A stretch of DNA of 64,000 nucleotides from Fistulifera solaris (lineage: Eukaryota > Bacillariophyta > Bacillariophyceae > Naviculales > Stauroneidaceae). Every line of letters starts with the position of its first letter. Position 1 is the stretch's first letter. Position numbers and translations under genes: made by a program. The stretch lies in contig AP026127.1 of assembly GCA_030295235.1 (NCBI GenBank), forward strand, positions 622,501 to 686,500, given 5' to 3'. Below the pieces are notes generated by a model. That model made no database searches. It was not told the DNA's origin and saw only the letters and a list, made by a program, of their open reading frames with translations. Below, piece after piece: positions 1-64,000 of the stretch.

Positions 1-266
1 TCTTTCTCAGACTCTCGGGCTTCAAAATCGAAGGACCTCCTGTGGATGGAGCACGTGACGTGTCGGACTTGTTTGGTTTTATATCGCAGAATGGCGTCGT
101 TGCTGGAGGCCTTCAACAGTTTCCAATCAACTTACAAGGGCCACTGTCGGCGCCCTTTGGTGAATTTGAAATACTTTACTTGGACGAAGAGATGAGAATA
201 ACAAGAACGGGACAAAATTACTACGCTGTTAACCTGAGAGATAGTCTATACACTGAATGGTTTTAG
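1..266 (+). CDS. PAP/fibrillin-family protein, 3' end only
   Basis: This is the last ~88 codons of a gene that enters from the left edge; the frame is open from base 3 to the TAG at 264-266. The peptide carries the C-terminal pattern of plastid lipid-associated proteins (PAP/fibrillins): a hydrophobic strand with LSAPFGEFEILYLD, then MRITRTGQNYYAVNLR, matching the family's tyl-Dd-lRIsRg signature. Fibrillins coat plastoglobules and thylakoid margins in plastids and bind lipophilic compounds. The targeting leader and most of the domain lie outside the window, so localisation cannot be judged. Confidence 0.6.
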   Translation, partial: FLRLSGFKIEGPPVDGARDVSDLFGFISQNGVVAGGLQQFPINLQGPLSAPFGEFEILYLDEEMRITRTGQNYYAVNLRDSLYTEWF

Positions 267-640
267 TTAGGAGGAAAGGCGACAGACGCATACGTGCTAA
301 TCTAAAAGAGCAACAAGGGCATCATCGATTCAGCTATTTAAGAGAAAGGAAACGCTTTGACCTTCATAAAAGTAATTCTTATGTCCTGATTCTAGTCTTT
401 ACAGGGAGCGAAAGCTCGAGGAAGAAAAAATAGACTAAAATGGGTGTTTTTCGCTATGTATCGAGATTAAGACGTACCGGTACCGTACCCTATACGGAGT
501 ACAATCTATTCCTATGATGGTACGACATAAGTTCCCACTAGTTCTACTCTGTTTGTAGTTTGTACCTCATGATGACGTCATGAATGCCAACGCCTCCGCT
601 GCTGCGCGGCCGCAAAACCCTCATCGCAAAAATTCATCGC
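267..640. other. intergenic, 374 bp
   Basis: AT-rich spacer between the fibrillin gene and the small membrane-protein gene. Apart from the CRE-like palindrome at 573-580 I see no RNA gene or ORF with family character. Confidence 0.5.
573..580. promoter_or_regulatory. CRE-like palindrome TGACGTCA
   Basis: A perfect bZIP/CRE palindrome about 83 bp upstream of the ATG at 663. The extended word TGACGTCATGARTGC recurs upstream of sigma factor 1 at 7155-7169. TGACGT-type elements are known CO2/cAMP/light-responsive cis elements in P. tricornutum; action here is inferred from position only. Confidence 0.45.
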
Positions 641-662
641 GTTGAAGCGAACGATTGTTACC

Positions 663-1064
663 ATGGCCTCTTTCGCAGCAATCGGGGCTTTTGCCCGCCG
701 TCGTGTAGCACATGTCGTGACACGACACACACAGAAACGTAACATGTCGTTGGGTCACCCCCTCCGCCGCCCCCGGGAGGCTGGACTGGCATTGACAAGA
801 TTTTGCGAGACCGTCTGCCGTACGACTATCAGAGTACGTAGAGATTGTACCAGCCGTCTAGAGTAATGCATTTCACATTCATTCTTATCGTTTTCTTTTT
901 CTTACAATCTCACTTCATTCCGAATATTACCATCGTATCAGTTGCCGCCGCCATCCTTGGTACCTACACTACTTTGATTGTTTTGTGGAGAGTCAAGGCT
1001 GCCATTTCTAAAAAAGCCCAAGGAGGAAACACCCGAGGTTACGGAAGAAGCCGCCACCGCTTAA
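663..1064 (+). CDS. small single-pass membrane protein, probably mitochondrial; two homopolymer shifts
   Basis: The ATG at 663 opens an Arg-rich, acid-free leader (MASFAAIGAFARRRVAHVV) of mitochondrial presequence type. Exon 1 runs to 833 and exon 2 from 942; the 108-nt intron 834-941 has GT-AG ends and matching phase. Reading through needs one more G in the run at 752-754, giving a Pro-rich stretch and then WTGIDKILRDRLPYDYQ, and one less A in the run 1010-1015, giving an acidic C-terminus that ends at the TAA at 1062-1064. The result is about 97 aa with one hydrophobic helix (AAAILGTYTTLIVLWRV). I do not recognise the family; size and topology suit a small inner-membrane complex subunit. 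Without the corrections the reading frames are two disjoint fragments. Confidence 0.5.
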
Positions 1065-1421
1065 ACGTTGACTAAATTGATCAAAGGAAGCCAATTAAGT
1101 TGGAATAAACTATAGGATTTTAGTCAACACTTTGCATCCAAAAGTGTCTTTAGTTAAAGGCGCGTAGAGCAAATCAATTTGCAAACAAACATGAAACATT
1201 TTGCAACAATTTTATTTGTCTTCCATTTATTTGAACATTTATTGAGAAGTTGTCATTACATCTTTGTTAACTTTGCTAAACTAAATGTGCGGTCGCACTA
1301 GGTTTCGACCTCACCTCAAAAGGAACATAGCAATGTGCCGAAACCTTGAAACTTGGATCTGTAATGTGAGGCCTTCATCTTATCTAAACATGATCTCACG
1401 TTTCGTCAAAGAATGGCAGTT
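1065..1421. other. intergenic, ~357 bp, convergent
   Basis: A 3'-to-3' spacer between the small membrane-protein gene and the YbaK-type gene. It is AT-rich with nothing recognisable. Confidence 0.5.
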
Positions 1422-2093
1422 CTAAATTGCATCATCGTTATTATCGACGTCAAAATCAGCACGAGGCTGACTTATATTTGCAACAACTGGTTTGAGGGCG
1501 CGGCAAAAATCGGACACAGCCATTCCTAACTTCAATAGAACGTGGCCTCCACCCATCCAAATAAACTTCTGTGATGCTGCAGCCTCGGCTAAAACAATGA
1601 GCACATGATTTGGGTCTGCCATACCAAAGGGGGTGACGGAATTGTGTTTGTAGCCAGTCAAACGATCGTTATCATCTTGACTCGCTATTCTGAAATCGAA
1701 ACTATTATCCTCCAGTCTGTCTTTTACAGGACGCAAGGCTCGGATGGCATTCACCAGCAACTTGTTGTCCAAACTGGCCGCGTACGGCAAGACAACTAGT
1801 ACATGTTTCGGATAGGTTGGATCGAATTGAGCAGAGTCCGGTGCTTTCTGGTTGTCCAAAAGCAAACTCTTGCACAAATTGTGCACACTCGTTGCACCCA
1901 GGCACTCGGCTCGTTTGGAGAGGGGCCAAGTATAATACGGTTCAGGGACAAACTTCCAGCATGCCGAATAGATAGCAGCATCCTCAACTGCCAGGCGGGC
2001 TCGACGCATCGCTTCGTCGACCTTATCTTGGCTACCATGATGTCGCAATTCCAGAGCCTCGACTCGTTTCTGCAGTTCTGCTACATCCGCCAT
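1422..2093 (-). CDS. YbaK/ProX-type aminoacyl-tRNA editing-domain protein
   Basis: A 223-aa protein read from the first true ATG at 2093 (codons upstream in frame are not ATG). Residues ~5-25 form a short heptad-like helix (VAELQKRVEALELRH). The rest has the YbaK/prolyl-tRNA deacylase signature in its C-terminal half: YKHNSVTPFGM, then a hydrophobic strand (NHVLIVLAEA), then WMGGGHVLLKLGM and FCRALKPVV. The family hydrolyses mischarged tRNAs such as Cys-tRNA(Pro), with a conserved Lys and the GGG loop at the active site. The N-terminal ~90 residues are not typical of bacterial YbaK and resemble the eukaryotic stand-alone proteins of this superfamily. No plastid leader is visible, so cytosolic action is likely. 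Substrate specificity cannot be read from the sequence. Confidence 0.75.
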   Translation of the reverse strand: MADVAELQKRVEALELRHHGSQDKVDEAMRRARLAVEDAAIYSACWKFVPEPYYTWPLSKRAECLGATSVHNLCKSLLLDNQKAPDSAQFDPTYPKHVLVVLPYAASLDNKLLVNAIRALRPVKDRLEDNSFDFRIASQDDNDRLTGYKHNSVTPFGMADPNHVLIVLAEAAASQKFIWMGGGHVLLKLGMAVSDFCRALKPVVANISQPRADFDVDNNDDAI

Positions 2094-2224
2094 TATAACG
2101 GTGGTAGTCAAAATATATTGTAAACGTGGGTACGGTTTGTTTGAACCGATACAACAAACAACAACTTTTTGAACGCTGCGTGGAATGATAACCTTACCCG
2201 AGGCAAAGAAAACGCATCGAACAT

Positions 2225-2740
2225 ACGTCTCCAGAAAATGTGGGAATGTGTCTTTTCACGTGTCCAGAAAATGTGGGAATGTGTTCTTTTCACGTGTCCA
2301 GAAAATGTGGGAGCGTGATATTTTAAAGTCTTAGAAAATGTGGGCGTGTGTTCTTTTCACGTATCCAGAAAATGTGGGCGTGTGTTCTTTTCACGTCTCC
2401 AGAAAATGTGGGATCGTTATATTTTCACGTGTCACAAAAGTGGGCGCGTGATATTTTCACCTCTCCAGATAATGTGGGCGAGTGATGTCTTCACGTTTCC
2501 AGAAAATGTGGGGGTGTGATACTTTCACATGTCCAGAAATGTGGGAATGCGGTGTTGTGTTTGGGGTTGTTGATCCAGATAATCTGGATGTTTTTGTTTC
2601 ACTTCTCCAGATAATCTGGAAGGGCGTTGTTTCGACGTGTCCAGATAATCTGGGATTGCGGTCTTTTCACATGTGCAGAAAATGTGGGGGTGTGGTATTT
2701 TGTGGAATTTTCACTTGTCCAGATAATAAATCTGGGGATC
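2225..2740. repeat. 34-bp minisatellite, about 15 diverged units
   Basis: A tandem array with consensus near TCCAGAAAATGTGGGNRTGTG followed by a T-rich linker and CACGTGT. Units start near 2228, 2261, 2296, 2330, 2362, 2396, 2430, 2462, 2496, 2530, 2570, 2604, 2638, 2672 and 2716. Early units share the E-box CACGTG; later units change to TCCAGATAATCTGGA, a perfect inverted repeat with 7-bp arms. The array lies between two divergent genes (2093 minus, 3015 plus). Open frames inside it are repeat artefacts. Confidence 0.85.
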
Positions 2741-3014
2741 TAAAGTGTTCTCTTCGCTTCTAACAGAAAATCTGATGGGGCTTCACTGTACCTCTGGTAC
2801 TCGGGCGGATTTCGCACGACAAAACTTTTTCGATCCTTCCCAGGCAAACTTTCTGCGTTTATACGAACAAGGAGAAAATGATCATGAAGAAGGAATGAGC
2901 AATGCTCGAGCAAAGATCAGCCAAGGAGCGTGCTTTGCACCGCCTTTCGCTCATAATTTTGATAGTTAAGAAACTTGTCTCCGTTGCTTTTGTTGAACGC
3001 ACTATCGTTTCACC

Positions 3015-3749
3015 ATGAAGGTCTCCGGATATCATTATTGTATGTTCGTCAGTATGACACTCTTCGCTGTCAATGCCAGAGCCCAAGATAATCTTTGCGC
3101 CGAAGGCTACATTATGGATGATTTGTGCGTCCAACGTGGAACATTGTTGGACCCTGCCGGTACTCCGACTTTTGTCAACCCTGCTGTGCACACAGTGCAC
3201 TGTTTGATCGATGTTGATGCATGCCGCGACAGTGGCTTCCACATCCTCCAGGATCCCACATCCGAAGGTGGGGAGTACTCGATTGCTTACACGTTCACAG
3301 ATGATGCCAACGCGATGCTCATCGACTTGATGAAAGCCGAAGGAAGCTGCACCAACGGATGCACAGGAACTGCTGTCGACAACTTTCGTATTGGTGTGAA
3401 AGGGACAACTCAAGAAGTGGATGGTGTAATCAAATTTGAAGCCTCCGAAAGTGCGTATATTTCTGCTGATGCGATAGGCACCTACTGCGAGGAAGGAACA
3501 CCTGAAGAAAGTCCTGTGACATCGGCGCCCGTAGCAACAACCCCTGTCGAGAATCCCGTGACATCGGCGCCTGTAGTAACCCCTGTTGAGAATCCTGTCG
3601 CAACCGAGCCGCCTGTAGTAACCCCTGTTGAGAATCCTGTCGTAACCGAGCCTGCAGAATCTCCCGTTTCAAGCCCTGTTAGCTCGGGAACTCTCACCCA
3701 TGGACGGATCGCGGCCATGATCTTTGCACTTGTCGCTGCCGTGATGTAA
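3015..3749 (+). CDS. secreted, probably GPI- or membrane-anchored orphan protein with Pro/Val/Glu repeats
   Basis: A 244-aa protein with an N-terminal signal peptide (MKVSGYHYCMFVSMTLFAVNARA, predicted cut after ARA). A Cys-containing ectodomain follows (residues ~25-155; cysteines near 28, 37, 61, 67, 114, 118 and 155, plausibly disulphide-bonded). Then comes a low-complexity stalk of repeats of the type TPVENPV and TSAPV (residues ~165-220), and a C-terminal hydrophobic segment (IAAMIFALVAAVM) of the kind that directs GPI attachment or membrane anchoring. This architecture is typical of cell-surface proteins of diatoms. No catalytic motif is visible and I recognise no family. Its upstream region is the minisatellite. 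Confidence 0.75.
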   Translation: MKVSGYHYCMFVSMTLFAVNARAQDNLCAEGYIMDDLCVQRGTLLDPAGTPTFVNPAVHTVHCLIDVDACRDSGFHILQDPTSEGGEYSIAYTFTDDANAMLIDLMKAEGSCTNGCTGTAVDNFRIGVKGTTQEVDGVIKFEASESAYISADAIGTYCEEGTPEESPVTSAPVATTPVENPVTSAPVVTPVENPVATEPPVVTPVENPVVTEPAESPVSSPVSSGTLTHGRIAAMIFALVAAVM

Positions 3750-4054
3750 ACGTTTGCGGCAGGAACTACATATTGATATTACATGATATCATTTTACACT
3801 GCTTTTGTGTTGATTAGGTCTAGTCAAGTGTAAAGCTTTAGGGACCTACTTTCAGTCACGTTCTCGCACGACTAAGTTGCTCTCGCGCATACACGCGCGA
3901 AGGATATTATATTTTTTATACGATGAGCAGCATGAATTAATAGATCAAAGCCTAAATTATGATTCTTGCTTGGGTGCTGCTATATTCGAAACGGTAAATC
4001 GAGGCTGTGAAACCCGGTGCATGTACCGGAAACTCAACTTCATCAGTTGGCAAA

Positions 4055-5746
4055 ATGGCCGTTGAAGTCATCATTGCCATCGACATCGGAAGCAGCAGCA
4101 TACGATGTTCTGCATACAGAGAACTCAATATCATAGCGTCATCCTTTAATACTACCAGTTCTGTCAATACTGTCTCTGGAATGATCAATATTCAATCCAC
4201 CGGTGCGAAGACTCTGCTGGATCTGGTAGAGGAATGTTTGGATGAAACACTCGAGAAACTGGAGTACATGGATGAGACCGTGCAGGTTGTATCCGTTGGA
4301 TTTGCATGCTTTGTCATGAACTTGATAGGAACTGATAAAAATGGCAATATCATCGGATCAGAGGCGACCATGAGTTACGCCTGCGGCTCAGATGAAGTGG
4401 CAAACGAAGTTGACGCTCTGAAAAGGTAATATTGCTCGGGGTTTTCATTTGCTCTTGTTCTGTTGAATTATCGTTCTCAGTTTAGCTACGTTGGATTTTC
4501 CAAGGGAACTAGGAGAAGAAAAAAGCACTGGAGCTCTACAAACGAACCGGTGCACCGCTACACTCCCGCTTACGCGATAGCGCAACTCCGGGCCTTCTAT
4601 AAGTCAAATTCAGATAGTGTTTCAAAAGTCAGCCAGTGGAAATCAATATGCAGCCTACTACTGGATCGATGGACGGCTAGAGACGATACCCCGATATCCT
4701 ATTCGGAGGCTAGTTGGTGCGGACTTCTCAATTATGGAACGTGCGATTACGATGATCTGGCTTTGGACTTGCTTCCTGATGCTTGCACAAACGCTTTACC
4801 AAAACTAGCAGACTTCGATGAAGTCCCATTTCTCAACGAAGGGATATCACAACGGACTTCTTACTGGGAGCGTTGGCCGTTACTACGTGGATCGAGACTG
4901 TTTTTAGGCCTTGGAGATGGTGCTTGTGCCAACATTGGTAGTAAATGCTCTGTCCCTAATCGTATAGCTTGCACGGTTGGAACATCTGCTGCGGCTCGCG
5001 TTTGTTTGCCCTGTCCCATCGGACTTTCCGAAAGTCTCAATTTTGAAGCTGGATTGTTTTGCTACCGAATCGATCGTTCGCATATACTTCTTGGTGGTGC
5101 TTTGAACGACGGCGGAAATGCGGTTGAATGGATTCGGCAACTGCTGAATTTGCAGACTGATGAGAGTTTTGATGAATGCTTGAAAGCGGTCTCCTTGCTG
5201 ACGGAGAGTGACTGTAATAAGGGCTCGTCAATAGGGACCCCCACATTAATACCTTTTTTGAGCGGAGAAAGGAGCACTGGTTTCCGTACAAGGGCAACTG
5301 GTGCGATGATTGATCTCACGCATGCCACCACCCCAGCGCACATGCTCAAAAGTGTTCTCGAAGGTGTCACCTTACGTTTAAACGCGATTGTGGCGCGGAT
5401 ATGCCAAACCTCTAAGTCCCTTCATCAAAGTACGGCCTCTATCTTAGTTGTCAGTGGTAAGGCACTGGAAGTCAACGACATATGGCGTCAAATGTTAGCG
5501 AATTGTTCCGGGATCAAGGTTGTTTTTGACAAGGCCACTCAAGAAGGAACCAGCCGCGGCGTCGCAGTTCTTATTACAAGAGCAATACAGCAGAGTAGAG
5601 ATAGAGATGCGAGATTATATCTTCCGGGAGAGACCATTTCCAACGCATTGATAGAAGAACCCGTCGATGCTTTGAGAGGGTATTGGAAACACATTTCCAA
5701 CCGACAAGAGAAGTTGCTTTATGCTATATCAGACATGTACGATTAA
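4055..5746 (+). CDS. FGGY-family carbohydrate kinase (gluconokinase/xylulokinase-like), frame-broken twice
   Basis: The ATG at 4055 opens the FGGY N-domain (IIAIDIGSSSIRCSAY, phosphate-binding). Exon 1 ends at 4425; the intron 4426-4480 (55 nt, GTAATA..TCTCAG) is phase 2. The C-domain is intact: GLGDGACANIGSKC, then IACTVGTSAAARV (adenosine/phosphate motifs), LGGALNDGGNAVEW and FLSGERSTGF, ending at 5746. Between them the conserved peptide ELYKRTGAPLHS-AYAIAQLR is split over three frames. One A too many in the A6 run at 4519-4524 and one C too many in the CCC at 4565-4567 explain both shifts. With those removed the protein is about 544 aa, normal for the family. Such kinases phosphorylate sugars such as gluconate, ribulose or xylulose using ATP; the substrate is undetermined. 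No targeting leader is seen, so it is probably cytosolic. Confidence 0.8.
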
Positions 5747-5783
5747 CAGAATAACTTCGATTTTACATTGTAAAAGTTTCTAT

Positions 5784-6999
5784 CTATGAACTTAATAGGG
5801 CAGGTTCCAGTGTACCTTCCTCCGCTGCCTGTCGTAGCTTCCCCAAAGCCGCATGACATAGTCTTCTGCAGTATTCGGCTGAAACCTGCATACGCTTTCC
5901 GATCTCGACAAAGCTCATGGACTCACCCCACCTGCCGCCAGCTGGAATTTCTGACGCGGTGTAAGTGGATGATGTCCCGAAAATGTTTTTTTCGGCTTCA
6001 CTTAGATAATTTCTTTTTAGAGGGAGGCGCGTACCGCTCTTCATTGAGCCCGTACCTCCAGCTCAGTGCTTCAATTTCGCGTGGACCTAAGAATCTCCCA
6101 AGAGCCTGCTTTAGCTGCTCTTTATCAGCCACGGTCAGTGACTGGGTGTCTGGAAAGCTTCCGAAATCCGAATCGAGATCCTTGCCTTTCTGCATCCACG
6201 TCTCGAAGGATACAACGCCAGCCCTTCTTCTGCGATTGACCTTCATTGCAGTTTCAAGCTGCTTCTCGCTGACGCCGGCAGTTTCCGCGAGCATTTTTGC
6301 CGACTGTGCCTCCTTCCATGCGCTGCTACTCTCAAGGGAGATGAAACTGTCTCCATTGATATCTAAACCGAGCGTCTTGGCCGCTCGCGTCACCTTTCGA
6401 ACGGCAGCTGAGACGTGCTCGGGAACCCTTACGATATCATCTCGCTCAGCTATACACCGAAAAATCGCAGCTCTGATCCAGTACATAGCATAGGTGGAGA
6501 ATTTACCTCCTATTTCAGGGTCCCAGCGGTCTACAGCTCTGGCCAGACCGATGGCACCTTCCTGCACTAAATCCTCATGAGAAAGAGACTGAAGCTTTTT
6601 CTTTCTGTTTCCCATAATCTCATTCACTGAAAAGTAAACCAGGCCCATATTTCTTGTCACTAGCTGTTCTCGCGCCAAGTACCCACGGTTCTCAATTTCC
6701 TGCATCTTCTCCAGATCATATCCAAGTGCTCGAGAAAGCTCAAGCCGCGACACTTGAAGCTTCGGTGATTTCATTGCTAATTCTTTTTCCTTCGATTTTA
6801 AAAGACGCGCTTCGACTGCTTGTTTGAGTAGCTCAGCTTGGTCTTCCGGCGATAACCGCTCCTGCCGTAATGCATACATAGAGGAGGAAAATCTTCGGAT
6901 CGTTCTTGGTTGCATCGTCGTAAAACCGGATACCGTCACTCCGTTAACGCAGAGCATTGCGCATACTGCTATCAATCTTTTTCTTGAAGGGAACGCCAT
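5784..6999 (-). CDS. plastid RNA polymerase sigma-70 factor (sigma 1)
   Basis: Exon 1 is 6999-6035 and exon 2 is 5931-5784; the 103-nt intron 5932-6034 (GTACGC..GGCAG) joins in phase 2 and restores region 4 as LSWRYGLNEER-WGESMSFVEIGKR. The product is 370 aa. The leader has a signal-peptide core (LIAVCAMLCVNGVTVSG) followed by F and a basic stretch, as in bipartite plastid targeting. Region 1.2/2 is clear: RNMGLVYFSVNEIMGNR, LSHEDLVQEGAIGLARAVDR, FSTYAMYWIRAAIFR. Region 3 follows (IVRVPEHVS), and region 4.2 is a helix-turn-helix (FVEIGKRMQVSAEYCRRLCHAALGKLR). Sigma factors direct the plastid-encoded polymerase to -35/-10 promoters. A CRE-like box lies ~155 bp upstream. Confidence 0.9.
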
Positions 7000-7154
7000 T
7001 GCTTCGTCTGAATGTGATGACTGCGACGCTCTTATTATTTTATGTCAAGGCAAACGCTACCTTTCTGCGCTGACTCTGCGATCTGCGCAGCATGCCTTTT
7101 TCACCGAAAGAGTCAGAAAGGCTCAGCACATCACGTGTTGAGATGACCTAGCGC

Positions 7155-7162
7155 TGACGTCA
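7155..7162. promoter_or_regulatory. CRE-like palindrome TGACGTCA upstream of sigma 1
   Basis: About 155 bp upstream of the sigma 1 start codon (minus strand, 6999). Flanking bases also match the site at 573-587 (shared TGACGTCATGARTGC), which argues for a real bZIP-type element; function is inferred. Confidence 0.45.
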
Positions 7163-7476
7163 TGAGTGCGGAAAAGAGTAGACTTGGTTGAACGTTGACG
7201 TTGGACACTGACTGTTTTTGTACAACGTCGGCAGAGCTTCTGAGTTTCTCTCGTCAACTCAGTCAAACAAAACGGCTAGGGATAACGAGATAGGGGTTCA
7301 CCGCGCACCTTACTTATGTTCCCGATCATGTTCCATGTTGTTTTATAATAGCCTACGATAACATCAAGAATGAACGAACAAAAAGATACTTTCCTATCGA
7401 AGATCTATAGGACTAAAGCACTGACCCGTCATCAGTGTTCTTTACTGTCTCGTCGTCAGTTTCGTAGCATGATTCA

Positions 7477-9594
7477 TCATCGGCATTTCGCTTCGTGCGC
7501 CTCACCCTTCCCCCTGAATTTGCGACTGCAGCCGTCCTGCTTCGCCTTCTTTAAAGAGAGTTTCTCCAAAAACTCCATGCTTTTGTTAACCCTGGTCTTT
7601 GGTTTCTCGGGGTATTGGTCATCTCGCTCAGATTGATGATCCGAGCAATCACTATGTGGCGTAGCTTTCGACGAAACTGATACTACACCGGAGCCGTGCA
7701 AAGATCCTGGCATTACGATGTTTCCAACTAAGCTTGCTAGGCTGACGGAGTGATCATCTTCGCTGGCGCTTTTTGGACGTTCTTGATAAACTGGTAATTC
7801 AAGCGGTAGGTGCTTCTGTCTTTCGTTTTTCGCCGTTGTTCGCTTTTTCGAGATTCTCATTAAATCGTTCTCATCGCGATTTTTCTCGAAAATAGATTTT
7901 GCAGCTTTCACGGGAGCTAAACTTTCAGTTTCGACTAAGCCCGTCGCTCCATACTGATCGCGGAACTTGGATCGATATGGCGCATGCTTTCCTTGCTCCT
8001 CCCTTTTCTTCGGAAGTGCATTATTTGACCTAGGCCCCTCTGATGCCCCTCGGGATGTTTTCTTTTGAGCAGTATCCGGGGCGATTGGTTGGCGGGCTAA
8101 TCGAGCAGGTTGAGTAGGCTGAGTAGAGTGAGAAGAAAAATTCAGCTCGTCATCGTCTCCATCTCCCAAAATATAGTTCAAATCAGAAAATGACTCAAGT
8201 AGCGAAGCCGGTTGAGCGAAACTTGCTGCATCCTCTTCAAGTTGTCTGTCATGCTTATCGCCAGGCGACTTTTCTTTCCTGCGTTCCCGAGACATGCTCC
8301 TTTCACGTCTTTTGCCAGATCCTTCTGTCCGATGACTCGTATCGTCTTTTCTGGTAGTTGCTTGCGAGATTCGTCCGTGTGCTGAACGAGAGAGACATCT
8401 GTTACCGCTTGAACTTGACACAGAGGAATCGCAACTTGATTTGCTGTGCTTCAACCGACGTATCGGTTCCCTTTCCGCCTCCTTCCGAACAGTCTCCTCT
8501 CGACTTCGATTGTTTTTGCTCGTTAACCTGGAATCCTGCGTATCCTTGACGTCAGATATCTCTTGTCTTAGGCTACGCGAGCTTCGGCTTATATTATCAC
8601 TGTAGCTCGACAGCTTCGAGCCACGGGTAGAACGAGGCTCAACGTGCTTTTCGATACGTCGCGAATGGTTCGAATCAATCATTGACGCAAGCTTCTGAAC
8701 ATGCGAAGAAGTCTGGGGCGTTCGTTTGCTTGTAGCATACGTGGTTTTCTTATCGTCGTTCTTATTCAAGAAAGAGGCTTTTCTTCGCGAGCTTCTTTCA
8801 CTAATATCCTCGTCCGGGCGTTGCTTGGAGGATGCAGACGATCCAGCGTGCTTTTTGGATAAAGAAATGGGTCTACGACTGCTTACAGTACTTCGTTCGC
8901 TTGTTTCCTCGCTACGATCACGCCCACACCGCTTCTCTTTCTGTTCCTTTGGCTTGGAAGAAGTGCTATTTGAAGAACCTTTCACCTCGCCGTTCTTTGA
9001 TATGCGATTCTTCTTTTCTGTCATGGTTTCCTTTTCAGCTCTTTGGCGAGACATTGCACGATCTTTACCTTCAACCGGAAGGTTGGGTCGACGATCTTCT
9101 TGTTTGATGCTCATTTTTCGTTTTATACTCACAGGACTCATGAAGCTCTTCTGATCGTCTTTCTCATCTGCAAAAATACCGGAGCAGTCAAAGTCATCCC
9201 CTTCGAATTCTGCCAAACCCAATGAATCGATTGACGCATACGAACTGTGACAATCGCTGTTGCTGGGGTCGTTTGCTTGACTTTCAGGTCTCGTACTGTG
9301 ATCTTCTATAGAGCCCGAACTCCCCGAAGAAGTCAATGTGAGGGACGTCGCGACAGTGGCCCCGGATCCCTTAGGGAGCACTCGCTTCCTCTCCAGAAAA
9401 GTCAGATCCGTTTTGTTGCGTGAACCAGATTTCAAACCTGTATCCGTCGCTCGTTGCCTCTGCACTCGATCGGACACCGTCATCACTGTGTTGTTAAATA
9501 CTCCCGCCTTGCGCATTTTCACCGGCGGCTTGTGACTGGAAGTCTTGTTCATTTCCAGTGCAGCCGTCAGGCGACTCACGGTGCCGGAAGCCAT
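7477..9594 (-). CDS. Ser/Arg/Lys-rich low-complexity protein, unknown function
   Basis: An uninterrupted 705-aa frame from an ATG at 9594. It is dominated by Ser, Arg, Lys, Glu and Asp, with many short basic clusters (RKRRTTAKNERQK, KRRERSMSRERRKEK) and almost no hydrophobic segments, so it is predicted to be largely disordered and probably nuclear. Two slightly more ordered patches are an acidic one near residues 120-145 (GLAEFEGDDFDCSGIFADE) and a C-terminal helix (NKSMEFLEKLSLKKAKQDG). RS/RE dipeptides recall splicing-associated SR-like proteins, but there is no RRM or other known domain. It lies between the two sigma-factor genes, all three on the minus strand with independent spacers. 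Confidence 0.7.
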   Translation of the reverse strand: MASGTVSRLTAALEMNKTSSHKPPVKMRKAGVFNNTVMTVSDRVQRQRATDTGLKSGSRNKTDLTFLERKRVLPKGSGATVATSLTLTSSGSSGSIEDHSTRPESQANDPSNSDCHSSYASIDSLGLAEFEGDDFDCSGIFADEKDDQKSFMSPVSIKRKMSIKQEDRRPNLPVEGKDRAMSRQRAEKETMTEKKNRISKNGEVKGSSNSTSSKPKEQKEKRCGRDRSEETSERSTVSSRRPISLSKKHAGSSASSKQRPDEDISERSSRRKASFLNKNDDKKTTYATSKRTPQTSSHVQKLASMIDSNHSRRIEKHVEPRSTRGSKLSSYSDNISRSSRSLRQEISDVKDTQDSRLTSKNNRSREETVRKEAEREPIRRLKHSKSSCDSSVSSSSGNRCLSRSAHGRISQATTRKDDTSHRTEGSGKRRERSMSRERRKEKSPGDKHDRQLEEDAASFAQPASLLESFSDLNYILGDGDDDELNFSSHSTQPTQPARLARQPIAPDTAQKKTSRGASEGPRSNNALPKKREEQGKHAPYRSKFRDQYGATGLVETESLAPVKAAKSIFEKNRDENDLMRISKKRTTAKNERQKHLPLELPVYQERPKSASEDDHSVSLASLVGNIVMPGSLHGSGVVSVSSKATPHSDCSDHQSERDDQYPEKPKTRVNKSMEFLEKLSLKKAKQDGCSRKFRGKGEAHEAKCR

Positions 9595-10317
9595 TGTTGT
9601 TGATTATCAAAGCAATCTTGGCCTTGCAGGATGCAAAGGTCAAAAGACTATTCAATCGCAAAATCTTGCATCCACGATGGGTATTCTCTACAAAGACGAA
9701 GGCGGAGAAAGACGCCAGTGCAAGTGCAAGACCGTTTTGCGCTTGGAGCAAAAATGCAACGAGAGGGGGAGAAATTTTTTACTGGCGAAAAACGAATTCC
9801 CTACTCATCGAAGCTATAGCACATTTCTCCTATAAGGAAGTCAATACTGAGCACAATCCAAGGGGTTTCTGTTTCTTGTGTCCATTTCTTACTGAACCTC
9901 TTATCAGGTGAGTTAATTCTCCTAAGAGTCTAACAGACTAATATGTCAGCCTTTTGAGACGGTGTGATTGGTGCCCATTCATTTCGATACAAGAGGAATC
10001 CGTCTGCAAAAGTTCAACGTCGGCTAGGTTTTTGTTGCATGGCCCTAGCTCCTAGCCATCTACCCATCGACATACCTCCTTGGCTTCTCTAGGCATGGTG
10101 AACCGAAGACGGTTTCGAAGATAAGCGCCTAGCAAGCCAACCTCTTTGCGCTTCGCAACTAGCATGCTTTTAAATCGCGAGACAACGCACTCCTAATGAT
10201 GTGTAAACTTATTATTTGTAATGTAGCATCGTTATTTGGGTTTTTAGTCGTTGAGCTCTGTACAGTGTAACTTATATGAAAGAGGTAAGGAAACTATTTG
10301 AATGGCAATCCATCAAA
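9595..10317. other. intergenic, ~720 bp
   Basis: This holds the promoter of the Ser/Arg-rich gene and the 3' flank of sigma factor 2. Several short frames at 9545-9911 on the plus strand start in antisense to the 705-aa gene and show no family features. No RNA gene is seen. Confidence 0.4.
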
Positions 10318-11816
10318 CTATGAGATTGTGAGGAGATATTCTTCCAGCGATTCCGCCTCGGCAGCTTCTCGCAACTTCTTGAGGCATTGTTTCGCCAGCT
10401 GGTTAACTCGAGTGTAGCTAAGACCCATCGCGTCAGCGCACTCATGCAAAGTACGAGCTCGCCCGTCGGTCAAGCCATATCGCAACCTCATCAATCGACC
10501 TTCCCGCACGTCCAAGTTCCGAGCCATGGCCGCTAATATGTCGGCGTGCATTTGGGTCCGATCGGCCAGGTCTTGTTCTTCAATCGAATGTCGTGATTCT
10601 ACCGTCTCTTCGGGACCATTGTCAGCGCCGCTTCGAGATTGTCCCTTCATCTTGTGGTCGAGAGAGAAGACGCGTTTCGCTTGCTTCATTTTGCGTTGGG
10701 TGGATAAGATCTCCGCCACCGTAAGGCCAGTTTGCGCGGCAATCTCCTCGACGGGAACACAAATGTCGAGTGAACTCCTTTGCTCATTTGATGTGTCGGA
10801 CATGGCGAGAATATCTTTTGGGCTTTCAGAATCTTGCTCCACTTATTCTTTTCGCGAAGAGGTAAGCGAACAATTTCACAGTCAGGGACGTGGCTATTCG
10901 ATAAGGTACCCTTTATCCAAACCACCGCGTAGGTAGAAAAGCGTAGTCCCCTCTCAGGATCAAACAACTCGGCTGCTCGTAGCAAACCAAGACTGCCCTC
11001 TTGCACCAGTTCCTGCTTTGTAACACCCGTTCGCGCGTATCGACTCGACCACAGCTGGTTCACCACCGCATGAACAAGACCAAGATTGGCTACCACTAAA
11101 TCATGCTTCGCTCGTCGGTACGTAGCCACCTGTCGACGCAGTTCCTTCGATGTCAAACCGGCCAAGTCTGCCCATTCTTTGTGTGTAAGCTCCTTCCCTC
11201 TTTCGAGCGCATCAGTGCGGATCTTATATAAAGCCGCTCCTTCTTTGATTGTGCGAGCCAGGGCAATTTCTTCTTCAGGGGTAACTCTTTTGTTTTTCGC
11301 GAAAAGAAGATCGTTCCTTTTCGTTTTGTTTGCGCTGGAATTACTCTTTTGGCGTCTCGTCTGCAAGGCTTGCACTGCTTTTTGCGGCAACTGTTCGGTG
11401 ATCGAAATCATGGCAATTTTTTCCATCGTAGACTCTCCATGTTTCTCTAAAAATTCATCCGGGCCTTTATCAATCAATGTCTGTACATCGGAAGGCAGAA
11501 TTTCTGATCCAGTCGATTTCACGAGCTGCTGAAAACCAGGAACCGATGCTTCTACAAATAGCTCGTCATTCTCTTCGACTTGCATCGAGTCGTACATCTC
11601 GTCAAAAGCATAGTAACTTTTTGCGACATCGAAAGTGATATCTTCTGTGGATGATTTGGTCTCATGGCCTTCCACAACTTGCAAAGAGGCATAACGTGAC
11701 GCCGAGATGGGTCTCCTCGACGCGATTCGAGGTTGCAAAGACGTAACGCAAGGAGCGGTAAGCGCCACTGCAAGAATTGCCAGCGATGCTCTACTTCGCT
11801 TTCGTTGTTGATTCAT
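10318..11816 (-). CDS. plastid RNA polymerase sigma-70 factor (sigma 2), one frame shift
   Basis: Read from the ATG at 11816. The leader SLAILAVALTAPCVTSLQP is a signal peptide ending in a TSLQP box followed by Arg/Ser-rich residues, so plastid targeting is likely. A long N-terminal extension precedes regions 1.2-2 (VVANLGLVHAVVNQLW, KQELVQEGSLGLLRAAELFDPER, LRFSTYAVVWIKGTL) and region 3 (IVRLPLREKNKWSKILKAQK). Region 3.1 (PVEEIAAQTGLTVAEIL) and region 4 (MRLRYGLTDGRARTLHECADAM, LSYTRVNQLAKQCLKKLREAAE) continue in another frame. The switch lies in the segment that is open in both frames; the CCCAAAA stretch near 10825-10840 (minus strand), with one base missing, gives the smoothest junction. 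With that base the length is ~499 aa. A 65-nt intron with a weak donor is possible but would remove the conserved SKILKAQK segment. Confidence 0.8.
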
Positions 11817-13822
11817 TGTTATTGTCAAATAATATTATTCGGTGCGTTGGCTCGGTCTTTCTCAAACTATGACCGTAACAAAGCAATCGGTGATTGTAAT
11901 GTAATCTCTGCTTGCTCAGCGTTTTCCAGCGTTGTTGTCCTTTTGGCTTGCTCAGCGGGAAAGTTTGCCAGCGATGGCCTTTTCGCGGCTTGCGATTATG
12001 CGTCATCCAACATGCTGGCGTTGCGAGAAAAAAGCGAACCGCGAGGGAGTGACTCATTATGTTAGCCACTGTCCATCAATCTGTACGATTTGCCTTCTGC
12101 TTTCAAAAGATCGGAGTTTCAAGTAGCCAATCAGCTACTTTGACGCGCTGACTCAAACGTGAAGTGTCGACCAAAATGTACGCTGCCATGTACTTTCTTG
12201 ACCGCAGACGTCAGACGAATGACGAAGAATGCCTACGCAGCGAACTCTAACCTTAGCGCATGAAAACGATTTTGACACACGTTCAAACAGGGTTTCATGC
12301 GCACCCATCATAGCCTTCCTTCAGTCAAATCGCACTTTAACTCATGAAGATTGATGAAAGGGCTCATTCAATAAAAGAGTATTTGTTTTTGCAACATAAG
12401 CAGTTAGACCATCATTCATGTACAAAATATACTGGATCCTACGTGTATCCCGGGAAATATTTTTGGGTCATTTAGTCACGAGTTTCAAGGAGGGTCCCGT
12501 CTGTCCGTGCGTCCACCTACGACATCGGTTAGTCGCTCTGCGACAGGGGATGCCGTTTCATTACCGGTCCGAGATGTCCCCTACATTATAAATGTAGTGT
12601 TGATGTCATGCCACTTTCTGCCCTTACTGTGATCATAGGTCAAATTTCTGCCCAAAAATGCAAGGGGATTGCCCATGAAATTTTTTTCTTCGCAGTTTTG
12701 CAGCATCTCTATCGACAACTGGTCATGTGTTTGAAAGGTTTTTTTTTCGTTCTAGCTAATGCCATCATTAATATCATCATCCGTGATATTTGACCTCGTC
12801 TGGTCTAGTAACGGCACATGAACTGCGTGACGCTGTGACGAAGCGCTTCGAAAAGGGACCCTGAGGTCGTCGTCATGAGTCATGAGGGCCTTATTGCTAC
12901 AATCATCTCAGTTTTTTCCGATGTGTAGAATAATTTGAGTAGTCATGGACATCCCAAGAGGTCCTGTCGATTCTGCCTATACCAGGTGGCGGGTAGCTTT
13001 TACTTCCGACCGAGCCAATCAGAATGTAACTGCAAGTCGTCAACAATAACGACTGATAAGCGCCCGCACTCCTTTCATAGGTTGTAAGTTTCCATTGACT
13101 ACGTGTCAGGTTCTACGTGAATGTATCAACGGACGGGTATGGGTGTCTACTTCCTCGGTCATCTCGTCTGGAATCATGGATAATTATCTCCGTTTGGCGC
13201 AACGTTTATGCAAAATATACGGGCTAGATGCTTGCGGCTTTGTTCTTCTGCACTGAGTGCCGTTGTTTGTTTTGTGTCGACATAGTAAGAAAATGTTGCT
13301 TGTCCAAATGTTTCTCTAGGATTTTCGTTCCCTACGGGTTTGCCTTTTCATGCATTTATGCATACATGCCTCTGCTAATTCGACTGTCACAAGGTTAAGG
13401 ACAGTTAGAGTCTACTCCGTACTAAAGAAACTCAGCGCGGTTCACGGACCAATTTTACACGAGAAATTCTTGGTAATGCAGAAAATAAATACTCTGGAGA
13501 ACGACTACTTATCGCTTGCTTGCTGTAACGCTTTTAAACCATAAGAGACCGTAACTTCTCATTTATTCAAGCTTTTTTGGCAACACATCGTGCCGCATGG
13601 TCGCGGGGGATGTATCAGCCAATGACTCGGCGTGTGTTGCCTTCGACCTAAATAGCCGAGAATGGAAGTCGACTTGTTGTGACTTGTGCGTTTGATGACG
13701 CGGACCACAAAAGCAGACACGAAAGAAACGGGGGCTGTGTCCCTGTAGGATTGTAAACACACCAGCCCTTGCAGCTCAACCTTTCTATAGGAACTACTGA
13801 TCTCAATGGTACAAACTAAATC
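11817..13822. other. gene-poor stretch, 2.0 kb
   Basis: There is no frame with family character on either strand; the short frames at 12608 and 13350 are unsupported. The stretch contains a diverged dispersed repeat (12467-12697, paired with 44488-44705), a GACGTC site near 12207 and AT-rich unique DNA. Confidence 0.5.
12467..12697. repeat. dispersed repeat copy A (partner at 44488-44705)
   Basis: It shares in the same order with the 44.5-kb copy: GTCACGAGT, the identical 16-mer GTCTGTCCGTGCGTCC, CTGCGACA, and CCAAAAATGCAAGGG followed by a GC/CA step and a T-run. Spacing is nearly conserved (about 230 versus 215 bp) and the rest has diverged. It has no coding capacity, so it is probably an old non-autonomous element or structured non-coding relic. 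Confidence 0.6.
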
Positions 13823-15883
13823 TTACAACTCGATTCTCGATCCGATTGGGATTTCGTGAAAAGCACCTTCCGACTGCGGTTGAATACCGAAAACCCTGCA
13901 AAAGAAATAGTATTCACTGCTCAACGCATGACTGACGTTTTCTGGTTTGCGAAAGCCGTGCTGCTCGCCTTTGTAAATGACAAGAGTAGTCGGCAAATTT
14001 TTCGTCGACAACGCCTCAAACATTTGTTCCGCCTGGTTTGGTGGAACAACCTTATCTTCACCTCCTTGCAAAAGAATAACTGGACAAGTCAGATTATCAA
14101 CGAAGTTGATAGGACATCGCTCATCATATACATGCTTCATTTCTGGATATGGGCCGATAAGACCGTCCAAGTATCGGCTTTCAAATTTGTGAGTTTCTTG
14201 TGCAAGAGCATTGAGATCTCCTATGCCGTAAAGCGAAGCCCCAGCTCGAAAGGTATCCCGAAACACAAGAGCAGCCAGCGTCGAATAACCGCCAGCACTA
14301 CTGCCATCGATGCAGAGCCAGTCCTCCCTTGCAAGCCCTTTCGAAACGCAGTACTTCGCTCCATTGCAAGCATCATCAATGTCCAGTATTCCCCAGTTAC
14401 CTCGCAAGCTCTTTTGGTACGCTCTGCCGTACCCCGTGGAGCCACCGTAGTCGACATCCAAAACAGCGAATCCCCGAGTGGTCCAGTATTGAATATCAAG
14501 GCGGAAGGTCGTAGATGTTCGCGCGGTTGGTCCACCGTGTGCTTTGACCAGCAGAGGCGGTTTTGCTTCCGGCGAAGAGAGACTAGGAGGATAGTAATGT
14601 CCGTACGCATACCCGAGTCCATTGCAGCTCGACGGAGACGGGAATTTGATGTGTTTCGGAGTCGACATTGCGGTTTTCAGATGCGTCCACACGTCCGCAT
14701 CAAACAAATCAGAAGCGGGATCGAACACTGGGACTGCCACGGAATCATCGACACCGGGAGTCTTCCACACCCACACTGCCGGAGGCGCGGATGTGGAGCC
14801 TCCAAAGAAATACAGAGCTTGTTCGCTATCGGAGTAAGCCAGTGACGAGATCGAATGAGGAGGAAGACACGACCGTCCATATTCGCGTACAGAACCCGAC
14901 ATGAGATCGATGAAGACGAGTCTTGATCCTGACGAATCGTCATTTCCCGAGTCCGGCGGTGGGGCATAATTTGCAACCAGCATGCGCTTGTCGCCCATGA
15001 AAACGAAATTGTGACAACCAAGCATCCAGCCACATTTTGCTTCTGAGAAATCGGCATCAATTGGATACAAACACTTCAAGCCGTTTGTATTGGCTTCCCA
15101 TTTGTAAATGTTATACCACCCTGACTGGTTGTAAAGAAAGAATAGTTTTCCTTGAAACCATGCAGGGGAATAAACACCAAAGCTGTCGTTGTGACAGGTG
15201 GAAGTGACAGGTTGAGCATCAGGAACTTGATCGCTCGTGGAGGGATCGATGCTTTCCTTTGTAACATATAGAACACTGTGATCCCAAGGCATGTTCGGAT
15301 GGTCCCACGCAACAAAAGCCAAGCGTTGCGACGAATCGTCCCAACAGGGAGACGAATAGAAATCCTTCCCGCAAGCAAGCGTACGATACTTTGCCGTCCC
15401 ATCCAGAGCGACGGCTACAATTGAGTTTTGAACGTTGGTGGGGTCGGAATGATCCTCCATCACGGCCAGCAAGAACACGTCGATCGCACCTTCGACAACT
15501 TTAAAATCGGCCAATCGACATGCTGACTTCGTAGCAGCTGCTGGAAATATTTGCACCGCTTCTTTTTCTTTCGATAACCAGTAAACAACATGACTGGGAA
15601 AATCCGTAAAGATCACTCCGTCTCCATGCGGCCCGACGCAGAATGCCCCACCGCCGTATTCGTGTACCGCCGACCGGACATTGTAGAGTTTCGGATCAAC
15701 GAGAGTCACTGCTCCCGCAGCTGTCACATGTTGGATGGCCGTCTTTCCTTGGCTTTCTGGATCGTTACACGAAACATAAACACCGACGGTGGGCGCCGCC
15801 ATCATTTCCGCGAGCGAAGACGCCTTGGCTTTGCCCACCATATCCGCGGAGATCGGCGAAATGTCGTCCGTTAAAGATATCAT
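13823..15883 (-). CDS. S9 (prolyl oligopeptidase-family) serine peptidase
   Basis: A 686-aa protein without introns from the ATG at 15883. The N-terminal two thirds match the beta-propeller of S9 peptidases (for example RLVFIDLMSGSVREYG, SISSLAYSDSEQALYFFGG). The C-terminal alpha/beta-hydrolase domain carries the full triad: Ser529 in GSSAGG, Asp610 in GGEDKVVPP and His642 in GEQHGFR. GSTGYGRAYQKSLRGNWG and VDYGG upstream are typical of the S9C acylaminoacyl-peptidase/DPP-like group. It should cleave short peptides or remove N-terminal (acyl)amino acids. There is no signal peptide, so it is probably cytosolic. Its promoter region is shared, head to head, with the 81-aa gene at 16634 and is full of short inverted repeats. 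Confidence 0.9.
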   Translation of the reverse strand: MISLTDDISPISADMVGKAKASSLAEMMAAPTVGVYVSCNDPESQGKTAIQHVTAAGAVTLVDPKLYNVRSAVHEYGGGAFCVGPHGDGVIFTDFPSHVVYWLSKEKEAVQIFPAAATKSACRLADFKVVEGAIDVFLLAVMEDHSDPTNVQNSIVAVALDGTAKYRTLACGKDFYSSPCWDDSSQRLAFVAWDHPNMPWDHSVLYVTKESIDPSTSDQVPDAQPVTSTCHNDSFGVYSPAWFQGKLFFLYNQSGWYNIYKWEANTNGLKCLYPIDADFSEAKCGWMLGCHNFVFMGDKRMLVANYAPPPDSGNDDSSGSRLVFIDLMSGSVREYGRSCLPPHSISSLAYSDSEQALYFFGGSTSAPPAVWVWKTPGVDDSVAVPVFDPASDLFDADVWTHLKTAMSTPKHIKFPSPSSCNGLGYAYGHYYPPSLSSPEAKPPLLVKAHGGPTARTSTTFRLDIQYWTTRGFAVLDVDYGGSTGYGRAYQKSLRGNWGILDIDDACNGAKYCVSKGLAREDWLCIDGSSAGGYSTLAALVFRDTFRAGASLYGIGDLNALAQETHKFESRYLDGLIGPYPEMKHVYDERCPINFVDNLTCPVILLQGGEDKVVPPNQAEQMFEALSTKNLPTTLVIYKGEQHGFRKPENVSHALSSEYYFFCRVFGIQPQSEGAFHEIPIGSRIEL

Positions 15884-16026
15884 GTTGTTATGAGCTTCCT
15901 GATTGATTCAAATTTCGATGTGCTTTCAGCTATCACCTTTCTTTTTATGATGGGCTTGTTATTTCGACATGACTGCCGTCGTCGCGGCAATATAAGAAAC
16001 GCGCACACTCTAATAATAATTGTTCG

Positions 16027-16497
16027 TGACTGAAATCCAGTCATGGTAAAGGTCCAAGACGTCGGTTCGCAAATATTTGCGACGTGACTAGCGATTTGCG
16101 TCTTGAAAATGGTGCAAGAGATATTTGTATTAGTATTAAGGCCTGTTGGATCACAATATTAGCAGGTTAGACGGTAGACGGAAGCCAGTGGTCATTTACG
16201 GACTTGGGGCAACTTCGATTCATGACTGAAATGCAGTCGTGGCGCCTGTAAACCAACACTTTGGACTTATAGTCAATAGAGAAGCGGACTATGTCAAATG
16301 CTTTCCGACGTTAATAAATCGTGGCGTGTACAAATGCTGTAAGAGGAACTTCTTGTTGACTACAAATCCAGTAGATGGGATCAAGACGGGAACAAAGTAA
16401 GTGCGGATACGGTTGATGACATGACCCTCTTGACTACAAGATCTATGTAGTCTTGGTTTCGTAGAATCAACACTTTCGTCTTATAGTCAAGTACCAG
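16027..16497. repeat. cluster of hairpin-forming repeated motifs in a bidirectional promoter
   Basis: Related units: TGACTG-AAATC-CAGTCA at 16027-16043; CATGACTGAAATGCAGTCGTGG at 16221-16242; GACTACAAATCCAGTAGATGG near 16358; and GACTACA-AGATCTA-TGTAGTC at 16432-16452. Two of them are followed ~15-20 bp later by AACACTTT.G.CTTATAGTCAA (near 16256 and 16469). A 14-bp palindrome, CGCAAATATTTGCG, lies near 16068-16081. Confidence 0.6.
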
Positions 16498-16633
16498 ATA
16501 CCGAGAAAAGGAGCGGTGCACAAAAATAATCAACAAAACTGTCTTCGCAGTTCATCGAAAAGCAACTGCTGCCATCTTTTCAAAAACTATCCTAAAATAA
16601 CTCCATTTCAACGTTCAAGTACTAGTTCAAAGC

Positions 16634-16879
16634 ATGTCTTCAACACCCGAAAATAGCAAAAACGCCAGTGGGCATCTGTCTTTGCTGGACGATAGTCCGC
16701 TGAAGGAAAAGCAGTCCCGCACGCTGTGCGAAGAGCAGTGTAATCCAATGCTGGAGCGAGCCAGCAAGTGGATGGCGCAACTGGAATCCATTCGTGACGA
16801 CTATGCGCTCTTGAAAGTCAAAAACGCTATTCTCTTGGACCGTCTTGTCATGGCCGGAGAAGACATTGATGAGAATTGA
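16634..16879 (+). CDS. small coiled-coil protein, unknown
   Basis: An 81-aa frame from an ATG at 16634 with upstream AT-rich leader and a clean TGA. The N-terminal third is polar and Ser-rich. Residues ~35-80 form a predicted amphipathic helix (CNPMLERASKWMAQLESIRD, then DYALLKVKNAILLDRLVMAG). Regular spacing of Leu/Ile/Met suggests a real coiled-coil subunit rather than a chance frame. I do not recognise the family. It is divergent to the S9 peptidase with a 750-bp shared intergenic region. The opposite-strand frame over the same bases lacks any feature. Confidence 0.55.
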   Translation: MSSTPENSKNASGHLSLLDDSPLKEKQSRTLCEEQCNPMLERASKWMAQLESIRDDYALLKVKNAILLDRLVMAGEDIDEN

Positions 16880-16998
16880 GCGGACATGCATCGTGTCATT
16901 CGATGACACGAAAGCACCTCTAGAGCTGCTGATGGATTGCAATATATATTTAGTAGAGTACGAGAAATTATATCATTGATTATGCATTATGCGCGTTT

Positions 16999-18195
16999 TT
17001 AAGTGGTTGCCTGCGTTCTTACTTTGACTGTAGGTGCGTTCAATCGTCGGGCTACGCCATTGACATGTAAAAAACCAAGAACGGCTACGACTCGTCCGGG
17101 TCGTTCGCCTTGCGCTCTTGTCATGGCAATTTGACACGCGGATCGAACGCCTGCCGCCAGCTGATCATCGCGATCCGACAAAATGATTTGCGTTGCCGGT
17201 AAAGCTACCGAAAGATATACGGCAAAGAGAAATGCCACGTTGGCGATGACAGGAAACAAAAGGGCTGGCTCAAGAAAAGAAGAGAATATATCCACCGGAG
17301 ACAGATCATTCACAATAGCAACTCTCTCAATTTCTGGGGGCTCACTCAACAATCTCTCTAAGAAATAACCCAAAGCCACATTGATCGACTCCAACATGAT
17401 GAGCGGAGGAAGAAACAGCCGTACTAAATCGCGAACAGCTGCTTCGTTTCTGGTCAGGAAGCGCGGAAGAGTGACGTACTGATTCATGTTTGCGTCACCG
17501 AGAAGGGCTGTGGTGAGTGAAACCGATTGTGTGGCGAAAAGCGATTGATCCCAATTCTTTACATCGATAAGATTTTTCCATAGTGATACAGATGTTTTGG
17601 GAAGATTCCCAAGTCGATTTAAAATATCATCAACATCTTGATCGGCAAGAACGATATCTGAGTTGTCTGAAGCTAGGCGAAGCGCGGTAGTAAATTCTAA
17701 ACCAGGCTCGAGCCCTGAAAGAGCGGATTGTAGGCCCCCAACACCTCCCAAAACGGCTGCGGCCGCTGCGGTAGATAGACCGCGCTTTTTGACCGTCTGG
17801 GTGACCATCGATGAGAACCGCTCGATCCACGGTTGAGGTCGCGTTAGTTCTTTATTTGACCCCATTTCACCGCGCTTTAAATCGGCAAATCGATTCGCAC
17901 AGAGTTCTAACACTACGGCGTCGGTACGCTCTGACAGAGCCAGTTCAACATCTCTTGCAGAACTCTGTGACCCATGAAAGCACCCAACAAGAATGACTTG
18001 ACATCTCGTGGTCGGTTCGATTAGTTCAACGTTACTGCCTCGTGAGGATTGAAGGCGAATTGCTGAGCAGGCATTGATTCTTTGCGCTCCACCCAAAACA
18101 CTGCGCGCATACTTTCCGGTAATTCCGGGCCGATTTGTCCAACTGGAGACAGTGCGAAATAATAATAGATAGCAACAAAACCGATCGATCTTCAT
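16999..18195 (-). CDS. TraB-domain membrane protein
   Basis: The open frame extends to 18360, but the ATG at 18195 gives a signal-like leader (FCCYLLLFRTVSSWTNRPG), so I take that start (398 aa). The TraB/PrgY signatures are present: VILVGCFHGSQSSARDVEL (first strand with the G..H box), AVVLELCANRFADL (E..R), and near the C-terminus VVAVLGFLHVNGVARRL (second H-x-x-G box). Two to three hydrophobic segments occur in the C-terminal half (PPLIMLESINVALGYFL, FPVIANVAFLFAVYLSVALP). Eukaryotic TraB proteins are organelle-membrane proteins, and animal TRABD2 members are Wnt-cleaving metalloproteases. The leader, with an aromatic residue after Ser-Ser, hints at plastid import here. Confidence 0.75.
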   Translation of the reverse strand: MKIDRFCCYLLLFRTVSSWTNRPGITGKYARSVLGGAQRINACSAIRLQSSRGSNVELIEPTTRCQVILVGCFHGSQSSARDVELALSERTDAVVLELCANRFADLKRGEMGSNKELTRPQPWIERFSSMVTQTVKKRGLSTAAAAAVLGGVGGLQSALSGLEPGLEFTTALRLASDNSDIVLADQDVDDILNRLGNLPKTSVSLWKNLIDVKNWDQSLFATQSVSLTTALLGDANMNQYVTLPRFLTRNEAAVRDLVRLFLPPLIMLESINVALGYFLERLLSEPPEIERVAIVNDLSPVDIFSSFLEPALLFPVIANVAFLFAVYLSVALPATQIILSDRDDQLAAGVRSACQIAMTRAQGERPGRVVAVLGFLHVNGVARRLNAPTVKVRTQATT

Positions 18196-18582
18196 TTTCT
18201 CATTGTTGTTATTTCTTTTCATAAACAAATAATAATGGTGGCAAGAATGAGCTCGAAATCCGGCGAATTTCGTTTTTTGTTTTCGCTTCAACTTCTTCCA
18301 TTTCATCAGGTCGCAGCGGGACAAGAAAAGGTCGTTGCCGTGGAATCCGGTATTCCTCATCTACATTTAACTACTATAGTCGTTGAATCTTGTGACGGCA
18401 TTTGGTGTTCTCTGAATTTGGCCACAAAAACGTTTTTCCGTCACAATTTCATTGCCGTTTTTTGGCTGGTGTGATGACGAAGAACAATCACATAGTCTTG
18501 AAAGGAAATGACAATCTTTTGATACCATCATAAAAAATAACCAATCTCTTTTACAAGAGCAAGAAGAGACGTGCGATCGACC

Positions 18583-19479
18583 ATGCGCTTTACCGTATCT
18601 TTGCTTGCTCTTCTAGCGGCGCATCCTGTCGAATGGATTGCGTCTGGAAAGGTAAGGGGAGGCGGTGTGATGGAATTCGGTGGTCTGTTAGGACATGAAG
18701 ACAGAGGCCACCATCATGAAAACGAAAAAGTTGAAGATATTGGAGCAAAATCAACAAAAAAGAACGACGGTACAGATAAGGGCACTGGCAACGACTATGA
18801 AGAGTCGAGCGAGGACGACGACGCTTTGGTGGATGATGAAGTCCCTACCGACGACGATGGGGCTACAGATGATGATGGTGGAACTCCACCGGATGACGAT
18901 GATACGCCATCTCCACCAGATGGATTTCAGCTGAGAGATTTATTCTTTCCATGCGAGTTAATAGAATCTCAATTCGATCTCCCGGTTTCATGCGAGCTTG
19001 ATGTCGTCGATGCGCTCTTATCCGAAGGAAGTGTCGGGATTACGGTAGAAGTGAATGATCGAGTCTGTACGCCTGCAATTCTGAATCGAAATGCATGTGT
19101 CAGTCCTATTTATTCGGCTTACTTTGGTATCTTCAATCTTGCTATTTCTTCGAGAGTCGACTTCACCAATATTACCGTGGGAGAGTTTGCATTAGGAGAT
19201 GTTGGACTAGAACTTGAAGCGTGTGGTACTGACTCGGAAACTGACAACTTCTTTTGCAGCTGCGCGGCCAGCTTCAATGGAAATGCATGCACGTCTTGTG
19301 AAATATGTGGGTTTGGTAACGGCAACCCCATCACTGGGGTATCCTTTGACTGCACAAACCTTGTCCCTCTTCTCTCCAGTTTCAACTCGTGCCAAGAAGT
19401 CGCCGCAATACAATCTTTGCAGGCGGACAGAATTCCAGTTTCGGTTCCCAACTTTATCAAGGAATTGGAGTTCCGATAA
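18583..19479 (+). CDS. secreted acidic, cysteine-rich orphan protein
   Basis: The first true ATG is 18583 (298 aa). A signal peptide (MRFTVSLLALLAAHPVEWIAS) is followed by a His/Glu/Lys-rich segment and then a very acidic stalk rich in Asp, Thr and Pro (residues ~60-120; DDDGATDDDGGTPPDDDD). The C-terminal ~170 residues form a Cys-rich domain (about 13 Cys), including an EGF-like cluster FFCSCAASFNGNACTSCEIC. The mature protein is extracellular and the acidic region could bind calcium or silica-associated polyamines; that is inference. No known family was recognised. It resembles other diatom cell-wall or surface proteins in layout only. Confidence 0.7.
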   Translation: MRFTVSLLALLAAHPVEWIASGKVRGGGVMEFGGLLGHEDRGHHHENEKVEDIGAKSTKKNDGTDKGTGNDYEESSEDDDALVDDEVPTDDDGATDDDGGTPPDDDDTPSPPDGFQLRDLFFPCELIESQFDLPVSCELDVVDALLSEGSVGITVEVNDRVCTPAILNRNACVSPIYSAYFGIFNLAISSRVDFTNITVGEFALGDVGLELEACGTDSETDNFFCSCAASFNGNACTSCEICGFGNGNPITGVSFDCTNLVPLLSSFNSCQEVAAIQSLQADRIPVSVPNFIKELEFR

Positions 19480-20253
19480 GAAGATTGGCGATGTAACCTA
19501 CCACATGGATCCTCCGACGCTTCCTACTCAATGTTCCGCTGTACCAGGTACTAGCTGCTGTCAAACCGCCCTTGTCATTTAACTAATAGATTTTATTTTG
19601 CATATTTTGTTGTACATGCGCGAATCTCAGCACGGAAATGAGTCTAATCCTCTACGCTCTCCGTGAAAAAGGATTGTTTTGTACTACGTATATTGCAGTG
19701 GCACAACTTCAAGTCTAGAGAGCCAGATCAGAAATAGCCTGAGTAATCTAGCCTTAGCTTTTCAATTTTTAGTTTTGAGTCACTAACGTCACTTCAAGCT
19801 CAGAGGTTTGTACTTCCACCCTTTCTTCCAACTTCCAACCGATGCGGATGCAGAGACCGAGGAAGTGTAAAGAATACCATACCATCAATAAGTGGCACGA
19901 ACGACCGGCGTCCAAAGCGATACGTGTTCTTCTACACATTGCCCTACAAGTCATTTTTTACTTATGCTCATTGCGGAGTAATTTTTCATGTGGGCAATGC
20001 TGCACGCTGCCTGCACAGCTGCGCGCTTTGGTTGTGCACGCGTGCAGCTGTGGTTACTGGTTAGGTATGGTGTCGGAGAATAACGAAAAATGAGAACGCA
20101 AGACCGAATAGCAGTTTATTGCACAGTCCGAGGTCCGAGGATCCATTTCATAGACAATCGACCGCACAATCGACACCATCCTTCGCTTTCTTCCACATCA
20201 ATAAAGGAAACAACAGCACTGACTATCGAATCATCGTCGGAGTAAGCTGCGAA
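19480..20253. other. intergenic, ~770 bp
   Basis: Spacer before the first U-box gene. No conserved frame, tRNA or repeat is visible. There is a locally palindromic GC-rich patch of CAGCTGCGCG type near 20017-20050. Confidence 0.4.
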
Positions 20254-20835
20254 ATGAGCAAAGAACAAACACACCTTTCTAACCTCGACGAAACAGAGAC
20301 CGAGTCAGAAGAGCTCGATCCTCCGTCAGAGTTTATCTGTGGCCTAACGATGGAGATCATGCACGATCCCTTAATGAGTAAATACGGCCACAATTATGAA
20401 CGTGAAGCAATAATAGAATGGCTTACCCGAGGAAATGATTCGTGTCCCATGACACGTCGACCGATGAGACTTTCCGATTTGATTTCAAATCATAATCTTC
20501 GTGCTCGAATCGATGAATGGAGGAAGGAACATCGAGATGAAATCAGCAACCCATCTCTCGTCGAAATAACGACGCCGGTGCCGCAATGCTTCGGCGTTAT
20601 CAGCTTGGACCGTCAAGAAGTAGTGAGAAGACGCAGTTCATCCTCAACTCATCGGAGCACGCGAAGACATCGCCATAGACAAGGGTCCTCTCAACGACGA
20701 CCGAGTGCTGCACAGTCAGTAGCAACCGCGGCGGAAGTGCCTAGCGAACAATCTCGCCGAGGTGTGTCTGCTAGGTTCATGAGACGACTTTTCTCTGGCA
20801 GAGGTGTCGCATCGCGTGATGTTCAACAAAGTTGA
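20254..20835 (+). CDS. U-box domain protein, probable E3 ubiquitin ligase
   Basis: The true ATG is 20254 (193 aa); the frame is open upstream but without ATG. The U-box covers residues ~25-95: PSEFICGLTMEIMHDPLMSK, then GHNYEREAIIEWL, then SCPMTRRPM, with NHNLRARIDEWR as closing helix. This is the RING-like fold that binds E2 enzymes without zinc. The C-terminal half is basic and Arg/Ser-rich (RRRSSSSTHRSTRRHRHRQG), so it is disordered and possibly nucleic-acid- or nucleus-directed. A second U-box gene of similar size lies 840 bp downstream on the same strand, suggesting an old local duplication with different C-termini. Confidence 0.85.
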   Translation: MSKEQTHLSNLDETETESEELDPPSEFICGLTMEIMHDPLMSKYGHNYEREAIIEWLTRGNDSCPMTRRPMRLSDLISNHNLRARIDEWRKEHRDEISNPSLVEITTPVPQCFGVISLDRQEVVRRRSSSSTHRSTRRHRHRQGSSQRRPSAAQSVATAAEVPSEQSRRGVSARFMRRLFSGRGVASRDVQQS

Positions 20836-21673
20836 AACTCTTCTCCGACTGACTAGAGACGCTAATGCGCTACGATAATACCTGTTAAAAATTAAGTTAC
20901 ACTTCTCGTGGATGTTCAACGGTACAGTGATCGTTACAGCGATGAGCTTGTTTTGACGAGATAATGCGAAAATGATGGATGAACAAAATGATCAACCATC
21001 TAGAGTTTTTGCTTTCAACCTTACGATGCTTCGTAGTTTTATTAAATTATTGACAAATACAACACTTTTTAGCTGCAAGGAAGCTTTTTGTCAGCAAGCT
21101 TTTGAACCAACTAAATTCTGTGCTCTAGAATCCTCGTAACTTAAGATTACTCCGGAGCGCTCTGTCGGTAACTTAAGTTGGTAGTTGCAATGCTTATTGA
21201 TAACTGGTACGTGATGGTATGATAAAACATCGAATATCGAATATTGTATATCCTTTAACATACTGTTTTTCGGAAGACTATGATGTGAGGCCTTTGTAAG
21301 ATATTGTAAAAACCCTTGAGGCAAGCTGAAAATGTATACGGATTCCGGATGGTAGATACCGGGACTGGAGTTGAGTCGTTAGTCGATGAGAAGTTTCAAA
21401 CTACTCGGAGTACCTAATACTATAGGGTCTACTGCATTTATTTTTTAGAGGCTTAGCAACTAAAAGTGAAACGTGTTTAAGGTTTAAGTGCCACGCGCTC
21501 GAGAAAGAATGTCCGACCTCGTCCGCAGTTTTACTGTATGCGCAAATAACGAAACGGACGGAACAAAAGAACGACGATCGACCGAAAGCATCAACAAAAT
21601 AAAACCACGACAGAGTTGATTGCGAACTTTCACATCCCTGTTTCTAATTTTCATTAGAAAGAAAATAACAACA
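20836..21673. other. intergenic, ~840 bp
   Basis: AT-rich DNA between the two U-box genes. Nothing recognisable on either strand. Confidence 0.4.
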
Positions 21674-22343
21674 ATGCAGACAAATCTGGATAAGTCACAA
21701 TACTATGCGCACCCGCCGTATTTGTACCGATGCCCTTTGAGTGGAAAGTTGATGGAAGGTACGCGCCGAATTTGTTTCACGATCGAGTCCGTTGGAGAAA
21801 CATTTACTCACTTTTGCTGCATCTCTAGAACCTGTAACGGATCCGTGCGCTCACAATTTCGATCGAGAAGCAATCACAACTTATCTGGATAGTCACCATC
21901 GCTGCCCTATTTCAAAGAAGCCTCTGAGCCCGAGTGCGCTGCGACCAAATCATGCATTAGCCGAACAAATAGAACGGTGGAAGTTTCACAAAGACCACGA
22001 CGGATTAGTGCGAGAGATTGTCGAAGAAGACCCAACATCAGCCTTGTCAGAAGATGAAGAGTTCGACGATATAGTCATTCAAATGGAGCGAGGGACTCAG
22101 CGAAAGACACGACAAGGGAAACATCACCAGAAAACTTACTATTACGATGAAATTCCGCCGGAGCTCATGCTCTTGCCCCAAGAACGTCAAATTTTAGCAA
22201 GTGTGAGAAACAAAGTGGCGACCACAAGATCTATTGCGCAGAAACAGCGTTGCTATCGAACAACGTGCACATTGATAGGCGTTCTCATTGTTTGTGCCGG
22301 GGCGCTAATTACATGGAAGTCATTCTCGGGCGACGACGAATAG
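21674..22343 (+). CDS. tail-anchored U-box E3 ligase
   Basis: Exon 1 is 21674-21758 and exon 2 is 21829-22343; the 70-nt intron (GTACGC..TCTAG, phase 1) interrupts the U-box and its removal gives YRCPLSGKLMEEPVTDPCAH. The product is 199 aa. The U-box spans residues ~13-80 (FDREAITTYL, RCPISKKPLSPSALRPNHAL, IERWKFHKD). An acidic linker and a basic linker follow. The C-terminal hydrophobic helix CTLIGVLIVCAGALITW with a short tail (KSFSGDDE) makes it a probable tail-anchored protein of the ER, mitochondrial or plastid outer membranes. It should ubiquitinate membrane-proximal substrates; targets are unknown. Confidence 0.85.
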
Positions 22344-22679
22344 TAGTGCCAAGCTCTTCGTTTGAAGGCGTGCTCCAAGTGGAACCTATGCAGTTTTTCC
22401 AATGATTTGTTCTCACTTTGCAACGGCAACGGCAACCTGTTAACTCCTTTTCGCGGATGATTGCTATCCTAAGAGTTCATCTCTGTAATGACACAACTTT
22501 GTATACTAGCATAAAACCTGATTTTCTATTATCCAATGGTCGGTGCGTATATGTTATTCATTGCATGTGGAGGAGTGAAGCCTACGGGCGAAATTTTTAT
22601 TGTTTTTTTAATGTGCATGGGTTGCAGAAAAAGTGAAGCCTTGGAAAGGGCGAGTGAGCTTAAATCCTTTTGGAGTTAC

Positions 22680-23762
22680 TTACTCTTCAATACCTTGAGG
22701 GAGAAGCAAAAGGGATTGAACGGTAACACTTGGGTCCACCATGTTGATCAAGGCAGTCTCATGGATAAGAGAAGAATCGGAGCTCTGCGAAGTCCCATCT
22801 TCAGATACAATATTGCCTTCTGAGTAATGGTCGCAGGCATCGATTTCCTGGGTAGATACCGGTAGGTCGGGGAACATCGGTAGACTTGACTCTGGTAGAA
22901 TCGAAGGCTCCACATCAACCAGCCATTCCAATGGATCTTGACCTCCGAGTTCTTTGAAGTCGTAGGTCTGATGCTGTTCGCTCTTGAAGTCCGCTCCGTC
23001 AGACGTAGCAGGGAAACAGAAAGAATCAAGCTCGTGTGCATCGATTACCGATGCCGGAGAAAACGTATCCCATACGTTTTCAGTTTCAGTCGACACAGAA
23101 GATGCGTTGGAAACAAGAATAGGAAATGGGAGGCTGCGAGAAGAATAAACATTGTAAGCTTTGTAGGCAACCGTAAGGAAAATTCACAAGTTTTGAACTT
23201 ACACTTCCGTAGGAAGCTGGGATGGTAAAGCAGAAAGAGAAGACGACCGAGCGACTTTCTTTGGAAGTTTTGGTTTCTTCATACTTCGTGAAGGCAAGGA
23301 GGGAGGAAGACTCATTTTTCGCTTCGCAGACGGCTTGCTTGGCGAAGAAGGCGCCGCGTTGCCTTTATTGACGATATGACGCTCCATGCGTTGAAAGTAT
23401 TTTTGGGCGTGCGTCCGCACTTGAACAACCGTACGCGTCCCTATCATATTTGCAATTAGCTTCCACTGCTTTCCGTGCTTCTCAAGTCCTTCGAGAAAGA
23501 CTTGATGTTCCTGCTCGGTCCACCTACCAATCTTTTCTTTATCTGCAAGAGAAGACGAAGAAGACCCCCTTGGCGTGATCACAGCTCCTGAATCGTCCGC
23601 AAGAAAAGAGTCTGTGTTCAGCACTGATACTCGTAAGCCGTGTCCATCATCCGACTTGGGCAGAGGCATGCCGCACGGTTCGGGACCATCAGAAACGTCG
23701 GCCGTCTCAGGCAACGATACCGATTTACTTACGAAAACATTGACGGGAAAAGAGTTGTTCAT
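22680..23762 (-). CDS. SHAQKYF-class single-repeat MYB transcription factor
   Basis: Exon 1 is 23762-23203 and exon 2 is 23133-22680; the 69-nt intron 23134-23202 (GTAAGT..TCGCAG) is phase 2. The product is 337 aa. The MYB repeat lies at residues ~78-130: GRWTEQEHQVFLEGLEKHGK, then QWKLIANMIGTRTVVQVRTH, then AQKYFQRM, the SHAQKYF-like signature (here THAQKYF). A basic nuclear-localisation region follows (KPSAKRKMSLPP, RSMKKPKLPKKVARS). The C-terminal exon is acidic and Ser-rich, a possible activation domain. Plant relatives (LHY/CCA1/RVE-like) are circadian or light regulators. In diatoms the role is unknown. Confidence 0.9.
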
Positions 23763-24732
23763 TGTTTTAACAGGGGAAATGAGAGCGAGGAAGCTATAGC
23801 AATAGAAAAAGGATTCTGGAGCAACGATTTATCGCGAAAGGGTGTGGCAGATCGCCTTGGAAATGTTTCACGTCGTGCGAGATGTCAACCACTATCGATG
23901 GAGAGTGTGCGCCACCAAAAAACATCTGGCCGGAACACGGAAAGCATCTGCCTCGCCTTCACTTTGGATCTACAGTGTAATCGTAGTGGTATTCTGCGAG
24001 GTATTTCTGAGCCAACCAAGGACTACACTGGTGAAAACTGTAGGCGTGCAATTGCGAACGGAAAGGATGCTGAAAGGTCAGTGAAAGGTCTACCTAAACA
24101 AACGTAAAAAGGACAGCGAAAGAAGGGTAATCAACGAACGGTATTGAACAATTTTCTGTTTTCTATTTAAAGGATCTTTCTGATTTTATAAACTGCAGCG
24201 AATTGCGATTCATTCTAACTTGAGGTTTCTGAGTTCCTACAATTTCATCATATTCTTGTTAATGACGTGAAAAACAATATCGGCCGAAATGTAGCCGCTA
24301 GTTTGGTCCAATTAGATCGCAGCATACTTAGTCACGATAACACATGATTGAAGTAATGTGTTCAATTTCGTTTCATCGTCTATCATAGGGATTATTGACA
24401 GTTAAAAAGAAATAAGGAGCACATTTTCTACACGCCTTACTTGAGCTCAATCGCGTATCATGTCTCGGTCTTCCCAACGGAAACTGTGAGCTTGAAACGG
24501 ACAAACTTGAAAGGCGCGTCTCGTTATAGATTATCCAGCGTCTTAAAAATTTGGCGTTCTTTTGGAGACCCTTAGTCTTTAGATACTCAAAATCAACGCT
24601 GTCTTATGATTTGATCATGCATAAACAAGAAATTCCTTGTCAAAGCGTGACATAGCTCGTTCAAGCTCTTGGTTACTTTGACTCGGAAGGAATGCTAAGC
24701 AGCACTGATGGTGTGTTTCGTCGGCTTTCCAA
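23763..24732. other. intergenic, ~970 bp
   Basis: Spacer between the MYB promoter and the 3' end of the kinesin locus. Plus-strand frames at 23640-24107 have no family features and begin inside the MYB gene. Confidence 0.4.
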
Positions 24733-27700
24733 TTATGACCTTGCGCATTTCCGACGAGCGAATCGAAGTGTTGCGATTGTTTCCTCGGAATCTTCTTCGT
24801 TGTTGGAAACGCATGCGATTAGTTGGACTTTAGTATCAGATTCGAGACTATCAAGCAGCAGATGAGTGAGGCGTGCTGTTGCGGTAAGGCACCGAACGAG
24901 CGAAATGAATTCTTGCCGTCAACGACCTCAGAAAGCGTCTCGATAGAGCGATGAGCGAATCGCAAGCCTTTACTTAAATATCGGCTGTTCGTTGATATAG
25001 GATTGTCGTCTCCCGCATTCGATGAGGTGGAAATTAAGTCGGAACCGGCAAGGTCGACGAATTGTAGCTTCCCTCTGCTTCCAAGACCGGTTGCAATATT
25101 GATTGAATGTACGTGAATGGTGGCAATAATGTGACTTGATGATTCGTGCTCAGCGACATTGGTGCCAAGTTCCATCAGCTTTTTCACTCTGGCTTTAACA
25201 CAACATGAGCAAATAGAGCAAAAGTCCACAAAACTTTCAACCCATAGCGATACAGCGCCTTGAACGACGGTCTCGCCGTGTACGTCTGTGCGTATTTCAA
25301 GCTTAACTTGTCGTCCTGAACTATTGGCGTCTTCTTGGTCGTCACGAATTGCTTTTTGGTTCGTTTTACTAGCACTGTTTTCAGCTGTGATTATTTTCCC
25401 CCTATTGTCACCGGCTGGCGTTCCGACAAGTAAGTCACATAATCTTTCGTTGTGCACCTCAATAATGCTCAGAGTGAAGGTGTCCTTGTAGCGATCACTT
25501 CTTTCACTTGAAATATCAAAAACTGTTTCATACTTCTAAACTGTAGGCCGTGGTTCTCGATAGTAAGCTCACCGTCCACGAACCACGGGCGTCACCAAGT
25601 ATCGTGTGAGTCTTCCCACTACCTGTTGATCCATAACAAATAGTGCAAACATTGAAACCATCGAGAGCACTCAAACACACTTCTTCCATCTCTTCGTAGA
25701 TGTCTTGCTGACTGGTTGAAGTATCGAAAACTCGATCATATTCAAAGCAAAGAGGGCTTGAATCTTTTCTCACGGTCACCGTGTCTTGTGATGGAAAAGA
25801 CAACAATCCTTCGCCATTGCTTGGGGCTCGCGGCCTGCAGTAGACGCCGAACGGAACCTCGAAAGTCTTGTACTTCGTGGAGAAGTTTGCGCCCGCCGCT
25901 GATTCCACGGCAAGCTTATCCACGAAGTCGACTCACTTCATTCTTCTGTATTTCAACCACCTTCATCACCTGCTCTGCCCAAGGCAAGCTGTCCTTTGAA
26001 AGTTGAGCCAGCTCGTCTGCTGTAGTCTTTCGAAGAAGTTCAAATTGTCGCCGGAATAGTTCAGACTGGGCTTGGAGATTTCTCAGTTGCTCCGCTGATG
26101 GTTGATTGGACATCTGGCGCTGAATATGCATCAGGGTCGACGGCAGCCGCAGAAGAGAGCGGTAGCTTTTCTTCAGCTTTCTTCTTGCGACCAAAAGCCA
26201 TCTTTCTTTTCCCACTTGGCTTTTCGTTCGCCGCCGCCTCTGTCTCCTAGTTCTCTTGAAGCATTTCTAGCTCGAGTTCCAAAGCCCGGTTTCTGGCGAC
26301 CGCACCCTCGAGAGAGTCTTTCTGATGCTGATCATAGTTCTTGTAGCGCTGTGATATTGCTTCTAACTGAGACATTACAACCCGGGTTTCACTTTCAAAT
26401 CGCTCCCTCGATGGCCATTCTTTGAACCTCGGCCGCAGCTGCTCTTGTGTGTAGTTTTCCAGCCTCTTGTTCCGCTAAGCTCTGCTTGTTTTTTCCAAAA
26501 TTCGCGCACTTCTTCGTTCGGCTCTCAAGTCGCTCCTCCGCTAGTCGTTGCTTTGCCATGGCTTCGGCCGGATCGCTTTTGCGCCATCGCCGCTGCTTCT
26601 GCTGCTCGATGTGTGACTGTATTTTGCCACTCTTGGCTATTATTCTTTTCTGCACTCTGGATTGCCTGCTCGGCCACTTTCACTGCCCGCGCGGCTTCAG
26701 CTCGACTTTCCTTAAGTTCTGATCGAAGCTCATTGAGTGCATTGTGCAGCTCTTCGACCAATTCTTGATCGAATCCATGGCCTGTCAACGAAGAGACTAC
26801 TGATCCGTCGGCCGGACTCGATATTTTTGTACCGTCTGTGTTAACAGGGACGAGAGAAACAATTTTGGCCGACGAAGAATGAAGATTCGAAGAACTTTCA
26901 TGCATTTCAGATGACCGGTGCGAGGGAGGAGTGATGAGATGATTCTCCCTTGCCGTGTGCGCTAGCAGTCGATGGCGGCAGAGGCGGATAACCAGAATGA
27001 TCTCTGGTCAATTTCTTCGGCCCATCATCGGGCAAGCCATCCTTCACAAAATCAGAGTTATCTAGCTGATTTTCTCTCCGACTTTCCTCCAATGCTTCCA
27101 AAGGTAGACTCAAGAAAAGAGAAAATGCCTGGGCGCACTTGTCTCGGTCTGTCTGTGAGGGAGCTTCTATGTCCAGGGAAGGATGGACAGGATCGTCCGT
27201 AATGATCGAAAAGATGCGATTTGCAGGACAAGTACTTCGTCTGGCTTTATCAGTAGTCTTTCCTTTCCGAATAGCAATAATTCTGTCAAGAGGCATTTGT
27301 ATATCTTTTTTCTTTCCCCAAACGAGCACTTTTGTTCCTGGTTCAAGCTGCGACGTCAAAGAATAGGACGAAGCTGTGGCTTTGCCAGTTGAATTACCCA
27401 TAGACCATCGTCGACCACGGCTTCCACTCGTGTCACTACGGTTACCACTCAAACAGATATCCGTCAAATCTTCAACTCTGACACACTTGACGTATCGTAA
27501 GCTGGACTTGCCGTACTGGTTGATTTTTCGGATAGCGACTCCCATGCTGTCGTCGCACAATTTTTGTACAAAGAGTGCTTGCTCCTGGTCCATGGCCCCT
27601 TTCTTAGACCCTTCCGGAATATCCTTTTGATCCGAACTACCAGCAAACGACGAAGCTCCGCGAACGTCTGTAATAGGAGGCCGTAGTTTGCTCATGCTGC

Positions 27701-28019
27701 CGTCCGAGGCGTCCTTCGCAAACTGCTGGGTTTCTTTGTTTATATTCGACGCGCCAGTCTTTTCGCGATGGGTACTGCTGCTATCCGACATACCAGAGGG
27801 CGGAAGAGCTTTATTCTTGGTTGGTCGATTAGCAGCGCGGGTCTCTGGTTTAGAATTCTTGTTAAAGGCGTCGGCATTCTGAACTCCGGGCTGAGGTGGG
27901 CTCACCAATTCATTTGAGTTAGAACTGTGGCTGTTAGAATAAGTTGATCTGTTTCCTTCGCCGATCAAAGCGGATCGTCGCACTTTGTTTTCAGGTAACG
28001 TTACTGTCATGTTCATCAT
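24733..28019 (-). CDS. kinesin with N-terminal PH-like domain and C-terminal motor; many frame breaks (possible pseudogene)
   Basis: The N-terminal frame (28019-26907) holds a Ser-rich head and a PH-like region (VLVWGKKKDIQMPLDRIIAI, RIFSIITDDPVHPSLDIEA). Coiled-coil segments follow in at least three different frames (26905-25937). The neck and motor start after a good intron 25873-25936 (GTGAGT..CACGAAG): VPFGVYCRPRA, the P-loop GSTGSGKTHT, LSIIEVHNERLCDLLV, ESSSHIIATIHV (degenerate SSRSH), and LQFVDLAGSD (switch II). The last part lies in two more frames: SVPYRNS, then RLTHLLLDSLESDT and ETIATLRFARR, stop at 24733-24735. The order coiled coil then motor is that of kinesin-14 (minus-end-directed). 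At least six frame changes and one in-frame TAG occur; some sit at homopolymers (AAAA, GGG), others do not. Either an error-rich assembly or a decaying gene. Confidence 0.7.
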
Positions 28020-28661
28020 GATTATTATGGATCAGGGCTGACGAGCGGCTGCCTTTCCAGTTTGCGTATTGTCTCGTGATCTAAGTTTGATAGTCGTCGA
28101 CGCTCAATGAAGACAACGGTTCAAACGAAAAGAGCTCCGGTTTGGGTCTTGTTACAAAAAAAACCTTTTACTTTTGTCGGTGATTACCATTTATGAAGGA
28201 AACGCCACGAAGATCAACAATGCTGCTGTTATGTTGTTGTCGATGAGCCTGCAGCCTGCACGGAGTAATTGAGAGTTGAGAGGAAAGAGTACTACAGTAG
28301 AACGGACACTTCAGTACCGAGCCATATATTTTATACGTCTCAAAGTAGCAAGAAACAAAATACGGTACCCATACTTAGCACAACCATTTTTATCAGTGCC
28401 TAAGTAACGGTTCTCTACGACCTACGACCTACGACTGGACTTGTGTGCGCAACGGAAATTCAAACTGACTAAAAAATCAGCATTCTACAAGATGTACTCG
28501 ATGACTGATTGATTGATTATTGATTCACGATCATGCAGTTATTTCCCCCTACCACCTACCAGGTATTATTCGTCGACGACGCTACCTTCATGCAAGGTCA
28601 GCATGAGGTAGTAGTATTGACAATCAACAAGCTAATATAGAAAGATACAAGCTCCGACGAC
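28020..28661. other. divergent intergenic region, ~640 bp
   Basis: Head-to-head promoters of the kinesin (minus) and the membrane protein (plus). AT-rich; no frame or RNA gene seen. Confidence 0.4.
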
Positions 28662-30718
28662 ATGACATCTCAGTGTTCTTCCCTCGAGAGGGATCTCGTT
28701 GACTACCAACCACGGCCGTTTCAGAACTCAAATATGCTCGTTCTGGGTCGAAGGGGAGTTCCGCGGTTCGGCTTTCCGTCGGGCATCGAAAAGACAGTTA
28801 ATGGGAACGTTGACGAGGCCGCGAGTTATCTCACCGGGGTTGTGGTCTGTTCCCTCTGTATCTTTTCCTTCTTTCTATGTTGGGTGATTGCTCTGATCGT
28901 ATTGCGATGTCTCGGTCCCAGGAGAGTTGGAATTTACTCAGGAGTGAGGCTTCCTCTTCCGAAACGCCCTGAACCAGCGGAAACGTATGTTTCTGAGATA
29001 ATAGCAAATGATCATGAAATCATTGAACGCGAGTCCTACGAAAGAATTCAATGTAACACGGAGCTTACAGAACAGGCAAAGGCTACTTCAGCGGAAGAGA
29101 GTATTGATGACGAAATAAATGAAACTGCATCAACTGATCAGCACGGGGGGAGATGTCAGCTTGATTCCGAGTCAAATCTAGAACACAATGATACAATTCT
29201 GACCAAGAGGTGGACAGAATGGGAACTCAGCGTCAAACAGCACAAACAACAACTTAACAGAATCCGCATTACCGTTCTCATTTGCGGCTCGCTGGTCGTT
29301 GTTTCGGTTTTAACGATGGTCATCGCAGGAATCATGAACCTAAGCGATGCGAGTAAAGCGATGACCGAAGGGCTGAATAAAGCTAGAAACATTGCCTTGA
29401 GCGGTGCTATTCTGATTGAAGACTTTTTAAGAAATCAGAACCTCCTCACTCGCAATATACAGTCCTATCGAGCTACAATGAATGGGTTCTGCCCACAGGT
29501 AGCGGAAACGGTGTGCGAGCAACTCAGCCCGATTTCAAACTGCAATTTCACCAGATTCTCGGAAAGTATTCGAGTCTTTCTTTGGGACATTTTCATTGAC
29601 TTGCGTACATATACGTTCTTTGAGTTGACATCCATTCAGAATGACCTGGTGAAAGCCGCCGACAGTATGAGCAGTATAAAACAGAATGTTAATGGATTCA
29701 CGTGGGCCTTTTGGACAGCGTGCGTATGGGCCTTACTGCTCATGATCTTCACCATGTTCCTGATGTACGGAGTGGTTCTGGCATGGCGCGAGGAACGTCG
29801 ACAAAGTTTCTTGCAATGTGTTGTGACGATGATGCACCACTGGTTAGTCGTCCCGTTCTACATTTTCTTCGTGTTTTTGACATGGGTCTTTTCAATGATT
29901 TTTGTGATCGGAACAGTTGTGACAGCTGACTTTTGCTTTGATTCTCCGGATAGTAAGATTCTTGTAAGTGATCTGAGCGCACTGTGGTACTTCGTGTCCT
30001 TTCCCCTGATTTTGTTGAAAGACTACGATTGACGCAAAGCGAGAGAGTTTTTCCGAATTAGGAGTTGAGTTTGCTACCTACTACGTGAGCGGTTGTCCTG
30101 AGAGTGGGCTGCCGAACGAGATGAAGCGCAAAAGTGATCTGTTAATCCACTTCCTGCTAAAGGTTAGTGAGTTCGGGGCAGCACTCCAGTCCGATGAGGT
30201 CATTGAGATTTGTGGTGACACCAGTCGTTATAGAGGAGTCGGGGCTTCACTCGAAGCCGCAACATGCAATCTCGCGAATACTTTATTGGACGTAAGTGTA
30301 GCTGGCTATCAATATCAAGCCTCAACAACGATCTTAACCATGCAAATGCTGCCTTATTGACTCTATCCAGGTTCAAGACTATTTTGCTTGCCAAAATTTT
30401 CATCCCGTTTATGAGGCTACCGTCTATGAAGCGCTTTGCTACGAAGCTAATCGAGGCCTTACATGGGTCGCATTCACTCAAATACTCATCGTATTTTTCA
30501 GTATGATTATGTTGATGCTCAGAGTCGCATTTGTGGAAGTCCATGAAGAGAACATGACGGCAAACACAAATAGTACATGGAATCGTCTTGTCAAACTTTT
30601 TTGTCAAAAACGGCAAAAAACTTTTAACGAGGAAACGAGCCACGAAAAGGTATATGAAGCTAATCCGAATGAAATTGAAACTTCAAAGGTCCTTGATGAT
30701 TGGAATCCAGATGGTTGA
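28662..30718 (+). CDS. multi-pass membrane protein with large Cys-containing loops, unknown
   Basis: Three exons: 28662-29963, 30022-30291 and 30371-30718. Both introns have GTAAGT donors (58 and 79 nt) and phase 0; together they give 639 aa. Hydrophobic segments lie near residues 50-82, 205-228, 350-375, 385-420 and, in exon 3, TQILIVFFSMIMLMLRVAF. Between them are extracellular-type loops with conserved-looking cysteines (GFCPQVAETVCEQL; DFCFDSPDSKIL; SGCPESG; YFACQNFHPVYEATVYEALC). The acidic N-terminal cytosolic loop is polar. About five TM helices with two cysteine loops resembles the tweety/prominin layout, but I cannot claim homology. The C-terminal tail is charged. Confidence 0.8.
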
Positions 30719-30966
30719 CACAGGTTGAGCTGAATTTATACGTTGCACGTGCTGGGTATAATAAGAATGAATTTTGTGCGATAACAAAAGTGATGACCGC
30801 TTGAAATACAATGCAAAATACACCATAGAGTTGGATGTCACCAGATACCGGCTTTAAGTGTGTTTGAGAATCACGGCAGTGTTAGCAGTTTCCTCTGGGC
30901 GGTGCGAAAGAAGGGCCGCACATCGTACAATGAAAGGCTTGGTAAATACTTTCTATGAAAGGCAAC

Positions 30967-31809
30967 TTACACATTAACTCGATACCAGCTCCAACTTCCT
31001 TTCTCATCTCGCTCATTTCTCTGTCTGTACAAATTTTGTAACCGTAGATACTCGACAAAGTGCGGAGTTAGAAGTAGAAGAACAAACGTCTCAGGTGGGG
31101 GCAAGATTGTGCCATCCAACTCGGATCGGCCGCCTCTCTGGACGATCGATTCACCTTCATAAGGCTCACCCGACAGCTTATCTCGGAAAAAGGCTTCTCT
31201 TCCAACATCCGTAAGTCGTTCCCATTTCTTCAAACGAGCTTCCTGAAGAACCCCAGATGCTGTATTATCCACAATTAATAGATCACCTCTTATCCGATAC
31301 TGTTCTGTCAAATTCCCAAACCACCAATGCACCTCAGCTTTTGGATTCTCTCGTATTTGTTGTATTTTATCGGATCGAGCGTCCGCTACCATAGTCAAAA
31401 TTGTTGACAATTGCTCGCCGCATTCATTCTTCAGTAAATGATCGTGGGGTAAATCCAGAAATCCTCGAAAGACAATCGATCGGCATCTTGGTTCGTTTGT
31501 TGTGCCGTCCACAGTTGCTAGCTGCAAGTATTGAAAGCCTTGAATCTCTTGTGATTTAGCAATAGATCTTTCCAACCGTTCTCTCCACGATATCTCCACA
31601 TACGGGTCTGAGTCTTCCTTGTCGGCGAAAGTATTTCCAATATCCGCTAGTCCGACGGCATCAAATCTATTGTCGTCGGTAGATTCTTGAAGTCCGCTGC
31701 CAGTCATCAACGCCCGTTTCACCGTCGGTAACCGAAAGCTACTGCCAAAGCTAAAGAGATAGATCCACAAGTATAAGCAACTTACAAGAGGCTTCATCAT
31801 GTTTATCAT
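30967..31809 (-). CDS. plastid-targeted FMN-binding pyridoxamine-phosphate-oxidase-like protein (Alr4036 type)
   Basis: A 280-aa protein from an ATG at 31809. The leader LVSCLYLWIYLFSFGSSFRLPTV is a signal peptide ending in S-S-F-R-L-P, a good match to the ASAFAP motif that sends diatom proteins across four plastid membranes. The mature part has the Alr4036-type PNPOx order: WRERLERSIAKSQ, FQYLQLATVDG, RSIVFRGF, SDKIQQIRENPKAEVHWWFG, YRIRGDLLIVDN, ERLTDVGREAFFRDKLSG, then the C-terminal VEYLRLQN and WSWYRVNV. Such split-barrel proteins bind FMN and may oxidise or sense small substrates. The cyanobacterial type fits a plastid role. True PNP-oxidase activity is not implied. Confidence 0.85.
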   Translation of the reverse strand: MINMMKPLVSCLYLWIYLFSFGSSFRLPTVKRALMTGSGLQESTDDNRFDAVGLADIGNTFADKEDSDPYVEISWRERLERSIAKSQEIQGFQYLQLATVDGTTNEPRCRSIVFRGFLDLPHDHLLKNECGEQLSTILTMVADARSDKIQQIRENPKAEVHWWFGNLTEQYRIRGDLLIVDNTASGVLQEARLKKWERLTDVGREAFFRDKLSGEPYEGESIVQRGGRSELDGTILPPPETFVLLLLTPHFVEYLRLQNLYRQRNERDEKGSWSWYRVNV

Positions 31810-32150
31810 AACATCTCTAACGTTCGGAGTAATTTTTCATCGTAAAAATATGATGGTATCCGGTCTCTCGCTCAAGGTTCAAGTTCTCCACGGGGCTGTT
31901 ATAGTGATGGGCTTCTTGTCAACAATAATAGACAACAAGAAGCGACGAACCAACTTATATTTGCTGTCCTGAACCAGCTGTACTTGAGGTTCTTCCTCAG
32001 GATGGAGTTCTTAGATGGAGTATGTCTATGACACATTCGAAAAACCGCAAGGAATGAAATGCAACGAGGAGTCCTAACTTCGAAGGTCATCCTCGCAACA
32101 AGAATAGTCAATTAACATTCGCGTACCAAATTTAGTTTGCTCGTTTTCTT

Positions 32151-32834
32151 CTACGTGTAAACTAAGAGGCAATCATGGCCGTACCTTACTTCTTGGCCGC
32201 GCGGCACTTCTGCCAGCAAGGCATATCGAAAAAGGTTGCACTCACCACACTCCCAAGGGTATTCCTTGCTACGAACGTTCATGTATTCCGGAAGCTCTCC
32301 TTCAAAACGATGAGGATGCTCATCAAAGAAGGCCGAGTAGAAGGCCGAGAGCAATACAATAGGGATACCAACGACAAAGGTAAGGTTGACCCATCGCCAC
32401 ATTTCGGCTACCTCTTCTTCAATGGGGTGCTCATGGAGCTTGGAGAGTTCTTTCTGATATTGCACGCGAGCACGGATCTGCTGAACAGCTTCGGCCTGCA
32501 TAGCGGCTTCGCTGTCCAATTTAGGGACCATGACAATCGAGCGACGTTGGGTGGTAGCCCGTAGGGCGGGCATGCCGCGGGCGGCAATGCGACTAGCGAC
32601 ACGAAGCGACTAATAAAATAAATCGATAAACGGTGTAAATGAGAAAAGACGAAACAGGGTGAGAACAAAGCAAAAGAATCAAACTTGTAAGATGTACTTC
32701 GCCGCGGAAGGTTCGCTTTTTGACCGTCTAAAGGAACGAGCTTATATCCGACCTGCCGGCTTCGTTTGACCAGGCAATCGATTTTCGGCTTATACAAGTA
32801 CTTGTTTGATTTTTAAAATCACACAACTCACCAT
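32151..32834 (-). CDS. cytochrome c oxidase subunit VIa (COX6A)
   Basis: The main exon is 32609-32151. Its frame reads back through a mitochondrial presequence (SLRVASRIAARG) to a TAG that ends a splice acceptor (TTTTATTAG). An ATG at 32834-32832 followed directly by GTGAGT supplies a start: exon 1 would be the start codon alone and the intron 32610-32831 would be 222 nt. The product is ~153 aa. The COX6A core is clear: MWRWVNLTFVVGIPIVLLSA (TM helix) followed by FDEHPHRFEGELPEYMNV and KEYPWECGECNLF. The subunit sits in the inner membrane and modulates complex IV. The alternative start, at 32573 inside the presequence, would shorten it by 13 residues. Confidence 0.85.
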
Positions 32835-33289
32835 GATCGACAATGGAAACGTATTATCAACGCAACAGAGTACCAGGTATATGTCTTTTGATGCGGTCGC
32901 TGCTTGCTGCTGCTGGCATCTTTTGTTTACTGTCTTGCGCTTTCAAAGTGGTGACGTAACAACATACCGATACGACACGCAAACCGGGAAAACATTTCAA
33001 ATCTGACCGTAACTCAATTACATTCTACTTTTTAAAAATATAGCTGAAAACCGTACCGACAGATCCGTTAGATTCGATCGGCATCTCGTTTGCGTGTCTC
33101 TTCACCGCAGCAACAATCTTGTGAAATTAGTGTCGGCCAAACTGTAGCATGGTAATGCGTCCCAAACAAATGCCCGTTGAGAGAGGAGAGCAGCAGCTCA
33201 GCACGAGTTACAAAACCATTGCTTTCATTGTGATCGATCCTATCTCTATTTGATTATTATATTTATTTACCCTCTTTGTTACTTAAAAG

Positions 33290-33899
33290 ATGTCGGAAGA
33301 AGACAACTACTTCGCAATGCCTGCTGGGGACGATTTCGCTCAACCAGTAGATAATGAAGGTGAAGCACCGATTATTTTAGGCGGTCCTCCGGAGGAAGAT
33401 GCGGCTTTCGTCGGGGATGTCGACCAAGTCGGAGAAGAACCTCAATTCGAAGATAATGCTGTATTCTTGATGCCTTCTGGATCGGGGGGATTATATGGGT
33501 GGAGAAGAAACGCCGGCGCCCGAGTCCAGTGCCTTGACGACTACGCCTTCCGCTATGCAAAAGTGGAACGAGGAGTGGCAGGAGACTTTGAAGGTGCGAA
33601 AGGAAGAGGAGAATGCTCGTAAGGCGGAATTGGTCGAGCAAGCGCGTATCGATCTGGAGAACTTCCGTGCGGAACGCGAACAAAAGCGTGAAACTCGCAT
33701 GGCCGCAAACCGAACGGAGGAGCAAGAGAAGTTGGAAGCCATTGAAGCTGATCTAGAAAACGATAACTCGTGGCAACGTGTCTGCAAGCTGGTCGATATG
33801 TCTCACGACAACAAGACCGCTGCTGAGGATGTCAAGCGCATGCGCGATGTCATGATTTTGCTGAAGAACGAGCCAGCCCGAGCCACTACCTTGGTTTAA
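33290..33899 (+). CDS. clathrin light chain, one homopolymer shift
   Basis: The ATG at 33290 starts an acidic N-terminus with the weakly conserved EEDAAFVGD patch. The C-terminal half is the heavy-chain-binding helix: MQKWNEEWQETLKVRKEEEN, then ARIDLENFRAEREQKRETRM, then SWQRVCKLVDMSHDNKTAAE and VKRMRDVMILLKNEP, as in light chains. The two halves are in different frames; removing one G from the G6 run at 33484-33489 joins them (SGDYMGGEETPAPE) and gives 202 aa, the usual length. The protein decorates clathrin triskelia on vesicles and regulates assembly. An essential trafficking protein with a break at a homopolymer argues for a sequence error. Confidence 0.85.
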
Positions 33900-34778
33900 A
33901 ATAATACTCCGTACTAAATAAGAATGATTCTTTTCTATGAAAAGCTTGATTAGAGAAGGATCGTAAAGGATTGTTACAGATCATGATACTTTGTAGCCTG
34001 TTTCATGACCCTGCCATGATGCTTTGATCGATACACTAATCAAAACCCCATAGTCACTATCAGCTGTGCTGATATGGGCCCCTAAAGGTGTTTATTCATC
34101 CTTTGAAAATTTACTAAGCAACATCACACCCTCTATCTCTTACTGGCCGTTATTTCAAGCTGAGATTTGCAAAGGTTTGCTTTACTTCTAGGGGTAACAT
34201 GCACCGCGGAGCCAGCAGACAACGAACAATGTTTCATATCGTATTACTTATCGGATTTCTCTCAGCATCGAATTCAAGTAACAGGCACAAAGAACTTCAT
34301 ATGAAGTGACCGTCGAGTGTTTAGACTTCAATAGTTTACAATGACTTAGGCTTCTCGTTTTAGATCCTCTAGCGAGTCAGATCCGTGACCCGTCTTCTCG
34401 CGTGGTCTGTGCTGCGTACCGTAGACGAGTTTTTGCGCCTTTTTATTGCCGCACAAAGGCATACGTCAGATCCACTCAACTGTTTCACGTGGAAGAAAGA
34501 CACACACGACAAAAGAAAATGGCAGGACGCGCCGACCATCAACGTTGAAGTTTCCAACACGCCCTTTTCATTGCTTATAACTTGTGATCAGCCATTCTTT
34601 GGCACCTCTTTGCAAGAAGTTAGAGGTAGACTATCAGCAATACAATCTACTACATTTGAGGTGGTCATAGTAAAGAGTTTGCAGCTCAACACTTGTCAAG
34701 TCGCCATCGAGAATAGAGTGACACCTGAGAGAGCCATCACAACATCTCCATAGACACAAGAGATCACAATCCACTAAA
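33900..34778. other. intergenic, ~880 bp
   Basis: Spacer between clathrin light chain and Cdc48. A frame at 34385-34753 lacks an ATG start and family features. No RNA gene or repeat was recognised. Confidence 0.4.
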
Positions 34779-37614
<2,836 letters not shown>

Positions 37615-37972
37615 AAATAAAACCGGTGAAATTTGATTATACTAATAACAGTTACTCAGTAAGCTTATCTACGTCGGTAAACTGGTCTACTCTAGAGTTA
37701 CCATACCTTAGGTACAGCTTTCGTCAAAGGCAGAACTTGCGGAGATATAAGGAGATAAAGCGATCAACACGCAAACATATTTTGGAGGATCCCCTTGGAT
37801 CGAGTGTCGTCATCAGTTTGTAACGATGCGACTTTCTGGAAAAAGATTCGCTGCGACGTCGATTTTCAATTTCACCGAAAAAATATCATTTGCAACGGAC
37901 CTCTTTCGATTTACTTTCATTCTTTTGAAGCCCTGTTGCTTAAGCACGTTAACTATTCAAAAGATCTTCACC

Positions 37973-39667
37973 ATGGCGGCTCTCGAACCTTGGCTTATCG
38001 CTATTTGCGTACTGGGAGGATCCGTGTTCCTCTATTTGATTTTAAAAGTGTGCCTGACTTCGTGGGCAGCGAACGAGTACGTCCGCATCAAGAATAGTTT
38101 GATTTCTTCGTGTGATATCGATGCTTTCGTCGGTCCCAAGAATCCGGTTAGTCCTTTGAAGGTTGTTCTAGCTCATAAGTTTCAGTTGGGCAGTCGACAA
38201 CCATCGCAAGACGCAATTCCCCTCGAACTCGTCGATTCGCTGCACGTGCCGGTACGTAGAAAAAATAAACGCTGAGAAGTTCGCATTATTTAAAAAAAAG
38301 CTCAATGCTATTTTATTGAACATATTAAGGGTCTGAAAGTTAGTCGCAAAGCCGGATCACCAAAGGGCGATAACGATGGAAAGGTTATGCTCCTGGACGA
38401 GTTTCTCGCGGAACACAGCAAGAGCGACAAGAAACCAATCGTTATTGCTACGATTCGAATGGGCTTTGGTCATCATCGCATCGCCTACTCGGCGGCGTCT
38501 TGGGCAATTAAGAATGGACATCCGACGATTTTTCACGATCTCCTCAACATTCACTCTGCCGAAGCGGACCTTATCAAAGAAACGGACGAACTCTACAGCA
38601 AGTTTTCGCGATATGCTTCTGAATTAGGAGGACCAATCGAGAAACTTTGGGGAAGTGCTATGCTTTCTGGTAACGCTGATGCTCTACGAATTGCTTCCTT
38701 GACGGCTGCTCATTTGCAGCCGCTGCTTCTAAGCTACCCAAAAGATGTGCTCATGATTACCTCCCATCAATTAACGGCACTCACTGCATCCGCCGCAGGT
38801 TTCACCAATGTGCACAACTTAGTGGTAGACAATCATCCGCAATGGTTCTTGACTGTACCTAACACTATGAACTTATGTCAAGGTCCGGTTAACTATCAAA
38901 GTTTCCTGAAGATGGGAGTCAAGCCGAGTGAATTGGCGTGCGCAGGACATTGGTGTCCAGCTGACATGGTCGATAACATCAACGAAGATTGCCAACGTCG
39001 TATTCAGAGAGCTCAAGCACGTGTGCAGAATGCAACTAAAAAGCCGTTGCGAATTCTCATTCCTGTGGGTGGAGCAGGAGCTCAGCGCAAGTTTATTGTG
39101 AGCTTTATCAAGGTTCTGTCACCGTATGTCAAGAAGGGCAAGATTCAGTTGTTCTTGAATGCTGGTGATCATGTGCACATGAAGCAGGCTTTTCTGGAAG
39201 TGTTAGATCAATGTGGGTTGGAGTTCGACACGGTAAACGATACTGCGGGAGTCTTCGCTTTCCAGAAAAAGATGTTGGATCCCAACAATGAGCCCGCGAA
39301 GGGCATTACGTTGTTCTCGTTCGAGGAATATTTCCCGGCCGTCGCAACTACCGACATTTTGTGTCGTGTTACGGACTTACTCTCTTGCAAGCCATCTGAG
39401 ATGGCCTTTTACTGCGTTCCCAAGCTTCACATTCGTCGCGTGGGAGACCATGAAGCGGATTCGGCGTGCCGCTCTTCGGAGTTGGGCGATGGTACTGTGG
39501 AAGCCCGTGAGCTTGAGGATGCCCGCGAGTTTATTGACTTGTTCTTGGACACACCGGACCTGATTACGAGCATGAATCAAAGTATCATGGATAACAACAA
39601 GAATGGTATCTACAGCGGTTGCAAGAACGCCGTGACAATGGCAGCTGCTATCAAGAAAAACAATTAA
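37973..39667 (+). CDS. membrane-anchored GT-B glycosyltransferase-like protein
   Basis: I choose the ATG at 37973, in CCATGG context, which puts a membrane anchor at the N-terminus (WLIAICVLGGSVFLYLILKV). Exon 1 ends at 38251; intron 38252-38329 (78 nt, GTACGT..TTAAG) is phase 0; exon 2 runs to 39667. The product is 538 aa. Conserved-looking blocks: VIATIRMGFGHHRIAYSAAS (glycine-rich N-terminal loop like MurG/MGDG-synthase GT-B folds), MITSHQLTALTASAAGF, NLVVDNHPQWFLTVP, ILIPVGGAGAQRKF (second Rossmann start) and TTDILCRVTDLLSCKPSEMA (donor-site-like D..C..K). A UDP-sugar:lipid transferase is a fair guess but the family is not certain. An upstream in-frame ATG at 37826 is possible. Confidence 0.65.
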
Positions 39668-39769
39668 TTAAATAGTCCTTTTACTTTACATTTTAACATG
39701 TTCCTGATTTAAACTTGATATTGATTTGCAGTGCGCAGCGAATTCTAGCCCATCAAAACGAAAGAATTT

Positions 39770-41809
39770 CTACCAGTCACCACCGCCAGCAAGTACATCT
39801 TTATGACTACCAGCTACACGACGTGCGTCTTTGTCAATCTTAGGACAGTCAACGATTGTATGACCTAGACCTCCACAGAAAGAACAACCGGCTCCTCCGT
39901 TCTTGTCGCGTGGATCTTCCAAAATTTCCAATACTGGTGGAATTCTTTGCTTTGCTTCTCTCAGCAGTGCCTTTAAGTCCAAGAGGGTTGTCTCTTCGCA
40001 AGTCTTGTTGATAAAAGTAGTTGCCACACCTGTTTTCCCTGCTCGTCCAGTACGACCGATGCGATGCACATAATTTTCAATTTCGGCGGGCATATCAAAA
40101 TTGATTACGTGCTGGATAGCAGGGAAATCTAAACCTTTCGCAGCAACGTCCGTTGCTATGAGCACATCCTTCTTCCCTTCTTTAAACAGCTTGATGGCTT
40201 CGTTACGTTCTTCCTGATCTTTTCCACCATGAATGCTAACGGCTTCGACACCTTTCAAAAGCAAGTACTCATGTATATCGTCTGCTGCACCCTTTCTCTC
40301 GCAGAATATTATGACAGGCGGCGCCGTCTTTTGCAAGCAATGCAATAAGTATACAATCTTAGCCTCGTCCTTGACATATTCGACTTCCTGAATTACATCA
40401 AGATTTGCTGCTCCAGCGCGCCCAACGTTGACTACAATCGGCTTGACCAGAGTTTGTCTTGCAAAATCTTGAAACTTTTTGGGAAATGTGGCTGAGAAGA
40501 GGAGAGTCTGCTTTTGATTGGGGAAGAAGTTCATAATTTCACCGACTTCTTCGTCGAATCCCATGTCAAGCATTCGATCGGCTTCGTCCAAGCAAACATA
40601 TCGACAAATGGTCAAATGCATAGCACGTCGTTTCAATATGTCTCGCAACCTTCCCGGTGTCGCAACAATCCCATGCACTCCTTGCTGTTGAACGACCTTT
40701 ACCTGGTCACGAACCGATTCACCTCCAATAAGGAGTTGAGTACGCAATTCAGGGTATCCTGGAGTCGAGCTGATTTTCTGGCAAAAATCGCTCACCAAAT
40801 CGAAGGTTTGGCGCGCTAATTCGCGAGAAGGAGCGAGGATAATACCAACGGGCCCCTCACCTGCAATAAGTGGCATTCGCAACTCCTCCTCCAAAGATGC
40901 CATGACCAGCGGTAGAGAGAAAGCCAGAGTTTTACCGGAACCCGTGAAAGCAATTCCAATCATATCGCGGCCAGCCAAAGCAACCGGTAGTCCTTGAATC
41001 TGGATAGGAGTTGGTCGCAGAATGCCTTTTTCGTGTAAACAATCCATGACGGGCTTAGGAAATTTCATATCAACAAATCGCTTCAAAGGCGGGGGGATAT
41101 CACTGCCCTGTATTTGCATGTGCCATTCTTTTCGGATCTTATCCCAGCTCTCCTCTCCTTGCTCCATGATATATCTGGGCGGTCGCCAAGAAGTTGGCAT
41201 CGGGTCCTTGTACACAACTCCATGTGCCACGTCCCGAGCGGCTTGTAACGCGTTCGTCTGCACTTGCGAAGCCTCACGTAAAATCCGAGCTTCTTCTTCG
41301 TCACGTGCTAATTCGGCTCTGTCCGAGGCCGTCATCGATTTCTGCAAAGCAGCTGCCTTATCCAGGAGCGATTCTACGTTGGCAGCGTCTGGGCCTTCAT
41401 CTGATTCATTTTCGTCGCTTTGTAACTCGTTCTTTTTATCATCATCATATTTATCGCGATTGCTCGGATTTTCATCCTCGCCATGACCGTTGCCGGTATC
41501 CGTTAAGCGGGGAATAGACCCCGCTAAATTCATTGCTTCTAGGGCCTGTTTCCTTCTTTGTGCCAATACCTTTCTTCTTTGCGTTTTGTCTTCTTCACCT
41601 AATCCATCGTCAGCAATATCCTGCAATAAAATGCGCTCTTGCTCGATTCGTCGCCGTTTCGCTGCTGTCATAACCTCGCCGGCATCCGCTGTTACGAGAT
41701 CGTTGGACGAAGAGTGTGTTTTTTCGGTTTGCCTTCGTCGCGCTTCGCGTTTCTTTTTCCATTCTTCTAGTTGCTTTTGCTTCTCGTCGTCGACTTCCTC
41801 AGTTTCCAT
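39770..41809 (-). CDS. DDX41: DEAD-box RNA helicase DDX41 (Abstrakt)
   Basis: A 679-aa intronless frame from an ATG at 41809. The N-terminal ~180 residues are charged (EEWKKKREARRRQTEK). The DDX41 entry sequence YKDPMPTSWRPPRYI precedes the Q motif (TPIQIQGLPVALAGRD). Motif I is AFTGSGKT, Ia PSRELA, II DEAD (CLDEADRMLDMGF), III SAT, IV VIIFCERK, V ATDVAAKGLDFP and VI HRIGRTGR. The C-terminal CCHC zinc knuckle (CSFCGGLGHTIVDCP) is diagnostic of DDX41. The protein acts in pre-mRNA splicing and in nucleic-acid sensing in animals. This is one of the few long genes here without any frame break. Its upstream flank carries the 42-kb tandem repeats. Confidence 0.95.
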   Translation of the reverse strand: METEEVDDEKQKQLEEWKKKREARRRQTEKTHSSSNDLVTADAGEVMTAAKRRRIEQERILLQDIADDGLGEEDKTQRRKVLAQRRKQALEAMNLAGSIPRLTDTGNGHGEDENPSNRDKYDDDKKNELQSDENESDEGPDAANVESLLDKAAALQKSMTASDRAELARDEEEARILREASQVQTNALQAARDVAHGVVYKDPMPTSWRPPRYIMEQGEESWDKIRKEWHMQIQGSDIPPPLKRFVDMKFPKPVMDCLHEKGILRPTPIQIQGLPVALAGRDMIGIAFTGSGKTLAFSLPLVMASLEEELRMPLIAGEGPVGIILAPSRELARQTFDLVSDFCQKISSTPGYPELRTQLLIGGESVRDQVKVVQQQGVHGIVATPGRLRDILKRRAMHLTICRYVCLDEADRMLDMGFDEEVGEIMNFFPNQKQTLLFSATFPKKFQDFARQTLVKPIVVNVGRAGAANLDVIQEVEYVKDEAKIVYLLHCLQKTAPPVIIFCERKGAADDIHEYLLLKGVEAVSIHGGKDQEERNEAIKLFKEGKKDVLIATDVAAKGLDFPAIQHVINFDMPAEIENYVHRIGRTGRAGKTGVATTFINKTCEETTLLDLKALLREAKQRIPPVLEILEDPRDKNGGAGCSFCGGLGHTIVDCPKIDKDARRVAGSHKDVLAGGGDW

Positions 41810-41933
41810 TATGCTTTATAATTTTAGAAAGAAACCTTGTCGAAGGAATGATGTGAATGACAAATATAATAATGCGCACATAGTCACACCCGTTTTATCA
41901 TAATGCGGCGCGGCACTTTTATTCATTTATCGG

Positions 41934-42680
41934 GATCGACACTTTGATTTTCCACTATGAAACGGAGTGTTAGTTTACGCCAGCCAAGACTGGATTGTAA
42001 AGTAGTCATGAACCGAACAACAAAGGGTTCCCTTTTGCGTTTTGCGTTTCGCGTCGCTCGCATCCGTCCATTGTCATTCAACTGCGAATATAATTATAAT
42101 TACGGGTAGTTAAAGTGGCAACAATGATGATTCTGAACTACTTGCTAAAAGTTTCTTTTATTTTCACGTCGAAAATCCGAGGACCGACACCTTGATTTTC
42201 CACTATGAAACGGAGTGTTAGTTTACGCCAGCCAAGACTGGATTGTAAAGTAGTCATGAACCGAACAACAAAGGGTTCCCTTTTGCGTTTCGCGTCTCTC
42301 GCATCCGTCCATTGTCATTCAACTGCGAATATCTATCTATTTATCTATCTATTTATAATAGCGCGCTGTGTCCGTGTGTGTGTGTGTGTGTCACGTAACG
42401 TAACGCTGGTCCCGGGTATCTGAATCACGGGTGTGACGCTATCCCCGGGGATCGAGCCCCCGCTTGCGGGAAGGGCGAGAACGAAAAAAGCCCTGCAGGG
42501 GCTAGACGCCGAAGGCGGCTAGTAATTATAATTACGGGTAGTAAAAGTCGCAACAATGATGATTCTGAACTACTTGCTAAAAGTTTCTTTTATATTCACG
42601 TCGAAAATACGAGGACCGAAACCTTGATTTTCCACTATGAAACGGAGTGTTAGTTTACGCCAGCCAAGACTGGATTGTAC
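41934..42680. repeat. three direct repeat copies (~248-bp unit), middle copy with ~185-bp insertion
   Basis: The segment TTGATTTTCCACTATGAAAC with the following ~35 bp starts at 41944, 42192 and 42624. The second half of the unit (ATTATAATTACGGGTAGT to CGAGGACCG) recurs near 42093 and 42526. Offsets are 248 and 432 bp because the middle copy holds an insertion (about 42340-42524) with (TATC)n, (GT)n and GC-rich small hairpins (CCCGCTTGCGGG, GCCCTGCAGGGGC, GCCGAAGGCGGC). Only the first ~56 bp are present in copy 3. No coding function is evident. Confidence 0.8.
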
Positions 42681-43578
42681 AGTAAACCTTACTACGAAAA
42701 CGTCGCCTTTTGACATCACAACAAAAGGCAATGTCGACTTCATTATAACATCCTTTGGTTGTCCTACTATACTAAATGAAATCAATAAGCAGGTGTCTTT
42801 TCTCTTTCAAAGCGGCCAAAGCAAAAATCAATTGTCAAAAAGTCATTTGTTGTCAATTCAGGAGGAGTTACGTAGCGTTCAATAATCCCTCACACTTTGT
42901 TGTGATTTTTGTAATGGTCGTATTTCGCTCAATTTTGGGCGTTGGAGACGTCCGGCATATCGTTCGATTCCGTTTTTTATTAAAAATGTTGTTCTATTTT
43001 CATTGTGTTTTATACGCTAGGAGACAAAACCGTGTTTTCAGTATCACGGTCAACAAAGATCATAACTATTTTACGAACGCTAGTCTACCTCAACTACTTG
43101 ACTTGTATTTCTCACTCAAGCATTGCGTGACAAGATGAACAACAATGGAACTTGACCGACTAACTTATTCTTCGGTGTCGATCGCTACCGGCAGCGTTCA
43201 GTATGCAGGACCGACCATTCATCTAGAAGTCTTTAGGCATAGAGCGCAGTGAGAAAGACAACTAGCTTCTCGAACAACGAAAACGTGGCGACAAAAAGGA
43301 TTTGACATGCATACAGAATTGGTATCATTGAATTGCATTTGCTGTTAAATCATAGATTCCAAAACGCCTATTAAAGCTCTTCGGCTGTACGCAGTTGATT
43401 TAAGCCTCAATTGCGAACTCTTGCTATTGTTGGTTTAGTGTGTTAGTGCTTTGGCTGTTCGGCAAACGCTAAAGATGTCATGCCAGATGATTCAAAGTTA
43501 TTGCTTTGAGGTAGATCAAACAATTATTGCTCCTGTTAACACTTTGGAGTCAAGCACTATGCCAATATGGTAGCCGAA
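42681..43578. other. intergenic, ~900 bp
   Basis: AT-rich DNA between the repeat field and the 3' end of the SPRY gene. Frames at 42776-43138 have no family features. Nothing else is seen. Confidence 0.4.
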
Positions 43579-44307
43579 TCATATAATCCCACGAGCCACA
43601 ATCAAAGGTCCGAACCTCGCGTGCGGGCTCAATTTTTCGAATTCACTTTCTCGAAACACAAATCGCACAGTTAACCCATCATTCTCGGGCAGATAAATAG
43701 CAGGATACACAGCTCCGCGAAACCTATTCACCGCTAGATCGTGCAGCGGCTCCCCGTTCAATAGAAATTGAACCATAGGCAAATCAGATTGCTGTACTGC
43801 AATTCCAACGACATCTCCGTCTTTCACTTTAATGCTTCTCATAAGTGAGGTACCTTTGGCATCAGCCGAATCTGGAGCGAACAAGATTCAGAGACAGCAT
43901 TGTCGACGAACATCTATTAAATATCCCTTTTTAAAAACTCACCTTGCTCTTCCATGGAACGGTAAAACTGCTGGTCTTTTTTTCGTTGCCACTCCAAAAC
44001 TCACTTCTTGTGACATGCCCGGGTCGTGTTGTATATGAGCCTCCCAATATGCGGCATCTTGCTCAACGGCAACACCGACTAATCCTAAGCCATAACCCGA
44101 CATCTTGTGCTGTGTGAGATGGTACCAACGAAATGATGAAAAGAATTTTAGCGCTCTTACCTTGCAATCATCTTGAACATCCACCGACGGAGCCGACATG
44201 ACGCGTGAAATGCTGAGCGACTTTATATTTGTAGCTTTCTGCTCTTTCATTTCGGTTTCGGACACCGCCGCCGAAGCGTCTTCGCAGCAGGAGCAACACG
44301 CTCCCAT
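43579..44307 (-). CDS. acylated SPRY-domain protein, one homopolymer shift
   Basis: Exons 44307-44161, 44109-43943 and 43871-43579; introns of 51 and 71 nt (GTAAGA..CACAG, GTGAGT..CTCCAG). The N-terminus MGACCSCCED is a strong N-myristoylation/palmitoylation signal, so it is plasma- or endomembrane-bound. A SPRY (B30.2-like) fold follows: HKMSGYGLGLVGVAVEQDAA, SQEVSFGVATKK, then FYRSMEEQ-DSADAKGTSLM, VKDGDVVGIAVQQSD, MVQFLLNGEPLHD and YPAIYLPENDGLTVRFVF. One A too many in the A7 run (plus-strand T7, 43977-43983) breaks the frame in exon 2; removing it restores both the reading and the phase of intron 2. The likely role is membrane-bound protein interaction; no enzyme domain is present. Confidence 0.75.
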
Positions 44308-44487
44308 ATTTTGTGCCTATAGAATGAATACAAGAAGAGAAACCGACAAAAGATGTATCTTGGTTGAGATTAGAAATGATGCGCAACAAAATGAAAAGGC
44401 GATGTGCGTTTAACGCAATAAGGCGTGTCCCGGTTATTTGATACGGAGTACTACATTATTTGTTAGTGTACAATGCTTTTCACTTTT

Positions 44488-44705
44488 TGAGTCACGAGTC
44501 TGAAAGTGGGTCCAGTCTGTCCGTGCGTCCTCTGCGACCTTTTACAAGCACGCTGCGACACTAGCAAAACTACGGGTACCGTTCCGAAAAGTAAACTACT
44601 CTAAATACTACATCGACGTTTTTAGTACTTCACGCACCTAGTGTGTCCAAACCGTGCTTTTTGGCCAAAAATGCAAGGGCATAGCACAGGATTTTTTCGG
44701 CCCAT
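44488..44705. repeat. dispersed repeat copy B (partner at 12467-12697)
   Basis: It shares with copy A, in order, GTCACGAGT, GTCTGTCCGTGCGTCC, CTGCGACA and GCCAAAAATGCAAGGG plus the following GC..CA..T-run. It lies in non-coding DNA upstream of the SPRY gene. Confidence 0.6.
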
Positions 44706-45031
44706 TTGCATTCACTTTCATTTCATGCCATTGAGCGACCTTTCGAAGGCATTTAACAAACTTCTTCTCAATTTCTTTTGCACTCAAGATGGAGATAGTC
44801 ACTTAGAGATGTCGACGTAAGATGGGACGAAAATTCGTTTCAGAAAGGGTTTTATCGCTATTACAATAGAATCCGTCTGTTCGATGATTTTCGTCTAGTC
44901 GGTCTTCTATCCTTGTTATCGGCTGTTTCGAAACGTAATTTACTGCGATAGCTACTAATACGAGGCCAGAAGGAGTTCAAGTGTACCATATGTTTCTCGC
45001 GCACTCGGGTTGTCGCGAATCTGGGTCGTCT

Positions 45032-45773
45032 ACATGGCAAATCGACACCAGCACAATAGCGACGTCTTTGAAGCGATCTTCTTCAATGACAGGTCCGTCT
45101 TTTTCGTTTTCGAACGCCAAAATCGCGGAAGTCAGATTGTAACTGCATTCATGTAAGCGCTACCCAAATCAATCGAATAGATTGGCCTAACAGGATGAAA
45201 CGCGAAATTTGTTTGATCGGAGCAGAGTTTGAAAACAACAAAACACTTCATTCAATTCATAGTCCTATCGGTGACTTGCAACCGGTTTTAGGAAAATATA
45301 TCGTATTGACAAATGGATGCCACGAAGAGATTGTCATTACCAGGTACTGCACTATATTACTTGAAGTGATTGAGTTCGAGCTCTTTTATACGAGGAACAG
45401 CCTTTGGAGATGCGTTAGGAGCACGAAGAAAACAGGTCAGGTTGAACGTCAAATATGGTCTTTGCGTCGCAGGACTCCCTTATCATAGGTAGAGTTCAGC
45501 ATAGATCGAACACTTGATTCGAGGTGGTGCTGTTTTCGCTTGCAGTCTGACACTGAAAACTTACCTAGCACCCAACATGTTGCCTCAGCGCTGCAGTCTC
45601 TTGCTGCCGCATGGTGTCTTCCCGAAGCGTGGATATTTGGTACTTTTCTTCGTGTTACTGATCTCCTCCGACGGAGATTTCGCCCTGATTCAACCACGTT
45701 CCATGGAATATACGAGCACACCTTGCATCGATCCGGTTTCGTATGTATTACAAGGGAATTGTGTGTATAATTG
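45032..45773 (+). CDS. uncertain multi-exon gene, unknown product
   Basis: An ATG at 45032 begins ANRHQHNSDVFEAIFFND, continuing through a probable 45-nt intron (GTAAGC..TAACAG) into MKREICLIGAEFENN and GKYIVLTNGCHEE. After a second probable intron (GTACTG..GAACAG) a frame with AFGDALGARRKQVRLNVKYG appears, and after a third (GTAGAG..TTGCAG) SDTENLPSTQHVASALQSLA and FGTFLRVTDLLRRRF. Splice phases do not all agree, so at least one base is wrong or the exon ends are misplaced. Composition looks coding, but I recognise no family, and the 3' end is unclear (the frame stops near 45770). It may be a real orphan or a decayed gene. The frame at 45893-46156 could be its last exon, but its splice link is not evident. 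Confidence 0.3.
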
Positions 45774-46178
45774 GGAGGCATATGCTAGCTTTGGGAGCAA
45801 GCACTGAAATGAATGATTGTGAAGCAACAGACGAAGCATAGTGTATCAGCGTATGCAAAAACATATTTCCCGTTTCCGCGTACGCCTTTTCATTGATTAA
45901 CGACATGGGGACCCTTATGAGTTCATACGTTGGTGAATACGCTTTTCAATTCCTTTGGATCCTTCAAGCAAACCCAAACAAAAATCCAATGAAGAAAGTT
46001 CGTCTGAATCTACCGCTGCCCCTATCGCGAGGGGGCAATGGTGGCACCACTATTAGCATAGTGGATAGTAACGTAGCGATGCCAAAGATTAAAGAAGCAC
46101 AATTCAGGTATCGTCTACCGACAAGTTTTGCTGTTGAATACTCTAGTCAGTTGTAATGTAAAAATACAATTTCATTAG

Positions 46179-47743
46179 CTAAAGTCTAGAGATATCAGGC
46201 ATATCAACACTAGGGACTGGATCACATAGAACAGCCGTGACGGTGTCGGGTCGCCTCGGGTATTGTTTGTATCGGTGTTTGGATCCCGGTGGTTGCAGTA
46301 GCAAATACTGATAACGAAACTCAATCTGCTGTAAGTGTGCAATGAATCGACAGAGAGCTTTACCGAAGTGTCGCATGCGCCGGTCCCGATTCCTGGGCTC
46401 AAGCCGAGCCCAATCCGAGAACGCTCTTTCCCATCGTGCGGTTGGATATCGACTGGACATGTCTTGAATGTATGTTTCGCGATCGCCCAACACATATTTA
46501 TGCGGCACCGCATCTTTCTTGGAAGATAAATACGCCCATAAATCTATTTCGGTGCCATTGGTGAATGTTCCCGTCAAGTAAAGATTTTCTGCCGATTCGG
46601 AAACTTGACTAAACATAACCCAGTTTTGATTTAAACGCACCCCTTCGCCTATATCCCCTTTGTCATGCTGATGAATCCATCCGCGCATACCCATGAAGTT
46701 GTATATCATGTAGCCAAAGAAAAAGTATTGAATGAATCGAGAAACTGGATTCGGAGGAGGACGTGTCTTGGTTTTTAGAACACTGACAGAGTCCCCATCC
46801 GTTTTTTTGTACAGATCCGTTTCGGACGGCACGCCCCACAATGATGTCGGAATCCAAACCAATTGTGTCACAATACCGAGCCATTGCCAATTGGGTAGTC
46901 GAACCGTACAAAGCAGCCCCACATGTAGCGATGCAATTACTATCCCGTACCAATGCCGACGTTTACCACCCATCCACGCCAAGAACGGCAGAAAGAACTC
47001 AGTGATCATGGCTGATGCTGTCATAGCTCGAGTAATGGTAGCATTTTGTCGCAAATATTCAGTGAGCGCGTTGTGTCGTCGTGCAAAACAGCCATTCATG
47101 ACATAATGAACCGCGGAGAGATCGGGTGGCATCCACTGAGAATGCGTCCAATCAGCGATCGAGTCAAAGCGATCGAGAGTGCGATGCAGGACAGTCCCCC
47201 AGTACATAAATAGTATTTGCGTCGTCAATGCGAAGCACGCCAGTCGTGTCACTACGACGGAATGCGCTGGGCGCGATGAAGAAAGAAGCCGGCGATCGAT
47301 GCTCCAAACATCCGCCAAGGGCAAGAAGATGGACCAAAACAAGAGATGTCTGCAAAAGAGTCACTTCCATCATGATTGAGCATATTCCTATTTTGATAGG
47401 ATACGACCAGAAGAAACAGAGGCAGTTTTGTTGTCAAAGCTTGCAACGGAGTCGTCTGAAAGAATCCTATCGCAAACATTGCAGCCAATACAGCAGTAAT
47501 GCCAAATAACGTGTATTGCAACTGGGAGCTGCCCCGATAAAACCAAAATTGATGCAGCGGAGCCCCGTGAGGAGTATCGGTACGGGCAAGGAATGATGTC
47601 GGCTCATCGCTCGTGTACCAGGCAATGTCGAGTGGCCCCAGTGAAAGACGTGAACCGATATCATATAACAAGTAAACGCCCAAACCGATCCGGAATAGAG
47701 CCAGCGATCGTGCATCCAAGGAAATCGGACTGTCTTCTTTCAT
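46179..47743 (-). CDS. HTTM-domain (vitamin-K carboxylase-like) membrane protein, one homopolymer shift
   Basis: From the ATG at 47743: SLALFRIGLGVYLLYDIGSR, a DIAWYTSDEPTSFLARTDTP loop, then hydrophobic helices, then NMLNHDGSDSF. The next part, LLFWSIFLPLADVWSIDRRLL, lies in another frame; one more T in the run complementary to 47354-47357 joins them and gives 521 aa. This order (NxGD-like loop, then fWslFLPl..WSlD) is the HTTM domain shared by gamma-glutamyl carboxylase and bacterial SdpB-like proteins. Further helices follow (FALTTQILFMYWGTVLHR, SAMITEFFLPFLAWMGGKRR, IVIASLHVGLLCTVRLPNW, WLGIVTQLVWIP), then a soluble C-terminus with NQNWVMFSQVSESAENL and ARWERAFSDWARLE. Catalytic gamma-carboxylation is not implied. 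Confidence 0.75.
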
Positions 47744-48004
47744 GGTGTGGTGTATGGCATATGTGAGATTGGGCTTTTCTTATACAGTATTTTCTTATAC
47801 AGTATAAGAATGATCGTGGCGATGATGCGAATGCGAAAAAATGCGATCTTTTTTCATTTTTCGTCCAGCTATTGGGCGTAGACTAGCAAACAAAATCTCT
47901 GTGTAACTGGTAAAGACGCGGAAAATGGAGTGCGATCGGAATAATATTAAGAAATATCCGGGTTTTCCTCAGTCGATAAATTTCCCTACGAGAAGCTACG
48001 TGAA

Positions 48005-48990
48005 ATGACCTTCATATTTTCACTATCATTCAAACAGTTGGTTGTACCATTACACGACTGGATTTCTGTCATGAGACTTCATCAGTCCCTGTAAGGTTAC
48101 ACGCAGCCTGCAGCGCGAATTTTTTTGTCTTTTTCGGGTTTGATTATAGTCTCATTATTACAGTAATACTCCGTAGATCTTAAGATAATTATGCTTTCAC
48201 CTTGGAATTTCGCGCAATTGCGATTTCCGCCGGCAAGGCTCTCGAATCCTGAACTTCATGTTTTTACTATCATGCAAACAGTTGGTTGTACCAATACACG
48301 ACTGGATTTCTGTCATGAGACTTCATCAATCCCTTTTATGTACACGCAGCCTGCAGCGCGATTTTTTTTGTCTTTTTCGGTTTGATTATAGTCTCATTAC
48401 CATTAAGAATCTGAAGCAAATCATGCTCTCACCTTGCAATTTCGCGCAATTGCGATTTCCGCCGGCAAGGCTCTCGAATCTTGACCTTCATGTTTTTACT
48501 ATGATGCAAACAGTTGGTTGTAACATTACACGACTGGATTTCTGTCATGAGACTTCATCAGTCCCTGTAAGGTTACACGCAGCCTGCAGCGCGAATTTTT
48601 TTTGTCTTTTTCGGGTTTGATTATAGTCTCATTATTACAGTAATAGATCTTAAGATAATTATGCATTATGCTCTCACCTTGCAATTTCGCGCAATTGCGG
48701 TTTCAGCCGGAAATGCTCTCGAATCCTGACCTTCATGTTTTTACTATAATACAAAGAGTTGGTTGTACCAATACACGACTGGATCTACAGGCAGCCTGCA
48801 GCGCAAATTTTTTTGTCTTTTTCGGGTTTGATTGTAGTCTCATTACAATAATAGATCTAGAGAGCTAATTATGCATTATGCTCTCACCTTGCAATTTCGC
48901 GCAATTGCGGTTTCAGGTTTCAGCCGGAAGCCGGAAATGTCTTCGAGTCCTGACCTTCTCTTTCACTATGCTTCAAACAGTTGGTTGTAC
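48005..48990. repeat. tandem array of ~240-bp units, five diverged copies
   Basis: The unit contains CTTCATGTTTTTACTAT, CAAACAGTTGGTTGTACCA, ACACGACTGGAT, GCAGCCTGCAGCGCGAATTT, TGTCTTTTTCGGGTTTGATT, ATAGTCTCATTA and GCAATTTCGCGCAATTGCG. Copy starts are near 48009, 48254, 48486, 48731 and 48955 (spacing 222-247 bp). The first and last copies are the most diverged and shortened. Frames inside it are repeat artefacts. It separates the divergent HTTM and sulfotransferase genes. Confidence 0.85.
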
Positions 48991-49130
48991 CAGTTCACGA
49001 CTGGGTGCCCGTCTGTCCGTCCGTGTGTAGTGTGTGTGTAGTTTGTGTCACGTGTCACGGGAGACGCGGGAGGCAAGGCGGGAGGATCTTATTATTGTTT
49101 GGCCGCTTTCGCACACCGCATCGTCGGCCA

Positions 49131-50419
49131 ATGCGCTACCTGGTATTATACCTAACAAAATCTTCCATTAATTTGCTTCTTTATACACAAGAAGCGTCGA
49201 TTAATATTATTTGTGATGCTCAAGTAGCAGTATGGGGCAGGAATCGAGGAAGCGTTCCCTGTTGCACTTCTTTTTTTCTTTTGATAGCGTTTCAGCTTCC
49301 ATTCTTCTACCTCTCTCATCGTCACATTCACGACGATGAACCAGCAATCGACCTTGTGACTGTAGGCAATGAAAATGCAACCAACATTTCATTTAATGGG
49401 TCTGAACGCGTAGAATTTTTACACGTTTCCGATCGGGTCTTTCCACGATGGAACAAACCTCTTCCTTGTTACAATGTGACGATCGTCCGGCCGAAATTGG
49501 GTTGGCATCGCGCGCAAAATTTGAAGCAACCTACCAAAGAGGGGCTGTTTTTTGTCAAGCTGCTCAAAACAGGAAGTACGACCGGCGCCAGTATACATCT
49601 TCGAATTGCTCGTAATCTCGCCAAGCGGCGTGGCGTTTCACCCATTTGCCGCACGCGGCATCTGCACGGCTGGGCCGGTCGTCGCATGTACAATTTTGGT
49701 CAACGTGACTTGGAACATTCTTTTCTGTGGACTTTATTGCGGGAACCGACGCCTCGGTATATATCCGAGTTCTTTCACTTTCAAGTATCCCGTAAGAATG
49801 TGAGTGCCACGGACGACAACATCATTGAGTTTTTGCGACACGGCACACATTCCGATCGGCATTATCTTTCGTGGTTGACGCTCCGAGGGTATCGAAAAGC
49901 CACATCACGGGTCGAAACTACGCTTCAGTACATTTTGGACGATTACGATTTCATGGGGATACTGGAACGACTCGATGAATCGGTCGTGGCGCTCCAAATG
50001 ATTCTCAATGTATCACTGGCCGATGTCTTGTCGGTCTCCAGCAAATTGAATGGTGGCCATGACGACGGGCAATACCAAAAGAAATGCTTTCTGATTCAAC
50101 CCAGTTTTGTGTCCTCGGGAGTACAAGCCTTTTTAGAATCAGAAGAATGGCAAGAGTACATTGGTCCTGAACAAGCCTTGTACAATGCCGTCAATCGAAG
50201 TTTGGATCGGACAATTGATGCTTTGGGAGAGAGATTTTTGCGCAAAAGTTACTGGCTTATCAGCAGGCCATGAAAGCTGTATCGCTGCGTTGCCAGAATG
50301 TTCGTTTTCCATGTTCCGAATCGGGGGAACGTCGTTCCGAGACGGATTGCTTAGCTGCCGACATGGGATGCGGCTTCGAGTGTCTGGATCAGGTGAGCAA
50401 TGAATTGAATCTTTGGTGA
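49131..50419 (+). CDS. sulfotransferase-like type II membrane protein, one homopolymer shift
   Basis: The frame is open from 48981, but that part lies in the repeat array. I take the ATG at 49131, which leaves an N-terminal anchor (CCTSFFLLIAFQLPFFYLS, residues ~45-63). The luminal domain has the PAPS-binding loop LFFVKLLKTGSTTGASIHLR (5'-PSB), FLWTLLREPTPRYISEFFHF (3'-PB like R..P..R..S), and later AYQQAMKAVSLRCQN and a Cys-rich tail (MGCGFECLDQ). The tail lies in a second frame; one more T in the run at 50235-50239 joins it and gives 429 aa, ending with TGA at 50417-50419. The order recalls Golgi carbohydrate sulfotransferases. Sulfated wall polysaccharides are common in diatoms; the acceptor is unknown. 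Confidence 0.7.
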
Positions 50420-50755
50420 CAAAAGGTTTCAATTTTTGTCGGGGTCGGCTCTAAAAGACGGCACTCAGGAGAATCCCTAAGCTCTCAGAGGAAGCAGTTA
50501 GACTAGGTGTACAGTATAGCGTCCCTTAGCTTTTGTTTCCTCTTGAGTCGTCGGAGTTGGCGATTCTCGATTGTGGAGCGAGGAGCGAGAGGAGACCTCG
50601 ATGAAGTAATAACTAGCCAACAGCCAACAGCCAACCTACGATTACGATGACTTCAATGACCGAAAGAACAAGACCGAATCGAGAACATCGCAATGTTATT
50701 TAAATACTATGACGTATTGTGTACTCGATGTACAATAGAAGATGGGAAACGAGAA

Positions 50756-50764
50756 ACTATGAAG
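50756..50764 (+). repeat. target-site duplication, left (ACTATGAAG)
   Basis: A 9-bp direct repeat identical to 56612-56620, immediately flanking the Mutator-like element (one extra G at 50765 in a G-run). A length of 9 bp is diagnostic of Mutator-superfamily insertion. Confidence 0.9.
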
Positions 50765-50765
50765 G

Positions 50766-50895
50766 GGGAGACTTCCGTTAGGTCTCCAACCAGGGTGAAC
50801 CTCTTCCGATAGCTCTCCCGTTAGGAGAGACGTTAACTGACTACATTCAACTTTACAGTAGAGTACGCGCCATTGGATGTGGTACTAATTACTTA
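50766..50895 (+). repeat. left terminal inverted repeat, 130 bp
   Basis: Reads GGGAGACTTCCGTTAGGTCT at the outer end and GGTACTAATTACTTA at the inner end. It matches the reverse complement of 56482-56611 base for base. It contains internal hairpins (CTCTCC-CGTTA-GGAGAG; GAGAC-N8-GTCTC). A second short inverted match (TCTACTTAGG) lies ~25-35 bp further in. Confidence 0.95.
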
Positions 50896-51065
50896 AAGGC
50901 CTTCCATCCATCATTAGTTCTACTTAGGTCACGCACAATAACCGCACAATCGTTCGCGTTGTGCGTTTGTTCCGCTCCGACTGCCGACAAGATGATCAGA
51001 ACGCTGCATTCCTTATTGTCATAGTTGCCCTTCCGTTCCTACTGTTGCTCTTTTACAACATTAAC

Positions 51066-52968
51066 ATGTCGATCATTGAAACGAAGGAGGCGGCGATCAT
51101 TCGTCACGATTATGCAAAAATATGGGGCACTTCCTCCAACCGGTCCGTATGATTTTGAAAAGTTTCTCTATGACAAACCGATCCCTGAGGATGATCACGA
51201 GGAGCTTCTCCGCAGCATCGCTTTTGTGTACGATCGAAAGCTCTTACGAGATGTCAGCAAGCACGGAGAAAGCCCTTGCTACGTGTGCACTTGCTGCAAA
51301 ACGTTCTCACTTAAGTTCAAGGAAGAAAACGGCGAACTTCGATTGCTACACGACCATCCTAGTACTAACTTCAGGCACAGTTTGTTTTGCACTCCAACAA
51401 ACGACCTCCCAAAGGACTGCCGCAGAAAATCAATGATAGTGCAGAACATTCCTGCTGTTCAAGACTTCTTCAAAACATGCTTCCAGGCACCAAACTTCGA
51501 CAGTCATGCTACTCGCAAGAATCTCAACGCCGTCCTCAGGAAAGAGGGTTTCGACATCGAAGTTGGCCCGACAATGCATTCAAATCTCAAGAAACACTTC
51601 CGTGAGGTCTACCGAAAGGATTTGTTGATGTACAATGAGCTGTTGGCCCAGTATCTTCGGAAATATGTCGAGCTAAATCCAAATGCCTCCGTCAATTTAG
51701 AAACTGACCAGAACTCATGCTTTTTTCGGTCAACTGTGTTCATTGAGAATGCCGGCGCACTTCTTTAGAAATGCCTGCATTCCTGCAATCTTTTAGACGG
51801 AACACACATCCGTATACCCGAACACGATGGAATTGGAGTCCCGATCATAGGGGTCGATGGAAATGGAAGTAACATTCCACTTGGTTTTGGGTTGATTCCC
51901 TCGGAAAACAAGCAAGGGATGATATATATCCTTCTCATGATGTATCAAGCTGGGTTCAATTTCGAAGAGTTTCCAGTATTCACTGACCGAGGACACATTC
52001 TCGCCGCTGTCCGAGCGTTGGCAGAACATTATGGACTGGTTGTTTCCGTGAAGTATTGCTTGATTCATATTCTTCAAACATTTACCATCTATTCAATATC
52101 AATCAACGATCGCTGAGAGGGCAGAGCGGTCGCTTGGTTTATGCGCGAGATGCAAAGCTCCAGATGTTAACGCCTTCTTGGATGCTGCGAAGAAGCTTGT
52201 CAAAGCGCTTCCACAAATTGAAGAAAACGAAACTCTTAGTACCGGTGCGCGAATTGTTATCTATGTTCTTGGGACAATTCATCCTACTCATTGGACTGTG
52301 TTTGGAAATACACCGAGTCAACATGAATCTATGTGGGAGCCCCTATATTTTACCTATCTAGCTGAAGTGAATGGCTTCACAGAGATAAGTGGAGACGTCG
52401 ACGAATGGAGGTGGTTGCTCAACGATCACGTGCCAGTTGGAAACAAGTTCCCTTTATATGGTTTCTGTTCAACAAATCATGTCGAATCGGCCCAGCAGTG
52501 GCTTCTACATCATGAAGTGAGGACTAATACCCCTCCACTAGCCATTTCTAACTTTTTGATGGCGGCTGCCGAATCTCTTCGACAATTTCGAGATGAAATA
52601 ACAACCAAATCTGCTAGGTTCCTCACCATATACTTTCGAAGCTTGCAAGATACAGGCAATGAAGATCTAGATTTTGTAATAGAGGATGCTGAAGGATGCC
52701 CGATGGCAGTTTGAAATTCAAATTGTACGCTGAAAAGCACAAGAAGACGGAGTATGTTACTTATGAACCCACGAGCACTCCGTCCCTGTACTGCTCCTGC
52801 AGTAGAACAGCGATGCGGGAAATCTACTGCGGCCACATCAACCTTGTTTCACGTACAAGATCCTCAACTTGGCCCTCAATCCCACCCTCTGTGTTTTCGC
52901 AATTCTACGAAGAGTTTGGAAAAGTTCCGACAAGTGGTGATCGTCAGCTTCCTTACAGAGTTTCTTAA
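51066..52968 (+). CDS. MULE transposase (DDE + SWIM), several one-base shifts
   Basis: The ATG at 51066 (SIIETKEAAIIRHDYAK) leads into an N-terminal region with a possible zinc-binding segment (SPCYVCTCCKTFSLKFKE). DDE core: first Asp in LDGTHIRIPEHDGIG (51796-51798); then VPIIGVDGNGSNIPLGFGLI; second Asp in FPVFTDRGH (51985-51987); YCLIH, the C..H box typical of MULEs (52057-52068); and the catalytic Glu in STNHVESAQQ (52484-52486). The SWIM finger YCSCSRTAMREIYCGHI (C-x-C...C-x-H) lies at ~52788-52844. The frame changes near 51116, 51755, 51792, 52070, 52150 and 52710; AAAAA, TTTT and TTT runs explain several. About 630 aa when joined. It would cut and reinsert the element. Confidence 0.85.
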
Positions 52969-53091
52969 CAACTATCCAGCGACTTGACGTCCCGGGATTT
53001 GGGGATATCAAGCTTGCTTATCAATCAGAAAACATTTATCCATCACCAACTTACACTGACAAGCTTAACTCGGGGAACAGAATAATCAGTA

Positions 53092-56000
53092 ATGGTGAAC
53101 CCGGGACCACGTAAGTCAAAGAAAAAGAAGCAATCGGCGCTGGAATCAGCACGAATGACAAAGGAGTATGAGCCAAGTTCAAAGAACAAGCTCAGTCGAA
53201 ATAACGATGCAATAGCAGAAGCGATTGCCGCCCGATGGTCTGTTTGATTTTGGGACCAAACCAAAGGCGGAACACATGCAACAGCTAGAATCAACTCTTG
53301 GACGAACGTGAGACGGCAAGCCCTTACCTCGGCACTGCTTTCACTGCAGATCACCGAATCACACAATTCGACAGTGTCTGGACTACCTCAAAGATGATCG
53401 AAGGTACATGGATCCTGCATTACTTGAAACTGGCGCAATTCTGGTCAACCATTTCCCAACATGCGTCATTGACATGGATGCAGGAATTACTTCTGAAGAT
53501 TTGGACAACGATGATACCTCCGGGAGGACATGGCCTTCACAATATTGACAAGATTGGCTTAGTAGAAGACTCTGATGCAGCCAATGCCATTGTCCAGTCA
53601 CGGATTTTAAAGCTTACTGGAGAAGACGCTGCAGAAATTCACGCTGAAGACGACAACGAAAATAACTATCTTCTGGATATGGACCTTGCTCCGTCAGGTA
53701 GTAACCGAGATATTGTAGTAATTATTCGTGACAAGGATTACACGGAAAGAAGAAGTCACGAACAAGAATTGACCATGGTTGATGATGTCGAGGTAGGCAT
53801 CCATGACGATTCCCGTCTGAACAGTGCACACTCGGGTCATCTGTCGACAATTCTAGAGGATGAAGATGTGGAACCAAGCACCGCACATAATGCTTTTGCC
53901 TCAAGTCCCGCAACAACAGAATATTCAGTAAATGAAATGCCAACAACTAGAACAAAGAGGAGATCCAAACAAGTAACGAATTTAAAAGCGCAGAAGGCAA
54001 GTCCATCTACCGCGCAAAGTCATCGATATTGAAGACAGCGACCGCATCCAGACCGAATTTGAAACCACCGACCACAACAGCTTGTGCTTCCAGTCCAGCA
54101 ACAACAGATTTTTCATTAGTCAAAATGGCAACGAGAAAGAGGAAAACGGCCGAAACAGCCACCAAATCAAAAAGCTGAAGGAACAAGTCCCGCCACAACT
54201 GATTCGTCAATCTTTGAGAGGCCGACCATGAAGAGTCAAAATCTGAAGCCACCACCTGATATCAGAGCTCATGCCTTGACTATCGAGTCTTCAATGAATG
54301 AGAATACAACACAAAAAAGGAAAAGATCGAAACTGACAGCAAATTCCAGAGCCAAAGGCCCGACTCATGCCCGTAAAAAGAAGTTGAAACCGCCACCGAT
54401 TGCAGAAGCAAAAGCAGGAAGTCCCGCCACAGCAGTTTCTTCCATAGTTGAGATGCCAACTATGAAGAGGGGTAATCTGAGAGCACTGCCAAGATCTCAT
54501 TCGAAACAGTCCAACAACCGAAGTATCACGATTCCTGAAGATATGATTATAAAGATACCGAAGACAGAACCCACTAATGCAAGTCCCGCCACGTCTGCTA
54601 GTGACGATTCATCACATGTATTTAAAAGGCGATTAGACATCCAAAAGAAGAATGCAAGTCCCGCCAAATCCGGTAATCTCAGTGACGATTCGTCGCATTT
54701 CCTGAAAATGCCGGCTAGATCTGCGAAGAAAGAACTTGGCACAAAATGAAGCTCTCAAGTTCATTTTCAGTGGGTATTCCGAAAACCAGAAGAACTCGTA
54801 GAGCTATAACAAGTCCCGCTACTGCCACTAGTGGGACCTCATCACAATTCTTGAGAACACCCTTCGACCTGAGACGTAAGATTGTAGATCCCAGAAATGA
54901 AAATCAATTTTCATTACGCCGACAACAAGTAAGGCAAATTGGAGTAGCCCCTTTGCAACCCCCAGTCATTACTGATGAACCATCAAAGATCGTATCCTAT
55001 TTTTACGACACAGCTTATCCATTTGTGGGAACCATTGAGCAATTAAATTGTTTGGTTCAAGAACACGAGTTTGATATTCCAGAATCATTTCACGGAAACG
55101 GAAACAAATGATTTAACGATGAAAAGAAGGGCTTCAACCCGAAAACGCAAGGCAGCAAACCAGCGAGGACTTGTGAGTGAGAACAATATTGCAATCCACG
55201 TGCGCGGAATACTCTTGCAGAGACAGCAAAAGGAAAGAAGTGGAATAGAATCATTTATCACTGTAGGGACAAGAAAGAATGGAAACGATCTGATTTACAA
55301 CAAAGAAGATGCCAGGGGATCTCTTCGGTCACTCCTTTTTGCAATCCAGTGCAAGGGCGTTGATAAAGGTCGCGGAGTCGTCCACGACCTGAAGAGGGAA
55401 AGAAGCATCATATCAAGGTGCTAAGTGGTGCCACGGCATCCATAACCAGTGAATGCCTTGAAATTATGAACTCGCAATGTTATTTCAATGACGATTGTGA
55501 ACAGTTTCCTTGAAAGCATAACAAGCAAGACCGTAACGGATGAGGGAGTTATTGCACACCCGTCGTATGTCATGAGTAATCTGTGGGATTCCGCCAACCA
55601 AAATATTAAGAGAGAGGGTAGACTGCAGCTTAGTTCAGCGTTTGTGGCATTGAATTCTATGACAAAATCGAACAATTTGGGCATTCATTTATTCCCTATG
55701 TGCAAGGAGAGGCACTGGTGGTTGATGGTGGTTGATGCCGATAATCGAGTTATTTATTCGCTCGACTCCCTCGAAGATCCGGACGATCACTACTCTAATG
55801 CTGTCTGGCTTTCAGGTTTATTTAAATTCGCGCGGTGAGGCAGCAATTAGAATGCGCGTCAACAAGCGAGCAGCAGGAATCAACATTACCCGATTTCGCT
55901 CCGTGGGAATACCAAGAAATGCGTCTTCCCAATAAACTATTGCAACATGATGGCCATAGTTGCGGACCATATGTATGTTTTTATGCGGCGACAATTCTGA

Positions 56001-56119
56001 AACATGGTCGACGTGCCCTCAATGAGAGGACATGGTTCCTTGACTCTATTTCGGAGATTGGAGTCGGAGATGATCTCCGACCTTTTGTATTTGATGTTAT
56101 GTTTCAATTGGCTGAATGA
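53092..56119 (+). CDS. transposon-borne Ulp1/C48 cysteine protease with long basic Ser/Pro-rich N-terminus, frame-broken
   Basis: The ATG at 53092 starts a Lys-rich region (VNPGPRKSKKKKQSALES). Over ~2.4 kb follows a charged, repetitive part with a recurring ASPAT-like motif (coding AAGTCCCGCCA near 54184, 54418, 54581, 54655 and 54810). The C-terminal domain is C48: LGIHLFPMCKERHWWLMVVD (catalytic His, 55713-55715), IYSLDSLEDPDD (Asp, 55764-55766) and LLQHDGHSCGPYVCFYA (Gln 55943-55945, Cys 55961-55963). All four active-site residues are kept. Ulp1-type enzymes cleave SUMO/NEDD8-like modifiers; here the enzyme may de-modify host or transposase protein. Five or so frame changes occur (for example near 53240, 54030, 54750, 55100 and 55830). 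Whether it is one gene or two is inferred. Confidence 0.75.
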
Positions 56120-56236
56120 CACGTATAGAGTAATGTGTGATATTAATCAACCAAGTCTAGTTTGAAACTGAAATTGTGTAGATTGGGTTTTGATTATTTA
56201 CACGAAGTAGTTTTCGACGAAAGCCTTGATCGGTGG

Positions 56237-56375
56237 AAGGTCACGTAGGCTGGGTTTTTCTTTATTGGAAGGTCGCTCGCTGCATCAGGGTCACGTAGGC
56301 TGGTTTTTCTTTATTGACAATTGAGAGCGGTCGCTCGCTGACTTTTTCTTTATCAAGAGCGGTCGCGCTCGCTGA
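56237..56375. repeat. short direct duplications in the right subterminal region of the MULE
   Basis: GGTCACGTAGGCTGG followed by a T-rich CTTTATTG occurs twice (near 56237 and 56288), and GAGCGGTCGC(GCTC)GCTGAC about three times. MULE subterminal repeats often bind transposase; that function is inferred. Confidence 0.6.
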
Positions 56376-56481
56376 CTATTGTTTATTGAGGATTTGGTTA
56401 TCTTAGAGGGGTGATTCATGAATCATCCGGGACTGTCATTCATAAGGCTTTGTTACTTTATCGAGCAACCTAAGTAGATTC

Positions 56482-56611
56482 TAAGTAATTAGTACCACAT
56501 CCAATGGCGCGTACTCTACTGTAAAGTTGAATGTAGTCAGTTAACGTCTCTCCTAACGGGAGAGCTATCGGAAGAGGTTCACCCTGGTTGGAGACCTAAC
56601 GGAAGTCTCCC
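56482..56611 (-). repeat. right terminal inverted repeat, 130 bp
   Basis: Exact inverted copy of 50766-50895, ending ..CGGAAGTCTCCC at 56611 directly before the target duplication. Confidence 0.95.
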
Positions 56612-56620
56612 ACTATGAAG
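56612..56620 (+). repeat. target-site duplication, right (ACTATGAAG)
   Basis: Identical to 50756-50764; it marks the insertion point, about 210 bp upstream of the first SGNH-like gene. Confidence 0.9.
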
Positions 56621-56828
56621 ACAAGACGACGTCACAATGGAAAATCTACTTGCCAAGCCTACACGGCTATGCGTATCAATTATCAATCACCCTCGACCGC
56701 CATGAGCGCATTGTGTCTCTCGCATCTCTCACCTTTTTTGCGAAGAGGACGAATACGAATTGATCAATAACCAATCCACTTCTGGCTTATCGTTGCTTCT
56801 ACTGCAGTTTTCTTTCTCCATCGAGAAG

Positions 56829-58637
56829 ATGTCGCCATCTTTGTCTCTTTGCAAAGTGGCGCTTGTGGCCCTTTTCCTCTCTTTTCTGCCTAGCTGCACT
56901 TCTCGGGCAACTTGCATTTGACTCCGAGGCTTTGGGAGTCCAGTCACCGGGAACGCTGAGCTCACAAAAAAGATATTACAACATTTGTGAAATACTTGAT
57001 AATCAATCTCCCGCGTCTTTATGGGCCCAGAATCTAAAACGTATCTTACGTGCGAGCCAAAGCCCCCTTGATGTGGATTATCAACTGCAGATTCCGACAG
57101 CCCAAGTACTGAAAGTGATTACTCCCAGGCTACATAGTGGCTTAAAATCAACTCCTCGTGACTGGCAAGCTCTGGAAAATGTGATCGAGACAACTAATCG
57201 AAGACTGGCTTATTTGAATGCAAAGAAGGAAGGTCATTTGATTGAAGAAGCCCGTCCTTTAAAGATCCTGGTTTTGGGTGGGTCTGTTACGAAGGGAGTC
57301 AACTGTAAGACTGGTATTAAGGATTACCATGACGTTGAATGCAGTTGGGTGGTCCGGCTTGAAACATTGCTCAATAACTTGGCCGGTGATCGGGTGGTGG
57401 ACGTGCACTTGGCAGCGGTGGGTGGAACGAATTCGGCTACTGCGCAAGCCATGTTAGAGTATGATCTTTTACCAGAAAAGATGAGAGAGCCTGATATCAT
57501 AATTAATGCCTATGCAACCAATGATATGCACATTTTGACGCTTCAGGAAGCTACGAGTCAAAATATCTCACTGCAAGAGAAAATCTTTGGGATGGCGCAG
57601 AATTTCACACGCACTGCGCTCCAGCAATGCACAGAGGAAGGAAAGACACCCTTACTTCTTTGGCTTGATGACTATTTGGGGAATGAACAAAGAGAAATAC
57701 TCGCTACTTCGGACTTTATTCAAAGCCTGCAAGTACTTGCGGGCTATTACGGATTTGGACTCATGTCCTATGCCGATACCGTGCGTGATCTTGTTTACGG
57801 TTCCACTGGCGAGCGATCTTTTCACCGCCCGGATGGTATAAAAACGGTCCCGAGATGAAACGAGAAATCCATCCACCGTACCCCATGCATATCGCGGTGT
57901 CGTACATTGTCGCCTACACCTTTTTGCAACTCGCGTCGAATCACTGCGGCTTGAAATCATGGAAAATTACTTCATGGGAGAATAATCTCGATTACTTCGA
58001 TGCGCCGATTCCAGATTTCCTTGACACAAAAGGAAGCATGCCTACTTTGGATTCGCCACCACTGCCTCGACCAAAAGGACTCCCTCCTTTCTTGACCAGC
58101 GATCTCAAGTTGGACGATATTTCGAAGTTGTGGCGCGAAGCGGCGCCGACACAGTGTGAAGCGGAAAAGGCGAACCGGGTTCGTTGTCCAGTGGGCTGGG
58201 TCAGTGGTTTTCGGCCGGATTTAAAGACAAATAACACCATGAATTACTTTGCGCCATATATTCGGGAGCCATTCGAATGGGAATGGCGGAACGACAAAGG
58301 GAAATTCGGATGGCTACCAACTCTTTCAAGTGGCGCAAAGATGGCTTTTGACTTTCCTTTGGAGCAGGAGATCCATCGCATAGTGTTATTCTACATGAAG
58401 AGCTACGGGGCAACATGGGAAAGGTCAAAGTCTCGTTTGCATGTCTACCTTGATGACGATAAAAGGGACGTCCCGTCTCTCGAAGTTTCTTTATCTGGGT
58501 TTCACGACAAAGAAACGAGTGAAGTATACGTGGAGGAGGTGCAGCTACCACGCGGAGCGTCGAGGAGGCTTCAAATGACGGTTGAGCATGCAGCTGGGAA
58601 GACATTCAAGCTGATGGGATTCGCGATTTGCAGCTGA
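56829..58637 (+). CDS. SGNH-hydrolase-like type II membrane protein, paralogue 1, two homopolymer shifts
   Basis: First of three tandem paralogues. The ATG at 56829 (SPSLSLCKVALVA) leads into a hydrophobic anchor once one C of a CCC near 56869 is dropped (SSLFCLAALLGQLAFDSEA, aligned with the anchors of the other copies). The conserved body: CEILDNQSPASLWAQNLKRI, the nucleophile block ILVLGGSVTKGV, VVDVHLAAVGGTNSATAQAM, and block III IINAYATNDMHI. Near 57820 one T is missing relative to the sister copies, which keep one more base there; the rest (EIHPPYPMHIAVSYI with the catalytic-type His) continues to 58637. A C-terminal beta-rich domain ends KTFKLMGFAICS. Corrected length ~602 aa. The role is inferred as hydrolase or acyltransferase on surface glycans. 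Confidence 0.75.
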
Positions 58638-59081
58638 ACTTTACGCCTCGGTGTTTCTTTTGAAAACAACGGATTCTAAGTTCGACATGGTGCACGCTCG
58701 AAGTTTCATTAGAACACATTAGCTGGTTCAGAAAATGATGGCGAGAAACAGGAAAACGAGCTCGTCGATTAAACGTCAGCTGTGTAAGGTACATGGTATT
58801 TCGTTTAATTATCCTAGATTCTTTGTAGAAAATGTAATTTGTGGATGGTAAACGCTCCCATAATTCTTTGTGTTCCTTAAGCGTCCAGCTTGATTGTATC
58901 GCAAAATAGAAGGGGCAAAACATAGCCGTTTGGTGATTGGGCCTTAGCGAAGGTGACGTCATTCGCATGATGACCTTTCCCGTGTGACGATAACAACATG
59001 ATAACACATCATACTCCGGGGTAATAGCTGTGTTGCTATCATAATCTCAACATTTGCTTCTCATTCACTGTTGAAGAAGGA
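58638..59081. other. intergenic, ~440 bp
   Basis: Spacer between paralogues 1 and 2, containing the CRE-like box at 58954-58961. No other feature was recognised. Confidence 0.4.
58954..58961. promoter_or_regulatory. CRE-like palindrome TGACGTCA upstream of SGNH paralogue 2
   Basis: Lies ~120 bp upstream of the ATG at 59082, a position comparable to the boxes before 663 and 6999. A related GACGTCA sits near 56629, ~195 bp before paralogue 1. Inferred bZIP site. Confidence 0.4.
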
Positions 59082-60928
59082 ATGGAAGGTAATCAAAAGC
59101 CGCAACGTCCCTGGTTGAATCTAAGAACGCAACTATTCGTTTTCCTGTCCCTGTTCTGCGCGGCAGACCTCTTTCGGCAACACGAAACCTTTCAGACGAA
59201 CGCACCGCAAGTCTTTTTCACATCTTCCTACCATGACCAATCCAGTCAACACCTGGCTGCAATAAACGACAGTATATGTGGCATACTCGACAATCAATCT
59301 CCTACAGCTTTATGGGCAAATCACATTGAAACCATTTTACGGGCCAGTCAAAGCCCTATTGACACAAATTATGTTTTGAAGGATCCGACGGCCCAAGTAC
59401 TGAAAATCATCACACCCAGATTACACAATGGTCTCAAATCCAACCCACGTGACTGGCAAACACTTCAGAATGTGGTTGAAACAACCAATCGAAGACTCGC
59501 TTATTTGAAAGCAAAAAGAGAAGGCCATGCGATGGAAGAGGCCCGACCTTTGAAGATTCTTGTCATGGGCGGGTCCGTGACAAAAGGAGTCGGTTGTAAG
59601 ACCAGCATCAAAAATTACAATGGAATAGACTGTTGCTGGGCGACACGACTCGAAACATTACTGAACGGCTTGGTTGGTGATCGAGTGGTGGATGTACATT
59701 TGGCAGCGGTGAGCGCCACTAATTCGGCGACGGGGCAAGTTATGCTCGAATACAACCTGATACCCGAGGAAATGAGGGGACCCGATATCATCATCAGTGC
59801 GTATTCCACGAATGATATGCATGTTTTTACCATCAAAGAAGCCATGAGTCAAAACATCTCGTTACGAGAGAAAATATTCGGAATGGCGCAGAATTTACAC
59901 GCACTGCCTTGCAGCAGTGTACAGAGGAAGGGAACACGCCCTTGTTGTTCTGGCTCGATGATTATTTAGGAAATGAGCAATACGAAGTATTGGGCACCTC
60001 GGAATTCATACAAGGGCTCCAAGTATTGGCTGGCTACTATGGTTTCGGGCTCTTGTCGTACGCGGACATGGTACGTGATCTTGTTTACGGCACGACCACT
60101 GAGAGATCGTTTTCACCAGCGGGATGGTACAATAAGAGTCCAGAAATGAAAAAAGAAATCCATTCACCGTATCCGATGCATATTGCGGTTGCGTATCTTT
60201 TCGCATATACATTCCTTGAGCTAGCTTCGGCATACTGTGGTCTTGAATCATGGAATGTGACGACATGGGAGAACAAAGAGAACTATTACAATGCAGCCGT
60301 TCCAGGACTTCCAGACACGCGAGAAAGCTCACAAACCTTAGACACGCCGCCCCAACCTCGCCCGATCGGTCTTCCTCCCCCCTTGGACTCCCACCTGAAG
60401 TTGGACGACATTTCGAAGTTGTGGAGGGAAGCTTCTTCAACGACGTGCGATGCTGACCGAGCGAACCGGGTTCGCTGTCCCGTTGGATGGATCAGTGGCT
60501 TTCGACCGGACCATACTACAGATGATGTGATGAATTACTTTCAACCGTACATTCAAGAGCCCTTTGAATGGGAATGGCGGATGCAGAACAAAAAGGCTGG
60601 CTGGCTACCCAAAGCCGTGACCGGCGCTACGATGACGTTTGAATTTCCATTGGAACAGGAAATTCATCGCCTGGTATTGTTTTATATGAAAAGCTATGGG
60701 GAATTGTGGGAAAATTCAAAGGCTGAGATAGAAATCTACTTGGATGAAGACAATGTCGATGATCACATCATTCAACTTTCACTAAGTGGCGTGCATGATA
60801 AGAGGGCGAGCGAGATATATTCAGAAGAAATTCTCTTGCCTCGTGGTGCGTCCAAGAAGCTTGGAATCACGGTCAAACATACAGCGGGAAACATATTTAA
60901 GTTGATGGGTTTCGCGATTTGCAGTTAA
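59082..60928 (+). CDS. SGNH-hydrolase-like type II membrane protein, paralogue 2, one homopolymer shift
   Basis: The ATG at 59082 (EGNQKPQRPWLNLRTQ) precedes an anchor LFVFLSLFCAADLFRQ. Conserved blocks: ICGILDNQSPTALWANHIET, ILVMGGSVTKGV, HLAAVSATNSATGQVMLEYN, IIISAYSTNDMHV, then, in the next frame, CTEEGNTPLLFWLDDYLGNE, SYADMVRDLVYG, FSPAGWYNKSPEMKKEIHSP and YPMHIAVAY. The switch is at GCAGAATTTACACGC (~59891-59905), where paralogue 3 has AATTTTACACGC: one T is missing. Restored length 615 aa, one residue shorter than paralogue 3. The N-terminus is cytosolic and the hydrolase domain luminal or extracellular. The C-terminal ~180 residues form a beta-sandwich-like domain with EIHRLVLFYMKSYGELWENS. 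Confidence 0.8.
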
Positions 60929-61224
60929 CATCGTCGCTGCTTCCACGTCCTAGACCAAAACTTTTTTATGGTTCATTTTGACGGATCATCGAGCTCAGAA
61001 TCATGCATAATGTTAGGGCACTCAAATCATCGGCATAATGAACAGCGGGACCTTATCACGTAGCGACTTCGCGATGCAAAACCTCTCATCTTAATACAAC
61101 CAATCGGCCCATTAATCTTTGCAAAAGAGACGGAATCATATCACGAGCATCGTCGCAACTGAGTGTCATAATTGTGTTACGGGTACAGCTTCAAATCCTT
61201 GCTTCATGTAAAGCTCAAGTTGGC

Positions 61225-61620
61225 GGATCTTTGTATGATTTTGTGTACGGCATACGGCGTACGGCATGACAGCGGAGAGAATCTTTGCGCCACCAGGATG
61301 GTACGCCGATTCCATTCACCTTACTAAACCAAGTACCCAACACATTTTGTGCATTGATTTCCGTCCCACGCGGATGGCAAAATGTCGCTTTAATGCTATA
61401 TTCCGAATTTCATGACACTTGGAATGCACTCATGTCAACAATGCACCACAGCCTCAGCTGGACGACGTTACGAAACGCCTCGTGGTTAGTAAATTCAAAA
61501 GGTGGATCGTGTTCACTCCCTTTGATCAGGGCAATGTCTTTCGAGAGAATCACACACAAGGGGCTCTCGAGGAAGTGCAGCTTAAGCGTTCGGCTCGAGG
61601 TGAGTCAAGGAGTTAACTGA
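61225..61620 (+). pseudogene. relic of a fourth SGNH-like paralogue
   Basis: Patches match the neighbours in order: near 61235, GATTTTGTGTACGG..ACGGAGAG-like sequence followed by CACCAGGATGGTACG (paralogues: TTCACCTCCAGGATGGTAC), and near 61567, GAGGAAGTGCAGCTTAAGCG (paralogue 1: GAGGAGGTGCAGCTACCACG). The distance between patches is far shorter than in intact copies, and no frame is conserved. This is an internally deleted, decayed copy. Confidence 0.6.
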
Positions 61621-61908
61621 CAGATGAGATGAGATAACGTCGTCGCTGATTATAGCTATCAGAAGGGCTTTTGGAAATCGAGAGTCTAGAATGAGATGGT
61701 TACTACGGAGCCGGAGTTTTATTTGCCAATCTATCTACTCCGGTTTGTTTTCCTATCTCAATCATCATGACTCATGACTCCTCATGTCACAATGACCCAA
61801 TAACCGGCGCGGTCATTAACGATTTTTATTTCCCACATCTTCTTTTGTCGGCATCTCTTTTCCGTTTTTTCCATAAAAGAGGTCAAGACATGAGACCAAC
61901 AAAGAATA

Positions 61909-63759
61909 ATGGAAGCTCTTTTAATAAAAACACAGCGGCCTTGGCTGAATATTCGGTCGCAGCTATTTGTGATATTGTTTCTATTCTGCATGGCGGATTT
62001 TATGCGACAATATCAAGCGTTTGATACCAAGTCTCCGGAAGTGTATTTCACGAATAATAGAGAAAATAACGAAACTGAACACTCGATAACATCAAACGAC
62101 GGAATATGCGGCGTTCTTGGCAATCAATCTCCCACGTCTTTATGGGCGAAAAATGTATTGAGTATCTTACGTGCCAGCCAAAGCCCTCTCGATACGAATT
62201 ACGTTTTTCAAAACCCGACTGCCCAAGTATTAAAGATCATCACGCCCAGGCTACACAACAGTATGAAATCGAGCCCACGCAATTGGAAAGCCATGGAGCA
62301 TGTGATTGAAACAACCAATCGAAGACTCGCTTATTTGAAAGCGAAAAGAGAAGGCCGCTTGGCTGAGGAAGTACGACCGCTAAAAATTCTTGTCATGGGC
62401 GGATCCGTGACGAGAGGGATGAACTGTTACACCCGTATCCGGCATTACGATTATAACAAGTGTTGCTGGGCTACTCGACTCGGGACACTTCTCAACAGCT
62501 TAGCTGGGGATCGAGTTGTAGATGTACACCTGGCAGCGGTGAGCGCAACGAACTCCGCGACAGGACAAGTCATGCTCGAATACAGCTTATTACCTGAAGA
62601 AATGAGAGGCCCTGATATCATTATTAGTGCTTATTCAACGAATGACATGCACGTGTACACCATGCAGGAAGCCCTCAGTCAAAACATTACATTACGTGAT
62701 AAAATCTTTGGGATGGCGCAGAATTTTACACGCACCGCGCTCCAGCAGTGCACGAAAGAAGGGAACACGCCGCTGCTGTTTTGGCTCGATGATTATTTGG
62801 GAAATGAACAAAGAGAGATAGTTGCCACTTCAGATTTTATTCAAGGGCTTCAGGTTTTGGCCGGCTATTACGGGTTCGGACTCTTATCCTATGCGGATAC
62901 GGTACGCGACCTTGTTTACGGCTCAACAACGGAGAGATCGTTTTCACCTCCAGGATGGTACAAAGAGAACTCTGAAATGAAAAGAGAGGTTCACCCACCG
63001 TATCCGATGCACATCGCTGTATCGTACATTATAGCTTACGCGTTCCTTCAACTAACGTCAACGTATTGTGGTCTCGAATCGTGGAATGTGACATCATGGG
63101 AGAGTAGATTAGACTATTACAATGCAGAAGTGCCAGGATTGCCTAACACGCAAGGAAGTAAGGAATCCCTAGACATGCCTCCCCAACCTCGACCGGAGGG
63201 ACTACCTCCGTCTTTGAATACCAAGCTCAAGTTGGAAGACATTTCGGAACTATGGCGTGAAGTTCGTCCAAATACTTGCGACGCTGAAAAGACACACAGG
63301 ACACGCTGTCCTATTGGATGGGTCGGTGCTTTGCGACCAGATCACACTGCAGATGACGTATCAAGTTACTTCCAGCCGTATATTCGACAACCTTTTGAGT
63401 GGGAATGGACAATGGATAGGAAGAAGCCTGGTTGGCTGCCTACGTCGGCGGAAAATGCAACGATGACATTTGATTTTCCTTTGCAACAGGAAATTCATCG
63501 CTTAGTGATATTCTACATGAAAAGCTATGGGGAAATGTGGGAAAATTCGAAGGCCGAACTAAAAATCTATTTGGATGATGACACAGTGGATGAACATGCT
63601 TTTCAATTTTCGCTCGGTGGTTTTCATGATAAGAAAACGAGCGAAGTCTACGTTGAGGAAGTCGATCTACCTCGCGGAGCGTTAAGACGACTTCAAATGA
63701 AAGTTCAACACGCAGCAGGAAAATCCTTCAAGCTAATGGGATTCGCGATTTGCAGTTGA
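61909..63759 (+). CDS. SGNH-hydrolase-like type II membrane protein, paralogue 3 (intact)
   Basis: The only intact copy: 616 aa. Residues ~10-30 form the anchor (LFVILFLFCMADFMRQ). SGNH-type blocks are a nucleophile candidate Ser166 in ILVMGGSVTRGM, an invariant-type stretch HLAAVSATNSATGQVMLEYS, Asn245 in AYSTNDMH, and His368 in HPPYPMHIAVSYI. The usual Asp three residues before this His is missing (Tyr there), so either a dyad or a nearby acid is used. DDYLGNEQREIVATSDFIQG and LSYADTVRDLVYG follow block III. The region ~430-616 has DISELWREV, CPIGWVGALRPDHT, FEWEWTMDRKKPGWLP, and a beta-rich end with DFPLQQEIHRLVIFYMKSYG. This could de-acylate or acylate wall polysaccharides (inference). 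Confidence 0.85.
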   Translation: MEALLIKTQRPWLNIRSQLFVILFLFCMADFMRQYQAFDTKSPEVYFTNNRENNETEHSITSNDGICGVLGNQSPTSLWAKNVLSILRASQSPLDTNYVFQNPTAQVLKIITPRLHNSMKSSPRNWKAMEHVIETTNRRLAYLKAKREGRLAEEVRPLKILVMGGSVTRGMNCYTRIRHYDYNKCCWATRLGTLLNSLAGDRVVDVHLAAVSATNSATGQVMLEYSLLPEEMRGPDIIISAYSTNDMHVYTMQEALSQNITLRDKIFGMAQNFTRTALQQCTKEGNTPLLFWLDDYLGNEQREIVATSDFIQGLQVLAGYYGFGLLSYADTVRDLVYGSTTERSFSPPGWYKENSEMKREVHPPYPMHIAVSYIIAYAFLQLTSTYCGLESWNVTSWESRLDYYNAEVPGLPNTQGSKESLDMPPQPRPEGLPPSLNTKLKLEDISELWREVRPNTCDAEKTHRTRCPIGWVGALRPDHTADDVSSYFQPYIRQPFEWEWTMDRKKPGWLPTSAENATMTFDFPLQQEIHRLVIFYMKSYGEMWENSKAELKIYLDDDTVDEHAFQFSLGGFHDKKTSEVYVEEVDLPRGALRRLQMKVQHAAGKSFKLMGFAICS

Positions 63760-63883
63760 GATTCATTAGCGCCTTCACGGTAAATAGTAGAAAATGAAAA
63801 AGTTCACACTAAGAAAAGACGTTTCCAGTTACATCGTCGTGGCTAATGATACCATAGATCGGATAGAGAGCCTTGTGCGCAAT

Positions 63884-64000
63884 TTACTTCTTCTCATTAT
63901 CACCTGATTGGTTTTGAAGCGACATAATTTGATCAAACATCTTTCTTCGCTTTGGATCTCGCAGATTATTTTGCTGCATCTTCACCACGGCTCTGGCGAG
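63884..64000 (-). CDS. 3' end of an unknown gene
   Basis: On the minus strand the frame is open from the right edge of the window to a TAA at 63884-63886 (38 codons): LARAVVKMQQNNLRDPKRRK, then MFDQIMSLQNQSGDNEKK. Charged, helix-prone C-terminus without diagnostic motif. Convergent with SGNH paralogue 3. The real extent lies outside the window. Confidence 0.5.
   Translation of the reverse strand, partial: LARAVVKMQQNNLRDPKRRKMFDQIMSLQNQSGDNEKK

Follow-up and report, generated by a model that had tools for sequence, protein, structure and literature searches.

A Mutator-like transposon family of the diatom Fistulifera solaris carries a transposase and a Ulp1-type protease domain in the same orientation

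Introduction

Ulp1 domains have been reported in Mutator elements of hydra, lancelet, Arabidopsis, maize, rice and melon (Bao et al. 2010, PMC2836005). The VANDAL-related Kaonashi (KI/KIU) Mutator-like elements (MULEs) of Arabidopsis combine a Mutator transposase with a ULP-like domain, but are described as lacking terminal inverted repeats (TIRs) and as carrying the ULP domain in reverse orientation relative to mudrA (PMC2528002). According to PMC13317346, Vandals that carry KIU are able to make related elements hypomethylated. ULP1 MULEs with the ULP domain in direct as well as in reverse orientation are described for melon and rice, in melon the ULP domain is also found in TIR-MULEs, and ULP1-MULEs of grapevine are described in the same source (PMC2528002). 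Ginger1 has its transposase in line with a C-terminal Ulp1 or OTU domain, but this transposase is of the Gypsy-integrase type and not that of a MULE (PMC2836005). In diatoms, the MULE-Diatoms (group 37) are listed with one ORF, a SWIM finger and TIRs of 123-124 bp, with no target-site duplication (TSD) and no further motif (Dupeyron et al. 2019, PMC6446971); the terms 'ulp', 'protease', 'peptidase' and 'C48' are absent from the main text of that paper.

Here we analyse an element of Fistulifera solaris, a diatom for which 42 homoeologous chromosome pairs have been reported (PMC5935921). Its TIRs of about 130 nt, and a transposase and a C48 (Ulp1-like) domain that both lie on the plus strand, set it apart from Kaonashi as described in PMC2528002: neither the absence of TIRs nor the reversed ULP was found. 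It shares with group 37 the diatom host, a similar TIR length and, by motif, a SWIM-type finger, but has a C48 domain, a CCHC zinc knuckle motif and 9-bp TSDs, none of which is listed for that group; this contrast is one of descriptions (PMC6446971). The comparison is likewise by description with the ULP1-MULEs of melon, rice and grapevine, which have plant hosts (PMC2528002), and with the Mutator elements of hydra and lancelet, which have Ulp1 too and are known from Repbase reports cited in PMC2836005, in animal hosts. A preliminary description of this DNA proposed a candidate for an undescribed system, which goes too far, since Ulp1-bearing Mutator elements had already been reported from plants, hydra and lancelet (PMC2836005). 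What is new here is a diatom MULE with a C48 domain in the same orientation; the coupling of transposase and ULP is itself known. Among the open-licence papers that our searches listed, we saw none that describes a ULP domain in a MULE of a stramenopile.

Results

The window is the whole stretch of DNA analysed, 64,000 nucleotides of contig AP026127.1 (positions 622,501 to 686,500), and lies on C7, one of the 61 contigs (51.7 Mb) of the genome searched; coordinates are those of the window unless a contig or locus is named. The Mutator-type element occupies 50765-56611, with ends confirmed by TIRs, TSD and comparison of copies, although its left end may be 50766, where the window copy has one extra G relative to the other copies. 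An inverted-repeat search of the window reported arms of 133 nt, 99% complementary, at 50763-50895 and 56482-56614. We place the left TIR at 50765-50895 (plus strand; 0 variable columns among 20 full copies) and the right TIR at 56482-56611 (minus strand); 130 nt of the arms are identical across copies. The 9-bp duplication ACTATGAAG is present at 50756-50764 and again at 56612-56620. The element thus has the long TIRs and the 8-11 bp TSD of a MULE, and the earlier reading that one TIR pair encloses both coding regions is borne out.

The genome was searched with the 22-nt terminus, allowing up to 3 mismatches and with the reversed pattern as control, and the counts are lower bounds. At least 47 ends were found, all with 0 mismatches, and the control gave 0, so that the recurrence of the terminus is beyond chance. 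This answers the question, left by the preliminary description, of how many copies share the TIR: there are at least 24 insertions, namely 20 full-length (about 5.85 kb), three internally deleted (about 3.2 kb) and one that is one-ended, on C16. TSDs of 9-10 bp flank 22 of the 23 two-ended copies (19 of the 20 that were scored, plus 3 read by eye), although the one at L018, a run of ten Ts, is hardly informative. The sole two-ended copy without a target duplication, L015 (C18:848116-853966), possibly reflects recombination between copies. When matches were assigned by coordinates, the C48 domain lay inside all 24 insertions found and the transposase core in 21, the contrary of an arrangement with the C48 gene outside the TIRs of all other copies, against which the preliminary description had set its claim.

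The three short derivatives (L013, L014 and L022, on C1, C43 and C8) have one common breakpoint, where position 405 is joined to 3061 in majority coordinates. What remains in them is part of the linker and the C48 domain; the catalytic core and the two zinc motifs are gone. Because their TSDs differ from one another, the deletion predates their movement, which presumably took place in trans. By local frames the shared join is in frame, an outcome with a chance of one in three. No insertion is present in the homoeologous stretch on C8 (L054), where the target occurs once in a diverged form; its right flank aligns at 77% and its left flank poorly near the junction. Outside CpG, only 11 of 2833 body positions vary among the 20 full copies. 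Altogether, this looks like a well-bounded, young, recently mobile, multi-copy family of TIR-type MULEs. Beside the insertion, three related genes stand in a row (window 56863-57858, C7:681774 and C7:684616), with homoeologous counterparts at C8:558824, 561251 and 564040.

The motifs LDGTHI, TDRGH, YCLIH and STNHVES and the C-x-C...C-x-H finger named in the preliminary description are all present, in that order and on the plus strand, as are all the features that follow. The transposase coding stretch likely runs from an ATG at 51066 to the zinc knuckle (51066-53377), in a frame that is broken in the window copy; we infer the start codon from the sequence and from a sister element on C2. The catalytic core (51790-52068) contains LLDGTHI at 51790, TDRGH at 51982 and YCLIH at 52054. 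With a query piece that is the window's own translation (100% at C7:674269-674613), the Pfam MULE domain PF10551 was matched at E 2.9e-4 and 21.6 bits, under its cut-off of 27.6; the C2 sister scored 25.5 bits, and in other runs 27.5, or 27.8 with neighbours in frame. We assign the element to the MULEs because this weak match is joined by the motifs, the TIRs, the TSDs and the C2 sister. STNHVES (52469-52489) holds the presumed catalytic Glu. It is followed by a SWIM-type zinc finger motif, CSC...CGH (52792-52836), identified by motif; the piece 52696-52968 around it had no Pfam match, and related proteins do match. The CCHC zinc knuckle CFHCRSPNHTIRQC (53336-53377) is likewise called by motif, the match to Pfam zf-CCHC being at E 0.27 and 11.8 bits (cut-off 20.8). 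A long linker follows, with approximate limits 53378-55430, in which seven SPAT/SPAK repeats span 53904-54870 (none on the reverse strand).

The C48 domain (55440-56119, start approximate) was described beforehand as the C-terminal part, and the Pfam search agrees: PF02902 (Peptidase_C48) is matched with 32.3 bits by the majority piece and with 33.5 bits by the unaltered piece of copy L028, above the cut-off of 20.7. Alignment with the sister elements and the host ULPs places the catalytic residues His at 55713, Asp at 55764, Gln at 55943 and Cys at 55961. The best PDB match to the domain was SENP2 (E 0.0097), and the transposase core had no PDB match at E <= 10. Scans of the IMG/VR viral_contigs with the transposase core and the L028 C48 domain gave no confirmed relative.

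None of the 20 full copies is open throughout. To locate the breaks, 36 anchor peptides were placed, with up to 2 substitutions allowed, and the 35 junctions between them were scored in every full copy. At least one copy is open at each of 31 junctions; the other four, which no copy bridges, lie near 1028, 1306-1401, 2054-2238 and 4479-4676 in majority coordinates. Of the 35, the window copy is open at 20 and the best copy, L027, at 21. Frame breaks interrupt the coding stretch in the window copy, and no clean boundary between transposase and C48 is visible, so the two separate genes of the preliminary description are unconfirmed. Our preferred reading is a single ORF of about 1,700 codons, as opposed to two genes, introns or frameshifting. 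If it is right, the product could be a polyprotein of about 1,700 residues, comprising transposase, linker and C48, that the C48 domain cleaves itself, rather than removing SUMO from host proteins; viral proteases of clan CE cut polyproteins apart. The lack of a clear gene boundary argues for this, as do the frame of L027, which runs for 420 open codons across the zinc knuckle and on into the linker, and the open frames of L020 and L026 that bridge the late linker. So does the distribution of the seven SPAT/SPAK repeats over two frames of the majority sequence, so that at least one apparent break must be spurious. However, the junctions at 2054-2238 and 4479-4676 are among those open in no copy, so that there may be two genes, and no cleavage site was recognised in the sequence. 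We regard self-cleavage as rather doubtful, and a protease that acts on a SUMO-type modifier remains our preferred reading.

The differences between copies are tied to CpG. Ninety indel sites distinguish the full copies, and 76 of them lie within 3 nt of a CpG in any copy (random expectation 30.4, with a maximum of 45 in 2000 placements); 11 of the remaining 14 are at homopolymers. Counting only CpG of the majority sequence puts 75 of the 90 indel sites near one, where 30.2 are expected at random and 500 placements gave at most 42; for substitution sites the figure is 57 of 61 (random 18.1). Nine other dinucleotides gave no comparable excess. The next were GC for indels (48/90, random 29.9) and AC for substitutions (39/61, random 23.4), as would be expected of neighbours of CpG or, for GC, of overlap with CG runs. 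In the window copy, 20 of 22 difference groups are near CpG. CpG is not depleted in the element (observed/expected 0.95), and deamination does not produce indels. The frame breaks are probably mostly base-calling errors at methylated CpG, in what we take to be a nanopore assembly, because the clustering of indels at CpG is the pattern that miscalling of methylated bases in nanopore reads would give. Such miscalls explain the pattern better than programmed frameshifts or introns do. In a nanopore benchmark, about 70% of consensus errors fell in Dcm motifs, which made up about 0.4% of the sequence (PMC6591954).

The breaks could instead be real, the family being dead and mobilised in trans by an intact copy missing from the assembly. 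That all 20 full copies are broken, four junctions in every one of them, would fit such a family, as would the movement in trans of the three derivatives with their common breakpoint and different TSDs. This is, however, at odds with the concentration of indel and substitution sites within 3 nt of majority CpG, and with two controls from the same genome. A host tandem duplication of 979 bp with 57 CpG is 100% identical, although it is a single example that may be a duplicate made in assembly; and 35 of 52 HSP70 matches have no internal stop, although the 17 that do, which may include introns and decayed or odd copies, point the other way. We consider a dead family quite improbable and retain miscalling at methylated CpG as the explanation of the breaks.

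The TIRs are exempt from these errors. None of their 12 CpG is variable, compared to 119 of 267 in the body (Fisher p 0.0015, both TIRs counted); the 12 are not independent, because the two TIRs are copies of each other. With context-specific rates, the probability of finding none is 0.0002 for all 12 and 0.023 for the six of one TIR. If the ends are taken as the outer 300 and 245 nt, limits chosen after seeing the data, 3 of 26 CpG are variable there compared to 116 of 253 in the rest. Because the CpG-linked errors fill the body and are absent from the TIRs, the body is probably CpG-methylated and the TIRs unmethylated. The genome has 11 matches to DNA methylases. Our results suggest that this map of CpG-linked errors is the most interesting lead of the analysis. 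A far-reaching version of it would be an anti-silencing transposon, in which the C48 protein would prevent CpG methylation of the TIRs and promoter of its own element while the body is methylated, a de-modifying counterpart, of stramenopile origin, of plant VANC/KIU; read from the sequence as it is, we hold this to be a long shot.

Protein searches of the genome revealed two more loci with both genes together, on C46 (L044) and C2 (L045). Their inverted arms are, for L044, three abutting pieces (1774-2011 and 5828-6056, about 235 nt) and, for L045, 243 nt at 100%. L044 is flanked on both sides by GAAAAAACCG, as read by eye; no TSD was seen at L045. The gene order, transposase and then C48, is identical in the two sisters and the window family, and their frames are likewise broken. 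Compared with the window family, the transposase pieces are 28-51% (L044) and 29-53% (L045) identical in protein and the C48 pieces of both 28-36%, ranges from which a minimum length of 20 residues excludes three matches to the window family (12 aa at 58%, 17 aa at 53%, and 10 aa on the other strand at 60%). All three families retain the His, Asp, Gln and Cys of the C48 domain. The coupling of transposase and C48 looks old and kept, because three families that have diverged to 28-53% identity hold the same pair; to this extent the earlier suggestion of a very old association is supported, by three divergent families in one genome. Two further loci were recorded. L046 (C18:126744-127181) is a decayed C48 remnant related to the element proteases, with no transposase match in the stretch. 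L049 (C17:490000-499999) is MULE-like, with PF10551 at 23.9 bits, below cut-off, a SWIM finger above cut-off and inverted repeats of 33 nt; searches of the genome gave no C48 match in this stretch.

The host has C48 (ULP) loci in three pairs, C40/C41, C34/C35 and C21/C22. These were considered as the source of the element protease, and were not recovered: with the element C48 as query at E <= 1, the sisters were reported and none of the host loci. A C48 tree of 10 rows also sets the element proteases apart from the three host pairs, weakly (70/87, with long-branch warnings), its input having been joined from pieces across breaks, with one row 29% filled. Of the two, the search appears to be the better evidence that the element proteases are separate. 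Capture of the C48 stretch from a host gene, in the style of Pack-MULEs, as a fragment of no use to the element is very unlikely: capture of gene pieces, ULP pieces included, is described as common in MULEs (PMC2528002, PMC13317346), but here the same pair recurs in three families of low identity piece by piece, the catalytic residues are retained, and the element C48 finds its sisters and no host locus.

Finally, two homoeologous long open frames, L047:2092-4788 on C38 (899 aa) and L048:2357-4606 on C39 (750 aa), are 28-30% identical to the element transposase and have a SWIM finger above cut-off. In both, TSQGA replaces TDRGH, the motif with the second catalytic Asp; L048 also has an altered Glu motif. 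No inverted repeat pair bounding them was seen. The pair appears to be a domesticated MULE transposase, the diatom counterpart of FAR1/FHY3.

Discussion

The reading that we favour, with a probability of roughly 0.6, is that of a young, mobile MULE whose C48 domain is active, under selection and probably de-SUMOylating, and whose frame breaks are probable base-calling errors caused by CpG methylation. The transposase, with its DDE core and its SWIM-type and CCHC motifs, would act at the TIRs, and the element would move by the usual MULE route. The C48 domain, with its His, Asp, Gln and Cys, would be an active cysteine protease maintained by selection; its most likely substrates would be the transposase or the chromatin proteins at the element, from which it would strip SUMO or a similar modifier, and this removal would help transposition or expression. 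A use of de-SUMOylation for escape from host control, raised in the preliminary description, is conjectural. Rad60-SLD (PF11976) was tried as a test for a SUMO gene and set aside; its 60 matches probably include ubiquitin, so it is not diagnostic.

These results carry a warning, namely that transposon frame breaks in long-read assemblies can be methylation artefacts. That three diatom families only 28-53% alike hold the same pair argues that the pairing is either very old or repeatedly selected, and SUMO-type conjugation may limit MULEs widely. A young multi-copy family in a culturable alga makes the role of the ULP for a MULE experimentally accessible.
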